A stretch of 41,903 nt of DNA from an uncultured Oscillospiraceae bacterium (GTDB lineage: Bacteria; Bacillota; Clostridia; Oscillospirales; Oscillospiraceae), in assembly GCA_947624385.1 (NCBI GenBank), contig CANQJZ010000020.1, forward strand, positions 1-41,903. The letters are read 5' to 3'. Position 1 is the stretch's first letter. Each line of letters starts with the position of its first letter. The position numbers and the translations under genes were made by a program. Below are positions 1-41,903 of this stretch, one piece after another. A model generated the notes under the pieces. That model was not told the origin of the DNA and did no database searches. It worked only from the letters and a program-made list of their open reading frames with translations.

Positions 1-657
1 CACAACGCCCTGCACGCCTTCGCCCACGCGGACGGCAACTATCACCTGATGGGCTGCATGCTCTCCGCCGCCAGCTGCAACAAGTGGTGGATGGACGACA
101 TCATCGGCACTACCGATTACGCCGCCGAGCAGACGGCCATTACGGACGAGAAGCTGGGCACGAACCACGTGCTCTTCCTGCCCTATCTGATGGGCGAGCG
201 CAGCCCCATCAACGACACCGACGCCAGGGGCTGCTTCGTGGGCCTGACCATGGACAACACCCGGGCCGACATGACCCAGGCGGTCTTGGAGGGCGTGGCT
301 TTCGGCATTCGGGACTGTCTGGAAGTGGCCCGGTCGCTGGGCGTGGACGTGAAAACCAGCCGTATCTGCGGCGGCGGGGCCAAAAGCCCCCTGTGGCGGA
401 AGATCGTCGCCAACGTGTGCGGCCTGACTCTGGAGCGCATCGAGTCCGAGGAAGGACCGGGCTACGGCGGGGCCATTTTGGCGGCGGTGGCATGCGGCGA
501 GTACGCCTCCGTGCAGGAGGCCGCCGGCAAGCTGGTGAAGGTCGTGGGCACAGAAGAGCCGGACCCGGCCATTGCCGCCCGGTATGAGGAACAGTATCGG
601 AAGTTCCGGAAGATATACCCCGCGCTGAAAGATGTGTTCCCGGCGCTGAACGGCTGA
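1..657 (+). CDS. xylB: FGGY-family sugar kinase, xylulokinase-like (5' partial)
   Basis: C-terminal 218 codons of an FGGY carbohydrate kinase; the start lies before the window, and frame 1 is open from base 1. FGGY kinases phosphorylate a ketose (xylulose, ribulose, fuculose) in the cytoplasm after an isomerase step. Visible signatures are HAFAHADGNYHLMG at the start, PYLMGERSPINDTDARG (the conserved ERSPxxDxxARG block of xylulokinases), and the ATP-site block ICGGGAKSPLWRKIVANV. The gene sits 38 bp before a DUF4867 gene and the isomerase gene, so it is probably the kinase of one isomerase-kinase pathway. The family is certain and xylulokinase is the best match, but the real substrate could be L-fuculose or L-ribulose given the downstream isomerase. 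Confidence 0.88.
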   Translation, partial: HNALHAFAHADGNYHLMGCMLSAASCNKWWMDDIIGTTDYAAEQTAITDEKLGTNHVLFLPYLMGERSPINDTDARGCFVGLTMDNTRADMTQAVLEGVAFGIRDCLEVARSLGVDVKTSRICGGGAKSPLWRKIVANVCGLTLERIESEEGPGYGGAILAAVACGEYASVQEAAGKLVKVVGTEEPDPAIAARYEEQYRKFRKIYPALKDVFPALNG

Positions 658-695
658 GAGCCGTGGCGATAAATAGACAAAAGGAAGGAGAGCCT

Positions 696-1331
696 ATGAA
701 GATCGTATCGGTCTATGACCCCGCCTTCGCGCCCTACGGCAAGGTGTTGGCCGGCTATGACACCACCTGCCTCGTGAAGGCCATGGGGACCATCCCCCTG
801 CCGGAGAACGGCACCGCCTACGAGCCCAGCATCCCCGCGCTGGAGGCCACCTGCCTTTACGGGCAGTTCCAGAACAACGCCTACGGCGGCATGCCGGTGC
901 AGCTGGGCATGTGCTGGGGCCGGAACACCAGGCTGAACTGCCTGGAATACCACCGGGACAGCGAGGTGAACATCGGCGAGGGAGATTTTATCCTGCTGGT
1001 GGCCAAAGAGGACGACATCGTGGACGGCGTGCTGGATACGGGGAAGGTGAAAGCGTTCAAGGCCCCCGGCGGCGTGCCCGTGGAGGTTTACGCCACCACG
1101 CTGCACTACGCCCCCTGCCAGACGGCCAAGGACGGCTTTTTCCGGGTGTGCGTGGTCCTGCCCAAGGGGACCAACGGTCCCAGGCCGGCCATCGAGGCCA
1201 AAAACGACGAGGACAAGGCCCTGTGGGCCTGCAACAAGTGGCTGCTGGCCCATCCGGACAGCGCCGAGGCCGCCCAGGGGGCCGCGATCGGTCTGCGGGG
1301 CGAAAACATAGATATTGCCGCCGATTTATAA
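696..1331 (+). CDS. DUF4867 family protein
   Basis: 211-residue soluble protein with no signal peptide or membrane segment. I recognise it as DUF4867, a family usually found beside sugar isomerases and FGGY kinases in Firmicutes, as here. The central segment (LEYHRDSEVNIGEGDFILL, then KAFKAPGGVPVEVYATTLHY) has the look of a cupin-like beta barrel: a His/Glu cluster, a Gly-Pro turn and a late His. A mutarotase or ketose-processing role is therefore conceivable, but that is inference. The start is the ATG at 696 behind AAGGAAGGAG. A GTG at 663 in frame is rejected because it has no ribosome site. It lies 24 bp before the isomerase gene, in the same operon. Confidence 0.75.
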   Translation: MKIVSVYDPAFAPYGKVLAGYDTTCLVKAMGTIPLPENGTAYEPSIPALEATCLYGQFQNNAYGGMPVQLGMCWGRNTRLNCLEYHRDSEVNIGEGDFILLVAKEDDIVDGVLDTGKVKAFKAPGGVPVEVYATTLHYAPCQTAKDGFFRVCVVLPKGTNGPRPAIEAKNDEDKALWACNKWLLAHPDSAEAAQGAAIGLRGENIDIAADL

Positions 1332-1355
1332 GCGGCGGGAAAGGAGAATAAAATT

Positions 1356-2834
1356 ATGTTAACTAACATCCCTGTGGTAAAGCTGGGCATCGTGGCGGTG
1401 AGCCGGGACTGCTTCCCCATCGAGCTGAGCCAGCGTCGGCGCAAGGCCATCGTGGAGGCGTACAAGGGCGAGATCTACGAGTGCCCGGTGACGGTGGAGA
1501 ACGAGAAGGACATGCTGGCCGCGGTCGAGGACGTGAACAAAGCCGGGTGCAACGCCCTGGCGGTGTTCCTTGGAAACTTCGGTCCGGAGACGCCGGAGAC
1601 CCTGATCGCCAAAAACTTCGACGGTCCCTGTATGTACGTGGCGGCGGCCGAGGGCGACGGCGACATGATCAACGGCCGGGGCGACGCTTTCTGCGGCATG
1701 CTGAACTGCTCCTATAACCTGGGCATGCGGCATCTCAAGGCATACATCCCCGAGTACCCGGTGGGTACGGCGGAGGAGCTGGCGGAAAAGATCGGCGGGT
1801 TCATCCCCATCGCCCGGGCCATTTTGGGCCTGAAGGACCTGAAGATCATCACCTTCGGCCCCCGGCCTCAGGACTTCTTCGCCTGCAACGCGCCCATCAA
1901 GGGCCTGTACGAGCTGGGCGTGGAGGTGGAGGAAAACTCCGAGCTGGACCTGCTGGTCAGCTACAAGGCCCACGCCGGCGACGAGCGCATCGAGGGCGTG
2001 TGCAAGGAGATGGCCGCCGAGATGGGCGAGGGCAAGTATTATCCCGACCTGCTGGCCCGGATGGCCCAGTTCGAGCTGACGCTGCTGGATTGGGCGGAGG
2101 CCCACAAGGGCGCACGGAAGTACGTGGCGTTTGCCGACAAGTGCTGGCCCGCGTTCCCGGAGGCGTTCGGGTTTGAGCCTTGTTATGTAAACTCCCGCCT
2201 GGCAAGCCGGGGCATCCCCGTGTCCTGCGAGGTGGACATCTACGGCGCGCTCAGCGAGTACATCGGCATGTGCGTGTCCGGGGATACCGTGACGCTGCTG
2301 GACATCAACAACTCCGTGCCCAAGTACATCTACGACGAGGACGGCATTGAAAAGCTGGGGTACAAGCTGACCGACACGTTCATGGGCTTCCACTGCGGCA
2401 ATACGCCCGAGTGCAAGCTGTGTTCCAGCCGGGCGGTGAAGTATCAACTGATACAGCACCGGCTGTTGGAGCCCAAGGGGTCCGAGCCCGACTTCACCCG
2501 TGGGACGCTGGAGGGCGACATCGCCGCCGGGGACATCACGTTCTATCGGCTCCAGTGCGACAGCGAGGGGACCCTGCGGGCCTACATCGCCCAGGGCGAG
2601 GTCCTGGACGTGCCCACCCGGAGCTTCGGCGGCATCGGCATCTTCGCCATCCCGGAGATGGGGCGGTTCTACCGCCACGTGCTGATTCAGAAGCGGTACC
2701 CGCATCATGGCGCGGTGGCTTTCGGCCACTACGGCAAGGAGCTGTTCGAGGTGTTCAAGCTGCTGGGCGTTTGCGACATCGCCTACAACCAGCCAAAATC
2801 CCTGCCCTACCCCACGGAAAATCCCTGGGGCTGA
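1356..2834 (+). CDS. L-fucose/L-arabinose isomerase family protein
   Basis: 492-residue cytoplasmic aldose-ketose isomerase. The N-terminal Rossmann-like part (VKLGIVAVSRDCFP, later NALAVFLGNFGPETPE) and the C-terminal part (FMGFHCGNTPECKL, RSFGGIGIFAIPEMGRFYRH, YPHHGAVAFGHYGKEL) match the L-fucose/L-arabinose isomerase fold. The family uses Mn2+ and a Glu/Asp pair; exact ligands cannot be assigned here without an alignment. The start ATG at 1356 follows AAAGGAGAATAAAATT. Last gene of the FGGY kinase-DUF4867-isomerase operon, closed by a strong terminator at 2883. The substrate is undetermined: L-fucose, D-arabinose and L-arabinose are all possible, and a kinase annotated near xylulokinase does not settle it. 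Confidence 0.85.
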   Translation: MLTNIPVVKLGIVAVSRDCFPIELSQRRRKAIVEAYKGEIYECPVTVENEKDMLAAVEDVNKAGCNALAVFLGNFGPETPETLIAKNFDGPCMYVAAAEGDGDMINGRGDAFCGMLNCSYNLGMRHLKAYIPEYPVGTAEELAEKIGGFIPIARAILGLKDLKIITFGPRPQDFFACNAPIKGLYELGVEVEENSELDLLVSYKAHAGDERIEGVCKEMAAEMGEGKYYPDLLARMAQFELTLLDWAEAHKGARKYVAFADKCWPAFPEAFGFEPCYVNSRLASRGIPVSCEVDIYGALSEYIGMCVSGDTVTLLDINNSVPKYIYDEDGIEKLGYKLTDTFMGFHCGNTPECKLCSSRAVKYQLIQHRLLEPKGSEPDFTRGTLEGDIAAGDITFYRLQCDSEGTLRAYIAQGEVLDVPTRSFGGIGIFAIPEMGRFYRHVLIQKRYPHHGAVAFGHYGKELFEVFKLLGVCDIAYNQPKSLPYPTENPWG

Positions 2835-2882
2835 GTGGGAAACAAAGCAAACTGCAAAGCATTTAAGCAATTAAGACAAGCG

Positions 2883-2910
2883 GCGGATGGTGCTGAGATG
2901 CACCATCCGC
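2883..2910 (+). terminator. Rho-independent terminator of the sugar operon
   Basis: Perfect 11-bp stem GCGGATGGTGC / GCACCATCCGC with a 6-nt loop, followed by a U-rich but interrupted tail (TGTCCGTTGTTCTGTT). It is 48 bp after the isomerase stop codon. Confidence 0.8.
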
Positions 2911-2938
2911 TGTCCGTTGTTCTGTTCCAATTCTGTAA

Positions 2939-2974
2939 GACAGTTTCCCGATTTTTCGGGTCCTGTCATTTTTT
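2939..2974 (+). terminator. second terminator just upstream of the leader promoter
   Basis: Hairpin GACAG-ttt-CCCGA / TCGGG-tc-CTGTC followed directly by ATTTTTT. It ends immediately before the -35 box at 2977. With the terminator at 2883 it insulates the BspA leader from read-through. Confidence 0.65.
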
Positions 2975-2976
2975 GC

Positions 2977-3005
2977 TTGCGTTACACCGAACAATGCGCT
3001 ACAAT
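2977..3005 (+). promoter_or_regulatory. sigma-A promoter of the first BspA-type gene, with 17-bp-spaced direct repeats
   Basis: -35 TTGCGT (2977-2982), 17-bp spacer, -10 TACAAT (3000-3005); predicted start near A3012. TGCGTTACA at 2978 and TGCGCTACA at 2995 form a direct repeat of 17-bp period covering both boxes. The promoter is conserved almost base for base before the second BspA-type gene at 25664. Confidence 0.75.
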
Positions 3006-3011
3006 AGGCAT

Positions 3012-3298
3012 ACGAGGTAAACAAAAGGCGGGACTTGGAGCGCGCCAACACTCCAAGCCCCTATGCAGGAGTCACCCCTCCCACACAGCAGGATAAACTG
3101 CGCCGGACCCATTATACCCGTAACCCCCTGTTTTTACAAGGACGGGTTATATGGGGGCAGTGCTGTCGTTCCACGGTGTAGGGAAGTTTCCCTGCGCCGT
3201 CTTTTGTTTGTCTCGGTGGGAAGGTCCGCGGGCGGGCGAAACCCCCGCCCCGGACCCGACTGCCGGGAAACAATTTAAGAAAGGAACGGTATGGCACT
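3012..3298 (+). promoter_or_regulatory. structured 5' leader RNA, copy 1 (candidate cis-regulatory RNA)
   Basis: About 287 nt of untranslated leader, strongly conserved with 25699-25990 although the intervening genes are unrelated. In order it holds: an upstream hairpin GGG-a-CTTGGAG / CTCCAAG-CCC (3030-3060), whose copy 2 counterpart is CGTGAGG / CCTCACG; a conserved CTATGCAGGAGTC block; CACAGCAGGAT and GCGCCGGACCCATTATACC; a terminator-like hairpin (3173-3200, then CTTTTGTTTG); a GC-rich hairpin (3223-3256); and the ribosome site AAAGGA. Three of seven pairs in the first stem change in a compensatory way between the copies, so the structure is selected at RNA level. I do not recognise it as GEMM, THF, cobalamin, FMN or any other riboswitch class I know. 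Confidence 0.65.
3173..3209 (+). terminator. internal attenuator-like hairpin in leader copy 1
   Basis: Stem of up to 13 bp, ACGG-UGU-AGGGAA with UUCCCU-GCG-CCGU (two G-U pairs), followed by CTTTTGTTTG. It lies about 160 nt after the predicted transcription start and about 90 nt before the start codon. It would stop transcription unless an alternative fold forms. Confidence 0.55.
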
Positions 3299-6094
3299 AT
3301 GGCAAAGCGCGGTCTATGCATTCTCTTGGCGCTGGCGACGCTCTTTTCCCTGAGCGCCCCAGCGTTCGCGGAGGAAGAGCCGGTTGCAACTGAGGAACCG
3401 GTTGTAACGGAAGAGCCCGCGGAGACGGCGGAAGTCGTTGAAACGGAGGAAGAACCGGTCGCTGAACCGGAAGAAGTAGTGGAGGAAGAAGAGTCGGAAC
3501 CGGAAACAGCGGCGGATACGCCTGGCACCGTAGGTATTTTGTCCTGGTCCTATGCGGATGGGGTCCTGACGATTTCCGGAAACGGACCGATACCGGACTT
3601 TGGCGACTATGGGAGTTGGATGGGAGCGCCGTGGTCCAGTTATAACAATGAAATAGTCAGAGTTGACATTGGGGAAGGTGTGACCAGAATTGGCAACGGG
3701 GCCTTTCGCCCGATGCCAAACCTGGCCAGCGTGGCTATTCCAGAGAGCGTTCAAAGCATCGGCAACGCAGCTTTTGCCGCTACTAAAATAAGCAGCATCG
3801 AAATTCCGGACAATGTTTCCAGCATTGGCACAGATGCTTTTCGTAACTGCACCAGTTTGACACGTTTAGCCTTGCCAGCTAGTTTAGTCAGTATCAGCGC
3901 AGGAATGTTTCAAGATTGTTCTCGCCTGACAAGCGTTACCATTCCTGACTCTGTTACGGACATAGGGGCATACGCTTTCATAAACTGCGCCGCCCTCACG
4001 GACGTTGTCATCCCAGGTCATGTAACTAGCATCGGATACGAGGCGTTTTGGAACTGCTCGTTGCTGCCCAGCGTGACGATACCGGGCAGCGTGACCACCA
4101 TCGGGACCTATGCATTTTGTGGTTGTAAAAAGCTGGCCAAAGTTACCTTCTCGGAAGGCCTTCAGACCATGGGAGATCGGGTGTTTCAGTCCTGCGAAAG
4201 CTTGACTTCCATTGCCCTGCCAAACGGTCTGACCAGCATGGGCGAATACGCGTTCACCTCTTGCACCAGCCTGGCCAGCGCCATCATCCCCGACACGCTG
4301 AACGCCATCGGCGAGGGAACATTCTATAATTGCGCAAGCCTGACCAGCATCGACATCCCCGGCAGTGTCCTCAGCATCGGGGAAAATGCGTTTTCGGGTT
4401 GCAGCAGACTGGCCAGCGTGACGTTGCATGACGGTCTGAAAAACCTTGGCTCCAATGCATTTCAGAATTGTTCAAAGCTGACGCGGATCGCCCTGCCCAG
4501 CGGCGTGCTCAGCATTGGGGCCTACACATTCAGTGGCTGCGGCGCGCTGGCAAGCGTGACGATACCCGATACCGTGACAAGCATTGGCGGATTGGCCTTT
4601 TGTCAATGTAAGGCCCTTGCCAGTGTCACCATCCCCGGCAGCGTGACCAGCATCGGAAACCAGGCGTTCGATCGCTGCGCGGCTCTGACCAGCGCGGTCA
4701 TCTCCGAGGGCGTGACCAGCATTGGCAATTCGGCATTCAATGATTGTGACAATCTAATAGCTGTATCTATCCCTGGTACTGTTGTCAGCGTAGGTACTTA
4801 TGCCTTTAAGGGCTGTGAAAAGCTCGCCAGTGTGACGCTGGCAGAGGGCGTGGTTTCCCTGGGCGAATATGCCTTTGCCGCCTGTCCCAGTTTAAAGAGT
4901 ATCACAATTCCCGCCAGCCTTGCCAGCATTGGGAAGAGCGCGTTTGGTGAATGGCAGTCTGGCTGCACATCTATGACGGCGTTCTATGTGGCCGACGGCA
5001 ATCCGGTCTACTCCGCGGCCAACGGCGCGCTGCTGGACGCGGCCGGGACTACGCTTATCACCGTGCCTCAGGGCATGAGCGGCACATTCGTCATCCCCGA
5101 CGGCGTGACGGAGATCAACGCCGACGCTTTTGATGGTTGTGGCAAGATCACCGGCGTAGACGTTCCCGAGAGCGTTCTGGCCCTGCCAAACAATGTGTTT
5201 TCGGATTGCAGCGTGACGACGCTGATCGTGAGAGGCACTGCCTGTACGCTCAACTCAACAGGGGTCAGCAGCCGTGCGGTCGTCTATGGCGTCGCGGGTT
5301 CCACAGCGGAGGAATATGCCAAGTCGAAGAATTTGACCTTCAAGACACTTGAGGAACTGAACCCCGAACCTACCGCTACCCCCGAGCCTACGGCGGAGCC
5401 TACCCCCGAACCTACGGCAGAACCGACGGCGGAGCCTAAGCCCACGGCCACGCCGGAACCAACGGCCACGCCTACGCCCAAGCCGACGGCGACGCCCAAG
5501 CCCACCAATACCCCCGTGCCCACGGCCACGCCTAAGCCGCAGTTGGCCGCGCCGACGGTGAAGATCGAAAAGGTTTCTACGGGCATCAAGGTAAGCTGGA
5601 ACAAGGTCGCCGGTTCGCCGCGGTATATGGTGTATTACAAGGAAGGTAACGGCGGGTGGAAGAAGATAGGGACCACGACCAGCACGACGTATACCAGGGC
5701 GGCGAAATATCTGAAAAATGGCGTGACGTATCAGTTCACAGTGCGGTGCTGTGCCAATGATAAGAAGACTATGCTCGGGCCGTATAAGGCGAGTAATAGT
5801 TTGAAGTACGTCGGCCAGCTTGCCGCGCCCACGGTGAAGATAGCGAAAGTGGCCGGGGGAATCAAAGTGTCTTGGAATAAGATCGCAGGTTCGCCGCGGT
5901 ATATGGTGTATTACAAGGAGAACGGCGGGAGCTGGAAGAAGATCGGGACCACGACTTCCACCACCTACACGCGTGCGGCGAAGTATCTCAAAAATGGCGT
6001 GACGTACCAGTTCACGGTGCGGTGCTGTGAGAATGATAAAAAGACGCTGCTGGGGCCGTATAAGGCGAGTAATAGTTTGAAGTATACGAAATAA
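3299..6094 (+). CDS. BspA-type leucine-rich-repeat surface protein with two C-terminal FN3 domains
   Basis: 931-residue exported protein. Residues 1-24 are a signal peptide (cleavage after SAPAFA), and about 25-70 are a Glu/Pro/Val-rich acidic stalk. About 75-640 carry a long run of ~23-residue BspA-type repeats of the form SVTIPDSVTSIGxxAFxxC (LRR_5 family). About 690-747 are a Pro/Thr/Ala/Glu-Lys linker. Residues 748-839 and 840-931 are two near-identical fibronectin type III-like modules, each starting LAAPTVKI and ending in SNSLKY. No LPxTG motif or membrane anchor is seen, so it is secreted or held non-covalently. The start is the ATG at 3299; an out-of-frame ATG at 3291 is closer to the AAGGAA site (see findings). 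BspA-type proteins commonly bind host or matrix proteins; a role here is inference. The C-terminal half is shared with the gene at 25991. Confidence 0.88.
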   Translation: MAKRGLCILLALATLFSLSAPAFAEEEPVATEEPVVTEEPAETAEVVETEEEPVAEPEEVVEEEESEPETAADTPGTVGILSWSYADGVLTISGNGPIPDFGDYGSWMGAPWSSYNNEIVRVDIGEGVTRIGNGAFRPMPNLASVAIPESVQSIGNAAFAATKISSIEIPDNVSSIGTDAFRNCTSLTRLALPASLVSISAGMFQDCSRLTSVTIPDSVTDIGAYAFINCAALTDVVIPGHVTSIGYEAFWNCSLLPSVTIPGSVTTIGTYAFCGCKKLAKVTFSEGLQTMGDRVFQSCESLTSIALPNGLTSMGEYAFTSCTSLASAIIPDTLNAIGEGTFYNCASLTSIDIPGSVLSIGENAFSGCSRLASVTLHDGLKNLGSNAFQNCSKLTRIALPSGVLSIGAYTFSGCGALASVTIPDTVTSIGGLAFCQCKALASVTIPGSVTSIGNQAFDRCAALTSAVISEGVTSIGNSAFNDCDNLIAVSIPGTVVSVGTYAFKGCEKLASVTLAEGVVSLGEYAFAACPSLKSITIPASLASIGKSAFGEWQSGCTSMTAFYVADGNPVYSAANGALLDAAGTTLITVPQGMSGTFVIPDGVTEINADAFDGCGKITGVDVPESVLALPNNVFSDCSVTTLIVRGTACTLNSTGVSSRAVVYGVAGSTAEEYAKSKNLTFKTLEELNPEPTATPEPTAEPTPEPTAEPTAEPKPTATPEPTATPTPKPTATPKPTNTPVPTATPKPQLAAPTVKIEKVSTGIKVSWNKVAGSPRYMVYYKEGNGGWKKIGTTTSTTYTRAAKYLKNGVTYQFTVRCCANDKKTMLGPYKASNSLKYVGQLAAPTVKIAKVAGGIKVSWNKIAGSPRYMVYYKENGGSWKKIGTTTSTTYTRAAKYLKNGVTYQFTVRCCENDKKTLLGPYKASNSLKYTK

Positions 6095-6101
6095 GATTTT
6101 T

Positions 6102-6126
6102 GGGCGCGGCAAAAGCCGCGCCCTTT
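6102..6126 (+). terminator. terminator of the first BspA-type gene
   Basis: GGGCGCGGC-aaaa-GCCGCGCCC followed by TTT, 8 bp after the stop codon. The terminator after the second BspA-type gene is the same element with a compensatory change (GGGCGCGTC / GACGCGCCC). Confidence 0.8.
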
Positions 6127-6191
6127 CTCTCCCTCAGTCGCCGCCGAAAGGCGGCGACAGCCCCCTCGTCAGAGGGGGCCTTTGAATAAGG
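6127..6191. repeat. two-hairpin intergenic repeat (type A)
   Basis: CTCTCCCTCA, then hairpin GTCGCCGCCgaaaGGCGGCGAC, then hairpin GCCCCCTCgtcaGAGGGGGC, then CTTTGAATAAGG. The same layout recurs at 6537, 27400 and 32756 with a different inner stem each time. Confidence 0.75.
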
Positions 6192-6219
6192 AAGAAGATT
6201 TAAAATATCTCTCCCATCC

Positions 6220-6248
6220 TTGACAAGGGGATGGGAGAGGGATATAAT
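6220..6248 (+). promoter_or_regulatory. perfect consensus sigma-A promoter of a small RNA
   Basis: TTGACA (6220-6225), 17-bp spacer, TATAAT (6243-6248); predicted start near A6255. It is the best promoter in the window, and no protein-coding gene lies downstream on this strand until 8470. Confidence 0.8.
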
Positions 6249-6254
6249 AAGGGT

Positions 6255-6344
6255 ACAGAAGAGGCGCCGACGTAAGCGGTCAGCCCTTTATTTGCGGTGA
6301 GAAATAACCGCCCTAAGGACCACCAGGGCGGTTACTTCTTTTTT
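6255..6344 (+). ncRNA. candidate type I antitoxin RNA (~90 nt)
   Basis: Transcript predicted from the consensus promoter to a terminator AACCGCCCT-(10)-AGGGCGGTT followed by CTTCTTTTTT. Its 3' end runs antisense through the stop and C-terminal codons of a tiny hydrophobic ORF on the minus strand (6332-6412). This geometry (strong promoter, short RNA, convergent overlap with the end of a ~30-residue membrane peptide) is that of Fst/TxpA-type and 'putative holin-like toxin' type I systems in Firmicutes. Identification is by pattern only. Confidence 0.5.
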
Positions 6345-6412
6345 GCCTGTATGAACAGGCTTATGATGCCGATTATGACATGGACGGCCCCCTTGTGAAA
6401 GGGGGCTGTCAT
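6332..6412 (-). pseudogene. remnant of a small hydrophobic type I toxin, 5' end replaced by a repeat
   Basis: The minus-strand reading frame ends VIIGIISLFIQAKKK and a TAA stop: a hydrophobic helix followed by a lysine tail, like the C-terminus of holin-like/Fst-type toxins of about 30 residues. Upstream, the sequence becomes the intergenic repeat starting at 6383. An ATG supplied by the repeat (6410-6412) would give a 26-residue peptide beginning MTAPFHKGAVH, with no ribosome site visible. I infer that insertion or rearrangement of the repeat removed the native start. The antisense RNA and its promoter look intact. Confidence 0.4.
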
Positions 6413-6510
6413 GCGTCAGCATGACTGGGGGATTGGCGTGTATCTTACAGCAATCCCCCCGTGCCGCCATCCGGCGGCCCACCCCCCTTTAACAAGGGGG
6501 GCTTTCAAAG
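6383..6510. repeat. long composite palindromic repeat (type B)
   Basis: Hairpins in series: GCCCCCTTgtgaAAGGGGGC, TGTCATGCgtcaGCATGACTG, then GGGGGATTG paired with CAATCCCCC across ~15 nt, GCCGCCatccGGCGGC, and CCCCCCTTtaacAAGGGGGG. Closely similar elements occur at 14929, 20801, 36159 and 37866. Confidence 0.75.
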
Positions 6511-6536
6511 CGGAAATAATAAAATTCTCTCCCTCA

Positions 6537-6590
6537 GTCAGCGCCAGAGGCGCTGACAGCCCCCTCGTCAGAGGGGACCTTTGAATAAGG
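6537..6590. repeat. two-hairpin intergenic repeat (type A)
   Basis: CTCTCCCTCA, hairpin GTCAGCGCCagaGGCGCTGAC, hairpin CCCCTCgtcaGAGGGG, then CTTTGAATAAGG. It ends 6 bp before the stop codon of the minus-strand gene at 6596 and may serve as its terminator. Confidence 0.75.
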
Positions 6591-6595
6591 TATAG

Positions 6596-7870
6596 TCACC
6601 GTGTGAAGATACGCTCGGGTTGGCGCTCGCCGTCGTAGCCCGTGCCGCCGGAGGTGTACACCGACACCACGGTCTCCGGCTCCACAAGACGGTTGAACAC
6701 GTACATGGTCCGCCACATGCCCTCGTAGGCCGGGTCGTCCCGGGGGTACTCGGTCCAGATGGCGTCGGTCACGCCGTCGCCGTCGTCGTCCTCTTCGTGC
6801 TCGATGCCCGGCGCGCCGAAGTCGTCCGGCGCGGTGAGCTGGCCGAACTGGGTGTTGTGTACGTCCCGGCCCCGCACGGTGTAGACGCTGCCGTCGGCGT
6901 AGGTCAGGGTCATCTCGTGCAGCCCGTCGTACCAGTCGTCCAGCACCACGCCCATGGGCGACACCGAGGCTGTGTGGCCGTCCTGGGCCGTGAACAAAAC
7001 GGCGGGCACCAGGTCCTCCACCCGGAAGGAGATATATTCCTCCGTCGTATCCACATCCTGCTCGGTGCGCTCTTCCCCGGTGTACGGGTCGGTGTAGGCG
7101 TGCTCTTTGCCGTTGTAGAGATACTCAGTCATGACCAGCTCCAGCGTGTCGCCCGGTTGCAGTTCCATGGGGCAGTAAAAATACGCGGTCAGGTGCTTTG
7201 ACCTCTCGGTAGAGGCGGCGCTGTCCAGGTATATGTGGCTGTTGATATACGCGTCATCCCCCGCCAGGCGCAGGTAGGGGCTGGCGGCGATCCAGCCCCG
7301 GGATTCGTCGATCTGGAGCATGTTGTACATCTGGCCCTCGTAGCCCTCCATGCGGGGGAACCCGTCGGGGCAGGACATGGTGAAGGTCAGCGCGCCGATG
7401 CCGTTTTCGTCCGCCACCAGGCTCTCGGCGGTGAAGGTGACGCCCTCCATGGTAAAGCTCTTGCGGATGTCCGTGACCTGCGCGCCCACCAGCTCTTCCG
7501 CTTTCTCCTGGTCCACCGGCTCCCGCTGGTAGGCGGGGACGGTGACGATCTCGCCGCCCGGCTTGTCCGGGTCCGCCAGGGCCTGGTAGGCCGACCTGCT
7601 GTCCACGCCGGTGTCGCCGAAAACGGTGTCGAAAAAGCCCGCGTGGGCGCCGATGGCGTAGGCCGTTATGGACAGGGCCAGGACCACCGCCGCCGTGATG
7701 AGCACGGTCAGGCTTATTCTGCGGGTCTTCTTCGCGGGGCTTTGGCCGGGGCGCAGCTCGATGATCTTGCCGCCTTGCTTCTGGGCCGCGGCCAGGGCGG
7801 CGCGGATACGCTCGTCCGCCGCGGGGGACAGCGTTAGCTGGTCATAGGCTGTCTTAAATTCCTTAGCCAT
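6596..7870 (-). CDS. DUF4179-type membrane anti-sigma factor
   Basis: 424-residue membrane protein. The cytoplasmic N-terminus (about 1-50) is followed by one transmembrane helix (VLITAAVVLALSITAYAIG, about 54-72) and a large extracytoplasmic domain of about 350 residues. This is the layout of DUF4179 proteins that partner ECF sigma factors in Firmicutes. The start is the ATG at 7870 behind GGAGGTGCGCT. The reading frame is open further upstream, but only inside the sigma gene. It overlaps the sigma stop (shared ATGGCTAA), implying translational coupling and a sigma/anti-sigma pair. The N-terminus should bind the sigma factor; the signal sensed outside is unknown. Confidence 0.75.
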   Translation of the reverse strand: MAKEFKTAYDQLTLSPAADERIRAALAAAQKQGGKIIELRPGQSPAKKTRRISLTVLITAAVVLALSITAYAIGAHAGFFDTVFGDTGVDSRSAYQALADPDKPGGEIVTVPAYQREPVDQEKAEELVGAQVTDIRKSFTMEGVTFTAESLVADENGIGALTFTMSCPDGFPRMEGYEGQMYNMLQIDESRGWIAASPYLRLAGDDAYINSHIYLDSAASTERSKHLTAYFYCPMELQPGDTLELVMTEYLYNGKEHAYTDPYTGEERTEQDVDTTEEYISFRVEDLVPAVLFTAQDGHTASVSPMGVVLDDWYDGLHEMTLTYADGSVYTVRGRDVHNTQFGQLTAPDDFGAPGIEHEEDDDGDGVTDAIWTEYPRDDPAYEGMWRTMYVFNRLVEPETVVSVYTSGGTGYDGERQPERIFTR

Positions 7871-8321
7871 AGCGCACCTCCTCCAGTTTGCCCCGCAAAT
7901 GCCGCCTTGCCCGGTCCAGACGGCTGGTGACGGCGGTCTGGGAAAGGCCCAAAATTTTCGCCGTCTCCGCCGTGGACCAGCCCTCGTAATAGTATAGATA
8001 CACCGCCGCACGCTCGTTGTCCGACAGCTCCATCACCGACCGGAACACGTCGCTTTCCTCCGGGGTCTCAAACGCGATGTCCTCGGTCAGCGGCTCGGTG
8101 CGCCGACGGTTCGCGGCCCGCAGCATGTCCCGGCATAAATTGGCCGTCACCGCCGCCAGCCACGCCCGCTCCTTGCCGGGGGCGATGGTCCCCCGGTATT
8201 CCAAAAGCCGCAGGAACACCTGCTGCACGGCGTCCTCCGCGTCCGGTACGGACTTCAAAAAGCTCAGGGCCAGACGGTAGACCATGTTCTTGTGCGTGTC
8301 GTACAGCGCCAGCACATCCAA
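7863..8321 (-). CDS. ECF RNA polymerase sigma factor
   Basis: 152-residue sigma-70 family protein with only regions 2 and 4. Region 2 spans about 10-75 (YRLALSFLKSVPDAEDAVQQ, with the DAEDAVQ core helix). Region 4 spans about 97-145, with a helix-turn-helix WSTAETAKILGLSQTAVTSR. It directs RNA polymerase to a small regulon, normally held inactive by the membrane protein encoded next to it. The start is a TTG at 8321 behind GAGGTGAGGAACG; the nearby ATG is out of frame. Length is slightly short for the family but complete. Upstream on its own strand, TTGCCC-16-TATATG is a possible promoter. Confidence 0.85.
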   Translation of the reverse strand: MDVLALYDTHKNMVYRLALSFLKSVPDAEDAVQQVFLRLLEYRGTIAPGKERAWLAAVTANLCRDMLRAANRRRTEPLTEDIAFETPEESDVFRSVMELSDNERAAVYLYYYEGWSTAETAKILGLSQTAVTSRLDRARRHLRGKLEEVRYG

Positions 8322-8427
8322 CGTTCCTCACCTCTTTCGTTCGCGTCCATATAGGAGACGACGCAGCGCGGGCAAATGTCACGGGCGGGGGAAAATTATT
8401 TCGGGACTAGGCAAAATGGGGTCCGTT

Positions 8428-8436
8428 TGGTATAAT
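8428..8436 (+). promoter_or_regulatory. extended -10 promoter of the yhcH-family gene
   Basis: TGGTATAAT (TGn extended -10) 34 bp before the start codon. No good -35 hexamer is visible at the normal spacing. Confidence 0.5.
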
Positions 8437-8469
8437 TATAGCATTAATTGAACATAAGGAGGGCATACC

Positions 8470-8931
8470 ATGATCCTTTCCAAGCTCAACGGCAAGGACG
8501 ACCTTGCCGTCTACCCCGCGGCCATACGCCGTGCGCTGGACTGGTTGAAAACCACCGACGTGCTGGCGCTGCAGGCCGGGACGGTACACGTCGAGGGCGA
8601 CGACATCTATGTGCTGGTCCAGGACCTGACCACCAAGGCCGACGCCAAGGCCGAGGTCCATACGAAGTACATCGACCTGATGTACTGGCCCCAGGCCGGC
8701 GAGCGCATCGGCGTGGCGCCCTACACCGGCCGGGAGGCCGTGGTGGAGGATAACCCGGAGAAGGACAAAACGCTGTTCGACCAGGTGGAGGAAGAGCGCT
8801 TTTTCGTCACCGCGCCGGGGGATTTTCTGGTGCTGTTCCCCTGGGATGTACACCGGCCCGGTCTGCGCATCGGCGACGAGCCGGTCAGTTTCCGCAAGTG
8901 CGTGGTGAAGATCGCCATGAAGCTGCTGTGA
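8470..8931 (+). CDS. YhcH/YjgK/YiaL family protein (DUF386)
   Basis: 153-residue cytoplasmic beta-sandwich (cupin-like) protein. Members accompany sialic acid and other sugar pathways and are thought to act on sugar anomers. Family landmarks are the central HTKYIDLMYWPQAGERIG block, FFVTAPGDFLVLFPWDVHRP (the conserved P.D.H.P metal-binding end) and the final KCVVKIAMK. The start ATG at 8470 lies 7 bp after AAGGAGGGC. It is a single-gene unit with its own promoter and terminator, away from any sialate genes here, so the substrate cannot be read from context. Confidence 0.88.
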   Translation: MILSKLNGKDDLAVYPAAIRRALDWLKTTDVLALQAGTVHVEGDDIYVLVQDLTTKADAKAEVHTKYIDLMYWPQAGERIGVAPYTGREAVVEDNPEKDKTLFDQVEEERFFVTAPGDFLVLFPWDVHRPGLRIGDEPVSFRKCVVKIAMKLL

Positions 8932-8967
8932 GCGCGGCGTGCAGCGTGGGGGCATGAGAAAAGAGAA

Positions 8968-8996
8968 TGGGCGTTCCAACAGGGAACGCCCATTTT
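8968..8996 (+). terminator. Rho-independent terminator
   Basis: TGGGCGTTCC / GGAACGCCCA stem with a short loop and TTTT tail, between the yhcH-family gene and the convergent HxlR gene. It could serve both strands. Confidence 0.8.
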
Positions 8997-9013
8997 ACTG
9001 CCAAAAAATGGCG

Positions 9014-9364
9014 TTATTCGATGCTGTCAGCATCCAGGTTGTGCAGGTTCTCATCGCCCCAGGCTTTCATGTAATTGAGAACAGAGACAAAACTTTTTCC
9101 CAATTCCGTAAGTGTGTACTCCACCTTTGGCGGGACTTCCCTGTGATCGTACCGCAAAATGAAGCCGTCAGCTTCCAACTCGCGGAGCTGCTTTGTCAAC
9201 GAGGACTCTGTGATCTCCCCAATATGCCGCCGCAACTGCCCAAAGCGGTGAACATCCCCGATCGCTATATAGTACAGAATCTCTATCTTCCATTTTCCGC
9301 CTAAAACCCGTTGAAGGGCAGACATCGTTTTACAGCGTTGTATAGCGCCATCGCTCTTTTTCAT
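9014..9364 (-). CDS. HxlR-family transcriptional regulator
   Basis: 116-residue winged-helix protein of the HxlR (MarR-like) family: ALQRVLGGKWKIEILYYI, then the recognition region IGEITESSLTKQLRELEADG and wing residues EVPPKVEYTLTELGKS. An N-terminal Cys (position 11) is the usual redox- or aldehyde-sensing position of the family. It is divergent from the radical SAM gene at 9488. A perfect inverted repeat (9413-9438) between the two start sites overlaps or abuts the -35 boxes of both promoters, so autoregulation and control of the neighbour are likely. Confidence 0.9.
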   Translation of the reverse strand: MKKSDGAIQRCKTMSALQRVLGGKWKIEILYYIAIGDVHRFGQLRRHIGEITESSLTKQLRELEADGFILRYDHREVPPKVEYTLTELGKSFVSVLNYMKAWGDENLHNLDADSIE

Positions 9365-9384
9365 ACCACAGCCTCCTTTATCCC

Positions 9385-9413
9385 ATTATATATTACTTGT
9401 GCCACAAAATCAA
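9385..9413 (-). promoter_or_regulatory. promoter of the HxlR regulator gene
   Basis: On the minus strand, TTGATT (9413-9408), 17-bp spacer, TATAAT (9390-9385). The -35 box touches the inverted repeat at 9413. Confidence 0.7.
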
Positions 9414-9438
9414 AGTACTGCAAAAAAGTTCAGTACTT
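9413..9438. promoter_or_regulatory. probable HxlR operator (inverted repeat)
   Basis: AAGTACTG-(10)-CAGTACTT is a perfect 8-bp inverted repeat with centres 18 bp apart, in the divergent promoter region. GTACTG/CAGTAC half-sites at near two-turn spacing fit a dimeric winged-helix regulator. Confidence 0.7.
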
Positions 9439-9464
9439 GTAAATTTATTGTACGTTAATATAAT
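9437..9464 (+). promoter_or_regulatory. promoter of the radical SAM gene
   Basis: TTGTAA (9437-9442), 16-bp spacer, TATAAT (9459-9464). The -35 box overlaps the right half of the inverted repeat. Confidence 0.6.
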
Positions 9465-9487
9465 TGGTGTTGAAAGGAGCGCGAGAG

Positions 9488-10366
9488 ATGCACTTTACGG
9501 GGAGAACTTGGCGTCCGCCGTATGAAGCCAATACACCCATCATTCAGGCTACGTCCGGCTGTGCCTACAAAAACTGCCGGTTTTGCAGTTTATATAAAGA
9601 CGAGCCGTTTCGTATGTCGCCTATCAGCGAGTTTGAGGCTGATTTGGCCGAGATAAAGCAATACCAGCCTTATGCCAGAAGATTATTCTGGACTGGGGCC
9701 AGCCCTTTTGTTATGAGCTACGATAATCTGAAGCTGCGGGCGCTGACTGTCCGGGACTATCTCATCAAATGCCAGAGCATAGCGATGTTCGCAAGTGTCC
9801 GGGACATTATGAGCAAAGACGTGTGGCAACTGAGAAAACTCCGCGCCATGGGGATCAACGGCCTCAGTATCGGTGTAGAGAGCGGGTCGGACGAAACATT
9901 GAAGCTCGCCAACAAAGGCTATACCGCCGCTGACATCTTGACCCAATGCAAAAAGCTGGATGAAGCGGGCATAGAATACTACCTGGTCTATATGACCGGC
10001 CTTGCCGGAAAAGGGAACGGATATAGAAACGCGGTCGAGAGCGCAGAACTGTTCAGCCAGCTAAACCCTTATTTTATTTCTGTGGACTCTCTGACGCTTT
10101 TCCCCGATACTGAATTATACGCTATGGTCCAGCGCGGAGAATTTACACCTGCCGGGGAAAAGGAACGTATTGAGGAACTGTGTACTTTTATCAGCCACCT
10201 TCACATCCGAACACATCTACTGGCAAATTCTGTGTCAAACTATCATCCCATTGCAGCCCACCTTCCATACGAAAAGGAGAAGGCCTTGGGAGAGTTACAG
10301 TATGTTCTTGAAACAAAAGACGAGAGTGAAATGCAGGCGTTCCGTGCAGGGCTGAGATCCTTATGA
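9488..10366 (+). CDS. radical SAM protein
   Basis: 292-residue radical SAM enzyme. The cluster motif is SGCAYKNCRFCSLYK with Cys 25, 30 and 33, a CX4CX2C variant known from one group of Elp3/MiaB-like radical SAM proteins rather than the classical CX3CX2C. Later landmarks are INGLSIGVESGSDETL (the SAM-binding GxExG-like block) and DSLTLFPDTEL. No B12 or SPASM domain is visible. The start is the ATG at 9488 behind GAAAGGAG; an in-frame upstream start at 9464 overlaps the -10 box and is rejected. The reaction is unknown. The divergent HxlR regulator and shared operator suggest induction by a redox or aldehyde-type signal, which is inference. Confidence 0.82.
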   Translation: MHFTGRTWRPPYEANTPIIQATSGCAYKNCRFCSLYKDEPFRMSPISEFEADLAEIKQYQPYARRLFWTGASPFVMSYDNLKLRALTVRDYLIKCQSIAMFASVRDIMSKDVWQLRKLRAMGINGLSIGVESGSDETLKLANKGYTAADILTQCKKLDEAGIEYYLVYMTGLAGKGNGYRNAVESAELFSQLNPYFISVDSLTLFPDTELYAMVQRGEFTPAGEKERIEELCTFISHLHIRTHLLANSVSNYHPIAAHLPYEKEKALGELQYVLETKDESEMQAFRAGLRSL

Positions 10367-10392
10367 ATTGAGCGCGTATGGTCAAAGACGGA

Positions 10393-10427
10393 GCGGCCCC
10401 GCTCGGTGAGCGGGGCCGCGGTGGTTT
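10393..10427. terminator. terminator between convergent genes
   Basis: 12-bp perfect stem GCGGCCCCGCTC / GAGCGGGGCCGC with a 3-nt loop, then GGTGGTTTT on the plus strand. It separates the radical SAM gene from the convergent MarR gene. Confidence 0.75.
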
Positions 10428-10439
10428 TACATGATCCTT

Positions 10440-10877
10440 TTACACGAGGGTGTCCAGCAGCTCGTGGAGCAGGTCGCAGAGCTGGCGGACCTTTTCGGGC
10501 TCCATTTTGACGCAGGCGGCCAGTTTTTCGGGAACGTCCATCGCCTTGTCCCGCAGAGCCTCGCCCTTTTTCGTCAGGGAGACGATCAGGTTGCGCTCGT
10601 CCTCCTTGGAGCGGATGCGGTTCACGAGCCCCTTTTCCTCCAGCTTCTTGAACAGCGGCGTCAACGTCCCGGAGTCCAGGTGCAGATACTCGCCGGCGGC
10701 CTTCACCGTCAGGCTCCTGTGCTCCCACATGACCATCATGGTCACATACTGGGTGTAGGTCAGGTCCAGCGCGTTCAGATAGGGGGTATAGCGCTTCACC
10801 ACCTCACGCGAGCAGGCGTAAAGCGGGAAGCAAAGCTGGTTGTCGAGCTTCAGATGGTCGTATTTTCCGGTAGACAT
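10440..10877 (-). CDS. MarR-family regulator, OhrR-like
   Basis: 145-residue winged-helix regulator. The N-terminal LDNQLCFPLYACSREV carries Cys16 at the position of the peroxide-sensing cysteine of one-Cys OhrR proteins, with a second Cys at 22. The DNA-binding part is TVKAAGEYLHLDSGTLTPLFKKLEEKG with wing KEDERNLIVSLTKKG. OhrR normally represses an organic hydroperoxide reductase (ohr) gene; none is visible in the window, so the target is elsewhere or different. It has its own promoter (10910-10938). Confidence 0.85.
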   Translation of the reverse strand: MSTGKYDHLKLDNQLCFPLYACSREVVKRYTPYLNALDLTYTQYVTMMVMWEHRSLTVKAAGEYLHLDSGTLTPLFKKLEEKGLVNRIRSKEDERNLIVSLTKKGEALRDKAMDVPEKLAACVKMEPEKVRQLCDLLHELLDTLV

Positions 10878-10909
10878 GGAGCCATCACCCCTTCGGCTGT
10901 AATACCTGT

Positions 10910-10938
10910 ACTATAGCATGTTCCGACGGTTTTTGCAA
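10910..10938 (-). promoter_or_regulatory. promoter of the OhrR-like gene
   Basis: Minus-strand TTGCAA (10938-10933), 17-bp spacer, TATAGT (10915-10910). From 10939 to 11146 I see no gene, repeat or structured element. Confidence 0.7.
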
Positions 10939-11146
10939 ATGCCAGACGCCCGTTCCGCCACAATTTGACCCGGTGGGCTTTGTGCAAAATGCCGAAGCCT
11001 CTGTCCCGCGCAAAAACTGGCTTTTTACACTGTTTTCGGGCTTTATCCATTAGCTTTTCTACTATCCCATTTTGGACAATTCCGCCAAAATTCAGCAATT
11101 AAATTGTACGGTTTAGTCTATCTGTTACACACCCGACCGCCGGCTG

Positions 11147-11175
11147 TTGCTTTTGCCGGACAGGTATGGTATGCT
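11147..11175 (+). promoter_or_regulatory. promoter of the folT-ruvX operon
   Basis: TTGCTT (11147-11152), 17-bp spacer, TATGCT (11170-11175). The predicted start, near 11182, falls on the first bases of the THF riboswitch. Confidence 0.65.
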
Positions 11176-11182
11176 CATGCCG

Positions 11183-11331
11183 ACAGAGTAGGGACGGCCG
11201 CGTGACGCCGGGGTTTATCCGGCGGCCAGTGCCGGGGGAACGGGAAGTTGTCCCCCGGACGAAACGGCGGCGCCAAAATCTTGCCTTGGCGCCTATGCCT
11301 GCGGTGGCCGTGCCCGCATTCCGCTGGAGGG
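11183..11331 (+). promoter_or_regulatory. THF (tetrahydrofolate) riboswitch, class I
   Basis: Consensus pieces of the folT-type THF aptamer occur in the right order: AGAGTAGGG at the 5' side, GCGT, GGGAAGTTGT followed by the CCGGACGAA block, then GCGGTGGCC and GCATTCCGCT at the 3' side. GC-rich stems lie between them, one of them extended (GGCGCC / GGCGCC with an AU-rich loop). The 3' end CCGCT is immediately followed by the ribosome site GGAGGG (11326-11331), so ligand-stabilised closure should hide the ribosome site of folT. The downstream folate transporter agrees with this identity. Confidence 0.85.
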
Positions 11332-11339
11332 AATTTGAT

Positions 11340-11861
11340 ATGAACGCCAAACGTCTTGTGACCGATGGGCTGTGCGCGGCCCTGTACGTGGTCCTGTCCA
11401 CCTTCCTGAGCCTGAGCCTGGGACCCATCAAGCTGTCCGTGGACGGCCTGCCCGTGCTGCTGGCGGCGCTGTTGTTCGGCCCGGCGGACGGGGTAGTGGT
11501 GGGGCTTCTGAGCGGCTTTCTGGGCCAGCTTCTGGGGCCCTATGGCATCTCCGCCACCACGCCGCTGTGGATGCTCCCCGTGGGGGTGCTGGGCCTCATC
11601 GTGGGCCTTTACGCCAGGCGGCACGGCCCGGACATTTCCAGAGACCGGCTGGCCGTGCTGGTGTTGCTCGCGCTGGTGGCGGACACCACGGTGACGACCG
11701 CCGTCATGTACGTAGACTGCCTGGTCTATAAGTACTCCTTCATCACCTACTCCCCCTACATCGTCTGGCGGTACGTGGCGGACGCCATCAAGGCCGTGAT
11801 ATACACGCTGGTGCTGCCGCCGCTGACGGGGGCAATACGAAAGGGAACGGGTAACACATGA
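11340..11861 (+). CDS. folT: ECF transporter S component, folate-specific
   Basis: 173-residue membrane protein with about five to six helices, the substrate-binding S component of an energy-coupling factor transporter. It begins NAKRLVTDGLCAALYVVLST and has the FolT-like segment GPIKLSVDGLPVLLAALLFG and the glycine-rich GLLSGFLGQLLGPYGIS. It binds folate and shares the EcfAA'T module, which is not in this window. The start is the ATG at 11340, 8 bp after GGAGGG; longer in-frame starts lie inside the riboswitch and are rejected. It is controlled by the THF riboswitch. Its stop overlaps the ruvX start (ATGA), so the two are translationally coupled. Confidence 0.9.
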   Translation: MNAKRLVTDGLCAALYVVLSTFLSLSLGPIKLSVDGLPVLLAALLFGPADGVVVGLLSGFLGQLLGPYGISATTPLWMLPVGVLGLIVGLYARRHGPDISRDRLAVLVLLALVADTTVTTAVMYVDCLVYKYSFITYSPYIVWRYVADAIKAVIYTLVLPPLTGAIRKGTGNT

Positions 11862-12265
11862 GAGTGATGGCCATTGATTACGGCGACGCCCGGACCGGCG
11901 TCGCCGTGTCCGACCTGACCGGGACGATCGCGGGGGAGAGCTTCGTCATCGCCCAGTGGGACGCCGAGGCGCTGGCGGACCAGCTTGTCCGGGCCGCCAA
12001 AGAGCGGGACGTGGGCACGCTGGTGCTGGGTCTGCCGAGGAACATGGACGGGACGGAAGGGCCAAGGGCGGCAAAGGCAAGGGCCCTGAAAGCCCTGCTG
12101 GAAGCGCGGGGCATGGGCGTGGTCCTGTGGGACGAGCGGCGGACGACTGTGGACGCGCACCGCATTTTGCGGGAAAACGGCAAGCGGGAGAAAAAGCACA
12201 GGGCCACCGTGGACGCCGTGGCCGCGGCGCTGATACTGGAAGGGTATCTGGGCAGCATAAGTTGA
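11858..12265 (+). CDS. ruvX: RuvX/YqgF putative Holliday-junction resolvase
   Basis: 135-residue RNase H-fold nuclease. Family motifs are MAIDYGDARTGVAVSD (first catalytic Asp), TLVLGLPRNMDGTEGP, LWDERRTTVDAHRIL (catalytic Glu) and HRATVDAVAAALILEGYL (final Asp). YqgF proteins are linked to 16S pre-rRNA 5'-end processing and to resolution of branched DNA. The gene overlaps folT by 4 bp, so its message starts at the THF riboswitch promoter, an unusual coupling. Confidence 0.93.
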   Translation: MRVMAIDYGDARTGVAVSDLTGTIAGESFVIAQWDAEALADQLVRAAKERDVGTLVLGLPRNMDGTEGPRAAKARALKALLEARGMGVVLWDERRTTVDAHRILRENGKREKKHRATVDAVAAALILEGYLGSIS

Positions 12266-12290
12266 CGGAAAAGCGATTTTGTGTTACAAT
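12262..12290 (+). promoter_or_regulatory. promoter of the CNNM gene pair
   Basis: TTGACG (12262-12267), 17-bp spacer, TACAAT (12285-12290). The -35 box overlaps the ruvX stop codon. Confidence 0.7.
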
Positions 12291-12334
12291 TGCAATTCGA
12301 TTTCACGTGAGAAAGCAAGAGGTGGTTCTTCCAA

Positions 12335-13621
12335 ATGGATGATGGCAGTTGGCTGTCTATCCTGTTTTTAGTCCTTCTCGTGGGCATGGCTGTTTACTTC
12401 GCGCTGGCGGAGACGGCCTTTGCCTCTGTGTCCAGAAACCGGGTCAAGGTCCGCCAGGAAAAGGGCGACCATAGGGCGAAAAAGGCCATGTGGGTGCTGG
12501 ACAATTTCGATAGGGCCATCACGACCATTTTGATCGGCACCAATATCGCCCACCTGGCCGCGGCGGCGGTGGTCACGGTGTTCGTGACCCACCACTGGGG
12601 CATGGGCGCGGTGGTATGGGGCACGGTGGTCACCACGCTGGTCCTGTTCTTTCTGGGAGAGATGCTCCCCAAAAGCATAGCCAAAAAATACAGCGAGCGG
12701 TTCAGCCTTGGTACCGCCGGTTCGCTGTGCTTTTTTATGCGCTTTTTCGCCCCCGTCTCGGCGGTGCTCACCGCCATCGGTCAGGCCGCGGCCAAGCTCA
12801 GTAAAGGCGAGGGCGAGGTGTCCGTGACGGAGGACGAGCTGTACGACCTCATCGAGGACATGACCGACGCGGGCAGCCTGGACGAGGAACAGGGCGACCT
12901 GGTCCAGTCCGCGCTGGAATTCGCCGGCATTACTGTAGAGCACGTGCTCACCGCCCGGGTGGATATGGCGGCGGTGGACGTTGCCTGGCCGGCGGAGAAG
13001 ATCGTCGCCTTCATCCGCTCCCAGCGGCACACCCGCCTGCCCGTCTATGAGGGCGACACGGACCATATCATCGGCATATTGCAGATACGCAAGTACATCA
13101 AGGCGTGGCTGGCCCAGGGGGACGATGTGGACCTGCGGGGGCTGCTGGACGAGGCATATTTCGTGCCCGCCACGGCCAACGTGGACGACCTGCTGCCCGA
13201 GCTGAGCCGCAACCGGCTCAATATGGCCGTGGTCACCGATGCCTGGGGCGGGACATTGGGCGTGGTGACCGTGGAGGACATACTGGAAGAACTGGTGGGC
13301 GAGATCTGGGACGAGGAAGACGAGGTGGAAGAGTACTTCCGGCCCGTGGGCGGCGGGCGGTACGAGGCCGACGGCCGGCTGGACGTGGGGGAGCTTTTCG
13401 AGCGGCTGGACTGGAAGGACCCGGAAGACGACGAGGCGCTCATTCACAAGCCCCTGGCCGAGTGGACGCTGGAGCACTTCGACCTGATGCCCGCCCAGCG
13501 GGATACGTTCACATACCATGAGCTGGAGTTCACCGTCTCCGACGTGTACCGCCACCGGATACGCAAGGTGACGGTCCGGCGGCTGCCCGAGCCGGCGCAG
13601 GAAGGGGGCGAGGGGAAATGA
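12335..13621 (+). CDS. CNNM/CBS-domain membrane protein (hemolysin C/CorC family), copy 1
   Basis: 428-residue integral membrane protein. An N-terminal CNNM (DUF21) domain with about four helices (residues 5-150; FALAETAFASVSRNRVK and FFLGEMLPKSIAKKY are typical) is followed by a CBS pair (about 205-325; RVDMAAVDV, RLPVYEGDTDHIIGIL, MAVVTDAWGGTLGVVTVEDI) and a C-terminal CorC_HlyC domain (about 340-420). Family members are implicated in Mg2+ or Co2+ efflux; 'hemolysin' is a historical name. In the second CBS motif the usual DEYGG is DAWGG. It overlaps the next gene by 4 bp (ATGA). Confidence 0.9.
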   Translation: MDDGSWLSILFLVLLVGMAVYFALAETAFASVSRNRVKVRQEKGDHRAKKAMWVLDNFDRAITTILIGTNIAHLAAAAVVTVFVTHHWGMGAVVWGTVVTTLVLFFLGEMLPKSIAKKYSERFSLGTAGSLCFFMRFFAPVSAVLTAIGQAAAKLSKGEGEVSVTEDELYDLIEDMTDAGSLDEEQGDLVQSALEFAGITVEHVLTARVDMAAVDVAWPAEKIVAFIRSQRHTRLPVYEGDTDHIIGILQIRKYIKAWLAQGDDVDLRGLLDEAYFVPATANVDDLLPELSRNRLNMAVVTDAWGGTLGVVTVEDILEELVGEIWDEEDEVEEYFRPVGGGRYEADGRLDVGELFERLDWKDPEDDEALIHKPLAEWTLEHFDLMPAQRDTFTYHELEFTVSDVYRHRIRKVTVRRLPEPAQEGGEGK

Positions 13622-14886
13622 CGGCCTATATCCTGGCGCTGCTGGTGTGCCTGGCCCTGTCGGCGTTCTTCTCCGCCTCGGAAATGGCCCTGTCCTCCGC
13701 CAACAGATTGCGGCTGGAGGGGCTGGCCGAGGACGGCAACAGCTCCGCGAAAGCGGCACTGTCCCTGCTGGACGATTTTGATAGGGCCCTGGGGGCCATT
13801 CTCATCGGCAACAATCTGGTGAACGTGGCGTCCAGCTCCATAAGCTCCGTCATCGCCATCGGCGTGGCCGTAAAAACCGGCGTGGCGGACGGTCTGGCGT
13901 CCACGGCGGCCACGGCGATCGTGACCGTGCTGGTCATCATATTCGGCGAGACCATGCCGAAGATCCTGGCCAAGAAAAACGCCAACCGGCTCACATTGGC
14001 CGTGGCGGGACCTGTCCGGGCCCTGGCGCTGATACTCTCGCCGCTGGTGTGGTGCGCGGTGCGCCTGACGAGGCTCATTACAAGGCCCTTCAAGGGCGAG
14101 CGGCCGGAGGACGTGCAGGAGGCGGCCGTGGAGGAGCTGCAGTCCATCATCGAGACGGCCCAGGACGAGGACGTGCTGGACGACGACCGGGGCGAGCTTT
14201 TGCGCTCGGCGCTGGACTTCGGCGACGTGTCCGCCAGTCAGGCCATGACCTCCCGCGTGGACATGATGGCCCTGGACGTGGAGGACAGCCTGGAGGATAT
14301 TTTGAAGCAGGTGGAGGACTCCCCCTACTCCCGGCTGCCGGTGTACGAGGGGGATACGGACAACATCATCGGCGTGCTGCATTTAAATACCCTGTACCGG
14401 GCGCTGCTGGAAGGCGGAGAGGTGCGGATACGGGACCTGCTCACCCAGCCCTGCTTCGTGTACAAGACGGTGAAGCTGCCGAACCTGTTGGAGGAGCTGC
14501 GCAGACGCCAGACCCACATGGCCGTGGTCACGGACGAGTACGGCGGCACCGCCGGGGTCATCACCATGGAGGACGTGCTGGAATACCTGGTGGGCGACAT
14601 CTGGGACGAGACGGACCGGGTGGAGGAACAGGAGATCGTGCAGACCGCGGAGGACAGCTGGGAGCTGGACGGGGACCTGCCCATCGGGGACTTTTTGGAG
14701 CTGGTGGGCCTGGACGAGGACGGCTTCGACTTCGACAGCGAGACCGTGGGCGGCTGGGTCATGGAGCTGAACGAGGGCTATGCGCCACCGGGATGCTGCT
14801 TGGCATACGGGGACCTGGCCATCACGGTGCTCCAGGCCGACGGCAAGCGGGTCGAAAAGGTCCGCGCCGTGCGAAAGGGCGAATAA
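13618..14886 (+). CDS. CNNM/CBS-domain membrane protein (hemolysin C/CorC family), copy 2
   Basis: 422-residue paralogue of the preceding protein with the same domain order: CNNM helices (about 1-150; FSASEMALSSANRLRLEG, IFGETMPKILAKKNA), CBS pair (about 200-325; RLPVYEGDTDNIIGVL, MAVVTDEYGGTAGVITMEDV with the canonical DEYGG) and CorC_HlyC (about 335-420). It is translationally coupled to copy 1 through ATGA, so equimolar synthesis and a heteromeric CNNM complex are plausible. Family members form dimers; hetero-dimerisation here is inference. Confidence 0.9.
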   Translation: MTAYILALLVCLALSAFFSASEMALSSANRLRLEGLAEDGNSSAKAALSLLDDFDRALGAILIGNNLVNVASSSISSVIAIGVAVKTGVADGLASTAATAIVTVLVIIFGETMPKILAKKNANRLTLAVAGPVRALALILSPLVWCAVRLTRLITRPFKGERPEDVQEAAVEELQSIIETAQDEDVLDDDRGELLRSALDFGDVSASQAMTSRVDMMALDVEDSLEDILKQVEDSPYSRLPVYEGDTDNIIGVLHLNTLYRALLEGGEVRIRDLLTQPCFVYKTVKLPNLLEELRRRQTHMAVVTDEYGGTAGVITMEDVLEYLVGDIWDETDRVEEQEIVQTAEDSWELDGDLPIGDFLELVGLDEDGFDFDSETVGGWVMELNEGYAPPGCCLAYGDLAITVLQADGKRVEKVRAVRKGE

Positions 14887-14891
14887 AAAGG

Positions 14892-14920
14892 TCCGGGGAG
14901 CGAAACGCTCCCCGGAGATT
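14892..14920 (+). terminator. terminator of the CNNM operon
   Basis: 11-bp perfect stem TCCGGGGAGCG / CGCTCCCCGGA with a 3-nt loop, then GATTTT. Confidence 0.8.
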
Positions 14921-14928
14921 TTCATTAT

Positions 14929-15054
14929 TGACGGCCCCCTTGTGAAAGGGGGCTGTCAGCGCCCTTGGCGCTGACTGGGGGATTGGCGTGTATCCAACAG
15001 CAATCCCCCCGAGCCGCCATTCGGCGGCCCACCCCCTTTGACAAGGGGGGCTTT
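14929..15054. repeat. long composite palindromic repeat (type B)
   Basis: Same architecture as 6383-6510: GCCCCCTTgtgaAAGGGGGC, GTCAGCGCCcttGGCGCTGAC, TGGGGGATTG with CAATCCCCC, GCCGCCattCGGCGGC, and CCCCCTTtgacAAGGGGGG. It abuts the stop codon of the minus-strand MaoC gene. Confidence 0.8.
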
Positions 15055-15453
15055 TTATAGGTATTTGACCACGGCGTCGCCGGAGGCGACCAATTCGCCG
15101 TGCTGGTTGGCGCAGGTGGTGCGCAGCTTGTAGATGCCCTTGGCGGGATTCAAAACCTCCGTCACGGTCACGGCGGCGGTGACGGTGTCCCCGATCTTCA
15201 CCGGGGCGGTGAAGTCCAGGCTCTGGTGCAGATACACCGTGCCGGGACCGGGCAGGAGCATGCCCAGGACCGTGGAGATGTACCCCGCGGGCAGCAGCGC
15301 GTGGGCGATGCGCTCCCCGAAGGGGCTCCGGGCCGCGGCGGCGGCGTCCGTGTGGATGGGGTTATAGTCCCCGATGATGTCCGCCATCGCGTACACGTCG
15401 TGCTCGGTGACGGTGCGGGAAAAGCTGGCGGTCGCGCCCGGTTCCAGGCTCAT
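15055..15453 (-). CDS. MaoC-family dehydratase (hot-dog fold)
   Basis: 132-residue single hot-dog-domain protein of the (R)-specific enoyl-CoA hydratase/MaoC family. The hydratase motif is YAMADIIGDYNPIHTD, giving the catalytic pair Asp29 and His34; the GERIAHALLPAGYIS helix follows. It is expected to hydrate trans-2-enoyl-CoA (or ACP) to the 3-hydroxy form; the physiological substrate is unknown. It is the last gene of the recJ operon, with its start overlapping the preceding stop (ATGA). Confidence 0.85.
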   Translation of the reverse strand: MSLEPGATASFSRTVTEHDVYAMADIIGDYNPIHTDAAAAARSPFGERIAHALLPAGYISTVLGMLLPGPGTVYLHQSLDFTAPVKIGDTVTAAVTVTEVLNPAKGIYKLRTTCANQHGELVASGDAVVKYL

Positions 15454-16055
15454 CAGCCCACCTCCGCCGCGTGGCGCATGTAGGGGTTGAAGCGGCGCTC
15501 CCGGTCCAGGGTGGACGTGTCCATATGGCCGGGGTAGACCTCATATTCGCCGGGAAGGTCGTAAAGCCGCCGGAGGCTCCACAGCAGCGCCGACATGTCC
15601 CCGCCGGGCAGGTCCGTGCGGCCGCAGGAGTCCCGAAACAGGGTGTCCCCCGTGAAGATGGCCTCGCCGCAGATAAGGCACACCCCGCCGGGGGTATGGC
15701 CCGGCGTCTCCATCACGCGAAATTCCAAGTTACCCACGTGAAACGTGTCCCCCTCGGCGTAAAACACCGCGCCTTCCGGCGGCGTGAAGCGAAAGTCCCC
15801 GTCCCCCACGTCCTTTTCGTTCATGCACAGCGTGGCGCCCGTCTCCCGCTGGACCGAGGCGGCCGCCAGGGTGTGGTCAAAGTGGCCGTGGGTCAGGAAG
15901 ATGTACTTGGCCGTGAGGCGGTGTTCCTCCAGGTAGTTCATGATGGTGTTGGTCTCGTCGCCGGGATCGATGACGGCGCATTGCAGGGTGTCCTCGTCCG
16001 TGACGATGTAGCAATTGGTCTCGATCTGGCCGACGGTCAGGCATTTTATCAGCAT
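15453..16055 (-). CDS. MBL-fold metallo-hydrolase, glyoxalase II-like
   Basis: 200-residue metallo-beta-lactamase fold hydrolase. The metal motif is THGHFDHTLA (His56, His58, Asp60, His61). Further ligands are the His in ETPGHTPGGVC, the Asp in IFTGDTLFRDSCGR, and a late His in YPGHMDTST. Such short YcbL/GloB-like proteins hydrolyse thioesters such as S-lactoylglutathione or relatives. Clostridia mostly lack glutathione, so the thiol carrier is unknown. It starts 3 bp after the dtd stop codon. Its place behind relA and dtd is common in Clostridia. Confidence 0.87.
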   Translation of the reverse strand: MLIKCLTVGQIETNCYIVTDEDTLQCAVIDPGDETNTIMNYLEEHRLTAKYIFLTHGHFDHTLAAASVQRETGATLCMNEKDVGDGDFRFTPPEGAVFYAEGDTFHVGNLEFRVMETPGHTPGGVCLICGEAIFTGDTLFRDSCGRTDLPGGDMSALLWSLRRLYDLPGEYEVYPGHMDTSTLDRERRFNPYMRHAAEVG

Positions 16056-16058
16056 GGT

Positions 16059-16505
16059 TCAAAGCTCCTTTGTGTCCAGAAGTATGGTGACGGGGCCGTC
16101 GTTCTGGCTGCGCACCTGCATGTCCGCGCCAAAAACGCCGGTCTCCACATGAAAACCCCGGTCCCGGCACGCTTCGATGACCTGCTCGTACAGGGGGATG
16201 GCCTGTTCGGGCCGTGCGGCCAGGGTAAAACCGGGCCGGCGGCTGCGGCAGTCGGCGAACAGGGTGAACTGGCTGATGATGAGCAGATCATTGGCCCCCG
16301 CGTCCGTGGGGTTCACGTTCATCTTGCCGGCGGCGTCCTCGAAAATGCGCAGGCCGCAAATTTTATCCGCTATTTTGGCGGCCTCGGCGGGGCCGTCGTC
16401 CACATGGACCCCCAGCAGCACCAGAAAGCCCTGGCCGATCTGGCCGTGTATCTGGCCGTCTATCTCCACCGAGGCGTTTTTCACCCGTGTGACAACAGCG
16501 CGCAT
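16059..16505 (-). CDS. dtd: D-aminoacyl-tRNA deacylase
   Basis: 148-residue cytoplasmic enzyme that removes D-amino acids (and glycine from tRNA-Ala) from mischarged tRNA. Full family length with the two signature motifs: SQFTLFADCRSRRPGFT (the SQxTLxA motif) and SQNDGPVTILLDT (the NxGPxT motif that carries the Gly-cisPro chiral filter). It starts MRAVVTRVKNASVEIDG, a typical Dtd N-terminus. It lies one base after the relA stop region in the recJ-relA-dtd operon. Confidence 0.95.
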   Translation of the reverse strand: MRAVVTRVKNASVEIDGQIHGQIGQGFLVLLGVHVDDGPAEAAKIADKICGLRIFEDAAGKMNVNPTDAGANDLLIISQFTLFADCRSRRPGFTLAARPEQAIPLYEQVIEACRDRGFHVETGVFGADMQVRSQNDGPVTILLDTKEL

Positions 16506-16506
16506 A

Positions 16507-18699
16507 TTATATCCCTCCCCGGTTGATCTCCCGCACGCCCCGCACGCCCTGCAGCCGGTTGACGATGGTCTGCAGCTCGGCGGCGTGGGTCACCTCCAGG
16601 GTGATGATGACGGTGGACACGCCCTTGCCCGTGTCCCGTGCGTTCAGGCCACGGACCTTGGCGTTCAGGCTGTTGAGGACCGTGGCGATGTCCATGACAA
16701 GGCCGTTGCGCTCGTCGGCGGTGATGTAGAGGTCGGCCCCGTAGTTGTCCGTAATGCGGTCCGCCCAGGACACGGCGATCCACCGGCCCTTGTCCTCGTC
16801 CCGCCGGTAGTTCACGCAGTCCCGCCGGTGGATGGACACGCCCAGACCCCGGGTAATGAACCCCACGATGGGGTCGCCGGGCACCGGCGTGCAGCAGCGG
16901 GAGAATTTGATGAGGCAGTTGTCCAGCCCCTCCACCAACACGCCCTGGACGGCCTTGAGGGCCTTTTGCTGGCGGCGGTCGGCCCGCTCCTGCATCTTGT
17001 CCAGCTCCGTCTTGCGCACGGTGGTGCGGTTGCGGGCGATCTCGTCCCTTATGCGGCCGACAGCGTGGGCGGCGGTCATGCCTCCGTAGCCGATGGAGGC
17101 GTAAACGTCGTCGATGTCCTGGACCGCCATGCGCTTTAAGATGCCGGGAAGAAGCTCCGGGTCCGTCACGTCCGCCATGGCAAGGCCGATACGCCTCGCC
17201 TCCGCCTCGAACATCTCCCGTCCCTGGACGATGTTTTCCTCCCGCCGCTCTTTTTTGAACCACTGTTTGATCTTGGAGCGGGCCTCGCCGGATTTGGCGA
17301 TGTTCAGCCAGTCCCGGCTGGGACCGGCGGAGGAGCGGGAGGTGATGATGGTCACGATGTCCCCGTTTTGCAGGGGGTAGGCGATGGGCACGATACGGCC
17401 GTTCACCTTGGCGCCGGTCATGGAGTTGCCCACGGCCGAGTGGATGGAATAGGCAAAGTCGATGGGCGTGGCCCCGGCGGGGAGGCTCTTCACGTCCCCG
17501 TTGGGGGTGAAGACGAATACCTCGTCGTCGAACAGGTCCATTTTGAGGTCGTGGTACAGGTCCTGCACGTCCCCCGCGTCCTGCTGGGTCTCCAGCAGGC
17601 GGCGTATCCAGGCGAATTTTTCCTCGTCGCCCTCTTTGTGCCCCATGGGGCCGGACTTGTATTTCCAGTGGGCCGCCACGCCGTATTCGGCGGTCATGTG
17701 CATCTGCCAGGTGCGTATCTGCACCTCAAAGGGGATACCCTCTGAGCCGATGACGGTGGTGTGCAGGCTCTGGTAATTATTCGGCTTGGGGGTGGAGATG
17801 TAGTCCTTGAACCGGCCCGGCACCGGGCGGAACATCTCGTGGATGATGCCCAGCACGTTGTAGCAGTCCGCCACGTCGTTCACGATCACCCGAAAGGCGC
17901 ACAGGTCGAAGATCTCTTCCACGCCCAGGTGCTGGGCGTACATCTTCCGGTAGATGCTGTAGATATGCTTCAGCCGGCCGTAGACCTTGCAGGTCACGCC
18001 CTCTTTGGCCATACGGCTCTCGATACGGGTCTCCATGTCCGCCAGAAACTTTTCCAGCGTCTGGCGGCGCTTGTCCAATATGCTGGTGATCTCCCGGTAG
18101 CCCACCGGGTCCAGGTACAGAAGGGACAGGTCTTCCAGCTCGTCCTTCATCTTTTCCACGCCCAGCCGGTGGGCGATGGGAGCATAGACCTCCATGGTCT
18201 CCCGGGACTTGGAAAGCTGCTTTTCCGGGCTCTGGTACTCCATGGTGCGCATGTTGTGCAGCCTATCCGCAAGCTTGATGAGGATGACCCGGATGTCCTT
18301 GGCCATAGCCAGGAGCATCTTCCGCAGGTTCTCCATCTGGGCCTCTTCCAGGGTGGTGTACTGCACCCGGGTCAGCTTGGTGACGCCCTCCACGATGTTG
18401 GCCACGTCCGGGCCGAACAGCTCTTCCAGCTGCTCGTGGGTCACGTCCGTGTCCTCGATGGTGTCATGCAGCAGCGCCGACATGACCGACTCGTCGTCCA
18501 GACCCATCTCCGCCGTGATGACCGCCGCGGCCACTACGTGGGTGAAGTAGGGCGAGCCGTCCTTGCGCTTCTGGCCCTCGTGGGCGGCCTGGGCGAAGTC
18601 GAAGGCCTGCCGGATACGGGCCAGGTCCGCGTTGGGGCTGTTCTCCCGCAGGACGGCGGCCAGCTCCGCAAAGGCCGCGTCCGGTGAAAATTCTGCCAT
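16507..18699 (-). CDS. relA: bifunctional (p)ppGpp synthetase/hydrolase (Rel)
   Basis: 730-residue long RSH protein. The HD hydrolase domain spans about 35-190 (His54 in YFTHVVAAA; His78-Asp79 in ALLHDTIEDTDVT), so hydrolase activity should be present. The synthetase domain spans about 230-345 (FRVIVNDVADCYNVLG, YQSLHTTVIGSEGIPFEVQI). The TGS domain spans about 390-450 (VFTPNGDVKSLPAGATPIDF). A helical/zinc-finger region carries CLIKFSRCCTPVPGDPIVG, and a C-terminal ACT domain ends at VREINRGGI. It makes and degrades the stringent-response alarmone at the ribosome. The start is the ATG at 18699 behind GGAAGAGAGAAG; a longer frame overlaps recJ and is rejected. Confidence 0.95.
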   Translation of the reverse strand: MAEFSPDAAFAELAAVLRENSPNADLARIRQAFDFAQAAHEGQKRKDGSPYFTHVVAAAVITAEMGLDDESVMSALLHDTIEDTDVTHEQLEELFGPDVANIVEGVTKLTRVQYTTLEEAQMENLRKMLLAMAKDIRVILIKLADRLHNMRTMEYQSPEKQLSKSRETMEVYAPIAHRLGVEKMKDELEDLSLLYLDPVGYREITSILDKRRQTLEKFLADMETRIESRMAKEGVTCKVYGRLKHIYSIYRKMYAQHLGVEEIFDLCAFRVIVNDVADCYNVLGIIHEMFRPVPGRFKDYISTPKPNNYQSLHTTVIGSEGIPFEVQIRTWQMHMTAEYGVAAHWKYKSGPMGHKEGDEEKFAWIRRLLETQQDAGDVQDLYHDLKMDLFDDEVFVFTPNGDVKSLPAGATPIDFAYSIHSAVGNSMTGAKVNGRIVPIAYPLQNGDIVTIITSRSSAGPSRDWLNIAKSGEARSKIKQWFKKERREENIVQGREMFEAEARRIGLAMADVTDPELLPGILKRMAVQDIDDVYASIGYGGMTAAHAVGRIRDEIARNRTTVRKTELDKMQERADRRQQKALKAVQGVLVEGLDNCLIKFSRCCTPVPGDPIVGFITRGLGVSIHRRDCVNYRRDEDKGRWIAVSWADRITDNYGADLYITADERNGLVMDIATVLNSLNAKVRGLNARDTGKGVSTVIITLEVTHAAELQTIVNRLQGVRGVREINRGGI

Positions 18700-18718
18700 A
18701 GATCTATCTTCTCTCTTC

Positions 18719-20704
18719 CTATCGTTGCTGCTGCGCCCGCCAGGCGGGGGAGTTGTCCAGGTCTGTCTTTTCATCCCAGGCCACCAGCATCACGTCCACG
18801 TCGTCGCCGTCGATGCCCACGGCCGCCAGGTGAAGCTCCGACAGCACCCGCAGACCCAGGGCGATCTGGTCCGGGCTGAGGCGGGGTTCCAGCTGGGAAA
18901 GCCGGCTCAGCCGCACCCGGCAGGGGCACCGGACCTCCAAACGCCGCCACAGGCCGACCAGCTCCCGGCGGGTCAGGCGGCTCGCGCCAATGTCCCCCCC
19001 GGACAGTATATGCAGACAAAGCCCTTCCAGGTCCGTCCGGCGCAGGCCCTCCATCAGAAGCTGCACGCTCCGGCGGCCGCGAAATTCGCTGACCTGCGGG
19101 AAAAAGATGGCGTCCACCCGCTCGCCTATATGAGCGGGCAGGTCCTCCAGACGCCGGGAGAACCACACGCCCTCGAAGCGCTGGCCGAACTTTTCCAGCG
19201 TCAGGCGGGTATGCTTGCCCCCGCCGATGGGTACGGCGTCCGTGAGCACCGCGTCGGACAGGGCCAGAATGGGCCTTGGGTTGCCGCTGCCGAAAGGCTC
19301 CAGGCGGCTCAGGCTCTCCACGCACTCCATGGTCAGCAGAGACGCAGACGAGACCGTCAGATCCGGCCGGATGGCCGCCTCCCCCGTGGGGATATGGGCC
19401 AGGTAATATTCCTTCATGGCCTGACGGAAGGCGTCGATGTTCTCCCGCCGCAAATTGAGGCCCGCCGCCAGGGCGTGGCCGCCGAAGGATTCCAGATGGT
19501 CCTGGCAGGCCTCCAGCGCGTCAAAGAGGTTGAATCCGCCCCAGCTCCGGCAGGAGCCCTTGCCCCTGTCCCCGTCCAGGGAGATCATCACCGTTGGGAC
19601 CTGGTAGGTGTCCGCCAGACGGGAGGCCGCGATGCCCACCACGCCCTGGTGCCAGCCCTCCCGGGCCAGGACGATGGGGGCCGTGACGGTCTGGCCGGCC
19701 AGCATGTCCGCCACCTCGTCCCAGATATCCGCCTCCAATTGCTGGCGGCGGCGGTTCATGTCGCAAAGCTCCGCAGCGAGGCGGGCCGCTCTGTCCGGGT
19801 CCTGTTCCAGTATGAGCTCCGCCGCCCGGTCCACCTGGCCCAGCCGGCCGGCCGCGTTGATCCGTGGGGCCAGGGTGAAGCCCACGGTGTTGGCCCCAAG
19901 ACGGCCCGGCTCCACGCCGGCGGCGGTCATGAGCGCGGCCAGCCCCGGCCTGGGGGCGGTCCGCAGCTTCTCAAGGCCCATCTGGACGATGCGGCGGTTT
20001 TCGCCCAAGAGGGGCATCACGTCCGCGATGGTGCCCACCGCCACCAGGTCCGCATAGCGGCTGAGCGCGGCGGCGCTCTCCCCGCTGAGGGCGCAGACCA
20101 GCTTGAAGGCCACGCCCACACCGGCGAGAGATTTGTTGGGGCAGTCGCAGTCGGGCCGCTTGGGGTCCACCACGGCCACGGCGGCGGGCAGCTCCGTCTG
20201 GCACTCGTGGTGGTCCGTGATGATCATGTCCACGCCGAGACCGGCGGCGTAGGCCGTCTCAGAAACGGCGGTGATGCCGCAGTCCACGGTTATGATGAGG
20301 CTCACGCCCCGGGCTTTCAGCCGGTCGATGGCCCCGGTGTTGACGCCGTAGCCCTCCTCCAGCCGGTCGGGGATGTACCGTTCGGCCCGAATGCCCACCG
20401 AGCGCAGATATTCCCACAAAAGGCACGTGGCGGTGATGCCGTCCACGTCATAGTCCCCGTATACCGCCACGGTCTCGCCCCGGACCGCGGCCTGCCGTAT
20501 CCGCGCCACGGCCGGCACCATATCCGGCAGAAGAAAGGGGTCGGCCGGGGTGAAGGGGCTGTCGTCCAGAAAGGCCCGGGCCTGGGCCGCCGTGACGATG
20601 CCCCGCGCCGCCAGGATAGAGGCCAGAAGCGGCGTGCAACCGGCCCTGAGAAGCTCCTCCGGGGCCCGGAGCTCATCAGGGGTCATCCATGTTCGTTCTT
20701 TCAT
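18719..20704 (-). CDS. recJ: single-stranded-DNA-specific exonuclease RecJ
   Basis: 661-residue DHH-family 5'-3' exonuclease. The phosphoesterase motifs are VYGDYDVDGITATCLL (Asp84, 86, 88), TVDCGI (Asp140) and ITDHHECQTELP (Asp163-His164-His165). The DHHA1 part is visible around CRSWGGFNLFDALEACQDHLESFGGHALAAG (read in two pieces), followed by an OB-fold region (VDAIFFPQVSEFRGRRSVQL). It processes DNA ends in recombination and repair. First gene of a five-gene operon, read from a clear promoter (20739-20767). Confidence 0.94.
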   Translation of the reverse strand: MKERTWMTPDELRAPEELLRAGCTPLLASILAARGIVTAAQARAFLDDSPFTPADPFLLPDMVPAVARIRQAAVRGETVAVYGDYDVDGITATCLLWEYLRSVGIRAERYIPDRLEEGYGVNTGAIDRLKARGVSLIITVDCGITAVSETAYAAGLGVDMIITDHHECQTELPAAVAVVDPKRPDCDCPNKSLAGVGVAFKLVCALSGESAAALSRYADLVAVGTIADVMPLLGENRRIVQMGLEKLRTAPRPGLAALMTAAGVEPGRLGANTVGFTLAPRINAAGRLGQVDRAAELILEQDPDRAARLAAELCDMNRRRQQLEADIWDEVADMLAGQTVTAPIVLAREGWHQGVVGIAASRLADTYQVPTVMISLDGDRGKGSCRSWGGFNLFDALEACQDHLESFGGHALAAGLNLRRENIDAFRQAMKEYYLAHIPTGEAAIRPDLTVSSASLLTMECVESLSRLEPFGSGNPRPILALSDAVLTDAVPIGGGKHTRLTLEKFGQRFEGVWFSRRLEDLPAHIGERVDAIFFPQVSEFRGRRSVQLLMEGLRRTDLEGLCLHILSGGDIGASRLTRRELVGLWRRLEVRCPCRVRLSRLSQLEPRLSPDQIALGLRVLSELHLAAVGIDGDDVDVMLVAWDEKTDLDNSPAWRAQQQR

Positions 20705-20738
20705 TGCGCCCTTTCGCTTTACAGAATATATTAGGTCA

Positions 20739-20767
20739 ATTATACGCTATGCGGGGCCAGTTTGCAA
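20739..20767 (-). promoter_or_regulatory. promoter of the recJ-relA-dtd operon
   Basis: Minus-strand TTGCAA (20767-20762), 17-bp spacer, TATAAT (20744-20739), about 35 bp before the recJ start. Confidence 0.75.
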
Positions 20768-20800
20768 TTGGAAATCCGCCAAATGGCGCACATTATGGAA

Positions 20801-20957
20801 GGCCCCCTCCTTATCGAAAGGCCCCCTTGTGTAAAGGGGGCTGTCAGCGCGAAGCGCTGACTGGGGGATTGTTACCATGCTTTAAGTCTGGTAACAACCC
20901 CTCCGAGCGCCGCAAAGCGGCGCCCACCTCCCCTTGCACAGGGGAGGCTTGCAAAGC
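20801..20957. repeat. long composite palindromic repeat (type B)
   Basis: GCCCCCTTgtgtaAAGGGGGC, GTCAGCGCgaaGCGCTGAC, GGGGATTGTTACCA with TGGTAACAACCCCT, GCGCCGCaaaGCGGCGC, and CCTCCCCTtgcacAGGGGAGG. The rest of the 495-bp gap holds the recJ promoter on one side and, after about 100 bp without features, the hairpin and promoter of the SGNH gene. Confidence 0.75.
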
Positions 20958-21061
20958 GGAAGTATTTAAATATCCCTTCTTTTCCCTAAACACGCATATC
21001 CGCGCCGGTCGGCGAGGAAAACTATCCGCGGGTCCCTCTTGCAAGCCGATTGAAAACGTGC

Positions 21062-21093
21062 TATAACAGGCGCTGCGCGCTGTTATAAAAAAT
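21062..21093. terminator. palindrome with A/T tail, possible terminator
   Basis: TATAACAG-(GCGC..GCGC)-CTGTTATA followed by AAAAAAT on the plus strand. It is AT-closed and lies just before the SGNH gene promoter. No gene obviously ends into it on either strand, so the function is unclear. Confidence 0.4.
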
Positions 21094-21110
21094 ACCGGTC
21101 GCGCTCCCGC

Positions 21111-21139
21111 TTGCGCGAAACCGCACGACATGGTATAAT
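21111..21139 (+). promoter_or_regulatory. promoter of the SGNH hydrolase gene
   Basis: TTGCGC (21111-21116), 17-bp spacer, TGG-TATAAT extended -10 (TATAAT 21134-21139). Confidence 0.75.
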
Positions 21140-21199
21140 AGCGTTGACATAAAACGACCGCAAAAGCGGCGTGTGCCTTTGCGGGGTTTAGGAGCGTTT

Positions 21200-22099
21200 A
21201 TGAGACATAAAATACCGGCCCTGATATCCATGGGCGTCAGCGTGGTATTGATGGTGGTCGTGATCGTACTGGCGGTGTCCATGCTGCGGGGCGGCGGTTC
21301 GGCCAAGGCCGAGGCGTCCGGTCCGCCGGCGGCGCCGGCGGGGGATACGGCCGGGGACACGACGGGCGCGGGCCAGGGCGTGCCGGCGGCGCCTACGGCC
21401 CAGCCGGGACCTACGGCCGAGCCCACGGCCACCCCCTGGGCCGGGCCGGACGTGCAGGAGCAGAGCGCGGCCATGGGGCCGGAATATTTCGCGGACGCGG
21501 CGTTTCTGGGCAATTCCGTGCTGTCGGGCCTGTGGTATTACGACAACGAACAGCTTCTGCCCACCGACGAGAGCCACTGGTTCTGGGCCGATTCGCTGAC
21601 GATCATGGCCGCGTCGCCCTACGCCGCGCAAATGGCCGGGCGGGACTTCGGCAAGATCTATATCGAGTTCGGCATCAACGAAGTGACCTATGACAAGGAC
21701 ACCCTGCGGGACGCGTTCAACACCGTCATCGACCAGCTCCAGGCGGACCATCCAAACGCCATCATCTATCTGACCAGCGTCACCCCGGTGAGCAAGTACT
21801 GCGACGAGAACCGGGCCTTCAAGCGCAGCGCCGTGCTGGCCTTCAACGACATGCTCCGGGACATCGCCCGGGAGCAGCAGGTGTGGTACCTGGACGTGTA
21901 CCCGGTCCTGTGCGGCGAGGACGGGTATCTGCCCTCGGACGTGACAAACGACGGCGTGCACTTCACCGCCGCCCATTACCAGTACTGGTTCGACTATCTC
22001 AAGACCCATTATATCCCCGACGGGCATACGTCCGCCGCGCCGGCCATGACGGCCGTGCCGGAGCTGCCGGCCCAGGGCGGGGACAGCGCCGTCGGATAA
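21200..22099 (+). CDS. membrane-anchored SGNH/GDSL-type hydrolase
   Basis: 299-residue protein. A transmembrane anchor (about 5-28, LISMGVSVVLMVVVIVLAVS) is followed by a low-complexity Ala/Pro/Gly/Thr linker (30-82) and an extracytoplasmic SGNH domain. Blocks: AAFLGNSVLSGL (block I, with Ser as nucleophile but Asn in place of the usual Asp of GDS), YIEFGINEVTYD (block III G-x-N-E), and NDGVHFTAAHY (block V Asp-x-x-His). Likely an esterase or acetyl hydrolase acting on cell-surface polymer; the substrate is unknown. The start is the ATG at 21200 behind TTAGGAGCG. The next gene, a lipoprotein, follows 35 bp later in the same operon. Confidence 0.8.
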   Translation: MRHKIPALISMGVSVVLMVVVIVLAVSMLRGGGSAKAEASGPPAAPAGDTAGDTTGAGQGVPAAPTAQPGPTAEPTATPWAGPDVQEQSAAMGPEYFADAAFLGNSVLSGLWYYDNEQLLPTDESHWFWADSLTIMAASPYAAQMAGRDFGKIYIEFGINEVTYDKDTLRDAFNTVIDQLQADHPNAIIYLTSVTPVSKYCDENRAFKRSAVLAFNDMLRDIAREQQVWYLDVYPVLCGEDGYLPSDVTNDGVHFTAAHYQYWFDYLKTHYIPDGHTSAAPAMTAVPELPAQGGDSAVG

Positions 22100-22134
22100 A
22101 CCTAACCAGAAAATAGAGAAAAGGGAGAAAAGAC

Positions 22135-22608
22135 ATGAAAAAACTGCAAAAGCTCACAGCCGGCCTTCTGGCGCTGGCGCTGGCCCTGGCGCTCACCGCC
22201 TGCGGCGGCGGGAAAAAGGACGTGGACCTGGACGCTCTGGCGGCGGACCTGACCGCCAGCAGCGCGTTCACCATGGACATGGGCCAGTATCAGGCCACGG
22301 AAGCGGCCGCCGCCGGGACCTACGGCTTTGACGCCAGCCAGGTCGCCAAATGCGCGCTGTACGTCAACACCGGTACCGGCGAGGAGATATTCCTGGCCCA
22401 GGCCGCCGATGAAAAGAACGCCGACGCCATCGAGCAGCTTTGCAAGGACCGTGTGGAGGCCCAGACCGTCTGGATGCAGAACTATATCCCCGAGGCCGTG
22501 CCCCGGCTGGAAAACGCCGTCATCGCCAAGACCGGCGCCTATGTGGTCCTGGTGGTGGCCGACGACAGCGCCGCCGCCGAATCCGTCGTGGACAAGTATA
22601 TGAAGTGA
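22135..22608 (+). CDS. DUF4358 lipoprotein
   Basis: 157-residue exported protein with a lipoprotein signal (LALALALALTAC; lipid-modified Cys at 23) and a small alpha/beta DUF4358 domain (about 45-157; ALYVNTGTGEEIFLAQAADE, GAYVVLVVADDSAAAESVV). DUF4358 is common in gut Clostridia and has no known activity. It is often found beside membrane-bound acyltransferase or SGNH-type genes, as here, so a shared role in surface-polymer modification is plausible inference. ATG at 22135 behind AAAAGGGAGAAAAG. Confidence 0.82.
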   Translation: MKKLQKLTAGLLALALALALTACGGGKKDVDLDALAADLTASSAFTMDMGQYQATEAAAAGTYGFDASQVAKCALYVNTGTGEEIFLAQAADEKNADAIEQLCKDRVEAQTVWMQNYIPEAVPRLENAVIAKTGAYVVLVVADDSAAAESVVDKYMK

Positions 22609-22630
22609 GAGAAAACGAACAGACAGCGAC

Positions 22631-22659
22631 AGCCCCCTCGGAAACGAGGGGGCTTTTTT
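22631..22659 (+). terminator. terminator of the SGNH-DUF4358 operon
   Basis: 10-bp stem AGCCCCCTCG / CGAGGGGGCT with gaaa loop and TTTTTT tail. It resembles one arm of the intergenic repeat family. Confidence 0.85.
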
Positions 22660-22679
22660 ATATGGAAAATTCATTGAAA

Positions 22680-22737
22680 AAAGCCTCCCTCTGACGAGGG
22701 AGGTGGCGAGGCTCTGCCGCGACGGAGGGAGAGAAAC
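22680..22737. repeat. two-hairpin intergenic repeat (type C)
   Basis: GCCTCCCTCtgacGAGGGAGG, then GGCGAGGCTctgccgCGAC and GGAGGGAGAGA. It lies 4 bp before the stop of the minus-strand permease gene. Type A, read on the other strand, is the same design. Confidence 0.65.
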
Positions 22738-22741
22738 ATTT

Positions 22742-23986
22742 TTACGCCTTGCGGAGACTTCGCAAGATATCCCCCAGCCTGGGGCGGGAGCCGTACAGCA
22801 GCACGCCAACCTTGTAAATTCGCGCCGCCAGGACCCCGATGCCGATCACGCTGGCCGCCAGCACCAGCGTGGACAGGGCGATCTCCACCCAGCTCACCGT
22901 GCTCATGGCGATACGGGTGAACATGGCGATAGGGGAGGTAAAGGGCACATAAGAGCATATCTTCATGAGCGCGCTGTTGACCGTGCCGCTGCTCATAGCG
23001 GACACCACCACGAAAAAGCCCACGATGAACAGCACCGTCACGGGCAGGACGGAGGTGTTGATGTCCTCCAGCTTGGTGGCGGTGGAGCCCACCGCGCCGA
23101 ACATGAACGCGTACAGGAAAAAGCCCAGCACGAAGTACAAAAGCATGTACCCCAGCAGCGCCGGGGGCATGTCGAACAGCATCCCCATGATCATGTTGCC
23201 GCCCCAGGCCGCCCGGTTCAGCCGGTAGAATAAAAGCGCCGCGCCGAACACGCACACAAGCTGGCTCAATCCCGCCAGACACGCGGCGATCACCTTGCCG
23301 AACATCATGGACACGGGCTTTGCGCTGGTGATGAGAAGCTCCATGGCCCGGGAACTCTTCTCCGTGGCCACGCTGGTGGCAACCATCTGGCCGTAAAGCA
23401 GAATGACCATGTACAGGGCGAAGATCATGATGTAGGTATAGAAGAAATTCTGCCCCTGGTCCGTGCCCAGGGTCTGGACCGCGTGCTCCGGCCGGAAGGC
23501 CAGAATGTCCGCCGCCTGTTCAGCCGTCATGCCGCCCGCCGTCATGGCCGCCAGCTTGCATACCTGGCCCAGGACCTCGTCGGCGGTGTCGGTGTTCATG
23601 TCGTACAGGGACAGATCGTCCACGTAATAGGTGTAGCGGCTTAAGCCCTCCAGGACAAAGGCGCACTCCGCCTCGCCGTCGGCGATCGCGCTCTCGATAT
23701 CGGTCCCGTCGGCCAGGCGGACCTCATAGTTCGGGAACGCGGCGGAAAAGGCCGCCAAAAGCGTATCCTCGTCCTCGTCCGACGCGTCCAGGAGCATCAC
23801 GGGCCCGTCCCGGCCGTCGCCCGCGTCGGCGGCGGGCTCGCCGTCGTCCTTGAACAGCGCCGCGATCCGGGGGAAGAACAGCAGGATGGCCAGGGCCAGC
23901 ACCAGAAAGACCGTGACGCCGATGAACGTCTTGTTTTTCAGATAGTTGCCCATCTCAAAGCGCAAAATGACCCCAAACTGTTTCAT
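22742..23986 (-). CDS. ABC-2 type exporter permease, NatB-like
   Basis: 414-residue permease. One N-terminal helix (about 20-40, FIGVTVFLVLALAILLFF) is followed by an extracytoplasmic domain (about 45-175) and five or six C-terminal helices (about 180-390). This is the ABC2_membrane_3/NatB layout, as in Na+ or drug efflux exporters. The start overlaps the stop of the ATPase gene (ATGA), so the two form one transporter. The substrate is not predictable; NatB-like is an architectural label. Confidence 0.85.
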   Translation of the reverse strand: MKQFGVILRFEMGNYLKNKTFIGVTVFLVLALAILLFFPRIAALFKDDGEPAADAGDGRDGPVMLLDASDEDEDTLLAAFSAAFPNYEVRLADGTDIESAIADGEAECAFVLEGLSRYTYYVDDLSLYDMNTDTADEVLGQVCKLAAMTAGGMTAEQAADILAFRPEHAVQTLGTDQGQNFFYTYIMIFALYMVILLYGQMVATSVATEKSSRAMELLITSAKPVSMMFGKVIAACLAGLSQLVCVFGAALLFYRLNRAAWGGNMIMGMLFDMPPALLGYMLLYFVLGFFLYAFMFGAVGSTATKLEDINTSVLPVTVLFIVGFFVVVSAMSSGTVNSALMKICSYVPFTSPIAMFTRIAMSTVSWVEIALSTLVLAASVIGIGVLAARIYKVGVLLYGSRPRLGDILRSLRKA

Positions 23987-24891
23987 GCCTTTTCGCCTCC
24001 CTGTTCATTGTCGCCGGCGTACTCCACGAAGATGTCGTTCAGCGACGGCTCGAATACCCGCATCTCGTCCAGGTCGTATTTTTCCGCCAGGGCCTTCATG
24101 GTCGCGCCCTTGGCCTCCGGCGAGGGCAGACGCAGCAAAAGCGACCCGTCCTCCCGCTGTTGGCACGCGTCCGGGTACGCCGCGGCGATATCGTCCGCCC
24201 GCTCGGAGCGCAGCACCAGCCTATCCCGGGGATAGTCCCGCTTGATGTCCCGCAATGACCCGGACAGGACGATCTTCCCGCCGCGCAAAATGGCGATGGA
24301 ATGGCAAAATTCCTCGATATAGCTCATCTGGTGGCTGGAAAAGAGCACCGTCTTGCCCCGGTCGATCTCGTCCTTCACCACATCCTTTAAGAGCATGGCG
24401 TTCACCGGGTCCAGGCCGGAGAAGGGCTCGTCCAGGATGATCACGTCCGGGTCGTGGGCCAGGGCGGTGATGAGCTGTATTTTCTGCTGGTTGCCCTTGG
24501 ACAGGGTGTCCAGCCGCTTGTCCCGGTACTCGGTCATGCCCAGCCGGTCCAGCCACCCGTCCACGGCCCTGGCCGCGGCGGGTTTGGTCATGCCGTGCAG
24601 CCGTGCGAAATAGACCAGCTGCTCGAAGATCTTCTTCTTGGGGTACATGCCCCGTTCCTCCGGCAGGTAGCCCATGGACACTTTCGCCCGGTCGATGGGC
24701 GCGCCGTCAGCCAGCACCCGGCCGCTGTCGGCGGGAAATACGCCCATCAAAATGCGGATGGAAGTGGTTTTGCCCGCCCCGTTGCGGCCCAGAAGGCCCA
24801 GCGCCTCGCCGCTGTGGGCGTGGAAGCTCACCCCGTCCAGCACCGTCTGGGTCCCAAAGCTCTTGGTGACGCTCTCAAACGCCAGGTCCAT
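23983..24891 (-). CDS. ABC transporter ATP-binding protein, NatA-like
   Basis: 302-residue ATPase: Walker A GLLGRNGAGKTTSIRI (about 33-48), signature LSKGNQQKIQLITAL (LSKGN variant with a following Q-rich stretch), Walker B VIILDEPFSGLDPVN, H-loop FSSHQMSYIE, and a C-terminal DUF4162-type extension of about 80 residues (EAKGATMKALAEKYDLDEMR), typical of NatA/bacitracin-type exporters. It partners the permease encoded next. The gene lies 30 bp after ogt and probably shares its transcript. Confidence 0.92.
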   Translation of the reverse strand: MDLAFESVTKSFGTQTVLDGVSFHAHSGEALGLLGRNGAGKTTSIRILMGVFPADSGRVLADGAPIDRAKVSMGYLPEERGMYPKKKIFEQLVYFARLHGMTKPAAARAVDGWLDRLGMTEYRDKRLDTLSKGNQQKIQLITALAHDPDVIILDEPFSGLDPVNAMLLKDVVKDEIDRGKTVLFSSHQMSYIEEFCHSIAILRGGKIVLSGSLRDIKRDYPRDRLVLRSERADDIAAAYPDACQQREDGSLLLRLPSPEAKGATMKALAEKYDLDEMRVFEPSLNDIFVEYAGDNEQGGEKA

Positions 24892-24921
24892 GTGAGAGTC
24901 CCCCCCTATAATAATGATGTA

Positions 24922-25413
24922 TCAGATCGCGCCCTCGTGCTGCAGCAGCCAGCTCTTGACGCCAAGGCCCGCCGCGTAGCCCGTCAGCGCGCCGTCCGCG
25001 CCCACCACCCGGTGGCAGGGGATGATGACGGAGATGGGGTTGCGGCCCACCGCGTTGCCTACCGCCTGGGCGGACATGGTATACCGTCCCATGCGCCGGG
25101 CCGCCTTGTCCGCCAGCGCACCGTAGGTCGTGACCTCCCCGTATGGGATGTCCAGCAGCAGGTCCCACACGAGCCGTTGAAAGGCCGTGCCGGTGGGGGC
25201 CAATGGCAGCGAGCGCGGGTCCGGCCCGTCCCCGGCGAAGTACGCGTCCAGCCAGGTCCGGACGGAGGCGAACGCCGCCAGCGCGTCGTTTTCCTCCATG
25301 GGGCAGGTGGGGAAGTGCTTTTGCCCCACGAACCACAGCCCCGTCAGGGCCGCGCCGTCGGAGCCCAGGACCATCCGCCCCGCCGGGGAGGGATAGAGCG
25401 TGGAATAGAGCAT
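24922..25413 (-). CDS. ogt: methylated-DNA-[protein]-cysteine S-methyltransferase
   Basis: 163-residue suicide DNA-repair protein that transfers O6-alkyl groups from guanine to its own cysteine. Active-site segment PCHRVVG (Cys133), helix-turn-helix segment YGEVTTYGALADKA, and VGNAVGRNPISVIIP immediately before the active site. Full Ogt length with no fused AdaA domain. The start is the ATG at 25413 behind GGGAGGTGACGCC. First gene of a probable three-gene operon with the ABC exporter. Confidence 0.94.
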   Translation of the reverse strand: MLYSTLYPSPAGRMVLGSDGAALTGLWFVGQKHFPTCPMEENDALAAFASVRTWLDAYFAGDGPDPRSLPLAPTGTAFQRLVWDLLLDIPYGEVTTYGALADKAARRMGRYTMSAQAVGNAVGRNPISVIIPCHRVVGADGALTGYAAGLGVKSWLLQHEGAI

Positions 25414-25435
25414 GTGGCGTCACCTCCCGGGGGAT

Positions 25436-25464
25436 ATTATAACTGTTTGGCGATCGGATGACAA
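25436..25464 (-). promoter_or_regulatory. promoter of ogt and the ABC exporter
   Basis: Minus-strand TTGTCA (25464-25459), 17-bp spacer, TATAAT (25441-25436). Confidence 0.75.
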
Positions 25465-25497
25465 GGGCGCGGCCCCGCCGCGCCCTTACCATATACA

Positions 25498-25619
25498 AAG
25501 CCTCCCCTGTGCAAGGGGAGGTGGGCCGCCGCAAGGCGGCTCGGAAGGGTTGTAGACAACCCCCCAGTCACGCTTACGCGTGACAGCCCCCCTTACACAG
25601 GGGGCCTTTCGACAAGGTA
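25498..25619. repeat. long composite palindromic repeat (type B, reverse order)
   Basis: GCCTCCCCTgtgcaAGGGGAGG, GGGCCGCCgcaaGGCGGCTC, GGTTGTaGACAACC, GTCACGCttaCGCGTGAC and GCCCCCTtacacAGGGGGC. The arms are in the opposite order to those at 6383. Confidence 0.75.
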
Positions 25620-25663
25620 GGTGGATCACAAAAGCCCTTTTTTCTCGTCCTCACATTTTCTTC

Positions 25664-25692
25664 TTGCGTTACATCGAACAATGCGTTACAAT
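25664..25692 (+). promoter_or_regulatory. sigma-A promoter of the second BspA-type gene, with 17-bp-spaced direct repeats
   Basis: TTGCGT (25664-25669), 17-bp spacer, TACAAT (25687-25692). TGCGTTACA occurs exactly twice, at 25665 and 25682. It matches the promoter at 2977 almost base for base. Confidence 0.75.
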
Positions 25693-25698
25693 AAAGCC

Positions 25699-25990
25699 GC
25701 GAGGTAAACAAAAGGCGGGACGTGAGGCGGTTGCAACACCTCACGCCCCTATGCAGGAGTCGTAGCCTCCCACACAGCAGGATATACTGCGCCGGACCCA
25801 TTATACCCGCAACCCTCTGTTTTTACAAGGCGGTTTACGGATGATGGGGGCAGTGCTGTCGTTCCACGGTGTAGGGAAGTTTCCCTGCGCCGTCTTTTGT
25901 TTGTCTCGGTGGGAAGGTCCGCGGGCGGGCGAAAACCCGCCCCGGACCCGACTGCCGGGAAACAATTTAAGAAAGGAACGGTATGAAAGC
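25699..25990 (+). promoter_or_regulatory. structured 5' leader RNA, copy 2 (candidate cis-regulatory RNA)
   Basis: About 292 nt, colinear with 3012-3298. The first hairpin is GGG-a-CGTGAGG / CCTCACG-CCC (25717-25748), with the loop changed in length. The blocks CCCCTATGCAGGAGTC, CACAGCAGGATA and TGCGCCGGACCCATTATACC are shared. The terminator-like hairpin (25866-25893) and the GC-rich hairpin before the ribosome site are nearly identical to copy 1. Between the two, a further stem (about CCGCAACC with GGTTTACGG) differs from copy 1 (CGTAACCC with GGGTTAT) but can still pair in part. Confidence 0.65.
25866..25903 (+). terminator. internal attenuator-like hairpin in leader copy 2
   Basis: Same hairpin as at 3173, ACGG-UGU-AGGGAA with UUCCCU-GCG-CCGU, followed by CTTTTGTTTG. 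Confidence 0.55.
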
Positions 25991-27280
25991 ATGGCAAAGC
26001 GCGGTTTGAGTTTGCTCCTGGCGCTGGTGACGGTGTTCTCTCTCACCGCCCCAGCGTTCGCGGAGGAAGCGCCGGTCGAGGAACCGGAAGAAGTAACGGA
26101 GGAAGTAGAGAACAAGCCGGTGACGGCGGCCACGTCCGGCACCTGCGGCGAGGGTGTGACCTATACCCTGACCAATGACGGCACCGTCACTATCTCAGGA
26201 AATGGAAAAATTGACGCGTTTGCATTTGAGAATCGCCGTGATATTGAAACTGTCGTAATAAATAGCGGCGTGACCGGCATCGGGGGGTATGCGTTTTCTG
26301 GCTGCACGTCGTTGACCAGAGTAACGATCCCAGGCAGCGTGGGCAGCATAGAGGACGGTGCGTTTTCCCACTGCCCTTCGCTGGCGAGCGTGAAAATCAA
26401 CAATGGTGTGACTACCATCATGATTTTTGCATTTTTATGGTGCGATGCCCTAACCAGTGTTACAATCCCGGAAAGCGTGACCAGTATTGGGGAAAGTGCG
26501 TTTGGTTTGTGCGATTCTCTGACCGATGTGACGGTCTTGAATCCAGACTGCGAGATATATTACAGGAGTGACACTCTTGGCGTACAAGACGGTGTGACGA
26601 CCATCCACGGCTATACCGGGTCCACGGCAGCCGCATATGCCAAGGCGTACGGCTACCCGTTCGTGGCATTGGATGCGGCGCCTACAGTGACGCCTACCCC
26701 TAAGCCTACGGCGACGCCGGTACCCACCCTTGCGGCTCCCACGGTGGAGATCGCCCAGACAAGCGACGGTATTCAGGTGTCGTGGAACAAGGTCGCCGGT
26801 TCACCCCGCTACATGGTGTACTACAAAGAGGGCAGCGGCTCTTGGAAAAAGATCGGTACCACGACCTCTACCACCTACACCCGCAAGGCGGCACAGTTGA
26901 AAAACGGCGTGACCTATACGTTCACCGTCCGCTGCTGCGAGAACGACAAGAAGACGCTGCTCGGCCCCTACAAGGCCAGCAACAGCCTCAAGTACACCGC
27001 CCAGCTGGCCGCTCCCACCGTGAAGATCGCGAAAGTTGCCGGGGGAATCAAAGTCAGTTGGAATAAAATCACCGGCTCGCCCCGCTACATGGTCTATTAC
27101 AAAGAAAACGGCGGCAGCTGGAAGCGGATAGGCACCACCACCGCGACCACCTACACCCGTGCTGCCAAGTACCTCAAGAACGGCGCAACGTACCAGTTCA
27201 CCGTCCGCTGCTGTGAAAATGACAAGAAAACCCTGCTGGGGCCGTACAAGGCAAGTAATTCTTTGAAATACACGAAATAA
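25991..27280 (+). CDS. BspA-type leucine-rich-repeat surface protein, short form, two FN3 domains
   Basis: 429-residue exported protein. Signal peptide 1-24 (ends TAPAFA), acidic Glu/Val/Pro stretch (25-40), about five BspA-type LRR_5 repeats (about 50-215; SLTRVTIPGSVGSIEDGAFSHC and similar, read in parts), a short Pro/Thr linker (about 235-246), and two FN3-like modules (247-337 and 338-429) almost identical to those of the protein at 3299. No cell-wall sorting motif. The start is the ATG at 25991; the frame is open upstream to 25841 only because the leader happens to lack stops. An out-of-frame ATG at 25983 heads an 8-codon ORF overlapping the start. Same leader and terminator design as the long paralogue. 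Confidence 0.87.
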   Translation: MAKRGLSLLLALVTVFSLTAPAFAEEAPVEEPEEVTEEVENKPVTAATSGTCGEGVTYTLTNDGTVTISGNGKIDAFAFENRRDIETVVINSGVTGIGGYAFSGCTSLTRVTIPGSVGSIEDGAFSHCPSLASVKINNGVTTIMIFAFLWCDALTSVTIPESVTSIGESAFGLCDSLTDVTVLNPDCEIYYRSDTLGVQDGVTTIHGYTGSTAAAYAKAYGYPFVALDAAPTVTPTPKPTATPVPTLAAPTVEIAQTSDGIQVSWNKVAGSPRYMVYYKEGSGSWKKIGTTTSTTYTRKAAQLKNGVTYTFTVRCCENDKKTLLGPYKASNSLKYTAQLAAPTVKIAKVAGGIKVSWNKITGSPRYMVYYKENGGSWKRIGTTTATTYTRAAKYLKNGATYQFTVRCCENDKKTLLGPYKASNSLKYTK

Positions 27281-27286
27281 AATTTT

Positions 27287-27311
27287 GGGCGCGTCGAAAG
27301 ACGCGCCCATT
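27287..27311 (+). terminator. terminator of the second BspA-type gene
   Basis: GGGCGCGTC-gaaa-GACGCGCCC then ATTT, 6 bp after the stop codon. Compared with the paralogue's terminator at 6102, one stem pair is exchanged and still pairs. Confidence 0.8.
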
Positions 27312-27312
27312 T

Positions 27313-27452
27313 CTCTCCCTCCGACGCGGCGGAGCCGCGCCACCTCCCTCGTCAGAGGGAGGCTTGGAAAAAGGAAGAGGATTTAAAATATCTCTCCCTC
27401 AGTCAGCGCGGAGCGCTGACAGCCCCCTCGTCAGAGGGGGCCTTTGAATAAG
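27313..27452. repeat. two adjacent two-hairpin repeats (types C and A)
   Basis: First unit: CTCTCCCTCCG, GCGGCggaGCCGC, CCTCCCTCgtcaGAGGGAGG. After AAGGAAGAGGATTTAAAATAT comes the second unit: CTCTCCCTCAGTCAGCGC, GCGCTGAC, GCCCCCTCgtcaGAGGGGGC, CTTTGAATAAGG. It fills most of the 302-bp gap before hrcA; the remainder is the hrcA promoter and CIRCE. Confidence 0.75.
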
Positions 27453-27495
27453 GAAAATGAATATGAACAAATTACAAATAATATGGCCGGGAGGG

Positions 27496-27524
27496 TTGAC
27501 AGGGGCGAAAAGGTGTGGTAAATT
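27496..27524 (+). promoter_or_regulatory. promoter of the heat-shock operon
   Basis: TTGACA (27496-27501), 17-bp spacer, TAAATT (27519-27524). The -10 box overlaps the first bases of the CIRCE operator. Confidence 0.75.
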
Positions 27525-27549
27525 AGCACTCGAAAGAAAAGAGTGCTAG
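27523..27549. promoter_or_regulatory. CIRCE operator (HrcA binding site)
   Basis: TTAGCACTC-N9-GAGTGCTAG: the canonical CIRCE inverted repeat with a single departure from consensus in the last base. It overlaps the -10 box and the start of the transcript, so HrcA bound here would block initiation. Confidence 0.96.
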
Positions 27550-27582
27550 CAAATCTGGCTTTGAACTGCCAGGAGGCGGCAA

Positions 27583-28683
27583 ATGGAACTGAGCGAGAGA
27601 AAGAAAAGAATACTGACCGCCGTGGTGGAGGGCTATATCGCCACCGCGGAGCCGGTGGGGTCCAAGACCCTGGCCCAGGCCATCGGCTGTTCCTCCGCGA
27701 CCATCCGCAACGAGATGAGCGAGCTGACCGGCATGGGGCTTTTGGAGCAGCCCCACACCAGCGCGGGACGGGTGCCGTCCCCGGCGGGGTACCGGCTGTA
27801 CGTCAACGAGCTGATGGAGAAGCAGAAGCTGTCCGAGGCCGAGACCGCCGCCATCAACGAAAAGCTGGCCCGCAAGGACGAGCAGATCGAAAAGCTCATG
27901 GCCGAGGTGGGACAGCTCACCAGCTCCATGACCCAATACCCGGCCTACGCGCTGACCATGAAGCCGCCGGTGGCGGTGAAGCGGTTCGATTTCATTTATA
28001 TAGACAGGAACACGTTCATCGTGGTGGCGCTGCTGACGGACAACACCGTGAAGAACAAGCTGGTACACCTGCCCTTTTCCGTGGACCAGGAGCAGATCAA
28101 CACCCTGTCCAGCCTGTTCAACGCCAATTTCACCGGCGTGACGGACCGGGAGATCACGGACAGCATCATCCGGTCCACCCAGCGGGCCGCGGGGGATACC
28201 TACGGGCTGGTGGCGGTGGTGGCAAGCTTCACCATGGAGTGCCTGGCCGCGGCAAGGACCGCCCCCATGAGGGTGGCGGGCGCGTCAAGGCTTTTGAACC
28301 AGCCGGAATACCGGGACCCGGACAAGGCCCACGCGCTGATGAACTTCATCTCCGACGGCAGCCGCCTGGCGGAGGACCTGCCCCCTGCCGGCCTGGGCCA
28401 GGACGGCATACGGGTCACCATCGGGCCGGAAAACATGGCGGAGGAATTGAAGGATTCCAGCGTGGTCATGGCCTCTTATGACGCCGGGGACGGTATGCGG
28501 GGCTACATCGGCGTGGTGGGTCCCACCCGGATGGACTACTCCGGCGTGGCCGCAAAATTGAGCTACATCGCCGCGGGGCTGAGCCGGCTCCTGGCCGGGA
28601 CAGACGCCCCGGAGGGTCTGAACAATAAATTAGTGTTGAAGGAAAGTGAACGCCATGAGCAAGAAGCAGGACAGGAAGGATAA
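27583..28683 (+). CDS. hrcA: heat-inducible transcription repressor HrcA
   Basis: 366-residue repressor of class I heat-shock genes. The N-terminal winged helix (about 1-70) has AEPVGSKTLAQAIGCSSATI and MGLLEQPHTSAGRVPSPAGY, both hallmark HrcA segments. A middle dimerisation/GAF-like region follows, and the C-terminal RMDYSGVAAKLSYIA is the usual HrcA end block. The final 20 or so residues (ESERHEQEAGQEG) extend beyond the usual end and overlap grpE by 29 bp. ATG at 27583 follows CCAGGAGGCGGCAA. It binds CIRCE at 27523; GroEL normally modulates its activity. Confidence 0.96.
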   Translation: MELSERKKRILTAVVEGYIATAEPVGSKTLAQAIGCSSATIRNEMSELTGMGLLEQPHTSAGRVPSPAGYRLYVNELMEKQKLSEAETAAINEKLARKDEQIEKLMAEVGQLTSSMTQYPAYALTMKPPVAVKRFDFIYIDRNTFIVVALLTDNTVKNKLVHLPFSVDQEQINTLSSLFNANFTGVTDREITDSIIRSTQRAAGDTYGLVAVVASFTMECLAAARTAPMRVAGASRLLNQPEYRDPDKAHALMNFISDGSRLAEDLPPAGLGQDGIRVTIGPENMAEELKDSSVVMASYDAGDGMRGYIGVVGPTRMDYSGVAAKLSYIAAGLSRLLAGTDAPEGLNNKLVLKESERHEQEAGQEG

Positions 28684-29209
28684 GCCCCAGCAGCCGGAGC
28701 AGCCGGAGAAAGAGACCGAGGAAGTCAAAGCCGCCGAGGAAGCACCGGAGGAAGAACCGAAGGAGCAGGGACCCGGCGAGGCCGAGACGCTGAAGGCAAG
28801 TCTGGCCGAGGCAAACGACAAGTACCTGCGGATGCTGGCGGAGTACGACAATTACCGCCGCCGCAGCCAGAAGGAGCGGGAGAGCATCTACACCGACGTG
28901 CGGGCGGATACGGTGATGAAGTTCCTGCCGGTGTACGATAACCTGGCCCGGGCCGTCCAGCACGAGACGGACGACGACACCCGCAAGGGCGTGGAGGCCA
29001 TCTTCACCCAGCTCAAGGGCATTTTGGAAGGCATGGGCGTGACGGAGATAGAGACCGTGGGCAAGAAGTTCGACCCGGCGCTGCACGACGCGCTGCTGCA
29101 CATCGACGACGAAAAGTACGGCGAGGGCGAGATCGTGCTGGAGCTGGAAAAGGGCTTCAAGCTGGGCGACCGGGTGATACGGTTCGCAAGGGTCCAGGTG
29201 GCAAACTGA
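28655..29209 (+). CDS. grpE: nucleotide exchange factor GrpE
   Basis: 184-residue co-chaperone that releases ADP from DnaK. N-terminal charged, disordered stretch (1-45), then the long dimerising helix (LKASLAEANDKYLRMLAEYD, NYRRRSQKERES), the four-helix bundle (MKFLPVYDNLARAVQHETDD) and the C-terminal beta wing (FDPALHDALLHI, VLELEKGFKLGDRVIRFARV). The start is the ATG at 28655, 8 bp after AAGGAAAG; the in-frame GTG at 28646 overlaps that site. It overlaps hrcA by 29 bp. This is a complete GrpE, in contrast with the truncated GrpE domain fused to the next gene product. Confidence 0.95.
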   Translation: MSKKQDRKDKPQQPEQPEKETEEVKAAEEAPEEEPKEQGPGEAETLKASLAEANDKYLRMLAEYDNYRRRSQKERESIYTDVRADTVMKFLPVYDNLARAVQHETDDDTRKGVEAIFTQLKGILEGMGVTEIETVGKKFDPALHDALLHIDDEKYGEGEIVLELEKGFKLGDRVIRFARVQVAN

Positions 29210-29236
29210 ACTTCCTGCATTGGGGAGCGTGGGGAT

Positions 29237-30736
29237 ATGGGAAGGATCATCGGCATCGATCTGAGCGGTATCGGCCCTCGGGCCGCCGTGCTGCGGAACG
29301 GCAGGGCGGAAGCGATCCCCGGGTCCATCTCTGAGCCCATGAGCGCCGCCCAACTGCTGGCGGCTTTGAAAAGCCAGGCGGAGCGGTATCTGGGCGGGCC
29401 GGTGGACGGCGCGGTCATCGCCGTGTCCGCCATGCTGAACGAGGTCCAGCGGGAGCGGATCCGGGCCGCCGCCGGCGAGGCGGGGCTGCAGATCGTCCGG
29501 CTCATCTCCGCGCCAGCCGCCGCGGCGCTGCATTACGCCTGGGAGCGCGGGCACCCCGAAGGAAAGTATTTGGCGGTCCATATGGGCGCCACGGAGACCG
29601 ACATGGCCGTGATAGAACTGGGCGACAAGGTCGTGGAGGTGCTGGCTGTTGACGGCACGGACCGGTGGGGCGCCGCCGGGTCTCACGGCGGGACGGCGGC
29701 GATGGAGGCCGACCTGCGGCGGATGGTCCGGGACACGCTGCAGGAGGCGGGCTTGGCTCGATCTGAGCTGGCCGGGCTGATCCCCTCGGGCGACGGACAG
29801 TGCGTCTTCGCCATGATGGATACGCTGCGGGACGCCGCCGGGTGCCACCCCGTCACCGGCACGGAGCCGGAGGAGAGCGCGGTATTTGGCGCGGCCATCC
29901 GGGGCGGCGTACTGGACGGCGAAGTGAGAGGCATTTTGCTGCTGGACGCGACGGCCTATACCCTGGGCGTCGAGGCCGCGGGCGGTGTGTACGCACGGCT
30001 CATCGAGCGCAACACGGCGCTCCCCACCCGCCACAGCGAGGTCTTCTCCAATTACGCGGACGGGCAGACCAGTATGGAGGTCGCGGTCGTGCAGGGCGAG
30101 AGCGATAAGCCGGAGGAAAATACGCTCATCGGGCGCTTCGTCGTCAGCGGCTTTGCCACCGGCCCCAAGGGGAAAGCGCAGGTGGAGGTCGCTCTGGACC
30201 TCGACGCAGACGGCCGCGTTTCGATAGACGTACGGGAACCGGACGGCAAGGAAGGCCGGCCGCTGACGGTGACGAAAAAGAGAGGACCGGTCGCGGTCAA
30301 ACCGCCGGAACCGCCGAAAAAAGCGCCTAAGCCCCAGGCGGCACCGGCGCCGCCGAAAGAAGCGCCCAGGCCAAAAGCGCCGTCCGCGCCTAAGCCCAAA
30401 GAAGTGCCCAGGCCGGAAGGCGACGGCCGTCTGGAGGCGGTGCTGAAGCTCCTGCCGGTGTACGACAGCCTGAGCCGGGCGGTCCTGTACGAGACGGACC
30501 AGGCCAGACGCCAGGGCTCGGAGGCCATACTGAAGCAGTACCGGACCATCCTCGCCGACATGGGCGTCACCGCCATCGAGACGGTGGGCAGGACCTTCGA
30601 TCCTAAGCTGCACGACGCCCAGAGCCACGTCACCGACCCGCGATACGGGCCAAACGTGATCGTCCGGGAGCTGGAAGCGGGATTTCTGATGGACGGAAAG
30701 GTCATCCGCTTCGCCAAGGTCCAGGTGGCAAATTAA
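29237..30736 (+). CDS. degenerate Hsp70 fused to a C-terminal GrpE domain
   Basis: Intact 499-residue protein. Residues 1-228 form a shrunken DnaK-like nucleotide-binding domain. [19 protein letters not shown] aligns with DnaK's GTTNS loop but lacks it. [15 protein letters not shown] replaces DnaK's [25 protein letters not shown] replaces [10 protein letters not shown]. About 50 residues of lobe IB and about 80 of lobe IIB are absent. Residues 229-345 are a well-kept SBD-beta ([20 protein letters not shown]; DnaK has [20 protein letters not shown]). The helical lid is replaced by a Pro/Lys/Ala linker (346-394), then a GrpE bundle and beta wing without the long helix (396-499, ending RFAKVQVAN; the neighbour ends RFARVQVAN). 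Likely ATPase-dead but able to bind clients and perhaps DnaK. Starts 27 bp after grpE in the CIRCE operon; GGGAGCG and GGGGATAT precede the ATG. Confidence 0.9.
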
Positions 30737-30747
30737 CGCGTATATTT

Positions 30748-30762
30748 GTCCCGAAACGGGAC
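30748..30762. other. small stem-loop between the fusion gene and dnaK
   Basis: GTCCCG-aaa-CGGGAC in an otherwise AT-rich 71-bp spacer, without a T-tract. Possibly an mRNA processing or stabilising element that raises the dnaK segment relative to upstream genes; function inferred only from position. Confidence 0.4.
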
Positions 30763-30807
30763 TTCAATATAAATAAATTCGATTTGAAATATCAGGAGGA
30801 AAAGAAA

Positions 30808-32664
<1,857 letters not shown>

Positions 32665-32691
32665 TAAAATTATCCGCGGGATACCTTGTCG

Positions 32692-32813
32692 CCTCCCTCT
32701 GACGAGGGAGGTGGCACGGCGTCAGCCGTGACGGAGGGAGAGATATTTAAAATTTTCTCTCCCCCAGTCAGCGCCAAAGGCGCTGACAGCCCCCTCGTCA
32801 GAGGGGGCCGGAT
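32692..32813. repeat. two adjacent two-hairpin repeats (types C and A)
   Basis: GCCTCCCTCtgacGAGGGAGG, CACGGCgtcaGCCGTG, ACGGAGGGAGAGA, an AT-rich joint (TATTTAAAATTTT), then CTCTCCCCCAGTCAGCGCC, GGCGCTGACA, GCCCCCTCgtcaGAGGGGGC. It separates dnaK from dnaJ. Confidence 0.75.
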
Positions 32814-32869
32814 TCTAAACGTGGGCAGTGAACCTCATAAGAGGGGACCATGTAAGGTAGTGAAAGACT

Positions 32870-33997
32870 ATGGCAGATAAACGGGATTATTATGAGGTCC
32901 TGGGGTTGCAGAAGGGCGCGTCGGAGGACGAGATCAAAAAAGCCTACCGGCAGGCGGCCAAGGCCAACCACCCGGACCTGCACCCCGGCGATAAAGAGGC
33001 CGAGGCCCGGTTCAAGGAGGCCAACGAGGCGTACGCCGTGCTGTCCGACCCGGACAAGCGGGCGAAATACGACCAGTTCGGCTTCGCGGGCGTGGACCCG
33101 AATTTTGCGGCCAGCGCCGGGGCCGGGGGCTTCGGCGGGTTCGGCGACCTGGGGGATATCTTCGGGGATATATTCGGCGGGTTCGGCGGCTTTGGCGGCG
33201 GCTTCGGCGGCCAGGCCCGCCAGCAGACCCGCTCCGGTCCCCGCCGGGGCGAGAGCCTGCGGGTGCGGCTGACCATCTCCTTTGAGGAGGCGGCCTTCGG
33301 CTGCAAAAAGGACATCAATATCACCCGGGTGGACCAGTGCCCGGCCTGCAAGGGCAGCGGCTGCGCCCCCGGTACCACGCCGGAGGTATGCCCGGACTGC
33401 CGGGGCTCCGGGACCGTCCGGACCCAGCAGCGGACCCCCTTCGGGGTGTTCCAGTCCTCCGGGCCGTGCCCCAAGTGCGGCGGCTCCGGCAAGATCGTCC
33501 ACTCCCCATGCACCCAATGCAGGGGCAGCGGGAATATACGGGCCCAGAAGAAGCTGAACGTGTCCATCCCCGCAGGCATCGACAACGGGGAGACCGTCTC
33601 CCTGCGCGGCCAGGGCAACGCGGGCGCCAACGGCGGCCCGGCCGGGGACCTGCTGGTCCAGGTGCAGGTCCGGCCCAGCAGCGTGTTCCGGCGGGACGGT
33701 ACGAACGTGTATACCAGCACCCAGCTGAGCTTCGTCCGGGCGGCGCTGGGCACGGAGATAGAAGTGCCCACCCTGGAAGGGCCGGTGAGCCTGAACATAC
33801 CCGAGGGTACCCAGACCGGGTCCGTGTTCCGGCTGCGGGGCAAGGGCATCCCCAACGTGCGCACGGGCTTGAAGGGCGACGAGTTCGTCACCGTGGACCT
33901 GGTGACGCCCAAGAATCTCAACCGGAAGCAGAAGGAGCTTTTGCAGGAGCTGGCCGATATATCCGGGGAAAAGGTCAAGAAAAAGAGAAAACTGTAA
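32870..33997 (+). CDS. dnaJ: co-chaperone DnaJ (Hsp40)
   Basis: 375-residue class I J-protein. J domain 1-70 with the HPD triad ([12 protein letters not shown]); Gly/Phe-rich region about 75-125 ([20 protein letters not shown]); four zinc-finger repeats about 150-215 ([36 protein letters not shown]), all cysteines present; C-terminal client-binding domains to 375. It stimulates DnaK ATPase and delivers clients. The ATG at 32870 follows AAGGTAGTGAAAG, a weak ribosome site. It is co-directional with dnaK, but a repeat cluster lies between, so co-transcription needs read-through. Confidence 0.96.
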
Positions 33998-34002
33998 TTT
34001 TA

Positions 34003-34034
34003 AAAACCGGGGGCGTTGCGGCGCTCCCGGTTTT
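34003..34034 (+). terminator. terminator of dnaJ
   Basis: 13-bp stem AAAACCGGGGGCG / CGCTCCCGGTTTT (one G-U pair), loop TTGCGG, TTTT at the end of the stem; 5 bp after the stop codon. Confidence 0.8.
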
Positions 34035-34044
34035 GGTATATAAT
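34016..34044 (+). promoter_or_regulatory. promoter embedded in the dnaJ terminator
   Basis: TTGCGG (34016-34021, the terminator loop), 17-bp spacer, TATAAT (34039-34044). The predicted start falls at 34050-34051, the first base of the stem described next. Confidence 0.6.
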
Positions 34045-34049
34045 ACGTC

Positions 34050-34146
34050 GGGGCACACGTCCTAGGTCTCGCCTTGCCGCAAGCGGCAAGGCTCGAGTAG
34101 GCCGTTGCCCCTCCTCTCCCCCAAAAGGCAGGCGTGCCTTTTGGGG
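34050..34146 (+). ncRNA. candidate structured small RNA or 5' leader
   Basis: A long interrupted hairpin starts at the predicted first transcribed base: GGGGCA (34050) pairs with TGCCCC (34106), CCTA (34061) with TAGG (34098), and GCCTTGCCG (34071) with CGGCAAGGC (34084) around a CAAG loop. Two asymmetric internal loops lie between. A second hairpin CCCCAAAAGGCA-ggcg-TGCCTTTTGGGG follows (34119-34146). It lacks a T-tract, so the RNA may continue as the leader of the gene at 34285. I do not recognise the family. Confidence 0.45.
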
Positions 34147-34177
34147 ACCCCGGGAAAGAGGAAGAGGATTTAAATAT

Positions 34178-34231
34178 CTCTCCCTCCGTCTCGGCCTGAC
34201 GGCCGAGCCACCTCCCTCGTCAGAGGGAGGC
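34178..34231. repeat. two-hairpin intergenic repeat (type C, reversed)
   Basis: CTCTCCCTCCG, TCTCGGCctgacGGCCGAG, CCTCCCTCgtcaGAGGGAGG. It lies between the candidate RNA and the mannosyltransferase gene. Confidence 0.7.
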
Positions 34232-34284
34232 GGGGGCTTCGCCCCCGAAGACAGGTATAGAACTTTAGTGCTGAGGCTTGTTAT

Positions 34285-36141
34285 ATGATAATGTCCAATC
34301 TTCCCATTTTGTTCCCCCTGGCGGTGGCGCTGGGCGCGCTGGTGTGGTGCTTCCGGTGGGCGCTGATGCGCCGGCGGGACGGCGCGCTGGCCGACCCGGC
34401 GGACGAGACGCCGACGGCGGATAAGCGCTTTACCCGGCTGGACTGGATACTGCTGGGCGGGCTGACCGCCGTTTACGCGGTGGTGGCGTTCATCGGCCTG
34501 GGCAGCACAAAGGCACCCCAGAGCTTTTTGCACTTCGAGGAGGCCAACGTGTACGCCCAGATCGAGCTGAACAAGCCCCAGAACATCACGGCCCTGCGGT
34601 ATTACTGCGGGCTGAACACGGCCGATTACCGGCTGCAGTTCTCCATGGATAAGAAGAACTGGACCGACCAGGTCCAGGCCGACGGTACATCCGGCATGGT
34701 CCAGCAGTATACCCAGCTGTTCCGCTGGAACGACGCGGTGCTCAACGCCGACAACGGCCCGGTCCGCTATATCCGCATCACCTCCGGCGGGGACGAATAT
34801 CTGGGCGAGGTGGCCATCTACGGCGAGGACGGGTCCCGGCTGGGTCTGGATGACATGGTCGCGGCCGAGGGGTGCGAGCCGCTGGTGGACGAGCAGGGGC
34901 TGGTGCCCGAGAAATACTCGTTCATGAACGGGACCTATTTCGACGAGATCTATCACGCCCGCACGGCGCTGGAAATGATGGAGGAAATGTGGCCCTACGA
35001 GATCACCCACCCGCCGCTGGGCAAGGCCATATTGTCCCTGGGCATCCGCATGTTCGGCATGACGCCCTTCGGCTGGCGGTTCATGGGGACGCTGTTCGGG
35101 GTGCTGATGCTGCCGCTTTTGTACCTGCTCTTAAAGCGCATGTTCGGCTATACGGCCGTGGCCGCCGGGGGCAGCACGGTGTTCGCCTTCGACTTCATGC
35201 ACTTCGTCCAGACCCGTATCGCCACCATAGACACCTACGCGGTGTTCTTCATCATTTTGATGAACCTGTTCATGTACATGTGGCTGACAGAGCCGCCGGA
35301 CAGGCCCAAGCGCAGGCTCCTGTGGCTGGCTCTGGCGGGAGCCAGCTTCGGCGCGGGCGCGGCCAGCAAGTGGGTGTGCATCTACGCCGGGGCGGGCCTG
35401 GGCGTGCTGTGGCTGGTGTACTGGATCGTGCGGTTCGTGCGGGAGAAAAAGGCCGCGCTGAACGAGTTTGTGCTGAACGTGGGCTGGTGCCTCATCTTCT
35501 TCGTGCTGGTGCCATGCGCGATCTATTACGTCAGCTATTGGTCCTACGGCCCGAGCCAGATGGCGGACGGACCGCTGCGGATATTCAACCGGGACTATCT
35601 GCAAACGGTGCTGGACAACCAGGCCTATATGTGGAACTATCACTCCGACCTGGTGTCCACCCACCCCTATTCCTCCAAGTGGTACCAGTGGCTGGCAGAC
35701 GCACGGCCTATCCTGTACTATCTGGAAACGGCCCCCAACGGGGAGACCATATCCTTTGGCGCGTTCAATAACCCGCTGGTGAGCTGGGCGGGCCTGCTGG
35801 CCATGGGCGGCATGGGGTGGCTGGCCATCCGGCGCAAGGACGAGCGGGCCGCGTTCATCTTCATCGGGTATATGGCCAATTTATTGCCCTGGGTGCTGGT
35901 CAGCCGCCTGACCTTCGCCTATCACTACTTCCCCTGCACGGTGTTTCTGGTGCTGGCCATCGGGTATATCTTCGCGGACCTGCGCCGGCTGGACAGGCAC
36001 TGGAAGGTCAGCATCGGCAGCTTCGTCGCCGTGACCGTGGGGCTGTTCATCGTGTTCTATCCCGTGCTGGCCGGGGTGCCCAGGACCACGGCGTACAGCA
36101 GCGTGTTTTTGAAGTGGTTTGTGGATACCTGGCCGTTTTGA
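34285..36141 (+). CDS. PMT-type glycosyltransferase with an inserted discoidin-like domain
   Basis: 618-residue multi-pass membrane protein of the phospholipid-carrier-dependent (dolichyl-P-mannose-type) protein mannosyltransferase superfamily. Helices near 8-28 and 50-72 precede an extracytoplasmic beta-rich segment (about 75-195; NITALRYYCGLNTADYRLQF, DNGPVRYIRITSGGDEYLGE) that resembles an F5/8-type discoidin carbohydrate-binding module. The catalytic part then starts with DEIYHARTALEMMEEMWPYE and THPPLGKAILSLGIRMFG, with the Asp-Glu pair at 220-221, and about nine further helices follow. It probably transfers mannose or another sugar from a polyprenyl carrier to exported proteins. The ATG at 34285 sits 8 bp after GAGG. 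The two exported FN3/LRR proteins with Thr/Pro-rich linkers are conceivable acceptors (inference). Confidence 0.85.
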   Translation: MIMSNLPILFPLAVALGALVWCFRWALMRRRDGALADPADETPTADKRFTRLDWILLGGLTAVYAVVAFIGLGSTKAPQSFLHFEEANVYAQIELNKPQNITALRYYCGLNTADYRLQFSMDKKNWTDQVQADGTSGMVQQYTQLFRWNDAVLNADNGPVRYIRITSGGDEYLGEVAIYGEDGSRLGLDDMVAAEGCEPLVDEQGLVPEKYSFMNGTYFDEIYHARTALEMMEEMWPYEITHPPLGKAILSLGIRMFGMTPFGWRFMGTLFGVLMLPLLYLLLKRMFGYTAVAAGGSTVFAFDFMHFVQTRIATIDTYAVFFIILMNLFMYMWLTEPPDRPKRRLLWLALAGASFGAGAASKWVCIYAGAGLGVLWLVYWIVRFVREKKAALNEFVLNVGWCLIFFVLVPCAIYYVSYWSYGPSQMADGPLRIFNRDYLQTVLDNQAYMWNYHSDLVSTHPYSSKWYQWLADARPILYYLETAPNGETISFGAFNNPLVSWAGLLAMGGMGWLAIRRKDERAAFIFIGYMANLLPWVLVSRLTFAYHYFPCTVFLVLAIGYIFADLRRLDRHWKVSIGSFVAVTVGLFIVFYPVLAGVPRTTAYSSVFLKWFVDTWPF

Positions 36142-36158
36142 GGGGATCACAATGTGAA

Positions 36159-36275
36159 AGCCCCCCTTGCCAAGGGGGGTGGGCCGCCGAATGGCGGCTC
36201 GGGGGGATTGTCGTACGTCTAACAGCAATCCCCCAGTCATGCTGCCGCATGACAGCCCCCTTTAACAAGGGGGCC
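36159..36275. repeat. long composite palindromic repeat (type B)
   Basis: GCCCCCCTTgccAAGGGGGG, GGGCCGCCgaatGGCGGCTC, GGGGGATTG with CAATCCCCC, GTCATGCtgccGCATGAC, GCCCCCTTtaacAAGGGGGC. It lies between the mannosyltransferase and rpiB genes. Confidence 0.8.
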
Positions 36276-36295
36276 ATAAAAGGAGGTTATTTATT

Positions 36296-36730
36296 ATGAT
36301 CGCGATCGCGTCGGATCACGCGGGGTATGCCCTGAAGCAGCTTATCATCGAGCATTTGCATGAAAAAGGCGTCCAGATCGACGACCTGGGCTGCGGCGGG
36401 GAGCCGGTGGACTATCCCATATACGCCGAGAAGCTCTGCCGGGCGGTGGCCGCCGGACAGTACGAGCGGGGCATTCTGGTGTGCGGTACGGGCATCGGTA
36501 TGTCCATCGCCGCCAATAAAATGCCCGGTATCCGGGCCGCGCTGTGCGGGGACTGCTTCTCCGCCGCCATGAGCCGCCAGCACAACGACGCGAATGTGCT
36601 GTGTCTGGGCGGGCGCGTGGTGGGTACGGAGCTGGCCAGGATGATCGTGGATACCTATCTGAACACCGGCTTTTCCAACGGGGAGAGCCATATCCGCCGT
36701 ATCGGGCAGTTGAAAGAGCTGGAGAGATAA
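36296..36730 (+). CDS. rpiB: ribose-5-phosphate isomerase B (RpiB/LacAB family)
   Basis: 144-residue cytoplasmic isomerase interconverting ribose-5-phosphate and ribulose-5-phosphate in the pentose phosphate pathway. Family motifs are IAIASDHAGYALK at the N-terminus, GILVCGTGIGMSIAANK (catalytic-region Cys63 and the phosphate loop) and the SRQHNDANVLCLGGRVVG block. The ATG at 36296 follows AAGGAGGTTATTT. The next gene begins directly after its TAA, so the two are co-transcribed and coupled. LacA/LacB or allose-6-phosphate isomerase are alternatives, but no lac genes are near. Confidence 0.93.
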   Translation: MIAIASDHAGYALKQLIIEHLHEKGVQIDDLGCGGEPVDYPIYAEKLCRAVAAGQYERGILVCGTGIGMSIAANKMPGIRAALCGDCFSAAMSRQHNDANVLCLGGRVVGTELARMIVDTYLNTGFSNGESHIRRIGQLKELER

Positions 36731-37840
36731 ATGCCGTACCGTCCCCGGGATATATACCGGGGCCGCCGGAAATTCCGGGTGCCCCTGACCATACTGCTGT
36801 TCACGCTCGCGGTGCTGCTGGCGGGCGGTATCGGCATGTTCTTTTTCTTACAGCAATACATGGTCTACGACGCCAACGGCGCCACGCTCCAGCTGCCATT
36901 CGGCCGGGAGGAACAGGCCGACGTGCCGGAGGGGGTAGATACCCCGGCGCCCACGTTCGAGCCGGTGGACGTGCAGGTGGTGTGGGTGAACCCGGACTTT
37001 GAGGACGTGGACATGGGCGATTGGGAAAAGCTCAAGCCCACCCAGGGGTTGTTTGTGGCCGAGGCGTCTGTATTGGACGCCGAGGCGCTGGCAACGGCCG
37101 TGTCCGCCGCCCAGGGCAGCGGGTTTTCCACGGTGGTGCTGGAGATGAAGGACAGGACCGGACAGCTTGTCTGGCCGTCCAACGCCAACACGGCTTTGGG
37201 CTACCGGACCATGGGGAACGTGGACGTGACGGGCACCATCGAGAGCCTGCACGAGGCGGGGCTGACCGTGGCCGCGCAGATCAGCTGCTTCGCCGACAAT
37301 TTGCTGTTGCAGCACAACTGGTCCTTCGGCCTGCGCTATGCCGACGGGGAGCTGTGCCGGAACGAGGACGGGTCATACTGGCTGGACCCCTACGACCAGA
37401 CCGTGCGGACGTATCTGACCGATCTGGCGGCGGAGTTGGCCGACATGGGCTTTGACGAAATTATTTTGGCCGATTTGTACCACCCCATTGCCGAGGGCGG
37501 GTTTTCCTACGCCTCGCCTCCCGCGGCCGGGGCGGACCCGGTGTCGGCGGTGTGCCAGATGGGCCGGCGGATCGTGGAGGCGCTGGAGGGGACGGATACC
37601 ATCGTCTCCGCACGCATCAGCGCGGACAGTCTGCGCAATGGAAGCGGGGAGCTGACCGGGCAGGACGTGGGTATCTTCTGGCGGCTGTTCGCACGGCTTT
37701 ACTGCCCCACCTACGCCGAGGCGCTGGCCTCCGACAAGGAGCTGGCTACCGAGCAGATGAACGGCGGCGACGCCGACGCCCGGTTCGTGCCGGTGGTCGG
37801 GGCGGTCCCCGAGGGGAGCAAGTCGTATCTGGTGGGGTGA
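36731..37840 (+). CDS. membrane-anchored DUF4015-like putative glycoside hydrolase
   Basis: 369-residue protein with one N-terminal transmembrane anchor (about 19-42, LTILLFTLAVLLAGGIGMFFFL) and an extracytoplasmic domain resembling DUF4015 (a putative TIM-barrel glycoside hydrolase). Supporting segments: GLFVAEASVLDAEALATAVS, TVVLEMKDRTGQLVWPSNAN, a strand LTVAAQISCFADNLL, WLDPYDQTVRTYLTDLAAEL, and GFDEIILADLYHPIAEGGFS, where acidic residues sit at strand ends as in GH barrels. A Pro/Thr hinge lies near 65-75. The start codon abuts the rpiB stop (TAA-ATG), with GGAGAG inside rpiB as ribosome site. Family assignment is moderate and the substrate is unknown. Confidence 0.65.
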   Translation: MPYRPRDIYRGRRKFRVPLTILLFTLAVLLAGGIGMFFFLQQYMVYDANGATLQLPFGREEQADVPEGVDTPAPTFEPVDVQVVWVNPDFEDVDMGDWEKLKPTQGLFVAEASVLDAEALATAVSAAQGSGFSTVVLEMKDRTGQLVWPSNANTALGYRTMGNVDVTGTIESLHEAGLTVAAQISCFADNLLLQHNWSFGLRYADGELCRNEDGSYWLDPYDQTVRTYLTDLAAELADMGFDEIILADLYHPIAEGGFSYASPPAAGADPVSAVCQMGRRIVEALEGTDTIVSARISADSLRNGSGELTGQDVGIFWRLFARLYCPTYAEALASDKELATEQMNGGDADARFVPVVGAVPEGSKSYLVG

Positions 37841-37865
37841 GATTATAAGCATCTCCGCTTTAAAC

Positions 37866-37984
37866 GCCTCCCCTGTGTAAGGGGAGGTGGCGAGCGGAGC
37901 GAGCCGGAGGGGTTGTTACCAGTCTCGATAACAACCCTCCAGTCAGCGCCAAAGGCGCTGACAGCCCCCCTTGCACAGGGGGGC
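37866..37984. repeat. long composite palindromic repeat (type B, reversed)
   Basis: GCCTCCCCTgtgtaAGGGGAGG, GCGAGCggaGCGAGC, GGGGTTGTTACCAG with CGATAACAACCCTCC, GTCAGCGCCaaaGGCGCTGAC, GCCCCCCTtgcacAGGGGGGC. Confidence 0.75.
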
Positions 37985-37996
37985 CGTTAATATGGA

Positions 37997-38022
37997 AAAG
38001 CCGGCTCTGGTGAGCCGGCTTT
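37997..38022. terminator. terminator between convergent genes
   Basis: AAAGCCGGCTC-tggt-GAGCCGGCTTT is a symmetric stem that can act on both strands. It closes the minus-strand carD gene and the plus-strand DUF4015 unit. Confidence 0.75.
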
Positions 38023-38027
38023 TGGCC

Positions 38028-38549
38028 TTATTCCGCGGCGGTCGATAGGTTTTGGAGGCGGTGGGCGATGAAGTCCTGCACGCTGTCCTTGGCGATGCCC
38101 AGGGCCACGGCAAGCTCGCCGTACAGCAGGTTTTCCGCCCGCTCCATGTACCGGCGGTCCACCGCGCCGAATTTCAGCTTCTTCTGCTCCCGCTCCACCT
38201 TTTTCCGGTAGGCCGACATGGTCAGCCGCAGAAGGGACAGACAGTCGTGCTCTTCCATCTCGGTGCGATAGTAGTTTTCCAGCTGTTGGAGATTCTGGTT
38301 GTGGTATGCCTCCGCCTGGATGTTGGGTATCTGGTCGATGAGGTCCATGGCCTCGTCCCTGGTGATGACCGGCCGGGTGAACACCTTGTTGTTGTCCACC
38401 GGCGTGGTGATGGTGCCCGTCTGGTAGAGCGGCTTGAGGACGTAATAGGTCCGCTCCGGCTCCGCCCGTCCCGGCTTGCGGGAAATGATGTCTTCTACCC
38501 GGCACACGCCTGTGCCGCCGTATAAAATGAGGTCGCCGATCTGATACAA
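38028..38549 (-). CDS. CarD/CdnL family transcriptional regulator
   Basis: 173-residue regulator. The N-terminal Tudor-like RNA-polymerase-interacting domain (YQIGDLILYGGTGVCRVEDI, YYVLKPLYQTGTITTPVDNN) is followed by an all-helical C-terminal domain (about 70-170; ELAVALGIAKDSVQDFIAHR). CarD proteins bind the RNA polymerase beta subunit and stabilise open complexes. I choose the TTG at 38549, 9 bp after GAAGGAG. The longer open frame (to 38621) begins upstream of the predicted transcription start from the promoter at 38623-38651 and so cannot be translated from it. Confidence 0.85.
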   Translation of the reverse strand: MYQIGDLILYGGTGVCRVEDIISRKPGRAEPERTYYVLKPLYQTGTITTPVDNNKVFTRPVITRDEAMDLIDQIPNIQAEAYHNQNLQQLENYYRTEMEEHDCLSLLRLTMSAYRKKVEREQKKLKFGAVDRRYMERAENLLYGELAVALGIAKDSVQDFIAHRLQNLSTAAE

Positions 38550-38622
38550 AGTGCCACGCTCCTTCAAAATTCGCCGCCCGAGGCGGCCGACCCGTCTCGC
38601 ATGCCTATACGTTTCCAGCAAT

Positions 38623-38651
38623 ATTGTAGCACTTTTTTACAGATATTGTAA
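38623..38651 (-). promoter_or_regulatory. promoter of the CarD-family gene
   Basis: Minus-strand TTACAA (38651-38646), 17-bp spacer, TACAAT (38628-38623); start predicted near 38616, a 67-nt leader before the TTG start. Confidence 0.7.
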
Positions 38652-38747
38652 GCGAAAAAATGGGAACTGGGTCGATTTTCCAAAAAATCCATAAAAGCGA
38701 CAAAAACGGCGCGGGTACCTGTACTTTTATACCAACTTGTAGCGCCC

Positions 38748-40034
38748 TTATTCGCCCGACCGGCTCTCCAAAAGGCCCCAGATGAGCCATAAAAGCGGCG
38801 CGGTCAGGGGCAGGCTCAGACCGAAGAAGTCCTGGATAAGGTAGCAGAGAAAGGCCGTGCCCAGGGCGGGGTAAAAGGGGCCAAGCCTGCGGCGCTTGAA
38901 CCAGGTGACGAGCGTGCAGACGATGGCGCCCAGATAGGGCAGCAGACCAAGCAGGCCGGTGTTCATGAGATAGCCCAGGTAGGCGTTGTGGGCGTTGGTG
39001 ACGGCCACGGTCCGGCCGGTGACGTCGTTGTGCCAGATGATGTCGTAGCGCAGACTGGCGGTGCCCGGTCCGCCGCCCAGCCAGGGCTTTTCCAGAAAGA
39101 GCCGCCAGCCCTCCTTCCAGATCTGGCCCCGGTGGGAGCCAAATTCGTCGGCAAGATGGCCGTGGAGCACCTGGCTCATCTCATAGACCAGGCCGCTTTT
39201 ACCCGGCCAGAACCAGAGGATCACCAGCCCCGCGCCTGTGACGCCGCCGCTGACAATGCCGCCCACGCGGGCGGCTTTTTCGTTTTGGATGACGATGGGG
39301 ATGGCGATAAGGGCCGCGCCCAGGGCGGCGACTAAACCGGCGTCCACGTCGATGAGGCCCAGCATGACGAGGGCGAAAAGCCCCGGCAGGAGCAAAAGCC
39401 GGTCCCGTCTGTGGGGCGATAAAAGGGCGTACACGGGCAGAAACCCGGCGGGGAGGCAGAGATAGGCCGCCAGCATGCCCACGTTGCCAAGGGTGCCAAG
39501 AAAGGCGCTGGTCAGAGCGACGTATTTGTCGTAATAGTTGGTCCCCTCCGGGTAGAGCCAGAGGGGGTCCAGACCGAACAATTGGAGCACGGCGATGGCG
39601 CAGCAGACGGTGGATGAAAACGCCAGCGCCCAGGCGTACCGCCGCCGTGGCCGGCCCAGCAGGGACACGCCGAAGAAGATGAGGCCGTATAAGACGCTGG
39701 TCAAAAACCCGTCGCTGCGGTCGGAGCCCAGAAGTGTCACCGGGCCGTACGGGGAAAGGCACGCGCTCACGGCGCTGACCGCCAGAAAAAGCCCCACGCA
39801 TAAATGGGCCGGGCGGATAGGGGCGCGATAGCGCTCGCCGCGCATAAGGCCGCACAGAAGCAGCGCCGTCACGCACACGGCCCACAGGCCGGTGGCGATG
39901 GCGAAAAAGCGAAATTTCGACGCGGTGATATCGCTGTAGCCGTGAAGCCCCACGTACAGGGGAAACAGGCCCAGCATGACCAGGATGAACTTGTCCGTGA
40001 CCCATCGGGCCCGGCGCAGAAAGGGACGGTCCAT
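38748..40034 (-). CDS. O-antigen ligase/polymerase-like membrane protein (Wzy_C)
   Basis: 428-residue polytopic membrane protein with about 11-12 helices. A large extracytoplasmic loop after the eighth or ninth helix contains [36 protein letters not shown] and [20 protein letters not shown], the Wzy_C signature of O-antigen ligases and polymerases (the NAHN segment includes the catalytic His). In Gram-positives, members ligate or polymerise undecaprenyl-linked glycans or attach sugars to proteins. The start is the ATG near 40034 behind AAAGGAG. The longer GTG start at 40085 lies upstream of the predicted transcription start and is rejected. The acceptor is unknown; the PMT-type transferase lies about 4 kb away. 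Confidence 0.83.
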
Positions 40035-40058
40035 AAAAACTCCTTTCCCGGTAAGGAT

Positions 40059-40087
40059 ATTATACATATTTCCCGCGCCCAGCACAA
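40059..40087 (-). promoter_or_regulatory. promoter of the O-antigen ligase-like gene
   Basis: Minus-strand TTGTGC, 17-bp spacer, TATAAT; predicted start a few bases before the chosen ATG region. Positions may be off by one. Confidence 0.65.
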
Positions 40088-40116
40088 GAAAGAGCCGGAA
40101 AAAACGAAAGATATGG

Positions 40117-40145
40117 TTGCAATTTCGGGGCGGGTGTGGTAAAGT
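40117..40145 (+). promoter_or_regulatory. promoter of the rpmG-secE-nusG-rplK-rplA cluster
   Basis: TTGCAA (40117-40122), 17-bp spacer, TAAAGT (40140-40145). The 70-nt leader after it holds a palindrome CCGTCCGGACGG and complementary TGCC/GGCA segments, but I see no recognised ribosomal-protein leader. Confidence 0.65.
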
Positions 40146-40224
40146 AGCTCTTACCTGCCGTCCGGACGGGCTGACCCGTTATGGCCGGAATAGGGAGGCA
40201 ATTTTACAAGGAGGTGCCGAAAAT

Positions 40225-40386
40225 ATGGCAGCAGACGCAAGGATCAAGGTCGTACTGCGCTGCGGCGAGTGCAAGCAGAGGAACTACAATACCTTCAAGA
40301 ACAAGAAAAATACCACGGAAAAGCTTGAGCTGAAGAAGTATTGCCCGTTCTGCCGCAAGCACACGCTGCATCAGGAAACAAAGTAA
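40225..40386 (+). CDS. rpmG: 50S ribosomal protein L33
   Basis: 53-residue zinc-binding-type L33: [19 protein letters not shown] and [15 protein letters not shown] give the two CXXC pairs (C+ form), so this is the zinc-containing version. ATG at 40225 follows AAGGAGGTG. First gene of the L33-SecE-NusG-L11-L1 cluster, 14 bp before secE. Confidence 0.96.
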
Positions 40387-40400
40387 GGAGGAGCGGTCAA

Positions 40401-40667
40401 ATGGCAGAGGAAAAGAAGGCCGCGCCCCAGCAGAAGGCGGTCGCGGTCAAGAAGACCACGGAAAAGCCCAAGAGAGTCCAGCGGATCAAGAAGTGGTTCC
40501 GGGACATGAAGAGCGAGCTGAAAAAGGTGGTCTGGCCTACCCCGAAGCAGACGGCGAAAAACACCGGCGTGGCCCTGGTGGTCATCGTGGTGTGCGCCAT
40601 CGTGCTGTGGGCCTTCGACCAGGTGGCCCAGCAGACGGTCCGGGCGCTGATCGACATTTTCGCGTAA
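40401..40667 (+). CDS. secE: preprotein translocase subunit SecE
   Basis: 88-residue SecE of the short single-helix type. A basic, disordered N-terminus (1-25) is followed by an amphipathic helix RIKKWFRDMKSELKKVVWPT (ending in the conserved WPT of SecE) and one transmembrane helix (VALVVIVVCAIVLWAFDQV, about 57-76). It clamps SecY in the Sec translocon. ATG at 40401 follows GGAGGAGCGG. It lies 4 bp before nusG. Confidence 0.95.
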   Translation: MAEEKKAAPQQKAVAVKKTTEKPKRVQRIKKWFRDMKSELKKVVWPTPKQTAKNTGVALVVIVVCAIVLWAFDQVAQQTVRALIDIFA

Positions 40668-40671
40668 GAAC

Positions 40672-41199
40672 ATGGCTGAGGACGCGAAATGGTATGTCGT
40701 CCATACCTATTCCGGGTATGAGAACACCGTCGCCGCCTCCATCGAGAAGGCGGCGGAAAACCGGCACATGGAGGACCTGATCCTGGAGGTCAACATCCCC
40801 ATGGAGACCGTCACCGAACACACCGACAACGGCGAGAAGACGTACGAGCGCAAAACCTTCCCCGGCTACGTGCTGGTGAAGATGATCCTGACGGACGAGA
40901 GCTGGCACCTGGTGCGAAACGCCAGAGGGTCCACCGGATTCGTGTCCATGGACGGCAAGCCCGTGCCCCTGACGGAGCGGGAGGTCCAGGACCTGGGCGT
41001 GGAGCGCCACGAGATCGTGGTGGGCTACGGCCTGGGAGACACCGTGAAGGTCATGGACGGCCCGCTGGAGGGCTTTTTGGGCGTCGTGGACGAGCTGGAC
41101 CCGGCCAAGGACCGGGTGCGCGTCATCGTGTCCATGTTCGGGCGTGAGACGCCGGTGGATCTGGAGCTTGACCAGATCGAGCCGGTGAAGGACGAATGA
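40672..41199 (+). CDS. nusG: transcription termination/antitermination protein NusG
   Basis: 175-residue transcription elongation factor. NGN domain 1-115 (AKWYVVHTYSGYENTVAASI; FPGYVLVKMILTDESWHLVR, with RGSTGFV) and a C-terminal KOW domain (about 120-175; GDTVKVMDGPLEGFLGVVDE). It binds RNA polymerase and, in bacteria generally, the ribosome or Rho. The start ATG is 4 bp after the secE stop with no clear ribosome site, so translation is probably coupled to secE. Confidence 0.96.
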   Translation: MAEDAKWYVVHTYSGYENTVAASIEKAAENRHMEDLILEVNIPMETVTEHTDNGEKTYERKTFPGYVLVKMILTDESWHLVRNARGSTGFVSMDGKPVPLTEREVQDLGVERHEIVVGYGLGDTVKVMDGPLEGFLGVVDELDPAKDRVRVIVSMFGRETPVDLELDQIEPVKDE

Positions 41200-41243
41200 T
41201 TTTGAACGACCTCTTGCAAGAGGATCATAAGGAGAATTAAAAA

Positions 41244-41669
41244 ATGTCTCAGAAAGTAGTTGGATACGTCAGATTCCAGGTCCCGGCGGGCAAGGCCACC
41301 CCGGCGCCCCCCGTGGGTCCCGCCCTTGGTCAGTACGGCATCAACATCGGCCAGTTCACCAAGGACTTCAACGAGCGCACAAAGGGCGACATGGGCATGA
41401 TGATCCCCGTGGTCATCACCGTCTATGCCGACCGGAGCTTCACCTTCATCACCAAGACACCGCCCGCGGCCCTGCTCATCAAGAAGGCCTGCGGCATCGA
41501 GACCGCCTCCGGCGTGCCCCAGCGGGACAAGGTGGCCACGATCTCCAGGGAGGACCTGCGGAAGATCGCGGAGCAGAAAATGCCCGATCTCAACTGCACC
41601 AGCATCGAATCGGCTATGAGCATGATCGCCGGCACCTGCCGGAGCATGGGCGTTCTGGTGGGCGAGTAA
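41244..41669 (+). CDS. rplK: 50S ribosomal protein L11
   Basis: 141-residue L11 of the GTPase-associated centre. The N-terminal domain has [20 protein letters not shown] with the conserved prolines, and the C-terminal RNA-binding domain has [16 protein letters not shown] and [18 protein letters not shown] at 41244 follows AAGGAGAATTAAAAA. A short palindrome, CCTCTTGCAAGAGG, lies in the 44-bp spacer after nusG and has no T-tract. Confidence 0.97.
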
Positions 41670-41679
41670 ATCGTCCGCT

Positions 41680-41720
41680 ATGTGGGAGGAAAACTTCCGC
41701 TTAACCACATTTTTTGGAGG
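41680..41720 (+). promoter_or_regulatory. candidate L1 autoregulatory leader before rplA
   Basis: ATGTGGGAGGAAAACTTCC, then GCTTAACCACAT: ATGTGG pairs with CCACAT, and an inner GGAG/CTTCC pairing leaves an asymmetric loop. This is the GUGGGAGG...ACCAC type of hairpin bound by ribosomal protein L1 in its mRNA and 23S rRNA. A T-tract and the ribosome site GGAGG follow directly, so L1 binding would shut off rplA translation, or the stem may act as an attenuator. Confidence 0.55.
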
Positions 41721-41730
41721 AAAATAACGA

Positions 41731-41903
41731 ATGTTCAGAGGCAAGAATTATAAAGAGAGCGCCAAGCTCTTTGACAAGCAGACCGTATACGATCCCCAGG
41801 AAGCGTTTCAGCTTGTGTGCAAGACAAGCAAGGCCAAGTTCGACGAGACCGTCGAGCTGCACGTGAAGCTGGGCGTGGACGGCCGTCACGCCGACCAGCA
41901 GGT
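41731..41903 (+). CDS. rplA: 50S ribosomal protein L1 (3' partial)
   Basis: First 57 codons of L1; the window ends inside the gene. [20 protein letters not shown] is followed by [20 protein letters not shown] and [14 protein letters not shown], the usual L1 N-terminal segments. L1 forms the mobile stalk at the ribosomal E site and represses its own message in many bacteria. ATG at 41731 follows TTGGAGG. Confidence 0.95.

Follow-up and report, generated by a model that had tools for sequence, protein, structure and literature searches.

In bacteria, the known exchange factor is GrpE. Building helpers out of Hsp70 itself is known as a eukaryotic solution, with Hsp110 and Ssz1 as its pseudo-Hsp70 co-chaperones. 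Hsp110 binds ATP and has extended loops in its substrate-binding domain (SBD). Hsp110 is an Hsp70 relative acting as both holdase and exchange factor (PMC12987570, PMC12305717), and it pairs with Hsp70 through an interface between their nucleotide-binding domains (NBDs) (PMC12987570). Holding is uncertain even for Hsp110, since Sse1 alone fails against MlucV aggregation, as the section title 'Sse1 by itself cannot prevent MlucV aggregation' states (PMC12305717). Ssz1 is a non-canonical Hsp70 of the ribosome-associated complex; its rudimentary SBD takes chains before the true Hsp70, and the Pro-rich motif of its partner sits in this SBD (PMC7083937).

For GrpE itself, three papers give contacts with DnaK lobes IB, IIB, and IA, the linker, and the SBD; they do not single out lobe IIB as the principal contact, on which point the original prediction needs correcting. 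The beta-domain contacts IB and IIB, the dimer helices contact the IIB hairpin, and the long helix contacts IA, the linker, and the SBD (PMC10803776, PMC12915176, PMC10825016). In Mycobacterium tuberculosis GrpE, patch mutation of the long helix left the protein with greatly reduced affinity for DnaK, almost no exchange activity, and no ability to sustain viability. Mutating a patch of the short helices gave modestly lower refolding and significantly lower exchange, and changes to a beta-sheet patch mattered little (PMC10803776). In Escherichia coli, the DnaK IIB hairpin rests on the GrpE dimer bundle, which in the authors' view explains why GrpE needs to be dimeric for activity (PMC10825016). 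The tails of GrpE attach to the SBD of DnaK and assist peptide release (PMC12915176).

Here, we describe a gene that joins an Hsp70 remnant to a GrpE head, encoded between grpE and dnaK in an uncultured Oscillospiraceae bacterium. The window, which is the whole stretch of DNA analysed, spans 41,903 nucleotides; its genome is called G000, and G015 is the genome of a second species of the same genus. The locus reads as follows:

27496 to 27524, + strand: sigma-70-like promoter TTGACA-17-TAAATT from a consensus scan, overlapping the CIRCE operator
27523 to 27549, + strand: CIRCE operator (HrcA binding site), with one mismatch to the consensus TTAGCACTC-N9-GAGTGCTAA
27583 to 28683, + strand: hrcA, heat-shock repressor, named by its translation and place; 82% identity to a cut frame of G015
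28655 (ATG) to 29209, + strand: complete grpE, long N-terminal helix region included (PF01025, 1e-41)
29237 to 30736, + strand: fusion gene, 499 codons, open throughout, between grpE and dnaK
30748 to 30762, + strand: hairpin GTCCCG-AAA-CGGGAC in the fusion-dnaK spacer, found by eye
30808 to 32664, + strand: dnaK, full length (TIGR02350, 936.8 bits against a cut-off of 822.55), with an AGGAGG ribosome site
32870 to 33997, + strand: dnaJ, with the J-domain and Cys-rich repeats visible in its translation

The gene order is thus hrcA-grpE-fusion-dnaK-dnaJ, with CIRCE at its head and every gene on the + strand. The CIRCE scan gave one match and none in 100 shuffles. Promoter-like sites numbered three in 7 kb over both strands against 1.3 expected, which is weak alone, and the one at 27496 to 27524 gains support from its position beside CIRCE. 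No terminator-like site was detected by consensus scan on the + strand from 27310 to 34200. Because the cluster runs on one strand behind a CIRCE and lacks such a site, the fusion very likely belongs to a single HrcA-controlled operon, as judged from its sequence signals. By eye, the ribosome site of the fusion is poorer than the AGGAGG of dnaK, which would fit a lower dose than that of DnaK. Upstream of hrcA, at 25841 to 27280, a large frame resembles by eye a secreted BspA-like protein that combines leucine-rich and fibronectin-like repeats.

The spacer ahead of dnaK resembles an ordinary grpE-dnaK spacer, and its GTCCC-GGGAC hairpin, scored by eye, is present in both carriers of the fusion and in many non-carriers. 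A short GC hairpin with varying loops likewise recurs by eye in many grpE-dnaK spacers (30737 to 30807 in the window and 25 relatives). It is possibly an mRNA processing or stability element.

The original prediction of an intact 499-codon Hsp70-GrpE frame held, with an open frame and both Pfam domains above their cut-offs. We divided the protein into four parts:

29237 to 29932, + strand: residues 1-232, remnant of the Hsp70 nucleotide domain with only the cores IA and IIA (Pfam, alignment, and predicted fold)
29933 to 30277, + strand: residues 233-347, interdomain linker (ILLLD) and SBD-beta (best PF00012 stretch at 161-348)
30278 to 30424, + strand: residues 348-396, Pro/Lys/Ala-rich tether (sequence and low pLDDT)
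30425 to 30733, + strand: residues 397-499, GrpE dimer helices and beta-domain without the long N-terminal helix (PF01025 and 4ani)

The Hsp70 part matched PF00012 at 6e-57 (193.6 bits, gathering cut-off 20.6). Against the DnaK equivalog TIGR02350 it reached 230 bits, far below the cut-off that its own DnaK passes. To count what is left, both orthologous fusions were aligned with 37 DnaK sequences, with lobe borders set by the analyst. Both fusions cover none of the 61 columns of lobe IB, 4 of the 92 of lobe IIB, and none of the 123 lid-and-tail columns (DnaK 478-600), so the helical lid (SBD-alpha) is gone. The rest is nearly complete: 27/29 columns at the IA start, 102/106 from the IA end to the IIA start, 72/76 at the IIA end, 10/10 in the interdomain linker, and 99/103 in SBD-beta. 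Up to the end of SBD-beta the fusion has 347 residues vs. 477 in DnaK, in agreement with the predicted loss of about 130 NBD residues.

The three ATP-site motifs reported as lost are indeed replaced: GTTNS by SGIGP, DLGGGT by HMGATE, and GGSTRIP by GDGQCVF, and the GGSTR equivalent is GDGQC in one orthologue and GDAGA in the other. We scored the fusion on residues that we take to form the DnaK ATP site (T11, K70, E171, D194, T199, and GGSxR among them, in E. coli numbering), and it does not retain this set. The equivalents of T11, T12, N13, E171, D194, T199, G339, S340, and R342 are changed in both orthologues and that of K70 is Ser or absent; those of D8, G196, and G338 are kept. Since these residues are changed in both orthologues, ATP hydrolysis by the fusion is very unlikely, and the ATPase-dead reading of the original prediction fits an ATP site that is destroyed in both orthologues.

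SBD-beta is less altered. Both fusions keep F426, D477, and hydrophobic residues at the I401 and I438 equivalents. The pocket differs at M404 (Ala in both), V436 (Met in both), and A429 (Tyr or Ser). Peptide binding by SBD-beta is possible, through a pocket that differs from that of DnaK. The predicted fold of the fusion superposes on DnaK over 342 residues. We dropped the docked, ATP-like pose of the AF2 fusion model as evidence, because a control DnaK modelled from the same rows docked too.

The tether of about 50 residues is disordered in AF2 (pLDDT <50 at 350-389 and 391-394). Behind it, the head matches PF01025 at 3.1e-23 (82.7 bits, cut-off 25.8; residues 401-498 on profile positions 63-164 of 165) and the solved GrpE structure 4ani at 3.8e-14. 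Among the best 25 of 32 rows, the fusion passed the cut-off of no NCBIfam GrpE model, whereas its own GrpE reached 141.2 bits against the cut-off of 137 of NF010738. Helices predicted at 397-418 and 422-441, followed by strands, correspond to the four-helix-bundle helices and beta-domain of GrpE. Head residue G427 aligns with position 122 of 1dkg, so the equivalent of E. coli G122 is kept, and the fusion and its own GrpE share the C-terminal end IRFA[K/R]VQVAN, as had been noted from the sequence.

The head starts near E. coli GrpE residue 87, directly behind the disordered tether, so the tail and the long N-terminal helix (the one contacting DnaK IA, the linker, and the SBD) are missing. The remaining surface has also changed. 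Among 57 positions invariant in 27 GrpEs of the genus, 41 are kept by both fusions and 16 are altered in one or both, and 18 head positions are identical in both fusions yet found in none of the 27 GrpEs. One residue in the DnaK-facing stretch is Q462 in both fusions and Leu in 27/27 GrpEs. The original prediction, in which a GrpE head is delivered to the true DnaK, had overlooked the missing helix and is weakened by it. As the head lacks the long N-terminal helix needed in M. tuberculosis GrpE, a fusion homodimer is, by analogy, doubtful as an exchange factor by itself. A mixed dimer with full GrpE would supply one long helix, and the kept dimer helices make such a dimer plausible.

Thus, the fusion is built from Hsp70 and GrpE and falls outside the definitions of both DnaK and full GrpE. 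With DnaK it shares the cores IA and IIA, the hydrophobic interdomain linker, SBD-beta, the operon neighbourhood, and the predicted fold, but it lacks lobes IB and IIB, the ATP-binding loops, the catalytic residues, and the lid. With GrpE it shares the dimer helices, the beta-domain, the G122 equivalent, and a PF01025 match above cut-off, but an Hsp70 body takes the place of the disordered tail and long helix.

One rival reading starts from the kept Hsp70 surfaces. The protein could be a decoy that binds DnaJ through the R167 equivalent and linker, or the GrpE long helix through the SBD loop RLIER, and so tunes HrcA feedback or DnaJ availability. The R167 and D393 equivalents, which we take to lie on the J-domain side of DnaK, are kept in both orthologues. 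So is the equivalent of D477, which meets the GrpE long helix (PMC12915176). However, lobes IB and IIB are missing and the equivalents of N170, N415, and T417 are lost in at least one of the two fusions, and we regard a decoy as quite unlikely.

Among 35 genomes of the genus searched, G015 holds an intact orthologue of 511 aa with 53-54% identity (9.5e-144). It lies directly after grpE, with the start codon of dnaK 71 nt past the fusion stop as in G000, and it has lost the same ATP-site residues, lobes IB and IIB, and lid. An assembly error or chimera joining two genes could be suspected because both genomes are drafts, with 65 contigs for G000 and about 240 for G015. It is hardly conceivable when the same architecture, at 54% identity and with the same flanks, stands in another genome; moreover, the longest DNA identity is 16 bases to the own grpE and 20 to the own dnaK, short for a join artefact. 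The assembly error that the original prediction had named as a refuter is in practice excluded.

The gene is rare. Of the 35 genomes, two carry the fusion, 25 have a grpE-dnaK gap of 65-90 nt with no insert, and eight have no assembled junction (G009, G014, G017, G022, G029, G031, G033, and G034). The fusion is therefore dispensable, being absent from 25 of the 27 genomes with an assembled junction. By rpoB, six of the eight without one belong, together with G000, to a group of seven rows (support 81/85), so the count of carriers in this group, where 6/7 assemblies lack the junction, is a minimum.

Wider searches returned G000 alone. With the fusion as query at E<=1e-45, the family draw gave 1/400; with a two-row alignment at E<=1e-55, the draws gave 1/394 for the order, 1/348 for the phylum, and 1/336 for the class, with G000 each time. 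These draws overlap, G015 surfaced only in the genus search, and at most three to four candidates per genome were scored among the matches listed; fusions that diverged further or arose independently may thus have escaped. Scanning genome contigs gave three loci and no fusion: L003 and L004 carry ordinary separate grpE and dnaK, and L005 an ordinary dnaK. The viral contigs searched held no match for the fusion and none for GrpE; 202 stretches there encode DnaK relatives, and the 80 of these that were kept (L086-L165) have 57-62% identity to the DnaK of the window.

Several other frames deserve a mention. Long GrpE frames in other genera (G364, G090, G238, and G320, among the matches listed) were rejected as fusions, as they have no Hsp70 sequence before GrpE and are stop-to-stop extensions upstream of an ordinary GrpE. 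In G019:C4:151570-151923 and 152957-153298, a second, distant GrpE-like frame (57.6 bits) and a distant Hsp70-like frame stand roughly 1 kb apart, on a contig other than that of the dnaK operon. G001-G006 hold a second Hsp70 frame of 611-633 codons with 36-37% identity to the fusion in the SBD stretch, and none was found for G000 among the matches listed.

In an rpoB tree, to which 29/35 genus genomes contributed a row, G000 grouped with G017 and G022 (100/99) and G015 with G032 and G011 (99/92). The two carriers were joined in 0% of 200 bootstrap trees and are non-sister species. As the gene is missing from those of their nearer relatives whose junction is assembled, either transfer or repeated loss is needed. 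A GrpE tree was built from 27 of the 28 genomes with a GrpE match (not G009) and 19/20 other-genus regions (G158 fell under the score limit), with L003 and L004 excluded. The two heads grouped together (100/100), nested within the genus (100/100), and their branch was long (0.87). As far as the head shows, the fusion would thus have a single origin, later than the separation of the genus from the 19 other-genus rows. The DnaK tree (20/24 genus rows, namely those exceeding 500 residues, plus 17 others) was dominated by fusion branches of 2.9 and 10 and is uninformative on the origin.

The dS of the fusion head (1.15) is close to that of hrcA (1.35) and the C-terminal part of grpE (1.48), and this similarity points to old descent and later losses more than to a recent transfer; exchange of the whole operon may be an alternative history. 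The likely origin is a tandem duplication followed by deletion. First, grpE-dnaK would have been duplicated in tandem; then, a deletion running from the end of the first dnaK (lid) across the spacer into the beginning of the second grpE (long helix) would have produced the order grpE, dnaK'::grpE', dnaK. This would account jointly for the domain order, the absent lid, and the absent helix.

The two orthologues also allowed an estimate of selection. By pairwise maximum likelihood (F3x4, G000 vs. G015, two orthologues only), omega was 0.175 in SBD-beta (p 9.5e-9) and 0.108 in the head (p 2e-10). A value of 1 was rejected in every domain, including the remnant (p 1e-13) and the tether (p 0.0012), although dS is saturated in the remnant, tether, and whole gene. 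Nei-Gojobori values between the orthologues were less clear (0.69 in the remnant, 0.49 in SBD-beta, and 0.41 in the head), a gap that we put down to strong third-position GC bias. We also shuffled the observed substitutions within codon position and base. All 500 shuffles gave fewer identical residues than observed in the remnant, SBD-beta, and head; in the tether, 21/500 reached the observed identity. Only 2/500 left the whole alignment stop-free. By codon comparison, purifying selection thus maintains the fusion at one shared position in both species, and that G015 keeps the same gene suggests that it does something useful.

A decaying tandem duplicate, open by chance in two genomes, would be rare, patchy, fast evolving, without its ATP site, and cleanly absent from relatives, as this gene is. 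Nei-Gojobori omega against the own parents is also high, at 1.06 for the Hsp70 part against dnaK and 0.59 and 0.93 for the heads against grpE; parental values near 1 therefore indicate a phase of relaxed or positive selection after duplication. Still, decay is very unlikely given omega below 1 between the orthologues in every domain, the scarcity of stop-free shuffles, and an identical place and architecture in two non-sister species. Third-position GC also stays at 0.84 and 0.86 in the fusions vs. 0.86-0.95 in hrcA, grpE, and dnaK. The original prediction had named missing orthologues and a neutral dN/dS as the marks of decay; we found instead an intact syntenic orthologue, one only, with omega below 1.

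We tentatively propose, at somewhat less than an even chance, that the fusion is an ATP-independent co-chaperone: a holdase with a GrpE-type head that places it in the DnaK-GrpE complex. The lidless SBD-beta would bind unfolded chains weakly and independently of ATP. For docking, the head would use its four-helix-bundle helices; its partner would most likely be a normal GrpE, giving a mixed dimer, or else a second copy of the fusion. Clients would then be held next to DnaK at ADP release, and the fusion would serve as holdase and hand-over arm of DnaK, like Hsp110 or Ssz1. From its parts we infer this client binding, dimer partner, and hand-over, including the coupling of nucleotide exchange to hand-over that was originally put forward. 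Against the co-chaperone stand the count of only two orthologues, the absence of the gene from 25 of 27 genomes, the less clear Nei-Gojobori values between the orthologues, the altered head residues (Q462), the altered pocket, the parental omega near 1, and the lack of the long helix.

The main rival is a GrpE competitor, or brake, for which the head alone matters. It would pair with GrpE into dimers poor in exchange and lower DnaK cycling in heat stress, with the Hsp70 body as a bulky scaffold. The head is the most conserved part between the orthologues (78% identity, vs. 45% in the remnant, 54% in SBD-beta, and 40% in the tether), it keeps the dimer helices and has lost the DnaK-binding long helix, and the gene lies within a CIRCE-headed cluster. 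An inert scaffold, however, would not need the constraint on SBD-beta, with its low omega and 0/500 shuffles as conserved. Hence, we see a brake as rather unlikely, if a possibility to be taken seriously.

A fuller version of the co-chaperone reading goes further, and we hold it as unlikely, though still worth considering. A dead, lidless Hsp70 would enter the DnaK exchange complex by its built-in GrpE head; in a mixed dimer, SBD-beta would replace one long helix, delivery and exchange would become one step, and the protein would be a bacterial counterpart of Hsp110 and Ssz1. Ssz1 is, by analogy, the nearest precedent for a rudimentary SBD receiving chains ahead of a true Hsp70, and the Pro-rich tether of the fusion might sit in the SBD likewise. 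However, Ssz1 is eukaryotic, its partner is the J-protein Zuo1, and it has no GrpE part; the shared ground is the Hsp70 superfamily. The J-protein gene downstream of the fusion is an ordinary dnaJ. Compared with Hsp110/Sse1, the fusion has lost its ATP site, and a GrpE head would serve as its partner module.

Hsp70-GrpE or DnaK-GrpE fusions, or degenerate or truncated DnaK paralogues of this kind, were absent from the matches listed in the open-access literature, a scope outside which most subscription papers fall. PilZ-DnaK proteins and the Myxococcus DnaK duplication were set aside as precedents, being different things.

If the co-chaperone reading is true, bacteria would have reached a solution comparable to the eukaryotic one via tandem duplication and deletion. 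The fusion is also a small protein, open to testing, with which to ask if a single molecule can combine the holding of clients with nucleotide exchange.
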